Below, piece by piece: positions 1-64,000 of a stretch of DNA of 64,000 bases. The DNA lies in NCBI RefSeq assembly GCF_040954645.1, contig NC_092808.1, positions 82,089,889-82,153,888 of the forward strand. The letters run 5' to 3'. The notes beneath the pieces were generated by a model. The model made no database searches, was not told the DNA's origin, and saw only the letters and a program-made list of their open reading frames with translations. The translations under genes were made by a program, and so were the position numbers. Source of the DNA: Diabrotica undecimpunctata. Its lineage: Eukaryota; Arthropoda; Insecta; Coleoptera; Chrysomelidae. The first letter of the stretch is position 1. The number at the start of each line of letters is the position of its first letter.

Positions 1-1740
1 TCCTAAATTGGTTTACCTTAAAAATAAGGAAAGAAACGTACCCAAAGATGGCAGTCAGATATCAACCAATACACTGGTACACGTGTCTAAACTTCGGGCA
101 TGCCAGAGACAAATGTAAAGAAAGAACTTTAAGAAACAAACGCCTTAACTAATGAGAGGAGGAGCACAGAGTTAGGAAATGCAACGATATGCCAAATTGC
201 CGAATCTGCACTGAGGGTCACAAAACAAACTCGGAAAATTGTCCTGAGTTCAGTAAGCTCGTAGCCGAAAAACACTCTAGGCAAGGAGGAGCAACTGCAC
301 CGGCAAGGAAAAGGTTAAGCCTTTAAACTCGGCTTTCACTCGAAGGTGGGACATGATATTTTAAGGTCAGGAGACAGGATTTAAAAGCAGGCCTGTTTTA
401 GTTTGAGAGACAAGTAAAAAGATTACAATCCAGGTAGGCTGAATCGCGGACAAGAGACAAGATATAGCAGTTTATATTAGAAACAAAAAGTTGCAATAAA
501 AATTTGCCGGACGAAAACGGGATTTCTTATCTTGAAACCATCACACATGACGACATATATCTTATCTAATAGCCCACTAGGAGAATAAAAGAGTCTGGTA
601 GAGGACATAGCAAGAACCACAGCAGGAAAAAAGACTAATCGTTGCTGGGGACATGAATGCAAATCTATTTCATTTGGAGAAGCCAAGAAATGACTATAGG
701 AGAGAAATGTGGAATGAGATTATTCTGACTCTAATTTTGTTGGTACTTAATAATGGTGAAACGACCTTCGTCAGGAGAACAAACCAGGCAGATAAGTAAA
801 AAGATGGAAGAGTAGAAAATCTTGGATGGAGAAATATCCACTTATCACAAGTACATTTTGTTTAAAATTTAAGGAAACGTAAGGAACCAAGAAAGGAAAG
901 CAGGACAAAATATCTTGAGCAGACTAAAGCTCAGAGAAGAAATCCAAGGGATGTAGGGCCATGCTGGAAACTTTAAGGAGGGATATAACAAGATAAAAGA
1001 TAAGGCAAAAAGTGCAGTCCGCAGGGTAGGAGAGCAAATAGTCTCCTCTATTGGTGGACGGAGAGGATCAAAGGAATACGAAAAGAATATATCCAGCTAA
1101 TAATAAAAACTACAAGAGACAGAGGAAGAAAACAAGTGATCTAAAGGGGAGTAAGAGCCATGAAGAATGAGCTGGTCTGGTAAATTAATGGCGAAAGCTT
1201 TAAGATCGAGGAGAGCCGGAAGAAAGAACTGACCAAAGCTCTTTTTCTACAGAAGTAGGAAATAAGCTTTACGCCACTCTTGATGGAGACATCTGTGATT
1301 GAATTCACAAGCGTTAAGTGACGAAATCGGTCATAATGCCCAAATCAGGAAAAGCGTTTGGACCTGATAGGATAACACTCGGGGTAATCATCATCATTGA
1401 TGAAAAGGTGCATTGAATACAGGATATTGTGAACAAGAGAGAGATATCCATAAATAGGAGCATATAGTGCTTTCTTCCTTGATATAATAAATGCTTTTAA
1501 TAGTGCTTAAGATGGTGGGAGTACCGTAAGCCAAGATGGACGTGAGCATTGGTGTACAGGCAATAGCATATGCGGAAAAACTGGTGGAGCACAACGAAAA
1601 CTATGCAATCATGCATAAAAGTATATGAGTCCTCAACAAAGTGAAGACGTTTATTAAATACAGATACCTCATGTTGATGACCCCGAAGACTAGGACTATG
1701 ATCCTGAAGGTTCCAAAGGCCAGCGATCATATCGTTTTTG
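1..1740 (+). pseudogene. Decayed R1/LOA-like LINE (gag, endonuclease and RT remnants)
   Basis: This is a heavily mutated non-LTR retrotransposon read on the plus strand with many stops and frameshifts. Near nt 80-120 and 187-245 the translation shows two gag zinc-knuckle remnants (CLNFGHARDKC, and CRICTEGHKTNSENC), typical of ORF1 of Jockey/I/R1 LINEs. At nt 635-661 the endonuclease motif LIVAGDMNA is readable. At 1342-1380 there is the RT-domain motif KSGKAFGPDRITL, and at 1474-1508 FLDIINAFNSA, which matches the RT box around the first catalytic Asp. The gene order gag, EN, RT fits a LINE. No single frame is open over more than a short stretch, so it is dead. The left end lies outside the window, and the clade assignment is tentative. 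Confidence 0.75.
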
Positions 1741-2517
1741 TCCTAGAAGGATATGATTATTGTCGAATTCGCGACTATGAAGATTTTTCATTGACATATG
1801 TTGTAGTAGGATAGCTTGCGTAATGTAATTAGCGCTTTTGAAGCAAATAAAATGTTCGATTTCAATTTTCCCCCAACTTTGGAATGTGGTTCCCCAATAT
1901 TACAATACCAATTATTGCTTCCGAACTAATAAATGGTGCGAAACCGTGATATTTCTTTTGTCCGAAAAAAATTATAAATTTACTTAGCACCGCCGTTATT
2001 TATGTCTGAAACCCCTATGCAAATATCATACAGCTGAAGCTGTTTTGATTTGCGCCGATTGTATCAGATCCAAATCATAGGACGCAGATTTCTCTCCGGA
2101 TTCCTGAAATACTAGCTTCTTATTATAATATATATTTTCTTCTTTTATAAGGATTTTAATAAAATCCGTTTAAAGAATGGCCTAAGTTTTTAATTTATAA
2201 CTGTTTATATATAAATAATTTTATTATAGTAATAGTCAAAATAATTTTCAAAGGCTCAACAGCAAAGAACCAATAGCTAGACATTTAAAAGCGGTACCAA
2301 TCGCGGGGTAAAATATATTATCATTAGAAGCGTCCGAAAAAATCCACTGGATACGAAAAAATGTGGAATGTAACAAAGTAATGAAAAATTTGAATCCTTA
2401 AAGAACGAGAAAATCATTATTTTACGTCAATCAAATTCAAATATAGTAGAACTCAAAACTAACAAAGTATTGTTATGCCTGGCTGGCAGAAAAAAATAAA
2501 ATACTAATAAACTAAAC
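1741..2517. other. AT-rich spacer, no gene seen
   Basis: No coding region, RNA gene or clear repeat could be recognised here. The sequence may hold further decayed LINE material. Confidence 0.5.
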
Positions 2518-2690
2518 TTCTTCTTCTCTAAATGTGATGTCTTAAAATGTTGATAACCATGACGGTATGATCTTAAGTTTATCTGGTGCTGCTCCCACTA
2601 ACGATCTGATGATAGCTCCGTAGTACTTACGCAGATTCTTGAGCCATGAAATCCGTCTTCTAACTAGACGTTTGCCCTAACTTTACGTTG
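2518..2690 (-). pseudogene. 3' tail of a LINE with (GAA)n end
   Basis: On the minus strand a short frame reads RRRISWLKNLRKYYG and ends in a stop at 2542-2544, followed by a GAAGAAGAAG tract at 2518-2528. The wording is very close to the C-terminus of the LINE ending near 40176 (RRRISWLRNLREWYG), which also ends in a GAA tract. It is therefore a 5'-truncated copy of the same or a related family of endonuclease/RT LINE. Confidence 0.7.
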
Positions 2691-2759
2691 GATTATTAAC
2701 TGCAGCAGATTGTATTTAACATTAGTATTTAACATTTTCTCATAACATAACCAAAATAT

Positions 2760-3108
2760 TGTTAGGAATTTATTAATTGTTAAGTCTTTAATTTATAATG
2801 TCTTGTTCTTATCTTAATTCATTAAAAAGCACAATGACTGATATTTATTTATTTTCACTAAACATACATAATTTATTAAAAAGCGAACGTAACATTTTAT
2901 CGCGAGCGCGTCGTCCGAGTATTAACTGCCCTCCATATAAAAATGTTGTATTTATATACGAAATCCTGATATACTAGAACAGCATCGAAAGATCGAGAAG
3001 CTTAGCCGGCTCATTCACCATAATTTTGGTTCTAGACTTCCACCGAAATTTCTACAATAAAACAGAATAATTAGTCATAAAAGTTAGGCCAGTATATTTA
3101 TCGTAACA
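2760..3108 (-). repeat. 3' LTR of the Gypsy element
   Basis: Direct copy of 8579-8927 with no difference noticed. It begins TG and ends CA on the plus strand, with TGTTA/TAACA inverted ends. The last codons of the gag-pol frame and its stop (3098-3100) lie inside its first 11 bases in element orientation. AATAAA-like signals are present on the minus strand. Confidence 0.95.
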
Positions 3109-6100
3109 TTGCCCCCCTCTTAAAAGATGGTTCCTCCTGGAACCTTGTCGGGACTGGAACCGGAACTGTATGCTGGTATCGGCAACTGGACCCTCTTTTA
3201 CAACTTCCAGTTGTATAAAAATGACAAGGGACGGTTTTCTCTCCGCACCAGTAACTATGCGGATTGCAACAGACTAACACCTGGACTTCGGTGTCTTTAA
3301 AGATCTCCTCCACCATATTTCGGATAACCCTCCAATCTAATTGGCGGCACTCCAACTTTGGCATGGCTAACTTTTGCACGTCGGACTCTAGTACGTGCCC
3401 TCTCAATTGAAGTAAGGCTTCCCATACATCTCGGTAGGTAGGTTGGTCACGGGCAGTGTCTTTTGTTACCAGGTAGAAAAGGTAACGTGATGCATCTTGG
3501 AGTTTCAAGGTTTTACCGGGAGCTGGCACTTGGCATTGAAGTTCTGCAACTCGACCAAACTTCCTTCGAAAGACGGATGCCAACCCTGGTGCGTCTTTGA
3601 TACTGGCCGGGATGGTAAGGGCCAGCGAGTAATCATCGGGGAGCGCGAGTAAATCTTGCTTTTCTTCAGTGGTAACACCATGTCTCGCTTTACCGGTACC
3701 TCCATAGGCACCCATGAATTCCTCAAACGTGAGGTCAGACACATCTTGGACTTGGTTTACTTCCACTTCTTCATCTACGTCGTGGTCACCTTCGAAAGAT
3801 GCCAACCGGTTATGGTGTACTATCATCGGCTTTCCCCTCGGAATCTTGCTTATTCGGTAGATGACATCGTTGATCTTCTCCATGATGAGGTATGGACCTT
3901 CCCAAAACTGCTGCAATTTGGGAGAACAACCTTTTCGCTTCTTGGGATTATACAGCCATACTTTGTCGTTCTTCTTAAAGCAACCCTTTTCGGCTTGTGT
4001 ATCGTACCGTTTCTTCATTCGGTCGCTAGCAATCTGAAGGTGGGAACGGACCAACTCATGTACATCGTCCATTCTTCTTCGTAATTCGATCACATAATCT
4101 TCACCTGCTACATCTTCTCCAGGTCGACACCCAAATTCTAGATCACAAGGTAGTCGCATTTCGCGTCCGAATAGGACTCTGGCTGGTGTCTGGCCCGTTG
4201 ATTCGTTAACAGCAGATCTGTAGGCCATTGTGAAGAACGGAAGGTATTGGTCCCAGTCTCGCTGATGATCGGACACCATCTTTGTCAAATACTTGCCAAC
4301 TGTCCTATTCATTCGTTCTACCATACCATCCGATTGCGGATGATACGCGGTAGTTCTTGTTTTCTTCATGCCTAGTCTATCACATATTCCTTGGAATAGA
4401 TCACTTTCGAAGTTCCTGCCTTGGTCACTATGGATCTCCAAAGGCACTCCAAATCGGCTGATATATTCTTGGATCAACTTATCTGCAACGGTGGCGGCCT
4501 TCTGGTCTGGAAGTGCGTAAATCTCGACCCACTTAGTGAAGTAATCCATTACTACCAACATGTACTTGCCCCCATTTTCACTTTCTGGAAATGGCCCTGC
4601 AATGTCCAAAGCTATTCTTTCAAACGGGCTTCCAACATTATATTGTCTCATAGGAGCTCTCCTTTTCCGGTGAGGCCCGTTACTCGTAGCACAAATAGTA
4701 CATTTCTTACACCAGTCTTTTACGTCGTCGGAACTGTTCATCCAATAAAACCGTTCCCGAATTCGCTGAAGGGTTTTCCTTACACCAAAATGCCCTCCCG
4801 ATGGACTGTCGTGTAACTGACGAAGTACTTCGGCTATTCTGCTCTTTGGAATCACCAACTGTCTTCTTTTCTCTGAACCGTCATCATTTTCCAGGACTCG
4901 TTTGAGCAAGCCATCTTCGATGATAAATGAGTCCCACTGGGCCCAATACGTCTTAACTACTGAGCATAGGGTTGATATTTCCTGCCAAGGTGGTCGACGG
5001 TTTTCCTCTTTCCATTTTCGGATTTTCTGTATAACTGGATCTCTCTCTTGTTCTTCCCTTATCTTAGTGGGCGTCCAGTCGTCGTTGACAATCGTCGTTC
5101 TTAGCACTGCTGCTTCCTTGGATTCCGTTTTGTTGCAGTGGGGACACTCTGCTGGGCATGGCCGTCTGGAAAGAGAATCAGCGTTTCTGTGGCTAACTCC
5201 GGCTCGGTGCTCAATCTTAAAATCGTATTCTTGGAGTCGTTCGATCCACCTGGCTATCTGACCCTCTGGATTCTTAAACTGCATCAACCACTTAAGGGCG
5301 GCATGGTCGGTTCGGATTAGAAACTTTCTGCCATAGAGGTATTGATAGAAGTGCTCTACTGATTTAACTACTGCTAGAAGTTCTCTCCTCGTGACGCAAT
5401 AATTCCGCTCAGGTTTTGAAAGAACTTTACTAAAATATCCGAGGACTCGTTCCTGTCCTCCTTGAATCTGAGACAGCACTCCTCCAATTCCCACATTACT
5501 TGCATCTGTATCTAAGATGAACTCTCCTTCTGGCAGTGGATACCCTAAAATTGGTGCTGTTATTAAGTGCTTTTTCAACGTTTCAAAGGCATTTTGGCAG
5601 TCTATATCCCAGCGGTATTCTCTTGCTTCCTCTGTAAGTCGCGTTAATGGCTTAGCGATATCTGCAAACTTCTTAATAAACCTCCGGTAGTAAGTACATA
5701 GTCCAAGAAAACTTCTCACTTGATGTTTGTCAGTTGGTTTTGGCCATTCCTTAATGGAATCGATTTTTCCTTTATCCACGGCCACTCCTTCTTTACTGAC
5801 TATATGACCCAGATAATTGACTTTACCTTGAAATAGCTGGCACTTCTTGGGGTTTAGCATCAATTGGGCAGCTTTAAGTCGATTAAAAACGTTTTCTAAA
5901 TTCCTCAAATGATCTTCGAATGTCTCCCCCAAGACGATTATGTCATCTAAATAAACCAGGCATGTTTTCCAAGATAACCCTCTCAACACATTTTCCATAA
6001 GCCTCTCAAATGTCGCAGGAGCATTACAAAGTCCAAATGGCATAACGTTGAATTGCCACAATCCAGATCCTGTGGTGAAGGCTGTCTTTTCTTTATCGAC

Positions 6101-8542
6101 TGGGTCCATTTCTACCTGCCAGTATCCAGACTTCAAATCTAAAGTAGAAAACAATTTACTTCCAGCCAATGTGTCCAATGTGTCATCGATCCGAGGCAGA
6201 GGATAACTATCTTTCTTGGTAACGTTGTTCAGCAAACGGTAATCCACACAGAACCTCGTCGTTCCGTCTTTCTTCTTAACCAGGACCACCGGAGAGACCC
6301 ATGGACTCGTAGAAGGTTCTATCACCCCGTCTTTCTTCATTTCCTGAACAATCGTTTCAGCTTCCTCTCTCTTCGCCTGTGGTAATCGTCGAGCTGTTTG
6401 ACGAATTGGCTTAGCATTACCAGTATTAATTTTATGCTTAACAACGGTAGTTCTTCCCGTCTTTCCTCCTTTCGGTACGAAAATATCACGATACTGCCGC
6501 AGAAATTCCCTTAATTTCCTTTTCTCCATCTGATTTAGAGACTGTCCTGCGACTGCAACCATTTGGTCGAATTTGTCGTTGGAATTATCAGATGTTGTCG
6601 CCTGACGGATTATGGATGTCACAGGTACACAAGTTCCTACTTTTGTCTCTTTCTTTATGGTCACTGGGTAGTCGTTGACATTGATAAGTCTCACAGGAAT
6701 TTCTTTAGCCGAAGTCACCAATTCCTTTCCAATTATGATTCCACGACCAACCTCATCGTCGTGGTTCCAAGGCTCCATCATAACAGGTCTCCCTTCGTCT
6801 ACAATTCCCTGTAGTCGCGCTACTATGATCGTTTCGCTTCTCGCAGGCACGACTGTATCTTCTGTAATGGCTGCTTGCACAGTGTTGTCATTATGTGGAT
6901 GGAGAAATACCTCCTCGTTGCCAACTTTGATTACCTTATTCTTAAAATCCAATTGGAATCCATGCATATTCATTACGTCCATTCCTAATATAACATCCTC
7001 TTCGATGTCAGCAACTATAACAGTATGGACAAACTTTTCTGCCCCAATTCCCAATTGTACCTGGATTTCTCCATGAATGTTGGCATTTTCACCTGTAGCG
7101 GTCCGAAGTCGTAACCTCGTTGGTAACAGTTTCTTTCGGCTGTTTATAACTGTCGGGCGTATAATGGTTCTGGTCGCTCCGGTATCCACCAACAACGTAT
7201 GCTTTTTACCATTTATGTCTCCATCTACATATACACTATCTTCACGACATTTCAAAGAAGCTATTAGTATAAGAGGGTCTTTGGAAAAGTTTTGGGTCGA
7301 AGCTGCTCCCCTAAAGCCGACTCGTTCTGGTTTTCCTGATGGTGAGTTTCTTGATTTTATGGTCTTCGTTTTATTGCATGTAATACTTTTCATCATATTA
7401 ATGAGCTGGTCAAGTTTATCTTCATCTCCTTCCTCTTTTACAGTCCTAACTTTACTGTACCCGCCAGAGGCCTGCGTAGCTGACTCATATTCGAGGGCGG
7501 CGGATAGGACATCAACCAGCGTCTTGTGACGAGCTAATCGCAGTGTTCTCTGCATTTCATGATCACGAAGACCATCAATAAACGTTTGAACGGCCAACTT
7601 TTCCATCATGTCTTCGGGAGCTGTTGGATAAGCATATCGTACTAATCTGGCAATATCTACCTCATATTCTTGAAGAGCCTCATCTTTCTTCTGTCTACGA
7701 TTTTTAAGCTGCGACTGATATACATGCTCCAAATGTTCGTGGCCATATCGCATATTTAACCTCTTCTTCAGTTGTTCGAAATCATCGGTCTCCTCTACGG
7801 CTATGGTCTGAAGCACATCTAAGGCATCTCCTCGAAGAGCGATAGTCAGGTTTACAGCCTTTTCTTTTTCAGACCATCCATTCGCTCTTGCAGCTGATTC
7901 GAACTGTTTCATGTAGTTGTTCCATGACGATTTTCCGTCGAAAGTTGGGACTTTGACATGCACAGAACTTCCACTTCCTTCAAATTTCGGCCGTGTTTCC
8001 AACTTACATTTCGTCTCGTCTTCTTTTATCTCTGCTGTAATTGGATTGTTTCCTCTCTCTGCTGTCCCTGTTTCCTCCAGCTTCTTTTCCATCTCTTTCA
8101 TCTTTTCTTCGAAGGCCGACATATCGGCAGCAACTTGGTTTTTTAACGAAGATATTCTATCGTCGAGGGCAGACATCTCAGAAGTGACTTTAGAGATTTC
8201 CGAAGAGATGTTAGCAGAAACTTTGCTTTCCAGGGACGAAATCTCGTTAGAAACTTTGTTTTCTAATGACGCGATGTCACCAGAAACTTTGGCTACATCA
8301 GAAGAAACTTTCGAAATATCGTCAGAAACTTTGTTCTCTAATGATGCGATGTCACCAGAAACTTTCGAAATCGACGAGAGGACAGCATCTTCAAATATAT
8401 AAGTCTCTGGATCTAGTCCTTCTTCTAGCAAAGCGTTCTTTAGTCGTTGGACTAACTCAGCCTTTTTTCCGGTAGAAGCTAATTCTCTGTCTTCAAGATG
8501 TCTTCTTAAATTAGTCACTGTCAGCTCATAAATCGTAGCCAT
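3098..8542 (-). CDS. Gag-Pol polyprotein with SAP, coiled-coil, Gag, PR, RT, RNase H, IN, macro domain and CCCH finger
   Basis: Single fused Gag-Pol frame of about 1,814 codons. The frame is open from a GTG at 8548, but the first ATG is at 8542, and numbering here starts there. Domains in order: SAP-like DNA-binding motif (about 6-38); repetitive coiled coil (about 55-158); Gag core (about 194-358); aspartic protease DTGA at 453-456 with LGMDV downstream; RT with YLDD at 864-867; RNase H with catalytic DAS at about 1013; integrase HHCC (H1244, H1251, C1278, C1281) and DDE (D1313, D1373, E1409, the last pair spaced by 35); TARG1-like macro domain (about 1623-1757); CCCH finger (1773-1791). Gag lacks the usual CCHC knuckle. 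It should assemble particles, reverse transcribe element RNA and integrate the cDNA. There is no stop or frameshift. The macro domain and finger are not standard Gypsy parts; they may modify or bind ADP-ribose and RNA, which is inference. Confidence 0.95.
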   Translation of the reverse strand: MATIYELTVTNLRRHLEDRELASTGKKAELVQRLKNALLEEGLDPETYIFEDAVLSSISKVSGDIASLENKVSDDISKVSSDVAKVSGDIASLENKVSNEISSLESKVSANISSEISKVTSEMSALDDRISSLKNQVAADMSAFEEKMKEMEKKLEETGTAERGNNPITAEIKEDETKCKLETRPKFEGSGSSVHVKVPTFDGKSSWNNYMKQFESAARANGWSEKEKAVNLTIALRGDALDVLQTIAVEETDDFEQLKKRLNMRYGHEHLEHVYQSQLKNRRQKKDEALQEYEVDIARLVRYAYPTAPEDMMEKLAVQTFIDGLRDHEMQRTLRLARHKTLVDVLSAALEYESATQASGGYSKVRTVKEEGDEDKLDQLINMMKSITCNKTKTIKSRNSPSGKPERVGFRGAASTQNFSKDPLILIASLKCREDSVYVDGDINGKKHTLLVDTGATRTIIRPTVINSRKKLLPTRLRLRTATGENANIHGEIQVQLGIGAEKFVHTVIVADIEEDVILGMDVMNMHGFQLDFKNKVIKVGNEEVFLHPHNDNTVQAAITEDTVVPARSETIIVARLQGIVDEGRPVMMEPWNHDDEVGRGIIIGKELVTSAKEIPVRLINVNDYPVTIKKETKVGTCVPVTSIIRQATTSDNSNDKFDQMVAVAGQSLNQMEKRKLREFLRQYRDIFVPKGGKTGRTTVVKHKINTGNAKPIRQTARRLPQAKREEAETIVQEMKKDGVIEPSTSPWVSPVVLVKKKDGTTRFCVDYRLLNNVTKKDSYPLPRIDDTLDTLAGSKLFSTLDLKSGYWQVEMDPVDKEKTAFTTGSGLWQFNVMPFGLCNAPATFERLMENVLRGLSWKTCLVYLDDIIVLGETFEDHLRNLENVFNRLKAAQLMLNPKKCQLFQGKVNYLGHIVSKEGVAVDKGKIDSIKEWPKPTDKHQVRSFLGLCTYYRRFIKKFADIAKPLTRLTEEAREYRWDIDCQNAFETLKKHLITAPILGYPLPEGEFILDTDASNVGIGGVLSQIQGGQERVLGYFSKVLSKPERNYCVTRRELLAVVKSVEHFYQYLYGRKFLIRTDHAALKWLMQFKNPEGQIARWIERLQEYDFKIEHRAGVSHRNADSLSRRPCPAECPHCNKTESKEAAVLRTTIVNDDWTPTKIREEQERDPVIQKIRKWKEENRRPPWQEISTLCSVVKTYWAQWDSFIIEDGLLKRVLENDDGSEKRRQLVIPKSRIAEVLRQLHDSPSGGHFGVRKTLQRIRERFYWMNSSDDVKDWCKKCTICATSNGPHRKRRAPMRQYNVGSPFERIALDIAGPFPESENGGKYMLVVMDYFTKWVEIYALPDQKAATVADKLIQEYISRFGVPLEIHSDQGRNFESDLFQGICDRLGMKKTRTTAYHPQSDGMVERMNRTVGKYLTKMVSDHQRDWDQYLPFFTMAYRSAVNESTGQTPARVLFGREMRLPCDLEFGCRPGEDVAGEDYVIELRRRMDDVHELVRSHLQIASDRMKKRYDTQAEKGCFKKNDKVWLYNPKKRKGCSPKLQQFWEGPYLIMEKINDVIYRISKIPRGKPMIVHHNRLASFEGDHDVDEEVEVNQVQDVSDLTFEEFMGAYGGTGKARHGVTTEEKQDLLALPDDYSLALTIPASIKDAPGLASVFRRKFGRVAELQCQVPAPGKTLKLQDASRYLFYLVTKDTARDQPTYRDVWEALLQLRGHVLESDVQKLAMPKLECRQLDWRVIRNMVEEIFKDTEVQVLVCCNPHSYWCGEKTVPCHFYTTGSCKRGSSCRYQHTVPVPVPTRFQEEPSFKRGAMLR
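3109..3125 (-). promoter_or_regulatory. Polypurine tract
   Basis: On the minus strand the bases just before the 3' LTR read AAGAGGGGGGCAA, a purine-rich plus-strand primer as expected for LTR elements. It is also translated: it encodes the K-R-G-A near the end of the polyprotein. Confidence 0.85.
3170..3226 (-). other. CCCH zinc finger at the end of Pol
   Basis: The translation CHFYTTGSCKRGSSCRYQH has the spacing C-x7-C-x5-C-x3-H of RNA-binding CCCH (Tis11/CPSF-type) fingers. It lies about 17 residues after the macro domain and 23 residues before the stop. Since no CCHC knuckle is visible in Gag, it may be the only nucleic-acid-binding zinc finger outside the integrase. Confidence 0.85.
3275..3676 (-). 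other. Macro domain (TARG1/OARD1-like) at the C-terminus of Gypsy Pol
   Basis: Residues of about 1623-1757 align in order with the small ADP-ribose-binding macro domains of the TARG1 (OARD1) type: a QDLLALP...SLALTIPASIKD segment matching the first ligand loop, LASVFRRKFG, RYLFYLVTK, a PTY-x-(n)-L helix, LAMPKLEC and the final VIRNMVEEIF helix. The Lys of YLVTK (codon 3461-3463, about residue 1694) sits where TARG1 has its catalytic Lys84. The glycine-rich loop with the catalytic Asp in TARG1 (after MPRIGCG) is shortened here to MPKLECRQLDW, so the Asp equivalent appears lost. The domain could bind ADP-ribose, hydrolyse it weakly, or serve a structural role. Homology is judged by eye. Confidence 0.8.
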
Positions 8543-8561
8543 TTTCACAATTTATTTTATA

Positions 8562-8577
8562 TCACACTTCTGCACCA
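8562..8577 (-). promoter_or_regulatory. Candidate primer binding site
   Basis: One base inside the 5' LTR the minus strand reads TGGTGCAGAAGTGTGA. It starts with TGG, complementary to the CCA end of a tRNA. The matching tRNA was not identified. Only 36 bases separate the LTR from the ATG at 8542, an unusually short leader. Confidence 0.7.
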
Positions 8578-8578
8578 C

Positions 8579-8927
8579 TGTTAGGAATTTATTAATTGTT
8601 AAGTCTTTAATTTATAATGTCTTGTTCTTATCTTAATTCATTAAAAAGCACAATGACTGATATTTATTTATTTTCACTAAACATACATAATTTATTAAAA
8701 AGCGAACGTAACATTTTATCGCGAGCGCGTCGTCCGAGTATTAACTGCCCTCCATATAAAAATGTTGTATTTATATACGAAATCCTGATATACTAGAACA
8801 GCATCGAAAGATCGAGAAGCTTAGCCGGCTCATTCACCATAATTTTGGTTCTAGACTTCCACCGAAATTTCTACAATAAAACAGAATAATTAGTCATAAA
8901 AGTTAGGCCAGTATATTTATCGTAACA
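8579..8927 (-). repeat. 5' LTR of the Gypsy element with TATA box
   Basis: 349 bp, identical to 2760-3108. On the minus strand a TATATAAATA box lies at 8769-8778. A CAGTTA initiator-like site follows about 25 bases downstream, which suggests where transcription starts. Confidence 0.95.
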
Positions 8928-8931
8928 ATAT

Positions 8932-9299
8932 TTTAATTTTTTGAGATATTTTATCTTGTACTTTTTTTTTCAATATTCATATGGCTTAATACATACTGTC
9001 GTTTTTATGCCAGTCCACAGAATATTTGGCATTTTTCTGTATACCTACATTAGACTGCATTATTTCTGGTGTTAATAAAGTCTTATATTGCATCACTTCT
9101 GAATGTAATGAATATGAATATTCCCAATTCTTTTCTTTTTTTCTAAATTGATAAATATACTGTGAACTTTAAAATATGACTACATGCCCATTAAGGGGAT
9201 GACAAATAATTAATGAAATTTTAGAATATGCTGAAGTGGATCTCATAATAATTGTGGAATATTTATAGAAAAACTCAAAAGTAATCTATTTCGTTGTAC
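8932..9299. other. AT-rich spacer, nothing recognised
   Basis: No coding or RNA gene seen between the Gypsy element and the next LINE insertion. Confidence 0.5.
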
Positions 9300-9309
9300 A
9301 TCTATTCCA

Positions 9310-9698
9310 CAAAACAGTCATTAGACCAATAATGACATACGCGGCAGAAACAAGAACTGGCACAGAGAGAACAAAAATGATGTTAGAAACAGCAGAGATG
9401 AAAACACTTAGAAAAATTGATGGTAAGACACTATGGGACAGAGCTAGAAGTACAGATATACGACATAGATGCAAGGTGGAGAACATCAAAAACTGGGTAA
9501 GAAATAGAAGAGTACAATGGAACGATCATATAAGCCAAATGACAACAAATAGAGTAGTAAAGACGGCAAGAGGCGGTTCCCCAATAGGAAGACGATCAGT
9601 AGGAAGACCACGCAAACGATGGAATGACAACTTACTGGAGGCACATTGAAAAACAGACAGAGTCATGTCTATATAAAAAGATGAAGTAGAAGAAGAAG
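9310..9698 (+). mobile_element. 5'-truncated LINE tail with 10-bp target duplication
   Basis: The insert begins inside the reverse-transcriptase connection region (VIRPIMTYAAETRT) and continues open to SVGRPRKRWNDNLLEAH, the usual C-terminal end of insect endonuclease/RT LINEs. It finishes with AGAAGAAGAAG. The direct repeat ATCTATTCCA flanks it at 9300-9309 and 9699-9708, so the insertion edges are clear. It is a dead-on-arrival copy. Confidence 0.9.
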
Positions 9699-9708
9699 AT
9701 CTATTCCA

Positions 9709-10032
9709 TTTTATTCGCTTTTATTGTAAGTGACTAAGACTTATTTCAGAAAATTATAGTGCATAATAAAAGATTTTTTGAAGCATACCGAAACAACTAT
9801 TTTAGGGACGATTTATTTCACTTTCGGAACGATTTTTTTACTTTTGGAGCAATTTTGAATCTACGTAGGTGGCCTTAAAAATAATATTAACTTGTATTTT
9901 TATTATACCACTGCTTGCGATATATGATTCAAAAGTGTTTTTGCTTTTCCATTTCAAAAATAGAAATCAGTAGTGAAAGTGACGCGGAATTGATTTCACA
10001 TGAGATAAGTGAAGCTGCTAAAACGGTTACTT
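9709..10032. other. Spacer, nothing recognised
   Basis: AT-rich sequence without a supported feature. Confidence 0.5.
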
Positions 10033-10047
10033 ATGATTATGAGTTAT

Positions 10048-10264
10048 GAGAGGTGAAAAACACCAAAACATATTATGAGGCAAACACCAGTAGGAAGAAG
10101 GTCAAAGGGAAGACCCAAACTTAGATACATGGAACAAGTGGAACAAGATCTGAAAACACTTAAGATTACCAACTGGAAAAACAAAGCAAGGAACAGAACA
10201 GAATGGCGGAAAATACTAGAACAAGCCAGGACCCAAAAAGGGTTGTCGAGCTACTGATGATGAT
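10048..10264 (+). mobile_element. 5'-truncated LINE tail ending in (TGA)n/(ATG)n
   Basis: A 60-codon frame (10075-10257) reads PVGRRSKGRPKLRYMEQVEQ and then TEWRKILEQAR, the C-terminal tail of an RTE-type LINE; the same design is present at 57782-58048. It ends in a TGATGATGATG tract. The direct repeat GATTATGAGTTAT at 10035-10047 and 10265-10277 (perhaps two bases longer, ambiguous with the tail) marks the target duplication. Confidence 0.85.
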
Positions 10265-10277
10265 GATTATGAGTTAT

Positions 10278-10980
10278 TGTTCCTAAAATCAAAAAAGAGG
10301 TATGAATAAAATTAATTAAATTAAGATTTCGAAAACTAGTACAAATACTGATAATAATACTTCAATAATATACATATAGATACATATTTACATATCTCAA
10401 ATATGTAAACACGCATGGGATAATGAACATAGGGTTCAATGGAATGATTCAAATATAGTCTTAAAACAAACGGATGGTAAGAAGAGAAAAATCAATAAAG
10501 CGGCTCTAATTATGCTAAATGAGACCAATTGTGTCGCGAATTCCTCGGCAGAATGTAGTAGGATCTGGTTACCCATATTAAAAGAGGAAGTTATTAAAAG
10601 GAAAATACCAGTATTGGTAAGTCGGTAACATATAGATATAGATGATACATCATTTATGTTTTTTAAATAACAAACATATATAAAATCAGAATTTGGTGTT
10701 TATTGAAGGTAAACTAAATGCACGACCAAATATTTAACATGTCGGGATAGTATTATGAGGTTTTTTACTGGTTTTTCCCTCATAATTAACTATGGAATCA
10801 CTAACAGGAGAATTTTACTGTCATCATGGCATGTATTTGTCTTTTTAAAGACGAATTACATGCTATGATCTTTTCTGACGGATATTCTCAAGTTAAAGTT
10901 GATTTCATGTAATCGAATAAACTATCTTATAAGTAAAGTCGTCCCAGGAACGCAACTCAACAATATTGGCAATATTATTT
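10278..10980. other. AT-rich spacer, nothing recognised
   Basis: No supported gene. Only short frames are present. Confidence 0.5.
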
Positions 10981-11210
10981 TAAAGTCGTCTACTTTAAAA
11001 TGTATAATGTATGTGTGAATTGTCAATATAGATGAGTCAGATAAAATTAAATTATTAGAAGAATTTTTCTCTAAGTAACAAAAAAACAAAATTTGTTTAA
11101 TTTACTAATGTTTGTATTTTGAGGACGATTTCCGAAGTGGAAATTGAAATGTCAATAAACGTACTTTAACCTTTAATTGTGGCTTATTCCCATTTAAATA
11201 GTAATTTCAA
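10981..11210 (+). repeat. Interspersed repeat A, copy 1
   Basis: The block contains TTAGAAGAATTTTTCTCTAAG, then a TTTTGAGGACGATTTCCGAAG segment, GAAATGTCAATAAAC and TTGTGGCTTATTCCCA in this order. The same order of words recurs inverted at 35879-36110 and partly at 36430-36545. This shows a dispersed family of unknown class. Confidence 0.75.
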
Positions 11211-11332
11211 ATATACTTATTAAAAAGTAGGCGTGAAAATGTATAAATTATTGGAAAGCTATTTAGCGAACAGAAATGTTAATGTAAAAATGGTAAATAG
11301 ACAAAATAGAAGACGTTGGTACAGAAATAAAT

Positions 11333-11776
11333 TTATTGATTGCGAAATAAAACAGTCTTAGTAAGAACGCTTCTTATGCGCACGATGTTAACATCTAAAG
11401 TAGTCTTCGTTTCATGATGAATTCCAATTTTAAAATATTTGTCAAGAACCAATTTTAAAAGTTGCATAAAGTGACCATCGATTGCATCTTCATCATACAT
11501 ATGGTCACCAAAATGCTCATAAATTGATTTTGGGACATTTTGTATGGTTTTATTAATCAAAATATTCATAAGATTTTTAACTCTTCTGTTGTAGATATTT
11601 ACAGTTTTATTAAAAAATTTGAAATATTTTTCAGCTTCCTTACAAGTTTTAATAACCAAAAAAGATGCTTTTGAAAGGTTTTTATACTGTTTTCTCTGTT
11701 GAAGTTTAGAGTAAATTTCATTATTAATCAATATGATTTGGAAACCTACATAGAAAAATAAATGAGTTTGATTCAT
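11333..11776 (-). CDS. Unknown 147-codon ORF, possibly the C-terminal end of a transposase
   Basis: An open frame of 147 codons starts at an ATG. I do not recognise it firmly. It is rich in Lys, Ile and Asn with no signal peptide or membrane segment. Its end (IRSVLTKTVLFRNQ) resembles the closing residues of several insect transposase-derived proteins (P-element/THAP9-like), and the preceding part is helical. No THAP zinc finger or catalytic Asp/Glu set is seen upstream, so if it is a transposase piece it is truncated. It may also be a chance frame in AT-rich DNA, but its length and composition argue somewhat against that. Confidence 0.35.
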   Translation of the reverse strand: MNQTHLFFYVGFQIILINNEIYSKLQQRKQYKNLSKASFLVIKTCKEAEKYFKFFNKTVNIYNRRVKNLMNILINKTIQNVPKSIYEHFGDHMYDEDAIDGHFMQLLKLVLDKYFKIGIHHETKTTLDVNIVRIRSVLTKTVLFRNQ

Positions 11777-12507
11777 TTCACTAATTTATTTGAATACATG
11801 AGAAATATTAAATTAAAAAGCTACTAAACAGATCTTTTTGTCTACTTACAATTTAAAAATGTCTATACTAATTTCATGAACTAATATCTTGTTCAACGAA
11901 TTAATGAACATGAATCAACCCAATGGTACGCTTATGAAAGACATATTTTAAAATGTAAAAAAACAGGCTTCCTCAGTTTCTGATCTTAAATAATGTAAAT
12001 AAACAGTACTTACAAATTAAATGAGCGATCGGGATGTAAATATTTCATTTTTTTGCAAATGCAACACTGTAGCACAATTATTATTATAATAATGTTTATT
12101 TCACTATTAACAAATATCACTCAAAATACAGCCAAAATATCGAAAAACAACTTTTCGTCATCTAGGGTCAAAAGTAAACAAACATCGAACATGGAACATC
12201 ATTTGAAGTTTGACGTAGAGCCATTAGACAGAGAAATGTAAACACCGTTGCCATTAATAAATAGTTTTCAGTGCTTCTACATATAAAATAATTGGTTGAT
12301 ATCTCTGTTATACGCTATTGTTAAATGATATGGACACTTGATATTTGAATTACAATTAAATATATTAATATAACTAATAAATTAATATTTTGGTTTGATA
12401 GCACCTGTAGAGTATAAAATAAATATAGTAATATTTTCAGCGATACGCGAATAAGATAATAAAAAAACGTGACAACATTTGAAGGTGCTGAGAATGTGAT
12501 CTATTCA

Positions 12508-12511
<4 letters not shown>
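11777..12511. other. AT-rich spacer, nothing recognised
   Basis: A 62-codon frame at 12053-12241 has no recognisable similarity. Nothing else is supported. Confidence 0.5.

Positions 12512-12590
<79 letters not shown>
12512..12590. repeat. (TA)n microsatellite, about 79 bp
   Basis: Uninterrupted TA dinucleotides. Confidence 0.99.
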
Positions 12591-12594
<4 letters not shown>

Positions 12595-15515
12595 GAAGAT
12601 AGCAGGCGTGTGTAGAGCAACCGAGATTACGAGCAAAAGATGGGAAAATCACAGTCGTAAGAAGAAAAGAAGCTAGTAGAGAATTCTTGAAAATAAAAGA
12701 TTAGTTTACCATATAATCAACAAAGACTCTCAACCACGATCATAATTAGATCATAGTTAGTTTGGTATTTTTTATATTTTACTTCACAATAAATATAATC
12801 TTTTAATTCAGATATAAAAAAATTAAAAGAAGTAATATTTCTTGAAAGAAAATTTTTGTCTTGATTTAATTTAAAAAAGAAAACAGAGAGAAGGTATCTT
12901 TTATTTGAATACAACTCCAAACAATCATTGATAATGTGTTTAAGAATTTTAATGAATTGGTAATTTTAATTATACGGATTAACGCATATGATATGATTTT
13001 GAGTAACTGTAAAATTGTCTGACTTTAATAATTTTTTTTATTCTTTTTTAATAAATTATTTATTAGTTTAGTATCACAAAATTATCTGGTTTAATTTTTT
13101 TTCGTATTGTCCATCCTTTCCTCAAAGGCAACTGCTTAAAGAATACTTTAAAGCCAGTTATTATAATTAACGATGAAAGGAGTCCTGAGATCAAATCTTA
13201 ATTAAAATAAATTTATTTGTTTTTGCAAAATAATCCTAAGGGATATTAAATCAATTTAACATATAAAAGGTCCAAATTTGCAAATCAAAATAATATATAT
13301 TTTTAAATTATTAAATAATAATTTAATTATTAAATAATTAAATTTTTGCGTTAAACACAATAGAGAAAAAAGTAGACCGAAAACTCTCTTTGTAGTACAC
13401 CTTGCATTTTTTCAAATTATTTAGTATATTTGTTATTAGATTTTAACCTAAAACCTCTGTATAGAAATTTTGTATTATGCGAATTATTTTTATACTTTGC
13501 CAAAAGATTCAGATTATTTATCCATTATATTTATTTCCAATTATTGGATTGGATTATTTATCCAATATATTTAAGATAATATTGTGGATATATGATTAAA
13601 TAAAAAATCAACCCAGAGTGGTTTAACCAAAATTCGGTTGTGTGTAAAATTAACCACTGGACCATTGTAATGCAATGGGGTTTCGAACCCCGAAAATAGA
13701 CCACAAACTGCGAGTATGATAACTACGATAAAATACATTAAACAAACTAAGATTAAACGAAGTGCTTGCTTTCCCTGGAAGTAAGTAAAAGAAAAGAAAA
13801 ACATGAAAATCGAACGATTTTAAACAAAACTTGTTTAGTACAGTCCTGTGACAATGGGGATTTTTAAAAAGCGAAACGGAATAGAATGAAAACGTGAAGT
13901 TCTATTCATCATAGTCACTGAATACATTTTACTCGCATAGCAATGGTAATTGGACGTTTTCAGGCCGTTTTCCATTCAACACTTTTATTTTTCGCATCTT
14001 CGAATTTTCTTTAAGCTATTTTTAGAGACCTAGATGGTTCGACGCGAATTAGATTTTAAACGGAAGAAAATAGTCGCAATGAAATATTTCTTTTAATAAA
14101 CTAATTTATTTGATATAGAATATAATTAAATTGTTGAAATACTTTCTAAAAACTGTGACACAAAAATGTTTACATTGGTAAAATATGGAAATCTGATTAA
14201 TGTAGAATGTGAAAAAAATTTGTGCTGCGGCATTAAATTTTGTAAATAATTTGGGGTATTTCGTAGTCAAATAATACAATGTATATTTTAATATTTTATG
14301 ACACGTATATATACAAGAATTATGTAATATCTCAGGTCAACGCAACGTACTATACACTGGCCATTTTTATGTTATAGATTTTTATACCTAGATAAAATTA
14401 TACAAGGCAATAACTCTTTGCATCACCTAACACTATTCTCTCCACCAAACCGGATCTGCTGACAGAAGTGACTTATAATTCTCGTTAATACATTCAGTGC
14501 TGGTATTATTTGTGAAAAAAGTAAATAAGTAGACGTTCATTAAATTTATGAAAATGGTTTCATCTAGTTGATTTAATTGTTTAAACCGTCAGAGTTCTGA
14601 TGCATTTTGTTGCGTGTGGCTGCTACACACTAATTCAACAAAAGCGAAATATTGCACCGTTTGTTAGGCATGTATATAAATTCTATTTTTAATTTCACTG
14701 GGTAATCAAGATAAGAAATGAGCTTTTGCTTATGCATATTATAAATGTGAGGAAATAATTACTGAATGAACTAAAGGAAAAGGAAAATTCTGCTATTTGG
14801 AGTCCCCATAAGTAACTTATATTTTTGCACGATCCATACAAAGGGTATAAGCAAGAGTATTCGTTATCCGAATAATCTCTCTGCTGTTTGACCGATTTCT
14901 TCCTTTGAAGAAATCCTAGTTTTAGTATTTCAAGGTTTTGATACATCTGATGATAGTGCCTATAATGATATTAAGATTCCGTTGAACGTTTCACCAAGTG
15001 GAGACTCCTTATTAGACTCCAAGTTACAGAAAAAAATCTACTTGACTACACTACGAAAATATTTTTCCGAAAAACAGATGACAGCTTTTTACCTTTTTTT
15101 TAAATATAAAATTTTGTTATTACTACGATAATGATTTTGGAAATTTAGGTGTCTAATCGTAAAAATTAAGAATGACAATTGTTTTTGGATAGCAGTCAGC
15201 GAAATCTAGAATGTGTATAATGGCAATACGTATGCATCAGTTCAAGTAGGTCATTCAATGTATATGAGAAATATAAGAGAGATAGAGAGAAATATAATGA
15301 CATACATACGTACATAATCATTCCTCTTCTACTGCTTTTGATGAATTTTCTCTGAATTTTCGTACTTTTTTTGTTATTCACCAATTGTGTTGCTTCTTGC
15401 CAAGATTTGCCCTTATTTTGTAATACCTCTTCTATGTCACCGTTCCACTCTTTTATTGATCTCCCTCTTCTGTTTTACCTTTGTTTTTTTTCTGTTGGCA
15501 TCCAAAATATTAAAA
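12591..15515. other. AT-rich spacer, no supported gene
   Basis: About 2.9 kb of AT-rich DNA with only short frames of low-complexity composition. The frames at 13571-13804 and 14695-15384 look like chance ORFs. No repeat or RNA gene was recognised. Confidence 0.5.
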
Positions 15516-15522
15516 TCAAATT

Positions 15523-16823
15523 ATGGCATCATCATCACAAACAGCTCAACCTATGTTCGCTGCAGTAACCAAAATCACACAGAAAAAAATCTATAACAGA
15601 AACATCATATCCCAGTAGAACTCAAGCCATTGTTATGAACGCTATCCCAGACGTAGTGCTATTTGATTACATAAAGGCAATAGGCGAAATTGTTGCCCCT
15701 AAAGAAATAAATTTTGCTTCACGTACTTCTAACCAGCGTATATGCATCTATTTTTCTTCCGTAACCGTAGTAGATAATCTTTTAAAAAATAATCCGGCTA
15801 TTTCTGTTAGAAATCAAATAATATCTATTCGCAGACTTATAACACCTGCAAAGAGGCTACTACTTTCCAACGTGTGTCCTTCGATCCCAAATGCACTCCT
15901 AGAGCAAGCACTTAAAAATAAACTTGGATTACTTGCTTCCCCTATCTCGCTTATCCGTTGTAGTTCACCAGAAGACGAATATACTCACACCTTCAGTATT
16001 CGACGCTCAGTCTTTGTAATACCAGGTTAAGAATACTTTAAGTTAAATACTTCAATTGTAATCTCATATGAAAATACAAATTATAGGATCTTTATCACTT
16101 CGGACAAACTTGAATGCTTTTTATGTAAGCAATCTGGACACACTGCAGACTCCTGCCCTAACCCTCAAGAAATATCTAGCAATTCCTCTCCAAATACAAC
16201 TTCTAGCCAAATCCCAATTGAACCTTCAATCTAGTATATCTCCTCTTTCACCCTACTCAAAAGAAGAAATCGATTCCAATAACCCACCTACTGACATAAC
16301 AATCCCAAACGAACAGTCTGTAACACCATTATCTGTCCCTTCTAACTCTGGCATAAAAAGAACTTATTCTACTGACACAATTCTTGAATCACCTTCTTTA
16401 CTGGTTACCACTAGCACCCTAAACTTAAACTCTAATAACACACCAAACACAACAACCTTCGCAACTCCTAAATCAGCTCCTAAAAAGAAAACAAAAACTG
16501 ATGACAAAGAAATTGGTAAAATTAATTCATCTACCCATTCAAGAATTGAAAAATTAATTTGTGTGTATCCTGAAAAATTTTCGTTATCAGCATTACAAAT
16601 AATTGCCTTCCTTGAAAATTTCTTTGGTAGTAGTGATCCTCTCAAAGAAGCTCATCTTACACAGATATATCAAACTGTATCCGATAGATCACTTAAAATT
16701 CGCATTACAAGAATAACGAAAATGCTAAAACGCACATTAAATTCTATAGACGCTGACGAACTTACCAGTCTTACGTCCAATAATTCATATGACTCTAACT
16801 GCAATGATATCAATCTTTTCTAA
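15523..16823 (+). pseudogene. ORF1 (gag) of a decayed I-like LINE
   Basis: A gag-like ORF1 precedes the endonuclease/RT ORF2 of the same element. The frame starts near an ATG at 15523. A frame then runs 15635-16030 (NQRICIYFSS, a gag RNA-binding-like segment, and TPAKRLLLSNVCPSIPN) and stops at 16028-16030. The same frame resumes with a CCHC zinc knuckle CFLCKQSGHTADSC at about 16115-16156. A frameshift of about 80 bases beyond this leads into a Ser/Thr/Asn-rich segment, a basic KKKTKTDDK patch and a helical C-terminus ending at 16823. At least one stop in each of two places and one frameshift make it nonfunctional. LINE ORF1 proteins bind element RNA. Confidence 0.8.
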
Positions 16824-16869
16824 AATTACGTAATTAGTACAAGGTATATTCTTTCTACTAACTACATAA

Positions 16870-19800
16870 ATGTTTAAATTCACTATTTTACAATGGAACT
16901 GCGACGGATACTATCCGCGCCTTGAACACATTCAATATCTTATATCAATTTACCATCCAGATTTTCTTTGTCTCCAAGAGACTAATTTTAATACAACTAA
17001 TATTCCTTAATATTCCTAATTATTCCGATTATACGGCACAAACATGGACAATCACAAAAAAGAATATGAATATACTTAGAGTCACTCAACACGCGATGGA
17101 AAGAGCAATGCTAGGTATATCACTTAAGGACAAGAAAACAAACACATGGATAAGACAGAAAACCAAAGTCACCGATGTGGTGCAAAAATCATTAAAGTTG
17201 AAATGGGAATACGGTGAACATGTAGCTAGGAGCGATCTAAACAAATGGCACAGATCAATTTTAATCTGGAGACCATACCAACACAAAAGACCCAGAGGCA
17301 GACCTATGAGATGGACAGATGATCTGAAAAGGACTGCCGGGAAAATGTGGGAAAATGTGGACGTGAATGGCTAGACGAAGAAGAAGAAGAAGAATATTCC
17401 TTATCCTAAATCCTTTGAAGGACACCACTTCATTAGGACTGCTTCAGAGCTAGTGGAGGTGCATCAATATTTGCGTCCAGCGAATACTTCTTAACAATGC
17501 TACCATTAATAACGAATCTTGAGATAATTGCCATAACTACATATTGCCCTAATAAACTTACCATCTGCTCCCCTATATATTCCCCCAAACCATTCTCTAA
17601 TGGAAGAAGCTCCTAGACCTTATATTCCAACTTCCACAGCCGTTTATACTCACAGGAGACTTCAATGCACATAACATTATGTGGGGTTCTCAATCAACAT
17701 TTGAACGGGGAAAAGTAGTTGAAAATATTATAAACTGCACAAACTCATGTCTTCTTAACACAGGATCTAATACTCATTTTAATGCTCTCTGGATCTTTCT
17801 CTCCTATAGATCTTATTATTGGTGACCCTAAATCTGCACCTTTTTTAAGCTGGCAAACAGCTGACGATCTCTTTGATAGCAATCATTATCCTATAGTAAT
17901 TTCCAACAATTGTAATGGGACTGCCTCTGCCAAAAGCTATTGGCGCCTAAATAAAGCTAACTGGTCAGAGTATTCAAAATCTGTTGACACTCTCTTGCTC
18001 GATCATCTAATAATCAATGATGTAGACTATTTTTTAACGTCAATAACAGAGACTATTCTTTTAGCTGCTAAGACTCACATTGGCAAAACATCATTCTCTC
18101 CAAATCATAAAGCAGTTCCTTGGTAGAAATCTTCTTGTAAAGAGGCAATTCGTCTATCCAAAAAAGCTTTAAATAAGTACCAAAAAAATAGAAGCCTTGA
18201 AAATCTAATAAATTACAAAAAATTCAAAGCTGAAGCCAAACACATAGTTAAAAAAAGTAAAAAAATTATCCTGGCAAGATTACGTATCATCTATCAACGA
18301 AAACTCCCATCCTAGCAAACTTTGGAAAAAAAAATACGACAAATTTAAGGTCACAAAGCTAATAATAAAATTAGTTGTTTCATTTCAAATGATATAGAGA
18401 TCACTTCACATGAACTTATTCCTAACGTTTTTGCCAAACATTTCGAAGAAAAGTTCAGTAATAAAAGCAATATTACTTTATCTCATCATGACTTATATTC
18501 ACACAAAAATCATCTGTTATAATCTGAATATAGTAAATCCCTTAATTCTTCTTTTATTATCCATGAGCTAATATCTGCCTTAGCTAATAGTAGAAACACT
18601 GCAGCTGGGACTGATGATATTCTTATGCATTCCTAAAGCATTTGACTAATTATGGTCTTAATAAACTCCTTAATTTCTACAATATAATCTGGAGTTCCTA
18701 TAAATTTCCATCTCAGTGGAGAAAATCTATTGGTATACTAATACTCAAGCCAAATCAACCAACTATCTTTCCACAATCTTACAGGACCATCTCTCTCACA
18801 TGCACTATGTGTAAGCTAATGGAAAAAATTATCAACAAACGTCTTTTATGGTATTTTGAAAAACACAAGATTATTCCAAAGGAACAATCTATCTACCAAA
18901 GATAGCGCTCCACAAGAGATAATCTGGTAATGCTCCAAACCCATATCTCCAACTCAATAAATTGCAAGCAAGATTTGATAGCAACTATCTTTGATATAGA
19001 AGGCGCATTTGATACCATCTTTAGAAATGCAATCCTTGACAAACTTTTTGAATGTAACCTTACTGGCAACATATACGCATTTATCAAAAACTTCCTAACA
19101 TATATTTCGTTCAGGGTTTCTGTCAATAACTTCCTTTTTTCTCCACACATCCAACATGATGGAGTTTCTCAAGGTTCAGTTTTAAGCACATCCTTATTCA
19201 TTCTTTCGATTAGCAAGTTAAGTGAAAATATAGCTCCACCAATCAAATGCGTATTATATGCCGATGACCTAATAATGTACTGTCATGGTAAATCCAACGC
19301 AAATACCAGTAATATTTTACAATTAGGAGGAAATGACCTACAAAACAAAGTAACTTCTCTAGGACATACCCTATTCCACTCTAAATACAAAGTCATCAAA
19401 TTTAGCAGAAAAACGAGTTCTTTTGATCCTGAAATCACTTTCAACAACTTCAAATTACCGGTTGTTGATAATTGCAAAATATTAGGGCTGATATTTGATT
19501 CAAGATTAATCTGGAAACAACACATACAAGAACGTAAAGGAGCTTGCCTAAAAATGTTAACTATAATCAAAACACTCTTACATTATCATTGGGGCGCGGA
19601 AGAAACTACGTTACTGAAAGTTTACAACGTTACTGAATCCGCTCCAAACTCGACTGTGGATGTTTCGTCTATATGTCTGGTACTAAATCAGTCTTAAATT
19701 CACTAAATACAGTACACAATACGGCTATTCGTCTATGTCTTGGAGCATTCTGTTTTAGTCCGGCAGAAAGTCTTTACTGTGAAGCTAATAAACCTCCTCT

Positions 19801-21063
19801 ATGACTTAGGCGAGAAAACCTTCTTCTCTCCTATGCTGCTGCAATTTCTTCCAATCCGTCCAACCCAGTATATCATTTAATTACGTCATCACACCATCCT
19901 CATAACAACCTTCCATGTAACTTAATTATACATCATATTTCTAGTCTTCTACAACCGTTACTAAAAGATATATATTTGTCTGAAACCAGAACTCTACCAT
20001 TCTCCAATAATCCTTATTGGACCTACATCATGATATTTCCTTCACCAAATTTAACAAGGAAGATACCAGTATTAGCACATTAAGAATTCTCTTTCTAAAA
20101 CTTGAAAAAAAAAAATAAATATAACATAGTTCTTTACACTGACGCGTCAAAGACTGAAAGTGGTGTTGGATATTATGTAGCCACTGTACAACAGCCTATC
20201 GAACTCTCTAAAATTTCTCCTTGGTGTAGTATCCACACTGGTGAACTTCTAGCTATCTCACATGCTTTCAAATATGCCCAACAAGATCCAAATACACACA
20301 TAGCCATATGCTCTGGTTCACTTTCCTCTATACACTCCATTAATGATATATCCACCAACCATCCTATCGTCCAAGATATTCATGACACATATCAGTTTCT
20401 TATAAACCAAAATACAACTATCACTCTGATATGAGTACCATCGCATGTTGGTATTAGTGGTAACGAAAAAGCTGATTGCCTTGCCAAAAAAGCCGCGTCA
20501 TCCACTGACACCATTATCAATATACAAATTTGGAACGATCTCAAAGCTAGACTAAAGATGCTTAATCTATCCACCTGGCAGGTTCACTGGAATAATGTTA
20601 CTTCAGCGCTGCATGGAATTAAACCGTCAAAGAACCTTCTTACCTATCCCAGTTTATCTCGAAAAAAATATGACAATTACACGGAGAGTATAGGACATAC
20701 CCGTCTAACTCATGGCTACCCGATGACATCATCTCTACAACCAAAATGTCAGCACTGCAATACGACTCTCCGAATCAGGCATATACTTATCGAATGCCCT
20801 TTTTTATGCCACAATACGCCAACAGCTCGATATCAGTACTAACTTCAAAGAGGTCTTAAACAGCACAGACCAAATTAACAAGGTTATCAAATTCCTCGAG
20901 AAAAGTCAACTACTCAACAAAATATAAATGTTATATTACAAGTTTTTATTATTTTCTCTTTATGTTAAATGTTAACTATATTATTTTGTAATTTATATGA
21001 TATTACCATGTAAATCGTAACTCGTGCTAATGACCATAGATGTCATATGCACGTTAATTTAAA
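16870..21063 (+). pseudogene. ORF2 of an I-like LINE: EN, RT and RNase H, broken and interrupted
   Basis: The frame begins at an ATG near 16871 with the endonuclease start ILQWNCDGYYPRLEHI and QETNF. It is interrupted by a nested LINE at 17010-17392, then resumes with ILTGDFNAHNIMWGS (about 17650) and SNHYPIV (about 17880). RT motifs follow: RSTRDNL, FDIEGAFDT, DGVSQGSVLS and YADD (about 19255). RNase H begins with LYTDASKTESG (about 20135), then HTGELLAI and VPSHVGISGNEKAD. The C-terminal Cys/His segment CQHCNTTLRIRHILIECP (about 20750) is the usual end of I/R1 ORF2. Stops occur at about 18124, 18646, 18903, 19695 and 20432. The 3' end is AT-rich near 21064. An element with RNase H after RT and a CCHC ORF1 fits the I group. 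Confidence 0.85.
17010..17392 (+). mobile_element. LINE tail nested in the I-like LINE, 11-bp target duplication
   Basis: The insert carries the C-terminus of a different LINE (TWTITKKNMNILRVTQHAMER, KTKVTDVVQKSLKLKW, RPRGRPMRWTDD) and a (GAA)n end. AATATTCCTTA at 16999-17009 and 17393-17403 is the target duplication inside the endonuclease frame of the host LINE. The frame is open over the whole insert, so it is younger than its host. Confidence 0.9.
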
Positions 21064-21369
21064 TAATATATATATATATACTCTGTTTAATCTTGGGAAT
21101 GTCAGTGATGAAAGAAGGAGTTCACCAAAATTTTATGACGTTAGAAGAGCGCTGTGAAAGACGTTGTTAACAATAATATGATGGTGGACTATTGCTGGAG
21201 TATTCATAGAGACTGTCCGGCTAAAGTATACAAACGTGTCAGAATAGGATCTGTACTCAGTCGAAGTTAGTATGTGGGTTTTATAATTGTACATTTATGA
21301 AACGTAATCTTGTACAACATCTTGTGCTTGACGTCGTACAACATTCAAAACAACCAATACGCTGACATA
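21064..21369. other. Spacer, starts with a short TA run
   Basis: A TA run of about 17 bases (21064-21080) may be the tail of the preceding LINE. Nothing else is recognised. Confidence 0.4.
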
Positions 21370-22030
21370 TACTCTAGCAAACCAAGCTTAATAACAAACA
21401 AGAGAGATTAAAGAACTTCATCTATAAAATAGCTTGTAAACTCAACAATATACATGTAATAGAAATCGCAAAACCATTATGTGTAAGGATAAGCATACGT
21501 GATCAGGAAATATACTTCAAAAGCAAAGAGATATTCTAGCCATCCAAGTCTACTACTTATTAAATCAGCAATAAACCAACTCCAAAATATGAAAATAAAT
21601 GTCAACTTTGTATGGATTGCCTCACATATCGGAATTGTTGGTAATGAAGAAGTAAGGCAAAACTAGCAGTCTTGAGTGCAGAAGCTGAAGAAAACAAAAA
21701 CATTCCACCCAAACTACGAGAAGTAAAACATTTCATATTACCTTGGAAATCAATCCCAAATAAGTATTTACATCAAACCATTCTATCTCATCTGCGAATA
21801 CGCCACACCGCCATCATCCAGCAACATTTGCTGGAGAGTGAATTAAAACCACAATGCTAAGTCTGTGATATTGTACTAAGTGTTCGCCATGTTTTACTAG
21901 AGTGTCCTTTATATTGCATGGAGAGACTTCAATATAAATTACCAGATACCTTACAAGTAATGGTAAGATACGGAACTCATATGAAAAATTTGTCGTCATA
22001 CCTATTTCCAGAAATGTACTAAATAAATTG
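21370..22030 (+). pseudogene. RNase H and C-terminal fragment of another LINE
   Basis: The translation shows an RNase H remnant VWIASHIGIVGNEEVR (about 21610-21655). It is followed by the terminal segment HLRIRHTAIIQQHLLE and a Cys/His-like motif C-x-VCDIVLSVRHVLLECPLY at about 21856-21915. Stops and frameshifts break it. The pattern is that of I/R1/Jockey-group ORF2 ends and is distinct from the preceding element. Confidence 0.75.
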
Positions 22031-22039
22031 TAAAACTTT

Positions 22040-22997
22040 AAATTGTACTACGCCAATGATCCTTTTAGTTTGATGCATAAATAAATAAAAACAAATAAAA
22101 AAAAAAGAGAATACACAGTCATATTAATGACTTGACGTGTCCTTGTGTTTATTACAATTGTTTGCAATAATACCAAAAACAATTATACTCCATAACAGAT
22201 TTAGATACTATATAATATTATATAGTAGTATATTATAATCAAGTCTAGACATTTCCTATATTCTTTACTGAGTTTGGTATTTTCATAATGTAACAAGAAG
22301 TTGAACAGGAGAAACTAAGTTTCTTCAAGCAATCTTTAAGTCTCATTAACGAGAAAATAGAAATTATAAAGTGCATGAACAGTTTCATACATTTTCGGCC
22401 GCGTTAAAATCTTTATTACCTCGGTGGCTGCGAAGAATACAAATAATATCTGCAGAATGTCGCAAACGAATTGATAAACACATAAATCGTATTTAAACTG
22501 CGTTCTTGAGCAATACTGCTATTGTGCTTATAACCTTAAAAGTTTCGTTGCAAATTTGAATATTGCCATAAAGGGTAGTTTGAAGGTTGAATAACAAACA
22601 AGTTGACTAACGGTCATGTATTTTCATTGTAGTATTCTAATATCTAAACTATTATTAGTTAGAATTCACAAAATGGGAAAACTAAAATTCGCTATAAACC
22701 CATTTGCCTTTTTTGTGACGTGGATTAATTCCGAGCTGTGTCTGGCTAAGTACGTGGATTACATTTATAATTACACATTAGATTTGAATTTTTTTGTGTA
22801 CAAATTTCCTAATGTTGAACAGTGCATTGCTTACAGGGAGGTTAGGTTAGGAGCTTTCTAATTTACGAATAAAGTCCATGACGGAATATTTAGAATAGTT
22901 CTGAGTCTGTATCCTTTTGGCATTTTTGTTATTTACTATCTCTAATGGGAATTAACCGCAATTATAGTTAAAGATATGTTTATTTTGACCTTTCGAT
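22040..22997. other. AT-rich spacer, no supported gene
   Basis: An 81-codon frame at 22616-22861 has no recognised similarity and is not supported. Confidence 0.45.
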
Positions 22998-23751
22998 TGT
23001 AACGGGTAACTCTTTTAGACAACAGACCCAGTAAAACTCATGTATAATTTAAATAAAAATATATTCGAAATAAATAAATATTAAAATAAAATTAGATCCT
23101 AGGTAATATGTACAGTAAAAATTAGAACGTCCATCCTGGCGACTACGGTATAGACCGCGCAATGACCATTTGTTTTATACCTGCGAAAAATAAAATGCAA
23201 TTAATAAAATCTAAACGGTAATTACGGTGTGTTAATACACACTCGGCGAATAGGGGAAGGGACCGGTCAAAGAAAAAGAGGTAGAACGGACCAATCAACA
23301 CTCGGTCCGGCGAAGAGCGAACAGCGACTAATCAGTACTTAGTCACAGGAAAGAATAGGTCTGTCTCAGATCACTAGATCAATACTCTAACAGAAGCGAT
23401 TGGCCTTCAGTCAATACCCTAGGGCCAGTGGAGCTGTTATCCGATCAATACTCTGACGGAACTTCAAACGATTGGCCTTCAGTCAATACTCAGAGTTCTC
23501 ACTAGATCAGCAATTTACCCTTCCATCTTCTCTAGCGCGCGTCGATGGAGGAGAAACTTTTGATGGGAGTACGTGTATACGAAGAGCTGACGGTACGGGG
23601 ACGATGCACATCGTTACACGATTTCCAATTCGAATCTTGTTCACAAAGTACGATCAAAATCGTTCTTAAAATACCATTTTCAAAATGGAGATCTAAACGT
23701 AAAGATAAACGTATTTTCAACTAAAATCGAGGTTTCAAACAAAATGTAACA
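22998..23751 (+). repeat. LTR-like interspersed repeat, copy 1
   Basis: The block starts TGTAACGGGTAACTC and ends AAATGTAACA, TG...CA ends with TGTAA/TGTTA-type symmetry as in LTRs. Its first 430 bases match the inverted block 31435-31852 over long stretches, for example the segment around AAATAAAAATATATTCGAAA. The middle part repeats the short word (G)TCAATACTC or ATCAACACTC several times. No target duplication was found at the proposed ends, so the right boundary is uncertain. Confidence 0.6.
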
Positions 23752-24070
23752 AAATTCCAGTAATAGTTTCCATTGTTGTTGATTTTATTCTCTCCGTGTG
23801 GTTCTATAACATTGTTCCATTTTTTTACTTCTTTTCCTAGAATTTGTATTTAATAGATTTTTATATTTCGATTTTTAACATTTCTAGCATTCATATCTCC
23901 TGTGATTACTTTTTTCGCTGTGCAGCTATATCAACTCTAAGTATACGCTCACTGATATATATCGAATTCCCTACTTTATTGATGATATTTCTCTTTATCA
24001 TGTATATTACTATCCACGAGGAAGTTCCTGCAGTTGGCTGTATACCATATATAACAAAATTTTTTATTTA
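23752..24070. other. AT-rich spacer, nothing recognised
   Basis: No supported feature. Confidence 0.4.
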
Positions 24071-24320
24071 AAATCCTTTATAAAAGGTATATAATTTAAA
24101 AACCCAATCGGGCTATATCACAAAAGGTTTTCGGAATCCATGTTCCATCATCAGTGCACTAGGTATACATGTATTGAGCCACTAAATACGGGTTTTTACC
24201 CACATATTTAGTGGCTCAAAACATTTATACCTAGTGTACTGATGATGGAACATGGATTCTGAAAACGTTTTATAGCCCGATTGGGTTTTTAAATTATATA
24301 CCTTTTATAAAGGATTTTTA
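24071..24320. mobile_element. Fold-back element with inverted arms of about 115 bp
   Basis: The left arm runs from AAATCCTTTATAAAAGGTAT through ACCCAATCGGGCTAT, AATCCATGTTCCATCATCAG and GAGCCACTAAATA. The right arm repeats all of these in reverse complement and in reverse order, ending at about 24320. The central turn is near 24190. The arms differ at a few positions, so the element is not brand new. No ORF is present. It looks like a non-autonomous fold-back or MITE-like unit. Confidence 0.85.
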
Positions 24321-24339
24321 ATAATTTTTTTTATATATA

Positions 24340-25650
24340 TTACTCTTGCCCGAGCTCTGTTTTTCTCTTCTACTCCACTGTAGATTGTTTTTTAAAATCG
24401 TGGTTCCTCTTCCTTTTTTTATCTGATGTAGGTACTACTTTTAGTCTTCTTGTCTTCTGTTTCTTTCCCTAGTTCTATTTCTTTTTCATTTATGCCTCTT
24501 ACATTCCATAATGCCATTTTTAAAATTATTTCCGCCTTGTTTGTCACTACGTTGTCCTTTAAATGTGGTTTCATTCTCTCTGTGTTCTTATCTATATATT
24601 TACTCATGTTCCTATTCTGTGCCTTTCACATTTCCCATTTAGTCAAAGTATTATCTTCCACTCGTTTTTTAAACTAGTTTGCGGTGTATTGTTTGTAGCA
24701 AAATTTGTGGATTTTTCAAAATCGTGGTTCCTCTTCCTTTTTTTAACTGATGTAGGTACTACTTTAGTCTTCTTTTTCTTTCCCCAGTTCTATTTCTTTT
24801 TCATTTATGCCTCTTACATTCCATAATGCCATTTTTAAAATGATTTCCGCCTTGTTTGTCACTACGTTATCCTTTAAATGTGGTTTCATTATCTCTGTAT
24901 TGTTATCTATATATTTACTCATGTTCCTATTCTATGCCTTTCTCATTTCCCATTTAGTCAAAGTATTATCTTCCACTCGTTTTTTAAACTAGTTTGCGGT
25001 GTATTGTTTGTAGCTTTTTCTATCATGTTTGTTATTTAGTTTCAATTTTATCTTGTGTCTTCTATATTTATGAATCCATAACCTATTTTGCCATTTTTTT
25101 ATTTTTCCTTCCGTTTGTTCCTAGGATTTCTTTGTATTTATATCTCTTTTAGTATCAGGTCAGATATACATATACTCTGTGTTGTTTATATCTTATTAAT
25201 TTTCATTTGGCTTTCAATACTTTTAATTTCTCTTCAATTTTTTTAAATTCAATGACACAAGTAATATTATTAATTTTTTTTGTTGTGTTTATTTTTGTTA
25301 TTATCCCCAATTATTTGTATATAAGGTTTTTTTATTTAGATTTTAAGTAGATCTGATAGGTATATCTATTGGTAAGCCTCTTATTATTAATTTTTTTTTT
25401 CGTCTTCTCTTTCTGGCATTATTTCATAGTTAATTCTATTTTCTCCATTTATTGTTTCATGGTCGCCGTTTCTTTTGCCAGGTTTTCGTTTTCTTGTATT
25501 AACTTGTTTATTTGTAGTTTATATTCACTGATCATCATCTGATCAAATATTGTCACTGTCTGATATGTTTTACACCCTTCTTTTTTGAATATTAATAGCA
25601 ATATCTCTTCTTTTTATCTTTTTTCTATTTAAATTTTATTTTTATTTTGC
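24340..25650 (-). pseudogene. 5' half of a LINE: ORF1 remnants and duplicated ORF2 start
   Basis: On the minus strand, from right to left, there is a coiled-coil ORF1 remnant (EYKLQINKLIQENENLAKE, about 25540-25480) and a KRLPIDIPIRS-like segment. The start of an endonuclease ORF2 follows: ILKMALWNVRGINEKEIEL. The ORF2 start and its upstream flank occur twice in tandem, at about 24398-24700 and 24718-25015. The remainder of ORF2 is absent, and the element stops at the fold-back unit. Stops are frequent. Confidence 0.65.
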
Positions 25651-26584
25651 TGAATATCGCTCACAATGAGCTGGATTTCGCAGCTCAACTGTTTGAAATG
25701 AATTATTTATTATCGTTAAACTCACCTGTTTTTGGTGAACTGCTCCTGAACTATAAAGCTTTATTTGCAGTCCAATACTTATTTGTTATTTTTATATCTT
25801 ATTTAGATTAACTACTTTTTACGTATCAATTTATCGATAGTAAAACATGATTATTTTAATTTTATTTCTTTTTCCGTTATACTCTCCAAGGTATAGTCTA
25901 CCTCAACAGTTCAGAGACTTTTTATGACCATTGCTTTTCACAATATCTAAATAAGCAAGAAAATGCACTTACCAATATTTAAATGAAAATTACCTTCTTT
26001 TTATGTAAACTTGAGTTAAACACAACGTTCACTAATAATTGTTTTATATTGAGCTCGTCTTCAATTTGTCTTTACACTAAAGACAAGTCGAAAAAAATTG
26101 TTTTAAACAGTTTTTTTAAACAGTTTCTTTCAGGACTAGTGATGCGTCTTTCGATTGTACTCTGAGCTGATTGTCACATACATATATTGTTTGCATATCT
26201 TAGATTTGTTGATTAAAGAAACATAAAAATTGTAGGTATCTTTATAAAATTTAAGAGTTATTAGTGTTTTCAAATTTAACCTATTTATTTACGGTTTAAA
26301 GTATTACACAATTCCTTGGAATATTTATTTTTGCTATAATGACTGACTTAGTGAACCTGGAACTTAAGTTTAAAAAAAACATAAAACTGTGAATATTAAA
26401 AATCTAAAAAATCACAGTCGAAATAATGGAATTTGTATACAATTATGATGCAAAGGCGATTACGAATCAGATATGATGTAAATAAATAGATGTACTTAAA
26501 CTTGATGAGCTTAATTACAATTCGCATTTTTAGTTGTTAATGTTTTTGAATGACATAATTCACGTCTACTTTTTGCAAAAATGT
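25651..26584. other. AT-rich spacer, no supported gene
   Basis: No recognisable coding or repeat unit. Confidence 0.45.
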
Positions 26585-26589
26585 ACAGG

Positions 26590-26850
26590 TTGCTCATTTG
26601 CCTCTAGATCATCTATATAAAGTAAGATTTACAATTAACCGTTTTGTTTTAATTTGTCAGAAAATGAAGACGATCTATTGTTCAGCAAAGGAATTATCTT
26701 TGAATGAGGCAATGATACTTGGGAATAAAAAATTTAAACAACACTTTCCAAAAAAAAATATTGATAAGAACGTTAAACGAGTTTGACGGGACAATATCAG
26801 ATTTGACTATATATGCTGGAGCGAACGATTCTACGACCCAACGATGTAAT
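26590..26850 (+). pseudogene. piggyBac transposase fragment (PGBD4-like)
   Basis: A frame at 26598-26786 reads LYKVRFTINRF, then MKTIYCSAKELSLNEAMILG and KFKQHFPKKN. In piggyBac transposases this is the segment with the first catalytic Asp (consensus SLDEAM/SIDE). Here the key residue reads Asn (SLNEAM), so the catalytic Asp is lost. A second frame continues with FDGTISDLTIYAGAND, matching the following conserved strand. There is one frameshift, and the upstream and downstream thirds are missing. It is a dead remnant. Confidence 0.7.
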
Positions 26851-28195
26851 ATACTGATGACGAGACTGACGACACATTCTTAGCTACAATGTCCGACGTG
26901 AATTGGACAGGTGATTAACGTGAATATAGTTATCCCCGATATTTTAATGTTAAACAGGTAACATTATGTGGTAAGTCAATAATTTAATGTATTCTTTTTG
27001 GTATATTAATAAATTCGTTAAATTTTTAATATTTTACAGTCCATTCTCGTTGGAAATATTGAATACGAGTTGAATACAAAAAAAAATTAAAATTGTTGGT
27101 TGTACTGCATGTGATACAGCGAAAACACCGCAGTCAACAAAAGATAAGATTACGTTTCATTTGTGAGTATTACGAATATGTAAGAAGTTAAGATTTATAT
27201 TTTTATAACACTTCGCTACGTACCTGTTTGTACCAAAAAAATTGTTTTTGTACACCACTGACATTCCGAAAACAAGAGTCGGCTATTGTTACAAGATACT
27301 TTGAACGTAAGTATTTATTCATAAATTCCATCCTGAGTATAAAAATCATATTGAAAAAGTTGTAAAGTTCTTGATAAGGAACTTTTCACAATGGACATTT
27401 GCTGTATACGGATAATTTCTATGGTCAAATCGACAACTTTTAGAGAAGTTTTTACCGAAAATACCGCAAGAAACAGAACCAGATTTGGACATAGAATATT
27501 CACCTATACAAATTTGCGAAAAGGTGACGAATTTGCACTAAGAAAAAAATAAGAAAGATAGCGTATATCCAGAAAAGCCCGGTCTTTGCTGATTAGCTAT
27601 ATGTATGATTTTGTAAATTTTGCTATATATTGCCAATTATTTATATTTTTATTTGAGGTTACTGTCAAATAAAAGTGTGGCGGCTGCAGCTCAGAGGATA
27701 TTTTACTGGCTTAAGAAGCCAGTATTACGTTTTACAAAAAAACTGGGAACAAAATCGGTTAAGCTACGATTATATATAAGAATATATAAATCGGCGCAAA
27801 GTAAAAGATACTTAATTTCATTAAAAAATACATTTCCTCTACAAATACATTTATTTATTGAATATGAGACACATATTCACACACACATACAAACAAAAAA
27901 TAAACATTCAAGCTTGCACACCTGCAGCCTGTTTAAACGACAAATAAAATAAATCACCAGAAAGCCGCACTACTCTTGCTTTATTTTAGGGTGAGATTTG
28001 TGCTGCTACTAGTACTCTTCAATCTCGACGTTGGACACCATCGAGTCCAGAGGATGTGTAATACCGAGAGAATAGTGTAAAGAGAAAAAGATGGCCCAGA
28101 AAAAACCTCAGAAATAAGTGACTTTTTTGAGTCTACAAATAAAAATAAAAAGGAAACGAGTAGAGAGGCAACTGCGGTCATGAACTCTATCTCTG
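26851..28195. other. AT-rich spacer with weak remnants
   Basis: Around 27085-27165 the translation KIVGCTACDTAKTPQSTKDKITFHL faintly resembles the beginning of a THAP zinc finger, but it is too short to call. Nothing else is supported. Confidence 0.35.
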
Positions 28196-28660
28196 TCCCA
28201 AGTAGATTTTAATGACCCCATCAAGGTCCTAAGATATTTGGCGGAATAAGACAGCATTAGCAGAACTTATTGTTACTGTGAGGCTTGATTTTGCCTTAAT
28301 ACAAGAGCACTGAGTATAAATACTCCAGATACAAATAAAAGATCTATCAGATGTTGGTGGAGATCTTTACATAGCAGATCTGCCGAAGCCCTAAGAACAT
28401 GTATAGTTAATAGGATATGTAAAATAAACCAATTAACAGGAATACAGCCGGTGTAAAATAGACTGATTCTACATACAGAAACCGTTAAGGAAATAAAATA
28501 AGTCTGCGTTTAGTAGTTTAATAGGAAATATTTTTAAGATGCACAATATATGGGACAGATATATGCACAAGATTGTTTACCTGTTAAGATATCAAAATAT
28601 AGACATATAGATGTCAAGATATCAAAATATAGCGATATATATCACTATATTTCATAGTAT
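28196..28660. other. Possible LINE endonuclease remnant, otherwise spacer
   Basis: At about 28245-28310 a plus-strand reading ALAELIVTVRLDFALIQEH resembles the start of an R1-type endonuclease. Only about 20 residues support this. The remainder has a short imperfect direct repeat around AAGATATCAAAATATAG (28593-28635). Confidence 0.3.
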
Positions 28661-28669
28661 TCTTGATTT

Positions 28670-29410
28670 GTGAAAATTCATCTCCATTCTGTGCTTCTTT
28701 CATAAAGGTTTGCAGGTCTAGTCCTGTCCAAACCCTAATGTTACTCAGCTAGGTCATTTCCTTCTATTTTTCATTTCATGGAAGATATATATCTCGTGTC
28801 TAAGATAAGATTTTTTCTATTTTTTAATAATTTCAAATTCTACAAGTTTTCCATCTCTATTCATACATCTTAGAACTTCTTCATTTCTAACATGGTCAGT
28901 ACATAAAACTTTTAAAATGCGCAATAAATAAAAAAAATTAATTTTTTAAATGTTTCTGTTTGTCACTTACTAATATGTTTATGTTTGAAGTATTATTTTT
29001 CGTGATTACCATTGTTTTTGTTTCCTTTGCATTAATTTTAAGACTATATTTTTCACCCTAGCTTACCACCTTTCTCAGCAGATTTTGTAGTTATTTGATG
29101 TTATGAATAATTCTTCCGTTGGCTTTAATACCTTCTTGTGCCTCATCCACAGCTCGTCTGAGTAAAGATTGAATAATAATAGCGAGAATATAGCGTTGTC
29201 TAACTCCTCTTTAGATTTTTATGGTCTCAGTGTTCTTCATCTCTATCATAATAAATGCATTTTGATTCCAATTGAGTTCACGTATTATGTTAATATGACT
29301 GAGATCGATGTTTTTTTTAAACATTCTTTCGTTTTTCGTGCTTGACTTTATGAAATGCTTTTTCATAATCTATGAAACCCAAATATGTATGTATACGATA
29401 TGGATACATA
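28670..29410 (-). pseudogene. Decayed LINE reverse transcriptase fragment
   Basis: On the minus strand, reading from 29410 down, the frames show DYEKAF-like (YEKAFHKVKHEK), LLLFNLYSDELW, the post-YADD segment EKYSLKINAKETKTMVITK and the tail TDHVRNEEVLRCMNRDGKL. The C-terminal wording NIRVWTGLDLQTFMKEAQN closes it. The order and words are those of an endonuclease/RT LINE. Frame changes and stops are numerous, and the YADD box itself is missing. Confidence 0.75.
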
Positions 29411-29939
29411 CCGCATATATTATATATTGGAGAATAATTACAACAAATTATGGAAGATTGCCCAGGTTAATATTTTAACGGAATATTATTACGAATATTT
29501 TTAGTTATTTTTTATGTCTACCTAAATCTTGGTAATTAACTGAAATATACTCTCAAATGCAAAAACTTTCTTAGAACTTTCAAAAGCATTCTCTTATGTG
29601 CATGTGAAACTTCCAAACTTCCAACCTAATAGAAGTTTTCAAGCTAGTTCCGGAAATTATTTTAATTTATTTTCCTCCTGTTTTAGTTTTATTGTTTAAA
29701 CTTCAGAAAAACTGAAATAAAACTGTTTGCACATATTTTGATTTCCTAATTTTTCAGAAAATTGGAGAATTATAACTTTCAAAATAAGCAGAGACAAAGA
29801 AAGTATGAGTGAGTTATATTTATATTCGCTTTAGTTAAGTTTTGTCGAAGTTTCCAAAACAAAAAAATTGTATCCAAATATTTAACGTAAAAGTGTAAAA
29901 TTCTTCACTGTCACATTAATGATTGTAAGAGAGCGATTG
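29411..29939. other. Spacer, nothing recognised
   Basis: AT-rich, no supported feature. Confidence 0.4.
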
Positions 29940-31434
29940 AGGAAGGGAATAGAGTCAGAATCAATAACATAAGGAAGAAAAATGTGAATAGAGAACTATA
30001 TGCTGAAAATAGAAGGGCGGCAAAGAAAATATGCAGAACAAATAAAAGGTTGTACCTGGAAGAAAAATTAAATTATATTGAAGAAGATTTTGTAAATAAC
30101 AAAGTGAGGAATTTATACCAAGAAATAAAAAGAGAATGAAGTCAATATAAAACCCCACCGAAATATTATAAAGATGAGGAATGACAATACCTAATGAAGT
30201 ATCAAGAAAAGAAAAAATAATAAAAGAGTTTATAAAACAATAAAGCACCCGGTGAAAATGGCATAATACCAGAGTTCATAAAGGAAGGTGGCCAAAGACT
30301 ACAGGAAGAAATCACAAAGTTGATACGTGAAGTATGGACCAAAGAGAAAATACCAAAACAGTGGAGAGAAGCACTGCTATGTCCAGTAGACAAAAAGGAA
30401 ATGTTATGGAATGTAAAAACTACAGGGGTGTAGCATTACAAGATACGACATATAAAGTTCTATTCAATTCAATTCAATCAGTCGCTAAATATATTGTTCA
30501 TTGATTTTCTACAAGCATATGACACAATAAACAGACATAAATTGATCCGACACATTAAAATATTTTGACTTTTCGGACAAAATAATACGATTAACTAAAT
30601 CCCTTCTGAATAAAACCAAAAGTAAAGTTATGATAGAAGATCATGTTTCTGACAGATATAACATCACTAGATACCTACGACAAGGTGACCCCATCTACTC
30701 TATTTTAATCTAATAGTGGAAAGAATTCTAAGGGAAAGCCATATAAACATTAAAGGCTCAATCTACCACCACAGACATCAGTGCGTAGCATACGCGGACG
30801 ACCTTGCCCTAGTAATAAGTCCAACAGAATTTAGAGAAATTTTTAAGAGACTCTAGAGAATGGTCAGGAAGTATGGGCTGGAAGTAAATGAAGAGAAAAC
30901 AAAAATATGACGATGAGAGGAAATAATCAATATTTAGTACAGTTTTGGAAAGTAATGTAAAATATAACTATAATGTAATAAAGAAAACATAACTTTGAGA
31001 TACTTGGACAGTTTGATTATTTGGGATAACGTTAACAAATAGAAATGAAGAGACTCAAGAAACCGAAAAAAGAATGGCTAAAGGTAGTAAAAATGTTGAA
31101 CTCTAAATAAGATGTTGAGATCAAAGAAAATATCCAGAGGAGCAAAAAGAAGAAAATACACAACGGTTATCAGACCAACGGTGCTTTATGCAAGCGATAG
31201 CTGGATCTTAAGCAAAACCATAGAACTGAAGCTAGATAGATGGGAGCGAAATTTACTCAGAAGAATATATAAAGATATAAAAGGGGCATGTCTATAGAAT
31301 AACAAATAATGAAATAAAGCAAATATATGGACAACAAAAAATTTCAAACATTGCGAAAGTTCAAAGATTAATGGCTCGAACCCGTAGCTATATTGCAGGA
31401 AGGAAGAGTCCCCAAAGCATTAATAAATACTAAA
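29940..31434 (+). pseudogene. Decayed LINE, reverse transcriptase region
   Basis: Plus-strand frames show NKAPGENGIIPEFIKEGG (about 30240), WREALLCPVDKK, FIDFLQAYDTINRHKL (about 30500) and CVAYADDLALVIS with an intact YADD (about 30785-30825). KYGLEVNEEKTKI and TTVIRPTVLYASDSWILSK (31160-31215) follow. This is the usual order of the RT domain and connection region. At least ten stops and several frameshifts are present. The C-terminal tail is cut off where the LTR-like repeat begins at 31435. Confidence 0.85.
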
Positions 31435-31852
31435 GTTGACAAAGGCCAACCGCTTCTGCTAGAGTGTTGATCTAGTGGCAGCTCATTACCGGTATTAGAG
31501 TGTTGATCTGAGACAGACCTGCCCCGTGGCTAAGTGTTGATTAGTCACTTCGCGTTCCTTGCCGGATCTAGTGTTGACCAATCCATCCACCTCTAACCCA
31601 TCATTCCTTCTTTTCAGGTATTTTCGGTTCAATTTTTATGACATTAATTATATTTTATTTCTCGCACGTAATAAACAATGGGTCATCAACCCGTGCATCG
31701 ATACCGTCATCACTAGGATTTACAAATAATTTTTTTACATATCATCTAGGATATAATTTTATTTTATTATTTATTTGTTTCGAATATATTTTTATTTAAA
31801 TTAAACCTGAGTTTTACTGAGTCTGCTGTCTAAAAGAGCTACCCGTCACGTT
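31435..31852 (-). repeat. LTR-like interspersed repeat, copy 2 (inverted, partial)
   Basis: The reverse complement matches the first about 430 bases of 22998-23751: GACGGGTA..., AGCTCTTTTAGACA, AAATAAAAATATATTCGAAA, and the TCAACACTCTA words. It ends where the first copy has AGAAGCGATTGGCC. It lacks the distal part, so it is truncated or joins a different unit at 31435. Confidence 0.75.
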
Positions 31853-33115
31853 ATAAAAACAAAGTGTAATTTTGATCATATCTTCAGTATTAAAAGGTAA
31901 CACTTTTATAATATTTTTATAATTTTATTCTTTAACTAAGGCTATATTGGAAAAAAAAGTGATTATTTTTATCGATTTCATCGAAATCATTTCAAAGTAC
32001 TGATATGATTTTCGGGATGAGATTTATGACAGCTTTATAATAATTCTAGGACACTAGTGCAAAGACAAGCAACTCTGCTACATTATCTATTTTTTACAAC
32101 TAAGATACACAGCTGCAAAAATGACCACGGTTATTACGATTTCTTTTATTCTTATGTCATCAAGACGTATTTTCGCAGAGTGTTGGTTTGTCGCTGCTAC
32201 ATAATATGTGTAATGTGATTTTGTCCAGATTGAAACGAAGAAGATAGAATAGTGACGAGTTTCTAACCTTATAGTAGATATAATTCTTTGGCGAGTCATA
32301 AATATAACAAAATTAAAGATTTTCAAAATCTTCAAATAGTTGAAGTAGAGCACGATCCTTTGAAAAATCGTGGACCATACTCATCAATACACGAACAATG
32401 TTTAAAGAAGTTAGAAAGTAAAGCACCTGCAATATTTTTAACAATTATGTCAAAGCAAATTTAACAGAATGAAAAATTGATCGTTTTTAAAGAATCTAAA
32501 AAATCTTATTTTTATAAATTACTTAGTTTCTAGTAAAAAAAATAAAAATGCAGCAATAATATGAATTTTTCCTAGTCAGCAACGTTTATTTTATTAACAA
32601 ATTTTTAGAAAAATAAATATATAAGTTAGTGCAGTTAACTTCTTAATACTCTCCTTCATTAAATTTATATCTAGTCTTCATATTGTTCATACTATTATAG
32701 ACTCGAAAATATTAAGTGACTAAATATCACCTTTTAATAGAAGTTCATTTGAAACCAGAAGTTAACGTAACTTCTTATACTAGTTCAAATTTGTGTACAA
32801 AATTTCTATTATAGACCAGAGAATTAAGGATTTTTCAGCGCCATTCGCTGATGCAGGTATCTAACAACTGCTTTTGATAAATTTGGTGACAGCAATATGT
32901 AATACATAACACAAAATATGCAAAAGATTAATTCCTCATTTTTTACTTATAAACATTATATAAACAATGTAGGATCGCTATTTGATGTTAAATACTAAAG
33001 GTAAAGACCGGTAAATTATATGGAAAAGTGACATACTTTTCTTATTTTTTATTTTTGTTAATTCGTTGCTTAATTACTGCAAAAATAGTTTCAAAAGTTG
33101 ATTTTGTGAAAATTA
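31853..33115. other. AT-rich spacer, no supported gene
   Basis: An 88-codon minus frame at 32087-32353 is not recognised. Nothing else is supported. Confidence 0.45.
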
Positions 33116-33393
33116 TTAACCTTCGAGTGGTAACGTACGGTTCCTGACACCGACGTAGTTGATTTTTCGCGCTAAAACTCAAATGCGCATATTTTCTAAA
33201 GTTATTCAGCTCATCACGCTATTCAGTCTTGAAAAATCTGTGACCGAGTGCGGATAGTTCATTATGTTATTCGACCTGACAGTATGAGCGACCGAGGTTA
33301 CCATTTGTGTTATACTCAACTGTAAGTTTTTGTTGTTTTTGGTCCATAGTCAGTTTAAATAATAGATATTCATTTTAGGAGTTGTATGTGAAT

Positions 33394-35000
33394 ATGGCTT
33401 ACGAAAGAGAACAAATCAGGTTGTAACATCTTTTTGACGAAATTGTTGCTAATTCCGAACCGGAACCAGAAGATGATGACGCAAGTTTGCAAGATGATTG
33501 TTCAGAAGTTCTAGAATATGATACCAATTCAGAGGAGGATTTCTGTTAACTCATACTGAAAATCTTCTAGCCAATCTGCTAGGACAAAAAGGTGATATTA
33601 GGCGAAAATTGGTAATAAAAGAGATTTGGGGGAATGTTTTTTCACTGCAGATATTATAGAAAAAATAGTAGAATGCACCAATAAGTTCATAGCTTTGAAA
33701 CGCTATGACACAGTCAATAACAGAACGGCTAGGCCAATTGATCTTATAGAATTAAAAGCTCTGTTTGGGCTGTACATATCTGGCGCTAACAAAAGCAATT
33801 ATCAGAATGCTGATGATTTATTTAGAACAGATGGAAGATCAATGGAGATTTATCGCCTTACGATGTCGCTAAAGAGGTTCCAGTTCATTTTAAGACACAT
33901 TCGGTTCGATGACAAAAGTACTAAGATACAAAGGCAAGAATTCGACAAGTTGGCCACGATACGTAAGATTTTTTAAGCTTCTAATTCTAATCTACCGAAG
34001 TATTACAATCTTTCAGCATATACTACGATAGATGAAAAGTTAGAAGCCTTTCGCGGGAAATGTTCATTTCAGGTTTACATACCGAATAAACCAAATCATT
34101 ACGGTATACAAATATATGCTTTAGCAGACGCTGAGATATATTATACGTCCAAGATGGAAGTATATGTTGGTAGACAGCCAACAGGAAAATATTTTGTCGA
34201 TACGTCAAATATGCCACTTGTACCTCGTCTGTGTGAACCAATTTGGGGAACGGGAAGGAGCGTTAGCATGGATAATTTTTTCACAAGCGTTCAGCTCGAC
34301 GAATTACTTTAACGTGAACATCGTCTAACTGTTATACGAACGTTAAGAAAGAATAAACCTCAAATTCCTCTAGTTCTACAATACAATACAACAAAGGCCA
34401 GGAAAAACCAGTATGTTCGCATTTCAAGAGAAGTGTACCCTTGTATCTTATGTACCCCGAAAAGGTAAAAATATTTTAGTGTTATCTACTATGCATTACG
34501 ACGACAACGTTGATAATGCAACAGGTAAATCAGAAATAATCATAGATTATAATAAGACTAAAGGAAGCGTGGATGTCATGGACAACCTCTGCGCGGCATA
34601 CAATTGCCCTAGAGCAGCTCGTCGCTGGCCAATGGTCATTTTTTGCAGTTTTTTGAATGTCGCTGGGATAAATTCCTACATTATATACAAATCAAATACG
34701 GACGCACGCATTAATAGACGAAAGTTTTTGGAAGACTTAGGTTTTTAACTTACTGACGAACATATTCGCAGACGAGCCCTAGAACAAAATATTTAAAGGA
34801 CAATTCGAATTCGTATGAGGTTAGTGGAAATTTGTGGCATGTAGACAAGAAATCAATCTATCCAGAGTAATATGTGTATGGAAGATGTACGTCCTGCAGT
34901 AGTAAGAAAAAACAGTGTGGCAAATATATGTGTTTAGAACATTGAACCGGACTATGCGTTGTGTGCGGTGTAGAAGAAAATGAGGAGGAAAATGGACAAT
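33394..35000 (+). pseudogene. piggyBac transposase, broken
   Basis: The N-terminus (ATG at 33394) is the acidic segment usual for the family (NSEPEPEDDDASLQDD). The core frame 33626-33973 contains DLIELKALFGLYISG and FQFILRHIRFDD. After a stop at 33974 the same frame continues with TTIDEKLEAFRGKCSFQ (Asp codon 34031) and SMDNFFTSVQL (Asp codon 34271). After a stop at about 34311 and a frameshift near 34400, frame 34413-34745 holds NKTKGSVDVMDNL (Asp codon 34572). All three catalytic Asp are thus preserved. A cysteine-rich C-terminus (GRCTSCS, CGKYMCLEH, LCVVC) follows, also with stops. Cut-and-paste transposition at TTAA is the family role; this copy cannot make a full protein. Confidence 0.9.
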
Positions 35001-35390
35001 AGTTTCAGTTTATGTTGGACATCTGTTGCATAATTTTATTTATTTTTTTTGTGACATTTCAACCCTTGTCTTTATGTTTGTTGATATTTTGTATTCAAAA
35101 ACTTGACATGTTTTTGTAAATTGTTTGTCAATTATGTTAGTATTGCTTGTCAAATTTAACGTGATACTTGGCAGATTTGAAATTAGGCTCCACCCACGAT
35201 GCGCATTCGACCATAACACAATTCATCCTTATTATTTCTTGGCCCTTCGAAGTGCAAGGTACTTGTATAGTCTGCGACAGAGTTTTTTTTATTTTACTTA
35301 TGTTTAAAGTTACTGTGTGTTGAAGAAATATCGTATTACAATAGATTTGACTTTTTAAATAATTATTGTTAAGTATTTTAAATTATAAAC
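35001..35390. other. Interval between two transposase remnants, nothing recognised
   Basis: No supported feature. Confidence 0.4.
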
Positions 35391-35852
35391 ATGGATTTTC
35401 ATTCAAAATTAGAAGGAAAAGTCTTGCCTGGACAAACGAGGGAGATAATAGCAAATGTAATTATTTTTATGCAGAGAGAAGCGATGCGAAATCCGCATGT
35501 TAAAGATTTTAAAAAAGTTCAAGAGCGTGCTTCCTTAGCAACGGGAATAAGTATAGCCACTATGAAACGGATCTCTCGTAAAATAAAAAATACAGAAGAA
35601 GGTGCTTCTACATAATTTTCGACGCCTAACAAAAGAATGAGATCTGCCCCAAAATCCAACTTGGGCGATTTTGACAAAGGTTTACTTCGGCGTATAATAA
35701 TAAATTATTATGTCACGGAAAAACGAGTTCCTACATTGCGACATATTGTAACAAAAAAAAATAATGAAGACAATATTTATACAGGGTCGGATGAAACTTT
35801 GAGAAAAGTGATGAGAGATATGGGATTTTCAATGGAAGAAAGCGAAGAATAA
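35391..35852 (+). pseudogene. N-terminal HTH part of a Tc1/mariner-type transposase
   Basis: Two frames, 35391-35615 and 35637-35852, are separated by a stop and a few codons. The first is a helix-turn-helix-like segment (ASLATGISIATMKRISRKI). The second (LGDFDKGLLRRIIINYY, VPTLRHIV, GSDETLRKVMRDMGFSM) matches the second DNA-binding half of insect IS630/Tc1/mariner transposases. The catalytic DDE/D domain that should follow is absent; the frame stops and repeat sequence begins. It is a truncated remnant. Confidence 0.65.
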
Positions 35853-35878
35853 CAGGAATAAGCCACATATTTTCTTAT

Positions 35879-36110
35879 GGCATAATATTGTAATTTACTA
35901 TTTTTATTGGGAATAAGCCACAATTTTAGTTTAAAATAAGTTCATTTTGAAGTTTCGAGTTCCACTTTGGAAATCGTTAACTCAAAATACGAAATACCAA
36001 TAAATTAAACAAATTTTGTTTTTGTTACTTGGTAAAAAAATTCTTCTAATAATTGTATTTTATCTGACTTATTCATATTGACAACTCAGTCACTATTTGA
36101 GATATATTTT
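35879..36110 (-). repeat. Interspersed repeat A, copy 2 (inverted)
   Basis: The reverse complement carries TCAGATAAAAT, TTAGAAGAATTTTTTTACC, ACAAAATTTGTTTAATTTA, a GATTTCCAAAGTGGAA segment and TTGTGGCTTATTCCCA, in the same order as 10981-11210. Confidence 0.8.
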
Positions 36111-36429
36111 ATACGATATATTTCTACAAAATCTCCTTACAAAAATAAAATATTCGGGAAAGTTAATAAAGTTATACAGTTTAGTACCTAAATACCGGAT
36201 GTTGACAGCCATCCCAACGCGGCTGGTATTATTCTATTGTAAAGAAATAAACAAATTAAAATATTTATGACTTACTAAAATTTAGAACTACTGTTCTTTT
36301 ATTCTTATACAGTTTACTGTAACGCAAATGTAAAGCTTTCATCTCTGCCAATATTCCGTTTATAAAATTACAGAACGAGACATTTATAAAAGTGTTCGAA
36401 AAAACTGCCGCTTCAACATGATTGAATGG

Positions 36430-36545
36430 TCAATATTAATGAGTCAAATAAAATATATTTATTAGAAGAATTTTTTTACCAAGTAACAAAAACAAAATAT
36501 TTTGTATTTTGAGAAAAATTTCCGAAGGAAAAATTGAAACGTCAA
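36430..36545 (+). repeat. Interspersed repeat A, copy 3 (partial)
   Basis: Words TTAGAAGAATTTTTTTACCA, AGTAACAAAAACAAAAT, GAAAAATTTCCGAAG and ATTGAAACGTCAA match the other copies. Together with 35879-36110 it forms a long inverted pair with about 320 bases between. Confidence 0.8.
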
Positions 36546-36924
36546 AATAACATACAATATAGACATACCATAGAAGTTCCATTAATAAATAAGGTCACTC
36601 TCTGTAAACTTGTAGTATGGAGTGTACCAACGAGGCGAAGAGACCGAGCGCATTATGTATCTCTTTTCCTCCGAATGCGTTCTCACTTAATTTTCTACGC
36701 AAGTGGACAAATTTGTCAAGTATCACCTTAAAAGCTGTACCTAAAGAAGCCAATTTTTTTAATGTGCATTTTATCTCGAAAATTAATAAATATTGATCAT
36801 TTCTTACTATATTGTTCTAAATATAGTTATATTGAATATTTAGTCACATCAAAATATTAACAGAAAATCACAACCTAAGATATTCATTATTAAAAAAGTC
36901 GGTGTCGTAGACTGACGTTACCAA

Positions 36925-38399
36925 CTATGTTACAAGAATTCATGTTACCGGCGGGATGTAAATAACTCTCCTAAAAACGCACAAAAAACTTTGATTTTGC
37001 TTGAGAATAAGAACAATATCACAAATTTTCAGCTTTAAAAATTTGAAGAAGTTTCACTCAATTGTTATTGCAAAATCGAAATTGTTTATCCTAAAAAGCT
37101 TTTATCTCCAGCATTATTATTCGTAAACTATTAGGTCTACATAAATTCTGAAAGAATCAGATTGAAGAAAAAGGCTTGTTTTATCAAATTAAATCATTAA
37201 ATAATTAAAAGGTTTATGTTAAATATTGTAAAATAGGTTTTCAAAAGTAATGTTATTTTAAGCTTATAAACAATTAAAATAACTCAGATGCAAAAATATG
37301 TAGGAAAATATGTTTTTTTTTGTATTCGTTATGTTGGCATTTTTAAACGACTTTTGAAAAAGTATATATCCTACGACCGTTAAACCCTGAGTTAGCCCTT
37401 TTTTTTCACAATTCACCGAGGATTTGGTTTATAAAGAATATCCAATTAAAAAGAACCATTGAAAGATTAAAAATCCAAGTTTAGAAAAAAAAAACAATTC
37501 CTTAAAAAATAAGCCGTCAATAATGCGCCAAAGATAAAAGGTTTAAAAGCAAAGCGATTTTACAATTTCAAAAACTGAATTCATAAATTTAAATTTATAA
37601 AAGTAACAATATATCCGGTTCTAATCAACGAAAATGGATGTTTCTTTTTAATTTGGGGTACCTCGTGGCATAGATCATAAAAATGCATTTAGTTAATTTG
37701 TGAATTATTTATTTAACCGAGTAATGTATTTAAAATAAATATTTATTTTGCAAAATTTTACTTTTCTCTTATTATTATTAGCAGAAAAGGTTATGAAATA
37801 TTAAGCAACTTAAATATTTATGTATTATAGTTATAAATAATATCTTTTAACAATAAATTTTATACAAATTAATTTTTTATTTGAAAATCAAATCTATACC
37901 TCTTAATTTTTCTTGAATTATGCTTATTATTTTTAAAATTACTTTTTCTCAAAAACATTACAAATATATTTTACATAAATTAATTGTTATACCCTTTGTA
38001 AAATTATAAATAAAAATTATGGAAGTAATATGTACATATAATTCCTTCCGGTGATTATCACAGTCAATACCGGCAGTTCCAGTGAGGACGATTTTTCCGA
38101 AATGGAGTATAGACGCTAATTTCGACCTGACGTATTTAGCGTAGTTTTATTCTTTTGCGTGTATACACTTACACAGAGTTGACCAAAATGTTGAACAAAA
38201 CAGTTTTTTTATCTAAATAAACAATGTTAATTTATTATTTTTAATTCTAAACATATTTTCTTTATAATTTTTGAGATTAAAAATGAAGATACTTTACTCT
38301 TGAGAAATCACATTTTTTGACAAACCTCGTAAACAACGACACATAAATATTAATAATAATATCATATTACTTTGTTAAGATTCTAAAATTAAAATAAAA
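36925..38399. other. AT-rich spacer, no supported gene
   Basis: Nothing recognised. Near 38090-38130 a GAGGACGATTTTTCCGAAATGG phrase recalls repeat A faintly. Confidence 0.45.
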
Positions 38400-38574
38400 T
38401 ACAGGGTGTGCTTTAAAAAAAGTAAAAATGTATATCATTGATTTAAATTGGCACATCCTGTAGGTATATGAATTACTAATTTAAAATCGTAGCCACTGCG
38501 GATCTACGTATTTTTGCCGAAAGAATCACTGACGGTTTCCCTAGTAGACTCCGTCTCGTTGTGACACCCTGTAT
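38400..38574. mobile_element. Short MITE with TACAGGGTGT inverted ends
   Basis: TACAGGGTGT at 38400-38409 is matched by its exact reverse complement ACACCCTGTA at 38565-38574. The unit is 175 bp, non-coding, and bounded by TA as expected for mariner-type MITEs. Confidence 0.75.
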
Positions 38575-39516
38575 AATTAAACCCTTGGCGCATAGTGGGT
38601 CATATATGGCACAATACTTAGTTTGATTCCTAACTGTTAGAGATCGAATCTTATTTTAAAGTATTTATGCATGACATGTCCATAGAAAGCACATATTTCG
38701 TATAACCGGTAATAAAGCGCTATTTCAATGAAGCAAAGCGAACTTTTATGAAAATTTCCAAATGGCCGCGGTCTGACAGCTGTTCATAAGATTTGTGCAA
38801 TTTGATATTCAATTATCGAAGTTTCTACTGAATATTTTTATACAAAAAAAAGTAGCGACATCAAGTATAGACCTTCAAGAAAGAATTTCAGTATTTTCAC
38901 GGATTTCTTTATATTTTGGTATTTTTTTATCAAAAATATGCTTGTGCCATTATGCCACAATATGCACTGTCGTGCAAAACTCTCTTTCATATATGGCACA
39001 ATACCTATGCGTTCTGAACTTGGTATTATTATTATTTTTTTATTTTAGATAATCGATCCAAAAAGGTTTTATGGTGAAACTCTATGGTGGTAGTGGACAT
39101 ACCAGATAGTAGTTAAGACGAAGGGCTATCAGATTATGATATTTTCCCTATTATATTAGCCCCAGAGTCAGACTTTGAAGATGATATAATAGATAATAAT
39201 GAATCAGATATTATTATCCCAAAAACGGATTTAGAAAGCAGTTCGGATAGCGAAGATGATATTTCTTTGGACGAATTATGACGTAATCTAATAAAGAATA
39301 GAAATAAAAATCATCCAACTTGGAAATAAGGAAATTTGGTAACGTCAGATGATAATATTATAAGATTTCTCGGTTCTACTGACCTACCACCTGAGTTGCA
39401 ACAGGCGGATTACCCTTACGCATTTTTTAATTTTTTTTTTTTTAACAAATGAGATGATCAAAGATATAGTTTATTAAACAATATTATATTCAGTGGAAAA
39501 AAGATCTCAAAAATCT

Positions 39517-39521
<5 letters not shown>

Positions 39522-39607
<86 letters not shown>
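39522..39607. repeat. (TA)n microsatellite, about 86 bp, LINE tail
   Basis: Pure TA repeat between the target duplication TCAAAAATCTTTGAA (39507-39521) and the LINE 3' end. It probably began as the LINE tail. Confidence 0.95.
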
Positions 39608-39609
<2 letters not shown>

Positions 39610-40166
39610 CGGGGATCCTACAGCTTCTGCCGCTTCCCGCATTTCGATCGCCATCTTTTTCTATCTCTCCAGGTGTCTTCATCAATGGCTCTGTCTTTCA
39701 TGGTTTCCATAACACCTTGTATCCAAGACTTGGCTGGTCTTCCTCGTTTCCTTCTATTACTTGGATTGTATTCCATAGCTCTTTTTGGCCATCTGTTGTC
39801 GTCCATCCTCTGTACGTGTCCATACCATATTAACTGTCTAGTTTCTATTCTTTCAGAAGTTGTATGTACTCTAGCTGTTTTTCTTCTAATTTCAGAATTA
39901 GGTATACGTTCTACTCTTGATATACGGCAAGCTCTTCTTAGGTAGTCCATTTCAACCGTGTCAACTTTTTTCTTTCCTTTTACTGTCATTTGCCAACATT
40001 CTGCTCCATATGTAAGAATGGGCTCTACAATTACTTTGTAGATAGTCATTTTAGTTTTCATAGTAGCTATGTTGGACCAAAGTATCGAATTCAGAATTTG
40101 AACACTCTTCCTGCCTTGTTGCACTCTATAGTCTATATCTCGTTCCGTTGTTCCTTTACTGCAGAT
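39608..40166 (-). pseudogene. Second LINE family tail fused to the first, ending in (TA)n
   Basis: A 186-codon minus frame (39618-40178) reads YRVQQGRKSVQILNSILWSN, VEPILTYGAECWQMT, LRRACRISRVERIPN, IETRQLIWYGHVQRMD and RKRGRPAKSWIQGVMETM. It is the C-terminus of a LINE family different from its neighbour. It is open throughout, ends with the (TA)n tract 39522-39607, and directly abuts the GAA tail of the first LINE at 40166/40167. Confidence 0.9.
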
Positions 40167-42046
40167 CTTCTTCTTCACGTGCCATCTCCGCGACGGAGGT
40201 TGGCAATCATCATGGCTATTCTGATCTTAGATGCTGCTGCTCTGAATAGTTCAATTGATGTGCATCCGTACCATTCCCTCAAGTTACGCAACCATGAGAT
40301 TCTTCTTCTTCCTACACTTCTCTTGCCCTGGATTTTCCCTTGTATAATCAATTGAAGTAGGTTGTATCTCTCATTACGCATAACATGCCCCAGGTATTGC
40401 AGCTTTCGTGTCTTGATGGTTTCCAATACTTCCATTCTTTTGTTGATTCTTCTCATGACTTCGTTGTTTGTCACATGCTCGGTCCATGATATCTTCAAGA
40501 TTCTTCTATACACCCACATTTCAAATGCTTCCAACTTTTTAGCAGTCGACGCGTTAAGTGTCCATGCTTCTATCCCATAAAGCAGAGTCGAGAAAATATA
40601 GCACCTTGCCAGCCTAACTCTCAAGTCCAATTTCAGTTCTCTTGCACACTGCAGATAATACTTCCCAAATATTTGTATTCGTAGCACCTTTTCATTTGTC
40701 TAATTTCCAAATCCGGGTCTTCGTCTTCACTGCCTATTCGCATATATTCTGTTTTAGACATATTCATACTCATCCCCCATTTTTCGTATTCATCTTTGAG
40801 CTTTCTAAGCATATAATCTGCATCTTCTTCACAGCTTGCAATTAGTACTTGATCATCTGCAAAGAACAGCGTTGTCAGATAATGGTTGTTAAGCTTCAAC
40901 CCCATTCCCGTACATTTTTGTCTCCACTGGTGCAGTGCTTCTTGGATATATATTTTGAATAGGGTGGGGGAAAGACAACATCCTTGTCTCAAGCCTTTCG
41001 TTACTGTAAATACTCTTGAGAAAGTATTTCCTGTTTTTACAGTGCTTTGAGGACATTTATAGATGTTCAGTATTGCTTTTAGATATGTTTTACTAAGGTC
41101 CGTTTTCGTCAAGACACTAAATAAGAGTTTTAAAGGAACTGTATCATAAGCCTTCTCCAGATCTATAAATACCAGATGCGTAGGGAGGTTTCGAGCTGTT
41201 CGTTTTTCAATTACTTGTTGAAGGGTAAATGTGTTGTCCACGCACGATCTTCCTGCTCTGAAGCCGCTTTGTTCTTCAATTTCTTTATACTCCTCTTCTA
41301 TTCTTCTTTTCAATATACGACCATATAACCTTCCCAGCGAGCTAGTTACGCTAATGCCTCTATAATTTCCGCATTATTTTCTGTCTCCCTTTTTATAAAT
41401 GGGGCTAATGTGGGCCAAATTCCAATCGTCTGGAATCGTTTGGCCTTCAATTAAGCATTTATTAAAAATATTCACTAAGCTTTCCAAAAGAGCATCCGGT
41501 CCATGTTTCACCAACTCGATGGGAATGTCTCCAGGCCCGGGTGTTTTTCCATTTTTCATTTGTTTCAATTCTTTTTTCAGTTCTTCTTTGTTTATCTTAT
41601 GCACCTCTAAGTTTTCTGTCATTGAGATATGGTCAGGTCTTTCCATAAATTCGTGCCTACTTTCTGTTAATAGCGTTTCGTAATATTTTTCCCACTTTTT
41701 ATTTTGAATCAGGTTTATATTTCCCTCATCTTTTCTTTCTTTTCTAATACTTTTTATGAATTTCCAAGCTTGTGTCACTTTGGTTCCTCCTAAGCATCGG
41801 TCCATCTCTTCGCATTTCTCTTCCCACATTTCGTTTTTTCTTTTAGTGACTTCCTTCTTTGCTTCCCTGTTGAGTCTGCTGTAAATTCTGCGGTCTTCTG
41901 AGTCTTTCGTGGATAGCCATGTTTGATAAGCTTTTTTTTGTCTTTAATTGATTTTCCTACTTCTTCGTTCCACCACTCAGGATTTTTTCTTTTGTCAGCT
42001 TCTTCATACCCCAATGCCTCTTTGGCCGCCTGATGAATGCAATTCT
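40167..42046 (-). pseudogene. LINE reverse transcriptase, 5' part of a two-family insertion
   Basis: On the minus strand the reading begins with KNCIHQAAKEALGYEE (42046 down), then KTPGPGDIPIELVKHG (about 41530), DWNLAHISPIYKKGDRK, QSGFRAGRSCVDN, VFIDLEKAYDTVP (about 41170), GLRQGCCLSPTLFKIY and FFADDQVLIAS (about 40870). LYGIEAWTLN, WTEHVTNNEVM and GRRRISWLRNLREWYG lead to a stop followed by GAAGAAGAAG (40167-40176), the natural 3' end of this family. There are frame breaks near 41830, 41375 and 40680. It lacks the endonuclease, so it is 5' truncated, with its left edge exactly at the target duplication 42047-42061. Confidence 0.9.
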
Positions 42047-43297
42047 TCAAAAATCTTTGAAACTTTCTGAAAATGAGCTAGAACAGTTTTGAGGAACCTA
42101 TATTTATATGTGAATAGTGCAATTGCCAAACGCTAGAAGTTATTGGAACTCTAACCTGAATCATCATCTCAGATGTTATGTCATGCAATAGATGGGAAGA
42201 AATAAAACGTTTTTTACATTTTGCGAACAATAACGATGCTGTTGCTGCCGGTAATCCTAGCCATGATAAACTTTTTAAAATCCGATCGCTACTAAATAAA
42301 TTAAAGAATCAGTTACTCAAAGTTCCGAAAGAGGATTTTTTAGCCATGGATGAGCAGATAATTCCAACAAAAAATATTCTTTGATAGTTGGTTCAGCAGC
42401 GTCCCATTGCAAATTTATCTAACGAAACAGGGTATGTTACCACTAGAAACAGTTAGAATAAACAGAGTGCCAAAGAGTAATATGCCAAAAGAGGCTGAAT
42501 TAAAAACGAACGGCCGAGGAACTATGGTAGAGAAAGTCATCACAATTGATGGTACAAAATTATCTGTTGTTACATGGTACAACAACAAATTAGTAAACAT
42601 TATATCAACATATGCTGGGAGTATGCCAACAGTTAAAGTTAAACGGTTTTCGAAAAAGGATAAGACACATAATATGTATCTAAAATCTTTTTATAATATG
42701 TATTATATTATAATGGTTCCATGTCCAAAAGCTGTCACGATCTACAACAAGCATATGGGGGGAGTAGATCTTCTAAATTCAATGTTGGGATATTATATAA
42801 TTAAACTCAGATCCAAAAAATAGTCATGCGTATATTTTTCCATATTATGAATTTCATGTCTGTTAATGCGTGGATTCTTTGGAGAAGAAGTGACAATGAG
42901 CATAATAATTTAGCTCTGGCAGATTTCAAAATGCCAGTAGCAGAGTGTTTATGCAAAGTTAATAAAGCTGGATTTTATACAAAAAGGGGTCGTCCGTGTG
43001 GAGCTATGGAAAATTTACAAAACAAGAAAAGAAGGGGTCCAGCAATCGATATTCCAATGCAAGATGTACGAACAGATGGATATGGTCATCTTCCATTATG
43101 GTGTAGTGAAATGCAAATATCCCTGTGATTCAAAAAGCTTAATAAAATGCGAGAAGTGTAATGTTTTTCTTTGCTTAAAGAAATATTTTTTTTTACAACT
43201 TTCACACTGAATAGTTATAATTAGAAAGTAACAAAACGTCATCTTTTTTAATAATTTTACTTATTGAGTCTTGTTTTAATGCATAGTGTACCATATA

Positions 43298-44785
43298 TAG
43301 GCTTACCATACGTCCCGATTTTAGAGATCGGTCCCGGAGTCCCGGTCGGTTTGTCATTTTGACCCGGTTTGACAAAACTGTGGTAATTTTGAATTTTTGA
43401 ATTTTCTTACAGAATTGACTTACAGAAGGTTTTTTTCGTAAGTGTTACTAACGACACCTTAAATAAAAAGCACATCAAACTGGCACCGATTATTGTTAGA
43501 TACTTTTTACCATTAGAAGGTGTACATGTGAAACTATTGAATTTTGAGTCTGTTCAGGGTGAGACATCGGAAATATTGACTCAAAATATAATTTCAACAT
43601 TACGTCGTCATGACATTACAAAAAAAGTAGCTGCATTTTGTGGCGACAATTGTAATACAAATTTTGGAGGTGTGCATGGAAGAGGACGAAATAATGTTTA
43701 CAGAAGACTTAAACAAGAACTCGGTGTAGATATTGTAGGAATTGGATGTGGCGCACATATTGTACACAATGCATTTCAAAATGCTGTGGATGGTTTACCA
43801 ATCGAAATTGAAGCACTAGTTGTCAAAATATATAAACATTTTCATATGTACACAGTTCGATTAACTCAGTTGAAGGTATTCTGTGCATGGACAATTAAAC
43901 AATTTTAACAAGACTGTACTACTCATGGAAAAAAGTGAAGCAAGTGCGACTGACATTATTTTGGAATTAAGAAGATTGAAATCTAATCTTCAAGAACGCA
44001 TAGACAGCAATTTTGTACCACAAAGGGCGAAACAATTATTATTAAAGAATCTTGGTAGTAGCCAGGATATTGATAAATTTCAAACAGAAGTAACTGATTT
44101 TTACCGACGATGCATTTCATACATTGAATTGTGTGAAGACAGTTTCGGAGGAGCCGACATTTTCAAATGGATTGGACTGAATCACGTATTGAGATGGGAC
44201 GAAATCGAAGGATCTGCTGAAATTATAAACAAAATACACGGTTCGGACGATTGACAATATATTAATACCGACAACCTTTTTGACGAGCTGTTACTTACGA
44301 AAGTTTTTATAGCATCAAAGAATGATGAATGGAATTCCAAATTATACGTTAATTAGTCGATACAAATTGATTATGTTGACAAATGGGTTCTACTATTTAA
44401 ACATTTTCATGAACAACACATCGATACATCCAACCTGGTAAAAATGGTGCAATATATTTTGTGCTTACCAGGCACCTCCGCTCCTTTAGAGCGTGTCTTC
44501 TCGATGATGAAACATATTTGGTCGGACGATAGAAGCCGTATGTTGGAGTCTACCGTACAAGCATTACTATACTGTAAATGAAACTTTAATATGACATGTA
44601 ACGATTTTTACGAAAAAATAACATTTTAATAAAAAAAGTACATACAAGTGAGAAGTGTGAATGGTACAAAAAATAGGTATTTTATTAATAAAAATTTTTG
44701 GCAGCAGCTTAATCGTTTTTTTTATACTTTACCCTATCGACCATTTATTGTCCCGGTTAAGAGTTTCGTAATTATGGTAAGCCTA
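43298..44785 (+). mobile_element. hAT element with 13-bp inverted ends and 8-bp target duplication
   Basis: TAGGCTTACCATA at 43298-43310 is the exact inverse of 44773-44785. ACCATATA is duplicated at 43290-43297 and 44786-44793, the 8-bp size typical of hAT. The element is 1,488 bp, shorter than an autonomous copy, with a damaged transposase inside. Confidence 0.95.
43440..44585 (+). pseudogene. hAT transposase remnant
   Basis: Frame 43528-43908 carries AAFCGDNCNTNFGG (the conserved block with a catalytic Asp) and IVGIGCGAHIVHNAF (the second conserved block). Frame 43883-44254 continues with a helical middle part (LLMEKSEASATDIILELRRL) after a frameshift. The C-terminal dimerisation segment LCLPGTSAPLERVFSMMKHIW, which carries the acidic catalytic-domain end, lies at about 44460-44525. 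The N-terminal BED zinc finger and the start of the catalytic domain are missing. With at least one frameshift and several stops it is non-functional. Confidence 0.9.
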
Positions 44786-44793
44786 ACCATATA

Positions 44794-45272
44794 CGACACA
44801 CAAAAAAAAATATAAAAAACTAACCAAGTAGAATTTTTTTTATATGTTTACCGTAATCTTGAAGTCAAGTTTGTATCATAGATTTTTTTTATAAAAAATA
44901 TATATGTGCAGAAAATTTTATTAAATATCGTGTGATTTGCAAAAGTCTTAAAGTTGTAAGTGTTACATTTACTTCTAATATTATTGGGTGGTTTAATGTT
45001 ATCGTCCATGAGAGCCAGCGCGGTCCTATTTTGTACGTGCCGATCAAGAACGTGCGTAGCTTTGAAACAGCAACTTCTTTTGCCATAATGACAGTACTGA
45101 ATTCTTCTCGTGAATCCGAGTATAGACAATACTAATTTCAGAAACACACTTCACGAAAAAATGTTTCATAAACTTTCACAACTATAAAATATATTACACA
45201 ACACCTCCAGATGGAACTGCACACTGTTGACAACACTGTACACTGTAGAATTTAATATCATTTTTGATACAC
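44794..45272. other. Spacer, no supported gene
   Basis: Short overlapping frames on both strands at 44848-45147 are not recognised. Confidence 0.45.
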
Positions 45273-45285
45273 TTACATCTGTAAC

Positions 45286-45560
45286 AAAAGTTACAGATGT
45301 AATCCAAAAGATTCCCATGTTAAAATGGAACTAGGCAGGACACACAGGAAGAATGAAAGACAACCGTTGGACGAAGCGAATTAATGAATGGTGACCAAGA
45401 ACAAACAAGAGAAGTAGAGGCAGACCTCAAACTAGATGGACTGATGACATCAAGCGCATGGCTTGTCACGAATGGATGCAAAAAACAACAAACAGAAATG
45501 AATGGATACACCTAAGGGAAGCGTACATCTCCGATGATGACTGGAATAGCTGTTGATGAT
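45286..45560 (+). pseudogene. 5'-truncated LINE tail
   Basis: The plus-strand reading starts at TKVTDVIQKIPMLKWN and continues AGHTGRMKDNRWTKRINEW, NKRSRGRPQTRWTDDIKRM and TTNRNEWIHLREAYI, then ends in TGATGATAATG. It is the same C-terminal design as 17010-17392, with one or two stops. Its left edge coincides with a perfect hairpin at 45273-45302. Confidence 0.85.
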
Positions 45561-46080
45561 AATGAATTTGGGGCTTTAGACTTAATGATGCCAAAGGCTG
45601 TCAATTGCATAATAAATACTAATAGATAACCTAAACATAGTATCCACAAGGAAGCAAACATACTAGCCCCTGCAGACCCTGCAAAAATTCCAGAGGTTCT
45701 CGATTTTGCTGTAGTGAAAGAAATAAACGAAAAATACTTTAAACCAAAGTCTTGTTATGACTTATCCTCTGACAATTGACCAAAGTCAAAACATAACAAC
45801 AGAAAGGAAATGTATATTACACAACAATAATCAAAAGAGTTATTTTAGATATCAAGTAAATAATTACATCAATTTACATATCCCACTAAAGACGGAACAG
45901 ATCGAACATGCAATAGAACATTTTAATAGAGTTGTACAGGAAGCAGCATGGAGCTTAACACCATTACCTACAAACCCGCATACGAATAACAACTGTTCCT
46001 TTACAATACGGACATGAAAAAATAATTGAAAAAGGAAGGCTGAGAAAATAACTGGTTATTTTAATAACTAAAAACTAATA

Positions 46081-48017
46081 CAGTACTGTATTTAAAAAGA
46101 TAAAAACATTTACCTTAGCAATATTACTGTTAAAAAAGTCTAAAAGTCTTTGCGTAAGCTTCATTCCTCTTTTGAGACGCCAATGTTGTGCCAACGTTGA
46201 CAATGAAAGACGTCTACTGACGTTGATTCTTCTTGATACTCGATGTATGCGAGAGCTGCTTCAAGGGGCTTCAACCCATCGAAATGAGAAATCTTTTGAG
46301 TTATCTCATCTGTATCTTCTTCTTCTTCGTGGTTGATGTTGGGAACTGGATCGGCAACTGCGCCATCTATCAGTTCCATTTCTTCATCTCCATTCATCCA
46401 ATCGATGACGTCTTGTTTTCCGATTGGTTGTTCAACTGGTAATTGATTGGCTAAGTTGGCTATAGTATCAACTTCATAGTCTTCAAGTTTCTTTTTGAAG
46501 GTGCAGTGTTTTGTTTTCTATCTGAAATAATTTTTTTCATGATTTTTGGACTAGTGGAATAGTGGACGTCGTTCCATGCAGATGTAATGCACTTTTACGT
46601 CGTTCCAAGCAGATGTAATCCAATATCAAAAATATATTTAACCGTGATCTTCTTCAATGTGTCAATTGCAGTCAGCCCTTCATCCAACCTGTTTAGCAGT
46701 ACCCGAAGAAGCCTCCGCCGATAATTCCTCTTCATTGCATCTATAACGCCTTGGTCTAAGGGTTGGATGAGAAACGTCACATTGGTTGGAAGGAACACAG
46801 CTCTTATGTTACCACTAATCAATTCACTCGCATATGGGTGGGATCGTGCGTTGACCAACAACAACAAAACTTTCGGGAGACAGATTTTTGTTTTTTTAGT
46901 TAAGCATCAATGACTGGTACAAAGTCATTAAAAACCAGTTTTTACAAATATTACAGTCCATTCACCAATTGCGTTGGTTTTTATAGGTTGTAGGTAAGCA
47001 TTTCATTTGGATATTTTTGAATGCCCTTGGATTTTACTATTAAAATAAGTCTTAATTTTAATGAACCAGAAGGATTGTTGCAGATCATGATTGTAACTCT
47101 CTTTACTTTTCTTGTAACCTGGCCAGTTTCTTTATTTTTAGCAGCTAGTCTTTTCGAAGAAAGCATTTTAAAATTAAGGCCTGTCTCATTACAGTTAAAT
47201 ATTTGGTCTGAAGTCCATCTTTAAGAATAATGTAATTTTAAATAAAATGTTCAAATTTCAGTTAGAGTCAGTAGAAAGTTTTTCGCCCCAAATATTCAAT
47301 TGTCGGATGCCATATTTCTTCTTTCATTAGTCATTCCATCCCTCTCTAGCACAACAGTTTGCTTATCCATCCATAAACTTCTTGTACAATTCAAAAGCTT
47401 TTGCTTGGAGTATTAGAAAGTTTTTCGCCCCAAATGTTCAATTGTGCCATATTTCTTCTTCCATTAGTCAATCCATCCCTCACTAGCACAAAAGTTTTCA
47501 TCCATAAACTTCTTGTAGAATTCAATAGCCTTTGCTTGGAGTATTGGACCACTTATCGGGCTGCCAATCCTCTCATTTGGGAAAACCACAAGAACAACGC
47601 CTCAAAAGTTTGTTCATGGTCTCCTTTCTTCATCGTCTTCCACGCCAATCCACTACCACCACTCACACTTTGGTCGGCCTACTGTTCGATTTCCCGTTTA
47701 CGCTTTCAATCTCCAACAGTTATTTCTCCAACACCTAAATCTGACTCAACCTTCTTTATTGATTCACCCTAGTCCAACCTTTTAATTGCATTCACTTTTG
47801 TTTCCAAGGATACAACTACTCTTTTTCACTTTCCACTCATATTGCACAGTAAGAGCAACAATTTTCTGACACTCGCAAAAATCAACTTGAATTCTGAGAA
47901 TTCCGGCTCGACCTAACAGCGCATAACTGTTAGCAGTTGTCACTCATCAGCTACGACTTTTGTCTCGGTTAACCCAGGGGCTCGAAAATCCTAGACTCGG
48001 ATAATCCAAGTCCACTG
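46081..48017 (-). pseudogene. Tigger/pogo (CENP-B-like) transposon with broken transposase
   Basis: The transposase starts on the minus strand near 47850 with MSGK-x-KRVVVSLETKVNAIKRLD and ESIKKVESDLGVGEITVGD (psq-type HTH). The CENP-B HTH region follows (SGPILQAKAIEFYKKFMDE, SEGWID, WKKKYG) and is duplicated. The DDE domain remnants are FNCNETGLNFKML (first Asp replaced by Asn), [16 protein letters not shown] (second Asp replaced by Val), and [22 protein letters not shown]. The C-terminus reads ISHFDGLKPLEAALAYIEYQEES. At least two catalytic acidic residues are lost. Proposed ends CAGT (46081) and ACTG (48017) are each next to TA, and the host Jockey frame resumes outside them. Confidence 0.85.
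47273..47545 (-). repeat. Tandem duplication of about 142 bp inside the Tigger gene
   Basis: 47273-47414 and 47415-47545 share AGAAAGTTTTTCGCCCCAAA, CATATTTCTTCTT, CATTAGTCA, CCATCCATAAACTTCTTGTA and TTGCTTGGAGTATT, with small differences. Each copy encodes the CENP-B HTH segment. Confidence 0.9.
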
Positions 48018-49430
48018 TAATGGCAGAAAAAATGCAATTATTCAGGAATGCTTACAAGAACTAAATGCAACCCAAGCCATTGACTACTCTTTGTGGAAGC
48101 CTACAAGGATCTTACGAAGGTCCTCACACCAGTAAGAACAGAAACGAGAAAATGAGCGAAAAGTCTAGAAAAACGAAGCCGAAACATTTGCGGCACATCT
48201 TAAAAAAGTTTTTACGCCAAATGACGGAAATTACTCATTACTCTGAAAAAAGATTAATTAAAACTTGAGTATAAAATATTATACAACAATCAAATCAAAA
48301 AAGGCCCTAGGATATGACCTTATTACTAGAAAAACTCTTTAGCGACTCCCAGAAAAAGGTTTCCAATTTCTGACAAAGTTATTTAACTCTATGAGATTAA
48401 GTAATTTCTCATCACAATGAAAATTGGCACAGATTACAATAATAATAAAGCTAGGTAAAGAACCAGAAAATGTAGAGTCCTACTATCCTGTTAGTCTTGT
48501 TCCAGTGGTTTCTAGTTTTTGAAAAGCTGACACTTAGTAGGCTAATACCTATACTAGAAAACAAAAATGAATACCATCACACCAATTTGGGTTAATAAAA
48601 CAACATTCAACAATATAACAGGTACATAGATCTGTAGAGAAAATCAATGAAGACTTTAAAAATAATAGGGACTGTCCAGCTGTACTCCTGGACATAAGCC
48701 AGGCATTTAATAAGGTCTCTTATGTAAACTAAAACAGAATTCACCAACAAATTACTATATAATCTTTCAGTCCTATATCAGCAACAGAAACATCCAGGTA
48801 AAGTGAGAGAATGAAGACACAAGCATACAAATATAGGAGCCACATTATACCTTATACTTATTCATTGCTGACCTACTGATAGATAGAAATTTAGTTTTAA
48901 TTTTAAATTTAGAAATACATAGAAAACAAAAATCACTGCACCTACTATATATTTAAACAGTAAACGAGTCCTCAAGGGGATGAAATCAAATATCTAAGTA
49001 TGTACTTGGACAGAAGATTAAACTGGAGGAAGCATATATTTATTAAGCGAAAATAACTGGGTCATAAGGTGAGGAACATGTATTGGTTGTTATGCAGAAA
49101 ATCAAAACTATCAACTGAAAACAAAATATTACTCTACAAATCCATTCTGAAACCAGTTTGGACCTACGGACTAGAATCGCCACACATTCCAATACTGAAA
49201 AAATACAAAGATTTCTATCCAAAATATTAAGAACAATACTAGGAGATCCATGGTTCACAACCAATAAAGCCATCCATCAACACGCTGAACTAGTGTCAAA
49301 GATGATATTAAAAAGTGATAATGATATTGCAGCAAAACTTAAAGTGCATCTGAAAGTATTAGCAAAAAGTTTGGTGTATAAACTGCATATAGTTCGAAGG
49401 TTAAAACTGAAAGTTCTGTTAGAGTTATAG

Positions 49431-51774
49431 TGTCAAATAGCCAATATTGAAGACTAGCTTTAAAAATGCATGTCATATGACCTCAGTCCTATGACTTATT
49501 GTCTCTTATCTACATAATCATTTAGGTTGAGATTGTATACATAATATATTCTAATAAAAGTGGGGTTAATAAAAACAATTATTTGTATGGGACTGCTTAT
49601 TATGTACGGTAAAATTATTTTGGAATATACAAAATGTTCCAATACAATGTGACATCCCAAAGTTATATTGTTTCTCATACCTTATATACCTTGTAGTCTT
49701 ATGTTATTTTCTGATTGTGCCAAAAATAAGATATATTTTATAAGGATTCTATATGCCCAAATACAGAGTGTTTCGAGTTATGTCACATTTTGTATAACAT
49801 ATATGTATAACATTAATGTTAAAAAACTGTCTTCTTTCGAATGGTATAGACATGTCCTATACCTATATGTCATAGTTTTTGCGCAATTTACCTACATATT
49901 TCTTCAATTTAAGGATAAATCAATTTTTTACAAAAACAGCATATTATGTAAACAAATTGGAGTTAAACACCTTGTTGAACTCTTAAAATATTCAAGCGCA
50001 ACTACCATGACCTAAACCTTCAACTTAATACCTAATTTTCATACAATATGTTATTTTTTAGAAATGATATTAACACTGTTCCACTTATGATATTTCTACT
50101 GGTGTCATAATAGTGATAAATATAGTCATAAAGTTTTTATTAATGTAAATTGTAGTAAACTTTTTCCAAATTCGTGAACACATATAAGCACATAGATATT
50201 AATATAATCAATAGAGTTTTTACTAGTAATAAGATGAAAAATTATTAAGGAAAATTATATAAAAATAATATGTGGAGAAAAATGTAAAACAAGTGACACA
50301 ATACAATAATGATGAATTTCATTCAAATGTCTTACAACAAAGGTCTAGTTATATGGAGCCGTAGAGATCAAAAGATATTTGTTACTATAGTTATTAATGG
50401 AAAGCAAGATAAAAGGATAAACTGAATGTGATCAGAAAATATTGTCATGAAAAAGAACATAAAGGCAATCTTTTAAGGTTAGTAACATTGGTACAACGCA
50501 TAGAGAGTATAAATCTTTACTAAGAAGAAAATACTTAGAAGAGAAACTATGCTAAAAAAATTGTAAATCAAATTATAGGGACCATACCCGCATAAGATAT
50601 AGTTATTAATTTCATACAAACACATAAGTTTTTTTCAGTTAAACTTTCGACAAACTATTTAATTGCCACATGTCTATTTCTTCTTGCTACTTTTGCCACT
50701 TATTTACTTAATTCTTAAACAAAAGAATAATGATATTATCACTATAGGGCAGTTAATATATCTTCCTGTACATGAAAAACATAGGTCATAGAAACATCAT
50801 TATAAAAAACTAGTAATCGAACAATATAGAACAGAGAGGGCCGGAATAGAGAATCCTGATGTAGATTCAAATAAGCAAATAAGAAAAAATATTTTTGCTA
50901 TGCTACATTTAAACATGTTTCTGAGAAAATCAATTAATTAACATATTCTCCAAATTAATAATATTTGTCCTACTGGAATCACTTAAATAGCTAAATTGTA
51001 TGTATGTAAGTAGGAAAGCATAAGTTTCAGACACAGCATCATGATTTCAAAAGCAAAGAGATTGTGGTGTACCATAGATGCTATAAGTGGTATTTTTAAG
51101 GTTGAAAACTTGGTCTAGCTCAAAATCTAATAAACTAGTAAAATTACATTTATAAGAAGTACTTGTACAATAAAGGAAAGTTTAAAAAATTATAAAAATA
51201 CTGAGGTTTATAAAATATAAACTATTTAGGTAATATATAAATTACTATATTTTTCAAATATTTTCTTTGCTTAATTACAGTGTTTTGTTACCAATCCACA
51301 ATTATCAATTATTGGTTTATAAGAACTCAGCTCTAAGGTTGATCTGCTCAAACTCTAAAAGGTATTGAATGTTCCACATAAAATCATCAATGTCGTCATA
51401 AGGGAAACGGTGATGACGTCATAGCTAAAAAATAAATATTTCGATATGCAAACAAAAATAAACAATCTACTAAGTATTTATAGCTAGATGTAAACTTAAA
51501 ATCTTAGAAAGAAAATATATTTTTGTCTGTATAGAAGTAATGCTACCGGTTTTTGTTGAATAAAGATGTTAATTTATGATTAATTCATGTGTATTTGAAA
51601 TAATATAAACATTGTTTTATTTGTAAACTTGTAATAGATAAAGAACACAAAAAACACCAAACAACAACAAACTAATACTATTTATTTTACAAAGCTGAGT
51701 GCACACCCACTTTAAATACAACACATGCACATTTCACTGTGGGTCTTCTTCACAAGCAACTAATACAGCATTAC
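49431..51774. other. AT-rich non-coding interval, likely catulin intron or spacer
   Basis: About 2.3 kb without a supported gene or repeat. It lies directly 3' of the catulin splice donor at 51773-51774 (minus), so it should be intron sequence if the exon call is right. Confidence 0.5.
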
Positions 51775-51861
51775 CTGTTTAACAAGAGGAAGAAGAGTCT
51801 GTTCTATACTACGAGTTTTTATTTCTAATAGATCAAAATTTGTTGAACCTAACTCTGCCAT
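51775..51861 (-). CDS. CTNNAL1 (alpha-catulin): First coding exon of alpha-catulin
   Basis: The minus strand from ATG at 51861 encodes 29 residues with the phrase LEIKTRSIEQTLLPLVKQ. This agrees almost word for word with the start of animal alpha-catulin (LEIKTRSVEQTLLPLVSQ). A GT splice donor (CAG|GTAATG) follows at 51774-51773 in phase 0, after codon 29, at the equivalent place before the ITTLINHK segment of the family. The ATG context AGAAAATGG is good. Alpha-catulin is a vinculin/alpha-catenin relative that acts as a cytoskeletal scaffold in Rho and dystrophin-linked complexes. Only this exon was found; the gene must continue toward lower coordinates on the minus strand, into element-rich DNA. 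It is far too short for a whole gene, but the match and the donor make it likely real. Confidence 0.85.
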
Positions 51862-52744
51862 TTTCTACACTAACGAACATCTTTATTTCGTACATAAATC
51901 TTTCCCATAATCTTGTCTTTCTTTAATTCATTCATAACCTTGTCATTTTCACTCGTACTAGTGGATAATCAGCTGTTCACTCCCATTGTACCATGGTTCA
52001 CTCCAATGCCCTATGTCGAAATTTAGATCCAGGTGTATGTTTCGCCATCTATATTCTAGTAGTCCAATTCTCAGCAGTGTATTGCCGGTTTCTTATTTAA
52101 GTAATAGTATAACTTATTTATTATTTACAAGTTTATAAGGTCTAAAAAATAAAACAGGCTTAAAAGTCAACGTAAAAACACATTCTTTGGCTTTAACAAC
52201 AGTTATTTTACATATTAGTAGCTAATTTACAGTGTATATCACAGACTTGCGCCAACTGTAGGCAACGTACAGTTAGTAATTGCATTGTTGCCTGAGTGTC
52301 AATATTCTTTTAATAAATCCTAATCATGAATAAACTTAGATAAATTTGTACATACCAGATGAGGTAAGGATATTTTCGAAAAGACCAAAAGTTGAAAAAC
52401 CTAGGTAATTCGTTGTCCCCCTGTTTTCACTTTCCCCCTGTGTTGAAGTGTGCAAATATTAGTGGCAGTTAGTATCTACAACAAAGATTCAGTTAACATT
52501 CTTAAAATATTAAGATTACATTAGTATAGAAATGTATTAAAAATATAACTATAACGAATTCAATTATAATGATCAAAAACACTATTATAAGTGAATATCA
52601 GCAACTATTGAAAATTTTGCAGCTCGTTGAGTTAAATCGGAAATCTACATATTTTTGTGATTATCAATAAAGTTTACCCCTTCATTTTTTACGGCTTAAA
52701 AAATTCTTTTCATAATAGGCCTTTTTACTTATGATTCAATACTT
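51862..52744. other. 5' flank and untranslated region of catulin, no other feature
   Basis: This is upstream of the catulin ATG on the minus strand and should hold its 5' UTR and promoter. A CCCCCTGTTTTCACTTTCCCCCTG phrase (52418-52441) is a short imperfect repeat. No core promoter was identified. Confidence 0.4.
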
Positions 52745-53280
52745 TGGTGGTAACAGATTTCTTTGCAAGTTGGTAGGACCTCTCTCACCACCCTACAAAG
52801 ACAAGCGCTTATAAATATTACAGGAACGGCATCTTTAGAGGATATCACGGGTATCCCTACGCTGCAATTATATATTTCGGCGGTAGACTTTATGACCAAT
52901 AGCCACACAAATATTACTGTGACTAGACTTGAAGAATTCATCTTTATGATGAACTCAGATATGATGACACCAGATAAATCTTCACTAAGAAAATTGACAC
53001 ATCTATACAATCTAGAGAACAAAAAGTCCCAAATATTAATGGAGACTTAAAATGGTTTATTTGTAGATACTGGTACTGGATCAGGAGTTTTTGGGCAAAC
53101 ATATAATTATGGTAAGTCTTACAGCCTAGTTCATTATACAACTACTGTGTTAATAAAATCATAGATTGAGACCCCAAAGCAAAGAAAACCAACATTTATA
53201 TAGATAGCCAACCGGCTATTCTGGTAGTAAATGACCCACTCACGTATTCAAAACATGTGAGGAACTGTAAAGGATCGATT
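52745..53280 (+). pseudogene. RNase H part of a LINE
   Basis: Plus-strand frame 52763-53050 reads LTTLQRQALINITGTASLED and IPTLQLYISAVDFMTNSH, the linker before RNase H in I/R1-group LINEs. Downstream VFGQTYNYGKSYSL and IETPKQRKPTFI match the RNase H domain. The frame stops at 53048, and shifts follow. It is the end of a dead element, truncated on both sides. Confidence 0.75.
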
Positions 53281-53296
53281 CCGACCTACAACGCGA

Positions 53297-53338
53297 CCAG
53301 CACCTACTCAAACTAGGCAAGGTTTGAGTAGGTGCTGG
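53297..53338. repeat. Perfect 17-bp hairpin
   Basis: CCAGCACCTACTCAAAC at 53297-53313 is exactly inverted at 53322-53338 around an 8-base loop. Confidence 0.95.
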
Positions 53339-55323
53339 CCGCACCATTTAGGCACGCATTCAGGAATCCTGAGGCACCGATCAACTGATTCAGTTGAACT
53401 GAAGTTTGAACTAGAAGAGATCCTATAAAACTAATAATAAGAAAACTGTTGGCCTTCGTTGAGGTGACAGGACCTAGAGTTTTATAGAAAAAACAAAGTA
53501 TGGTACAAAGGTTTTACCACCAAGTTCCAGAAGTTAGTGAGTATTGTTTGAACCAAGAAAAAGAAAAGAAATATATCTTTTTGTATATCACATTATCGAA
53601 AAAATAATTGATCGAACCTTTGGAAATTGGAAGTTATTGCATAAATAATATTGCTTAATATTTTTACAATACAATTTTCGAAATGGTTTAAAGCGTTCAC
53701 CAGGAGATTTTTTATAAGCTTCACGAACAATGCAGATCAAGCTGAATTCTTAAGATACGTTCATTAAGTGTAGACGCTTTCCTTAGACTAATTTATATGA
53801 CGCATTTACAGAATGAAATTAGTTAGTTGGCATTGTTTCATCAACACTTTGTGGGAGACCCGTAACTCTTCAAGTTTTATCGAATTACTAGATATATACA
53901 TACATTGTAAATCATCTACACTTGAAATTGTTAGTGGAAATTATGTTATTTCAAAATGTAAATTATTAGACTTTTCTATAGGTATTGATAAGTGGAATAT
54001 AATTGTTTTAACTAAGGACTTTATAAAATTGGCTCTATTATTGTATTAACAATTACCAACAATTTTAATCATTATAAATAAAAAATGGATACAATCTCTT
54101 AATATTTATGAGTCCATAGTGCTTTTGACTTTCAATTATTTTTCTATTTTTTATATCTTTGTTTATTCCTAAATTTATTGATGCTTTTTGATTAAGTGTT
54201 TAATTTTGAATTGTATGTTAGCTAAATATTGAAACACGGAAAAAATGAACTATAAGTTGCATATATTTGGCGGTACTCATCTCACTAAATGAACAACCGC
54301 ATTTTACATAATTGCATTATTGCATAATATTTGGACGATTTTCACATTCTCAAATGAGTTTGTCATAATTAAATCTTGCTGTTTGTGTTTAGCAGTGTTG
54401 AAATTTACATTACAAATAAAGCATACGAAATCAAAAGCAATAAGGTATTTAAAAAGTAATACTTAACAATTACAAAAAAAAGAAAAAGTAAATAGTTTTA
54501 AAACGGTTTTTAAAAGTAAATAATAAAATGTCAGTATAAATAATAAAAACAAAATTTGTTTTACTAATGTTTGTTAATAAAGTTAAAAAGACATCTCTGT
54601 TGCAATCTGGAATCTGGAATCTGGCAACTGGCGCTTTGCCAGTGTCACGTTTTGCTTTGAGTGTTCTGACTCTATTGCCAAATCTATCCGCGAATTTATC
54701 AAAGAACAATTGCCAAAAAAAGTTCTAATTAATTACAATTAATATCAAACAAAACAAATAGTAATTCATTAATGTTTTACATAAGGTACAAAATTGCAGA
54801 ATCCATAAATTAATATAATAAAAATTTACATTTTAAAAGCTCTATCTCTTTGTATTTGAAGCATATAACATATACATTATCAGGATTTGGCAACACTGCC
54901 AACGCTATTTTTCGTTCTGTGAAACTTAATGGACTGACAGCTAATTTCATGGTGTTATTTTCACTGGAACCAAATGTGAAAAACGTCCTAATATTTTTAT
55001 GCTATAACATTATCGTCATATAATTATGTATCATCATTTAGAATAAATTGAGCTGACTTATTCACTCTAGCATATATTGTGATTACATAATTAAAAAAAC
55101 AAACGAAAACGAAAAGAAGTAGACCAATACCAATGACCAATTGACAGTTGGCAAATGACAGAATTGTAATTTCTCTTTTAAATTTTCAGAAACAGGTAAT
55201 TCCAATTTAAATACTGATTTACATAAAATCGGGATATGTTTTCTTAAATTTGTAAGTATTTTATTATCAATATTCACTATCTATTTTATAATTCGGAAAG
55301 TATGACCAACATAACCTAACATG
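53339..55323. other. AT-rich interval, no supported gene
   Basis: A 78-codon plus frame at 53813-54049 and a 79-codon minus frame at 54470-54709 are not recognised. The last few hundred bases should contain the promoter and 5' UTR of the NDUFB1 locus. Confidence 0.45.
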
Positions 55324-55333
55324 TTATTTTTAG
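55324..55333 (+). promoter_or_regulatory. Candidate 3' splice site before the upstream ORF
   Basis: TTATTTTTAG directly precedes ATGG at 55334, as for an intron ending in the 5' UTR. The donor was not identified. Confidence 0.5.
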
Positions 55334-55486
55334 ATGGCCCTAGGAATTGGTCGTCTAATTAAGAGATACTGCATTGTAACAACATTACCTCTAATTGTGG
55401 TGAGTAGTATTTACGCGGATTATAACCGTACTCAACTATTTAAGGCTAAAATCAGAAAAGAAAATGTTCTATCCAATTATTCCTAA
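55334..55486 (+). CDS. Upstream 50-codon ORF overlapping NDUFB1
   Basis: An ATG at 55334 opens a 50-codon frame with a basic start (IGRLIKRY), a hydrophobic stretch (CIVTTLPLIVVSSIY, about residues 13-27) and a charged tail (LFKAKIRKENVL). It overlaps the first 23 bases of NDUFB1 in another frame. The layout is that of a one-membrane-span microprotein: positive N-terminus, single span, basic end, like many small mitochondrial inner-membrane proteins. I do not recognise its family. It might be a conserved second cistron, an upstream regulatory ORF, or part of an alternative transcript, since a GTGAGT donor-like sequence sits inside it at about 55399. Confidence 0.55.
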   Translation: MALGIGRLIKRYCIVTTLPLIVVSSIYADYNRTQLFKAKIRKENVLSNYS

Positions 55487-55634
55487 AGGAATAGGCTGGG
55501 CAGTCTTTCCAGCTGTTGGTTTTGCTATAGGCTGGTACTTAGATAAGCAAGAAACAGAACGACTTTCTCTCTTCCGAGATAAGAGCGCCCTTTATGGTAG
55601 AGTACTCAAGGAAGGAGAGAAACCTAGCTGGTAA
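55464..55634 (+). CDS. NDUFB1: NADH dehydrogenase 1 beta subcomplex subunit 1 (MNLL)
   Basis: A 56-codon frame from ATG 55464 to TAA 55632-55634 encodes a small single-span protein: MFYPIIPKGIGWAVFPAVG, a hydrophobic span (about residues 10-25), then the charged family signature YLDKQETERLSLFRDKS and ending KPSW. The YLD-x(3-5)-ER-L-FR-KS pattern and length agree with the complex I subunit NDUFB1 (MNLL), which has about 58 residues in animals. It is an accessory, non-catalytic subunit in the membrane arm of mitochondrial complex I. It has no cleavable presequence, as expected. The start overlaps the upstream ORF. An ATTAAA signal lies at about 55882. Confidence 0.9.
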   Translation: MFYPIIPKGIGWAVFPAVGFAIGWYLDKQETERLSLFRDKSALYGRVLKEGEKPSW

Positions 55635-56047
55635 TTGTAGATAAATTTGTAGTAATATAGTATGTAAATATTATAACATTGTTTTATTTCTTCCTTTCTC
55701 TTAAGTCTGCATTCATTTATCTAGAGAGCTGGTTATATAGTTCAGTGATACAACATTTTAAGAACAGATACATTGGAATTTATTGATAACTGATCTTGCT
55801 TATTACATAACTTAGTAGTAATGTTTAAAAATAATGTATATAGACATAGTGTATGTGTATGAATTGTAATGGAACTTTTTACATTAAAACTGGATGTTAG
55901 GTGTAGTATTCATTTTTCTATTCCAATGTTTTAAGTCTAAAAGCGATTCATACATTGCCAAAGTTATCAGCTGTATGTTTGTAGTTTCATTTTGTCTAAT
56001 TATGAACTATTGTGTTTTTAGTTGGTTTTACATAGAGACAGGCTGTT
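55635..56047. other. 3' UTR and flank of NDUFB1
   Basis: AT-rich. A possible polyadenylation signal ATTAAA is at about 55882. No other feature. Confidence 0.5.
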
Positions 56048-56455
<408 letters not shown>

Positions 56456-56499
56456 CCACTCTTATTAAGAGCTCTCAGATTTGCTTACTGCAGTTAATC

Positions 56500-58688
56500 T
56501 CTCCGCATTCTTAAGTAAAGTTATACAACAGTATGCTGTATGACTTTACGTTTGTCACAATTTTCTTCCACTCATTTCGATCTGTGTATAGTTACATCCA
56601 GTTTCTCACTTTCAGGATTTAAATATCCCTCTGTGGGTCTTTCCATTTCTGGCTTCCATCTGGTGACCTTCTTAATAAGTAGGTATTTTTTTGTTCTGTC
56701 TATGTGTTCCAGCCATCTCAGTCTACACTTAAATAAATCTAACTGTATCTTCTCCTTTCATTATGTCTCTCGGTTTATTTTTCTTCTCATTTCTCTATTT
56801 TCCATTCTTATCGAGCCCATAATTCTTCTGAGGATTGTCCTTTTGAATATTCTTAATCTTTCTTCATCTTGGCACATTGTCTCAGCTGCATATGTATCTA
56901 TTGGTCTGATTGCAACTCTGTATATTTTCAGTTTTGTATTTCTGAATAAGTTCTTGTCCTTCATTACCCTATGGTATCTCAAGTATGTTTTGTTGCCTGC
57001 TAGTATTCACTCTGCTACTTCTTCTCTTCTCTTATTTTTGCCATTTACAATTACTCCCAAATGAGTATTTAAATTGTTGAACTCTTTCAAAAGGGTAGTT
57101 TTCTATCTTATTTCTCTCGTCTTACTATCATCTCTTCTAGAGCAGATTAAATATTTTGTTCTTCCTTCGTTAATTTCTAGACCTCTTTTCCATGCATATG
57201 TTACTATTTGTGTTTAGGAGTGGAATATAGTTCCTTTATTTCCGCTGGCCTTGACTTCCTTCTACAACTATGTTGAATAGTGTGGTTGACAGGGAAGCAC
57301 TTTGCCACACTCCTGTTTCTATTGCAATTGAGTTTGTAATACCTTCTTCTGTTGTTATTTTAGCTCAAGATCCATCCATACTCATTTTTGTTAATCTTAT
57401 TAGCTTTTCTGGTATAACTTGAGATTTCATTTAGTTAAATAATTTATTTCCTCCAGTATAGTCAAAGGCATGTGGGGAGTTGTATGTTGTGTTCATGGCA
57501 TTTCTCAATTGTTTGTGAAAATATGTGGATCTGCCTTCTGTGAATCCCAGCTAGTAGTCCCCAATTTTTTCTCTGAATTAAGTGAGCTTTTGTCTGATGA
57601 GTAGGTACTGTTAGAATTTTGTGTACTGTACAGAGTAGAGATATTTGTCTATAGTTGTTACAGTCTGTTACTTTTCCTTTCTTAAATATTGGTATACTTC
57701 TGCTGTCTTTCTAATCCTCGAGCATTTCTTCTGCTTCCCATATTCTGCTTCACTGGTCTGCATTTTCTTTGTTGAACTTTTCATCATCATCATTGGCTCC
57801 ACAACCCATGGTGGGTCTTGGCCTGCTCAAGGATAAGTCCCCATTCTCTCCTATTCTTCGCCTTGGCTTTCCAGTTTCGTACTCCCAACATTCTCAAGTC
57901 TTCCTCCACCTGATCCTTAAATCGTGCTCTGGGCCTGCCTCTCCTTCTCACTCCATCTCTTCTTTGGTTATAAATATGTTTTGGCGGATCCATATAATTC
58001 ATTCTCTCTATGTGACCTAACCACCGCAACCGGTTTATTTTGATGGACCTTTGTTGAACTTTTACAAATTAAAATACTTAAGCGCTGTCATTACTATTCT
58101 GTTCTAGGTTCTTTAACAACTCTTTCCATCTATTTTTTTTGTTTTTGTAACATTGGTCTGCTATTTTCTTTGTATTCATTTCGATAATGTTCTTTAGTTA
58201 ATATATTTCCTTCTCTCCTAGCACCTCTTCAACTGAATTCAAAATGGATTATGTTATATTATTTGTCCATATTTTCTCGAGTCTTATTTGTTTCTGTTAG
58301 ATTTTTCTTTAGGATTCATATGGTTCTCTTAGTTTCTGTACTCTTAACTTCTTTATAGGTTCCAGCTCCTCGTGCTTTGTCTTGTTCTCTCTATTTTAAT
58401 TACCTTCATTTTTATTTTTCTTATTAATAGAAAATATTCTGTGTCCGCGTTTGCTCCTCTATATGATCTGACGTCACGTTTTATTGTTTTCCATTTTTTG
58501 GATATTAGTATATGATCTACCTGTTGTGCTAGGTATCAGCCATGTTACTTTATGTTCTCTTCTGTGCACGAAGTTTGTGCTTATAATGTAACTGTTTGTT
58601 ATTGCTGCTAGGTGGCATAATTTTCTTCGTTTAAATAAATAAATCGTTTTCTTCAGTTATATTTAGTCTCTTTAAATCCCATAGACGC
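56500..58688 (-). pseudogene. Decayed LINE (EN and RT), interrupted by a nested LINE tail
   Basis: On the minus strand from 58688 down the endonuclease end is readable (VDHILISKKWKTIKRDVRSYRGAN, about 58530-58440). A linker follows with IADQCYKNKKNRWKELLKN. After the nested insertion 57782-58048, RT pieces appear: IPIFKKGKVTDCNNYRQISLL (about 57680) and GLEINEGRTKYLICSR. The connection region reads KLKIYRVAIRPIDTYAAETM and RRIMGSIRMENREMRRKIN (56761-56982). RWLEHIDRTKKYLLIKKV closes it near 56690. Stops and shifts are frequent, and the YADD region is missing. Confidence 0.8.
57782..58048 (-). mobile_element. Nested LINE tail with 15-bp target duplication
   Basis: On the minus strand a 79-codon frame reads RWLGHIERMNYMDPPKHIYN, RRRGRPRARFKDQVEEDLRM and WGLILEQAKTHHGLWSQ, then ends in an ATGATGATGATG tail. 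CTTTGTTGAACTTTT is duplicated at 57767-57781 and 58049-58063. The frame is intact, so it is younger than its host. Confidence 0.92.
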
Positions 58689-58695
58689 ATTATCC

Positions 58696-61206
58696 GTATT
58701 TATTTGCCGAATTGTTTTAGTTATACTAGTAGTTTGTTCTTTTCTTCTGTAGTTTTAAGTTTTGCGGGCTCTACTGGCCTTAGACAATTTAACAATGTTG
58801 TTAATCACTTGGGTAGACTGCTAGATTTGGTCTTATCGCATTTCAGTTGTGAAGTTAAGCATGATGACTCACCTTTGGTCTATGAAGACTCTCATCACCC
58901 AGCTCTTCTAATATCATTTACGGATATATTTGTAAAAGAGCCTAAATTTAGGTATGGTTTGGAGCAGTTAACTTACAACTTTAAAAAAGCCAATTTTCCT
59001 GCTTTATATCGAGAACTGTATGAAACGGATTGGAACTCTCTGGATACTTCTAATGACGTTAATGAAACTTTAAATAACTTTTACGATAAGATTTTTTCTG
59101 TGTTCAATAAGTATATTCCAGTTTACAAAAACTTTAGCCATAAATACCCACCCTGGTTCGATGCTGATATCATTCACAACATCAAATTAAAAGCAAAGTT
59201 TAGAAAAAAGTTTAAACGATTCAAAAATCAGTGTGATTTGCTTGAGTTTCAACGGTTAAGACACCTTGTCAAATCAAAAATCAGCTTGGCCTACAATGTA
59301 TATGTCGAGAATATACAAATTGCCTTATCCATCAACCCCAAGAAGTTTTGGTCGTACGTAAATTCAAAAAATAAAAGTTCAAGAATTCCTGGTGTGATGA
59401 AATATAATGACATTACTACCTCCGACCCACAAAATATTGTGAATATGTTTGCAGAATTTTTCAAGAGTGTTTTTCTGTCATCAGATATTAATTTCAATGC
59501 TAACTCTTCCTCAATCAATGCAGATTACTTAAATTTTTATCCTATTTTAGAGTCTGAGATAATTTTGGCTAGTAAGAAATTGAAAGACAAAATGATGTGT
59601 GGACCTGATAATATTCCATCCTTTTTGGTTAAGGATTGCATAGGTGCCTTAACTGTGCCACTATTAAAAATTTTTAATTTATGTCTTCTTAACAAGGAAT
59701 ATCCGAGTCTCTGGAAGGAGTCAAAAGTGTGCCCAATATTCAAAACTGGTGAAAAGGGTCAGGTAGAAAACTACAGACCAATTTCCATTATTTGCAATCT
59801 ATCGAAAGTCTTTGAAATAGTTTTGTATAATCGTATTTACTCACCCACTCGTAATCAGCTGTCTCAATATCAACATGGTTTTGTCTCCAACCGGTCCACT
59901 GTGACAAACTTATTAATGGTCACACAATATATCTCAGCGGCCCTAGATAATAGAAGTCAAGTTGACGTCATATATACTGACTTTACGAAGGCGTTCGACA
60001 GAATTCACCACGGCGTATTACTTTCTAAATTGTGTCTCTTTGGTCTTTCTGAGGATGCCGTGACTTTTATGAGGTCTTACTTGTCAAATAGAACGCAGTT
60101 TGTTGCTTATAATGGTTACAAATCGGAAAAGTACCTAGCTTCTTCAGGGGTTCCACAAGGTTCTAATCTAGGTCCATTATTATTCTTGTTATTTATTAAC
60201 GATCTGTGTGAATTAATTTCTGCACCATGTTTATGTTATGCCGATGATTTAAAGATTTATTCATTGATAAGTGACCTTAATGATTGTCATTTTTTGCAGA
60301 GTGAACTGAATCGTGTACATGAATGGTGTAATGCAAATCATTTGAATCTTAATGCCAATAAGTGCAAAGTAGTTAGTTATTCTAGGAAACAATCTAATTT
60401 ATACCATCCTTATATTATCAATGGCAATGAACTTGAACGTTTAAATAAAATTAAAGACCTTGGAGTTACATTTGATTATAAACTCACCTTTGTTGAACAT
60501 GTAAATTTAAAGGTTAAAGAAGCACTTAAATCTTATGGATTCATAATTAGAAATAGTCGAAATCTCACTAATATTAAGGCAATTAAATTACTTTATTACA
60601 CTTTTGTACGCTGTAAACTGGAATATGCCTCTGTCATTTGGTCACCTTTTTATGATGTACATATCCAACTTATAGAGCAGGTGCAGCGTAAATTTTTAAA
60701 ATTTTTGTCTCTCAAAATTAACGGCATATATCCCAAGAGGGGCATCAGCAATAGTGAGTTGTGTAGCGGTTTGGACGTAGTATCATTAGAATCTAGACGA
60801 ATTAATGCCTCCCTAATATTCCTGTACAAGCTACTACATAATCTCATTGACTGCCCTGATATTCTTCGACAAATAAATTTTAACGTTCCATCTTATCCAG
60901 TGAGAAATTCAATTACGTTCAGAAATACACAAGCTAGAACTAATCTTATGTTAAATTCTCCTCTATTTCTCATGTGCAACTATTATAATTCCTTAAGTGC
61001 TTACTGCGATATATTTCACTGCAGTTTAAAGCAGCTTACTAGGATGGCTGAGATCTACCTAGGTGATTGAGTAGTTTCTTTATGTTAACGTAAAATACTC
61101 GAAAAATGTGTTATTTAGTTAGTACTTATGAATTATTAATATATCTTTTAATTGTAGTATTGTATTTTGTCCTATAAATGGATTCTGTTGGACAATAAAC
61201 GCTATT
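58696..61206 (+). mobile_element. 5'-truncated CR1/Jockey-type LINE with 7-bp target duplication
   Basis: The unit starts inside the endonuclease domain and ends in ACAATAAACGCTATTATTATT-type sequence. ATTATCC is duplicated at 58689-58695 and 61207-61213. It sits between the older minus LINE and the 3' UTR of the R4 LINE. Confidence 0.85.
58704..61070 (+). CDS. LINE ORF2 fragment: endonuclease end and reverse transcriptase
   Basis: The frame is open for 788 codons; the first codon listed is TTG and there is no native start, because the element is 5' truncated. Residues of about 28-72 are the endonuclease end, with RLLDLVLSH and the DSHHPALLI motif. RT follows: CGPDNIPSFLVKDC (299), ENYRPISIICNLSKVFE (355), QHGFVSNRSTVTNLL (390), YTDFTKAFDRIHH (424), SGVPQGSNLGPLLFLLFIND (481) and YADD at 512-515. 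The helical thumb and C-terminus end at the stop before 61071. Words and order fit the BS/Jockey/CR1 group of LINEs. RT copies LINE RNA at the nicked target. The absence of stops in a truncated copy points to recent insertion. Confidence 0.9.
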   Translation: MPNCFSYTSSLFFSSVVLSFAGSTGLRQFNNVVNHLGRLLDLVLSHFSCEVKHDDSPLVYEDSHHPALLISFTDIFVKEPKFRYGLEQLTYNFKKANFPALYRELYETDWNSLDTSNDVNETLNNFYDKIFSVFNKYIPVYKNFSHKYPPWFDADIIHNIKLKAKFRKKFKRFKNQCDLLEFQRLRHLVKSKISLAYNVYVENIQIALSINPKKFWSYVNSKNKSSRIPGVMKYNDITTSDPQNIVNMFAEFFKSVFLSSDINFNANSSSINADYLNFYPILESEIILASKKLKDKMMCGPDNIPSFLVKDCIGALTVPLLKIFNLCLLNKEYPSLWKESKVCPIFKTGEKGQVENYRPISIICNLSKVFEIVLYNRIYSPTRNQLSQYQHGFVSNRSTVTNLLMVTQYISAALDNRSQVDVIYTDFTKAFDRIHHGVLLSKLCLFGLSEDAVTFMRSYLSNRTQFVAYNGYKSEKYLASSGVPQGSNLGPLLFLLFINDLCELISAPCLCYADDLKIYSLISDLNDCHFLQSELNRVHEWCNANHLNLNANKCKVVSYSRKQSNLYHPYIINGNELERLNKIKDLGVTFDYKLTFVEHVNLKVKEALKSYGFIIRNSRNLTNIKAIKLLYYTFVRCKLEYASVIWSPFYDVHIQLIEQVQRKFLKFLSLKINGIYPKRGISNSELCSGLDVVSLESRRINASLIFLYKLLHNLIDCPDILRQINFNVPSYPVRNSITFRNTQARTNLMLNSPLFLMCNYYNSLSAYCDIFHCSLKQLTRMAEIYLGD

Positions 61207-61325
61207 ATTATCCAGATTTAGCCATACGGCTCACACTCCCTCTAAGGGGAAAATTCACTCATCCCAGATACCTACGGTATCAAAAGAATTGAGCTCTGGT
61301 GGGACTCTTTCCATGTTATCGAGTC
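61207..61325 (-). other. 3' UTR of the R4 LINE
   Basis: Follows the stop of the R4 ORF on the minus strand. It contains a GC-richer segment (CACTCCCTCTAAGGGG) that could form part of the RNA recognised by the RT. It is interrupted at its end by the preceding LINE. Confidence 0.6.
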
Positions 61326-64000
61326 CTAGGTGACTTGGTATGTCGGTGTATCTCCCAAAAATTTTCGTATGCATCTGGACGTCGAAAGTAACACAGCTTT
61401 CTGCATAATCTTATATAGATGTTCGTTTAGACCCAGCTTTTTTATGTTTTCTAGGAGGCTCTTCGGGATGACTCCAGTGGTAGAAAGAATAATGGGTATC
61501 GTCTGGGTACTTTCCATTCTCCATTGTCTCCTGATTTGTATTTCTAGATCTCTGTACTTGGCGATCTTTTCGTTGTATTTAACACGTAAATTATTGGTGT
61601 TGGGTATCGTCACATCAATAAGTGTTGTTTGCCTAGTAATTTTATTAACTAGTATGAGATCGGGTCTATTATGGGCCACTGGTTGGTCTGTAAGCACAGT
61701 GCGGTCCCAGTATAGCTTGTAGTTGTCATTTTCAAGCATTCTATCAGGGACGTATTGATAATAAGGAAGATGGTCGGTTTGGAGAAGTCCCAGTTTGTCA
61801 GCTAGTTCTTGGTGGATAATCTTTCCTACTGAGTCATGGCGTTCTTTATAATCAGTACCGACAAATGCCTGGCAGCCACCGGTAAGATGTTGGATGGTTT
61901 CTTGGGCTTGGCATCCATATCGGCATTTGTCATTTTGGACTTGGGGATCTTTAACAATATATTTCAGGTAATTTTTAGTTGGACTAACCTGATCCTGAAT
62001 GGCAAGTAGGAAACCCTCAGTCTCGGGAAACATCTTTCCTGATGTCAACCAATAGTTCGACGCTGTATTGTCGACATATTCTTGGCTGATCTCATTGAGA
62101 TGTCGCCCATGCAGAGGTTTACTCATCCAGGTGCGCATTTTGTCTTGTTTAGTCAGGTGGTTTATGCGCATTTCTTGTTCCCTCAGTTTAAGCGGCATCG
62201 TGTCATCTACTGCGCAAATTGCTCGATGTAAAGTAGATGTCTCAGCCTGTACCTGAAAATAAGTTCTTAAATTAGCAATTTGTTTATCCAATTGCTCACC
62301 TATATCCATAAGTCCTCTTCCCCCTTGATACCGCGGTAATGTTGTTCTCTCTACTGCACTGCGTGGGTGATGTTTTTGCGCCTTTGTGAGAAGTGTTCTT
62401 ACTTTCCGCTGAAGATCCTCTATATCTGTTTTTGACCACTTTATAATACCAAATGAGTAGCTCAGCGCGGAACAGGCGTACGTATTTAATGCCTTAAACA
62501 AATTTTTACTATTAAGATATGACCGATTTAGTTGTCTTACTCTTCGTACGAACTCCGAAGTTAGTTCAGTTTTCATTTGTTTATGGTCAATTTTCCGCGC
62601 TTGTTTTACTCCGAGATATTTGTACATATCATTTTCACCCATTGCCTCGATGTTTTGGCCATCTTGCATATCGAAACCTCCGGGCTGAATCTTTCCTCTG
62701 ACTATATTTAGTATACGGCACTTGTCTAGTCCAAAATTCATACTGATATCATTTGAGAAATTTTCTACAGTTTTTAGCATCTCATCTAGGTGGTTTCGAG
62801 TGGAAGCCATTAATTTTAAATCATCCATATACAACAGATGATTAAGCTTCGCTACAACAGTGTTGTTATTTTTGATGCTAAAACCTGAGTCAGTAGAGTT
62901 CAGCAGCTGAGATAGTGGGTTCATTGCTAGGCAGAACCAAAGTGGACTCAACGAGTCCCCCTGGAAAAGCCCCCGGTTAATAGGGATATTTTCAGTTTCG
63001 ATATTAATTTCACCCGGTATTTGAAGGTGAATTTTAGTCTTCCACTCTGCCATTATATTCTTCAAAAAGGTCACGAGATTATCATCGACTTTATATATTC
63101 TTAATATATCTACCAGCCATTCATGCGGCACTGAATCAAAAGCCTTCTTGTAGTCAATGAAGGCAGTAAACAGGTTTCTTTTTTTGGTGTATGCCTGGTT
63201 AGAAATGACTGAGTCGATAATAAGTTGTTCTTTGCAGCCCATGGAGCCCTTAGCGCATCCTTTCTGTTGAGGCTCTATGATATTGTTCAGAGCACAATGT
63301 TGGTAGATACGCCGGGCCACACAGGATGTGACCAATTTGTACAAAGTTGGAAGACAAGTAATTGGGCGGTACTTTGCTGGATCTTGGGTATTACTTTGAT
63401 CCTTCGGTATTAGATAAGTGGTTCCCTGAGTAAGAAATGATGGTATTTCCTGTGAATTAGAAATAATATTATTAATAAATACTGTTAAAAGCTCATGAAC
63501 ACTCCAAAACTTCTTTAGCCAGAAGTTTTGAACTCCGTCTGGTCCAGGAGATTTCCAGTTATGAAGCTCTTTGATAATGTTCGAGACTTCTTCAGTGGTG
63601 AAAGGTTCATAAGAAATATTACTGTAGTGTTGACAGTTGTTCGTCGTTTGTTCAATCCATCCAGCATTGTTATTATGAGTAGCTGGCGTCGAAAGTTGGT
63701 TTCCCCAAAACTCATGAATTTCTTCTTGGCTTGGGTAGGATTTATTATTTGCATTTTCTACAGTGGAATTAAGTTTCCTATAGAAAGCCTTCTCTGCTTG
63801 CTTAAAAAGTATGTTGTCGCATTTCCGGTGGTTACTAACCTTGTACCTCCTCAGGCGGCCTGAGTAAACAGATAGTTTTTGTTTTAATGTGTCCAGGCAT
63901 TGTTGAGGTGTGTTGTTTTCTGGATCATGTCGTGAGTGTCTTAGAGTGTTAAACAATATTTCTTCAGCTCTTTTGATGATTTTTCTACTTCTTACTCCTC
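61326..64000 (-). CDS. R4-clade LINE protein: RT and restriction-like endonuclease, N-terminus outside the window
   Basis: The minus frame is open from the window edge to the stop at 61326. The Met-equivalent at 63956 is only a TTG, and codons continue upstream (VRSRKIIKRAEE), so the start is beyond 64000. Numbering from 63956: RT with SPGPDGVQNFWLKKF (136), KYRPITCLP (195), FIDYKKAFDSVPH (266), GLFQGDSLSPLWFCLA (329) and YMDD at 376-379. Next comes a Cys/His cluster C678-x3-C682-x7-H690-x4-C695, and finally a PD-(D/E)XK endonuclease with RPD at 764-766 and Asp781 in LIDVTIP. RT before a C-terminal restriction-like endonuclease defines the R2/R4 superclade; the arrangement and wording fit R4 (Dong-like). 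Such elements cut preferred sites and prime cDNA there. No stop is present in about 890 codons. Confidence 0.93.
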   Translation of the reverse strand, partial: GVRSRKIIKRAEEILFNTLRHSRHDPENNTPQQCLDTLKQKLSVYSGRLRRYKVSNHRKCDNILFKQAEKAFYRKLNSTVENANNKSYPSQEEIHEFWGNQLSTPATHNNNAGWIEQTTNNCQHYSNISYEPFTTEEVSNIIKELHNWKSPGPDGVQNFWLKKFWSVHELLTVFINNIISNSQEIPSFLTQGTTYLIPKDQSNTQDPAKYRPITCLPTLYKLVTSCVARRIYQHCALNNIIEPQQKGCAKGSMGCKEQLIIDSVISNQAYTKKRNLFTAFIDYKKAFDSVPHEWLVDILRIYKVDDNLVTFLKNIMAEWKTKIHLQIPGEINIETENIPINRGLFQGDSLSPLWFCLAMNPLSQLLNSTDSGFSIKNNNTVVAKLNHLLYMDDLKLMASTRNHLDEMLKTVENFSNDISMNFGLDKCRILNIVRGKIQPGGFDMQDGQNIEAMGENDMYKYLGVKQARKIDHKQMKTELTSEFVRRVRQLNRSYLNSKNLFKALNTYACSALSYSFGIIKWSKTDIEDLQRKVRTLLTKAQKHHPRSAVERTTLPRYQGGRGLMDIGEQLDKQIANLRTYFQVQAETSTLHRAICAVDDTMPLKLREQEMRINHLTKQDKMRTWMSKPLHGRHLNEISQEYVDNTASNYWLTSGKMFPETEGFLLAIQDQVSPTKNYLKYIVKDPQVQNDKCRYGCQAQETIQHLTGGCQAFVGTDYKERHDSVGKIIHQELADKLGLLQTDHLPYYQYVPDRMLENDNYKLYWDRTVLTDQPVAHNRPDLILVNKITRQTTLIDVTIPNTNNLRVKYNEKIAKYRDLEIQIRRQWRMESTQTIPIILSTTGVIPKSLLENIKKLGLNEHLYKIMQKAVLLSTSRCIRKFLGDTPTYQVT

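Follow-up and report, generated by a model that had tools for sequence, protein, structure and literature searches.

Organisation of the element and its tail

The window (the whole stretch of DNA analysed here, 64,000 nucleotides long) contains a complete Ty3/Gypsy element at positions 2760-8927 on the minus strand, with the domains in the order protease, reverse transcriptase, RNase H and integrase, and with both long terminal repeats (LTRs) and a target-site duplication present. The 5' LTR (8579..8927, minus strand; 349 bp, TG...CA ends) is identical over 349 bp to the 3' LTR (2760..3108, minus strand), and the duplicated ATAT flanks both LTRs, with its left copy at 2756..2759 and its right copy at 8928-8931. 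Given the identical LTR pair and the presence of ATAT at both ends, the insertion is recent, as a preliminary description of this DNA had proposed in calling the element young.

A single open frame of 1814 aa covering Gag, Pro, Pol and a tail (3098..8542, minus strand) starts with an ATG at 8542 and ends at 3098, its end and stop codon lying within the first 11 bases of the 3' LTR. Pieces of this frame were compared with Pfam. The region of Gag and the start of the protease (7049..8542, minus strand) holds a SAP domain at the Gag start (8429-8524, minus strand; 2.5e-06), a coiled-coil-like region and Retrotrans_gag, and an aspartyl protease was also matched. The reverse transcriptase and RNase H (5285..6280, minus strand) were matched at 3.6e-39 (RVT_1) and 4.3e-34, respectively, and the integrase (3800..4852, minus strand) showed zinc-binding, core and p58-type C-terminal domains. 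The SAP domain at the Gag start is likewise seen in many gene models of the beetle Aromia moschata, and a literature search combining SAP domain, gypsy, gag and retrotransposon returned a single co-mention, in a paper that by its title concerns MLV integrase. Elsewhere in the window, long microsatellites read as poly-(YI) frames (55894-56514 and 39493-39945), and the frames at 58704-61070 and 61326-63998 resemble non-LTR reverse transcriptases by eye.

Behind the integrase, a linker of the form F.EFM...AR.GVT (3680..3748, minus strand), partly conserved across four element rows of the alignment, leads into a macro domain of the TARG1/OARD1 type (3263..3679, minus strand), which was identified by sequence homology and predicted fold. 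The best solved-structure relative of this domain was TARG1 (2eee, 2e-22), and the five macro-domain sequences that the window tail matched at E<=1 among solved structures were all C6orf130/TARG1. Structure prediction gave a macro fold, again with TARG1 as the top match. Homology and fold prediction thus agree with the preliminary description, which had placed a TARG1-like macro domain and a CCCH finger at the end of Pol and had proposed kinship to a host ADP-ribosylation enzyme. The window piece was absent from the matches of the Pfam family PF01661 (Macro) at E<=1; two Aromia models scored 18.7 and 18.4 bits with this family, under its cut-off of 22, and P0012, a clear TARG1 relative of 739 aa, also stayed below it (21.1 bits).

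The tail ends in a CCCH zinc finger, C-x7-C-x5-C-x3-H (3170..3238, minus strand; PF00642, 9.5e-07), which scored 29 bits against a Pfam cut-off of 20.5 and satisfies the pattern C-x7/8-C-x5-C-x3-H. Its four zinc ligands were invariant in all four element rows aligned; among the 11 tails read from another family in this genome, described below as family B, one (L034) had lost the second finger cysteine. The best solved matches of the finger were CPSF4, with RBM22 also listed and ZAP not, and a single finger says little in this respect. The connection of the finger to the ZAP and PARP group, drawn in the preliminary description, finds no support in these matches. The basic character of the tail is confined to its CCCH end (pI 9.1), the macro domain having a pI of 6.3, where 120 further macro rows have a median of 8.8.

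Copies, descent and reading frames

The genome searched comprises 1.74 Gb in 2867 contigs, several of them longer than 130 Mb. A search with the window tail, which defines family A, gave 5861 first-look candidates, of which 150, ranked by tail identity, were scored. In this identity-ranked set, 90 of the 150 copies were identical to the window over 189 residues and none had a stop codon inside the tail. When the TARG1-type domain of P0012 was used as a second query, 4849 candidates came up and 150 of them were scored; these comprised a probable host gene (L031) and 149 others at 40-44% identity, three of which have an internal stop. The 11 rows that were read (L032-L042) belong to another Gypsy family, B, which has a macro and CCCH tail of its own. 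Relatives in the protein database were P0002 (67% identity) and the Aromia gene models (about 41%); the Aromia tail itself had 185 relatives, 120 of them listed.

Several further observations were made on these copies. The probable host gene (G000:C3:100934206-100934619, minus strand; open frame of 760, 49% identity) has a low-complexity N-terminus, an intact TARG1-type macro domain with the equivalents of Lys84, Gly123 and Asp125 and, by eye, a second, degenerate macro-like part, a build resembling that of P0012. Among 30 copies with identical tail proteins (L001-L030), the 3' LTRs of 29 were 78-99% identical over the aligned part, and that of L001 matched across 34 bases only. This spread among copies with the same tail protein hints at recombination between LTR subfamilies. 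A family A copy about 57 kb before the window (G000:C6:82032841-82033407) has a listed open frame of 3518 codons, close to double the usual length.

A tree of the macro domains grouped the window, P0002, two Aromia and two family B sequences into one clade with a support of 100/99 against 48 other TARG1-type rows including L031, and the same support was obtained for five element rows against 47 others. The host rows nearest to this clade were weakly supported (77/78). The single element clade fits one capture, and we therefore infer a single capture of a TARG1-type macro domain. The linker and the C-terminus of the integrase diverge together with the tail, as vertical descent would give. A 251-aa metagenome protein, P0201, encoded on a contig of 1011 bases, has a TARG1-type macro domain preceded by a partial Integrase_H2C2; this macro domain fell outside the element clade. 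P0201 could be a host gene or the product of a further capture, and it is a possible second association of integrase and macro domain.

The Gag of the window copy lacks a CCHC knuckle, and the first 498 residues of the frame contain no more than three cysteines. An intact CCHC at the Gag end, with the protease in the -1 frame, was found in all six family A copies with frames of 1420-1422 codons and in all four family B copies with frames of 1413-1414 codons. No intact CCHC was present in the long-frame copies (>=1784) inspected, two from family A and four from family B (L073 and L074 read alike). In these six and in the window, the knuckle is lost or broken in a way that differs by family (window 7079-7779, minus strand; L063-L078). 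The sequence GGAAAACTAGAACGGGTC adjoins the Gag stop and is identical in all eight two-frame copies compared (8 of the 10, from both families), which suggests that it is the site of a -1 frameshift. Judged by frame length alone, the 150 listed family A rows divide into 59 two-frame, 69 long and 22 neither, and the 149 rows listed after L031 in the P0012 search into 43, 6 and 100. The window copy represents a variant with one frame and no knuckle, and family B has a corresponding variant of its own.

These observations raise the possibility that the finger and the macro domain take over the binding of genome RNA in single-frame copies without a CCHC. The knuckle is intact in 10 of 10 two-frame and 0 of 6 long-frame copies inspected and absent in the window, and the long class is large in family A by frame length alone (69 of 150). 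However, the two-frame copies carry the same tail beside their knuckle, six of family A having been matched over the whole tail. The tail therefore did not arise as a replacement of the knuckle. The long-frame copies may, moreover, be non-autonomous and helped in trans, and we regard this substitution as improbable.

Catalytic residues and constraint on the tail

The catalytic dyad of TARG1 consists of Lys84 and residue 125, and mutation of the latter leaves a covalent intermediate, according to the available part of PMC7050489, where the residue is printed as Glu125; other ALC1-like hydrolases are described there as having a mechanism unlike that of TARG1. In the OARD1 rows of our alignment residue 125 is Asp, and the rules for Lys84 and residue 125 applied here are those of human TARG1. 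The G123E mutant of TARG1 is described as deficient in ADP-ribose binding in the portion of PMC5928194 available.

The equivalents of Lys84 (VTK; codon 3461-3463) and Gly43 (codon 3584-3586) are retained in the window. There, as in P0002, the Gly123-Leu-Asp125 loop lacks two residues; in the alignment, Gly123 and Asp125 fall opposite a gap in the window, as does Asp125 in P0002. Family B has Arg in place of Lys84 (VTR in 11 of the 11 copies read) and Ala at Gly123 in the row aligned; its residue 125 is Asp in 10 of the 11 copies read and Asn in L038. Aromia has Gly at the Gly123 position: among 103 models with a readable tail, the SGLD with Gly123 and Asp125 was kept in 101 and the LVTK with Lys84 in 100, a count that leaves out 18 of 121 models in which the pattern missed the two ends of the tail. 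The CCCH was present in all 103, the selecting pattern itself including the finger end. Position D32 of the alignment, which we take to be the Asp contacting adenine, and the Gly43 equivalent are retained in all four element rows. Since Lys84, Gly123 or Asp125 is changed in each of the two own-genome families, the removal of ADP-ribose is unlikely as their common function. The ancestral domain was probably able to remove ADP-ribose, since the Aromia copies retain the full catalytic dyad, and the Aromia-type domain may still cut.

The residues bear directly on one of the two main rivals to a binding role, namely that the tail acts as a hydrolase in counter-defence, stripping the ADP-ribose that host PARPs or TRPT1-like enzymes place on the RNA ends, cDNA ends, Gag or Pol of the element, as viral macro domains do. 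Both catalytic residues are present in the Aromia copies, and the ADP-ribosylation of RNA ends is reversed in vitro by TARG1 and viral macro domains, as stated in the part of PMC6582358 available. According to a review (PMC7050489, in the sections available), transposon-derived RNA is one possible target. Loss of parp-1 in Drosophila tends to raise mobile-element transcripts, those of the gypsy superfamily included: in the accessible text of PMC7712786, five of eight significantly changed elements were up in the mutant, and nine of ten further elements that rose without significance belong to the gypsy superfamily. The same text, however, allows the effect to be indirect, and the published work on RNA ends and on parp-1 mutants serves here as background only. 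The Asp125 loop is missing in the window's family and P0002, Lys84 is missing in family B, and Gly123, at which Glu abolishes ADP-ribose binding by TARG1, is missing in the former family and Ala in the latter. Hydrolysis is thus an unlikely explanation, and the removal of ADP-ribose considered in the preliminary description is not supported for the window copy, whose loop is two residues short.

The constraint on the tail was estimated from nucleotide changes between copies. Comparison of the window with three copies of family B gave a macro-domain pN of 0.37-0.38 and a pS of 0.85-0.87; the domain is constrained despite the saturation of pS. In family A, changes present in at least two copies gave a pN/pS of 0.09 (7 S, 2 N) for the macro domain and 0.08 for the 1500 nt of upstream pol; the macro figure is too low, because the 46 copies set against the window had been selected by tail identity. 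The shared changes of family B gave a pN/pS of 0.28 in the macro domain (9 S, 9 N; 10 copies, one reference) and 0.12 in upstream pol (4 N, 9 S; 5 copies), and the shared figure for the CCCH part comprised one N and one S only. For private changes, the ratio was 0.27 upstream; within the tail it was 0.43 for the macro domain and 0.71 for the CCCH part (10 N, 4 S). The family B tail looks less constrained than pol, although the numbers are small.

Such figures could also describe a captured domain that is decaying and merely carried along by a successful element. The macro domain does change faster than the reverse transcriptase (67.9% and 92.5% identity, respectively, between the window and P0002), a difference that relaxed constraint would also yield; the two families are altered at different catalytic residues, and the private changes in the family B CCCH lie near 0.7. 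Against this, no stop was found in the 150 listed family A tails, ranked by tail identity, or in 147 of the 150 listed rows of the P0012 search, the fold and zinc ligands are retained, and macro pN is well under pS. We consider decay very improbable. The preliminary description had expected the tail in other copies and under constraint, and it recurs in many own-genome copies, family B, P0002 and Aromia, with a macro domain that is not neutral (pN < pS). Its argument that the intact frame implies recent use is too direct, since the single long frame of this copy goes with absence of the CCHC knuckle, the knuckle-bearing copies inspected having two frames; use is better argued from pN < pS and from retention in three lineages.

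Possible roles of the tail and known systems

We tentatively favour, at slightly less than an even chance, a captured host TARG1-type macro domain with a CCCH finger at the end of Pol whose shared present-day job is binding. Binding is proposed as the shared job because the catalytic residues are altered in both families, which nevertheless still have the fold and the finger, with constraint on the macro domain. A Ty3/Gypsy element would have captured the host domain long ago and carried it since, together with the CCCH finger, behind its integrase. In the window's family and family B, the tail would be kept for binding, more likely than for cutting. As a tail of Pol or integrase, it may hold its ligand, either nucleic acid or an ADP-ribosylated molecule, close to the element RNA, the cDNA or the target site, and the basic CCCH end could add RNA contact.

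The conserved fold may point to nucleic-acid binding by analogy with TARG1, for which the available part of PMC5928194 reports that RNA is bound by the surface and that the pocket mutants G43E and G123E still bind it. The pI of 6.3 of the window macro domain speaks against simple surface RNA binding, and if catalysis is irrelevant, the retention of Lys84 in the window's family is left unexplained.

The other main rival is a chromodomain-like targeting, in which the C-terminal domain of the integrase would recognise chromatin marked by ADP-ribose or PAR, whether at breaks or at sites of active PARP-1, and steer integration to it. The macro domain lies directly behind the integrase C-terminal domain, macro domains act as ADP-ribose readers (PMC7050489, as far as its available text goes), and the Gly43 equivalent and D32 are kept in every element row; the phosphate loop at Gly123, however, is altered in both own-genome families. 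We give such targeting a low probability. A broader variant, in our estimate also unlikely, makes the ADP-ribose module behind the integrase a working part of the life cycle: an active eraser in the Aromia type, and in the window's family a module that reads ADP-ribose or traps it covalently, and thereby directs integration or interferes with PARP signalling. In that family Lys84 is kept and residue 125 lost, the state in which TARG1 is reported to build up a covalent intermediate.

A domain added behind the integrase can show what limits an element. At least three lineages of elements have kept a TARG1-class macro domain, as have 150 copies scored from a single family; this points to ADP-ribosylation, or to a closely similar process, as a factor in retrotransposon replication. 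The three lineages, with three catalytic states, form a natural series for comparing eraser and reader.

That a retroelement can gain a macro domain is already known from fish retroviruses. Epsilon-like endogenous retroviruses of fish have macro-domain ORFs (Basta et al. 2009, as cited in PMC4977317) and are, like the window element, LTR retroelements with an acquired macro-domain reading frame; unlike it, they are vertebrate retroviruses whose macro-domain frames are described as additional ORFs, and the available text of PMC4977317 mentions no CCCH and does not state the macro class. Literature searches for macro domain together with retrotransposon, gypsy and ADP-ribose, for OARD1 with gypsy, and for macrodomain with Ty3 and integrase gave no match, most subscription journals lying outside the search. 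Within the literature searched, a TARG1-class macro domain fused to a Gypsy Pol, with a CCCH finger and lost catalytic residues, had no precedent.

Human TARG1 (OARD1/C6orf130), of the ALC1-like class, differs from the window domain, which sits in a retrotransposon Pol, has a Gly123/Asp125 loop two residues short and is followed by a CCCH finger. Viral macro domains, such as that of alphavirus nsP3 and others, resemble it as cases of viral macro-domain use, and the best viral fold match in BFVD was Kadipiro virus VP8 (1.6e-14, TMq 0.62, rmsd 8.5). P0201 shares with the window an integrase-type zinc domain beside a TARG1-type macro domain, but lies outside the element clade. Chromoviruses carry a chromodomain at the C-terminus of the integrase. 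By analogy, the window tail may be compared with this captured reader domain, which occupies the same place in Pol and differs in its fold and in the mark that it reads.
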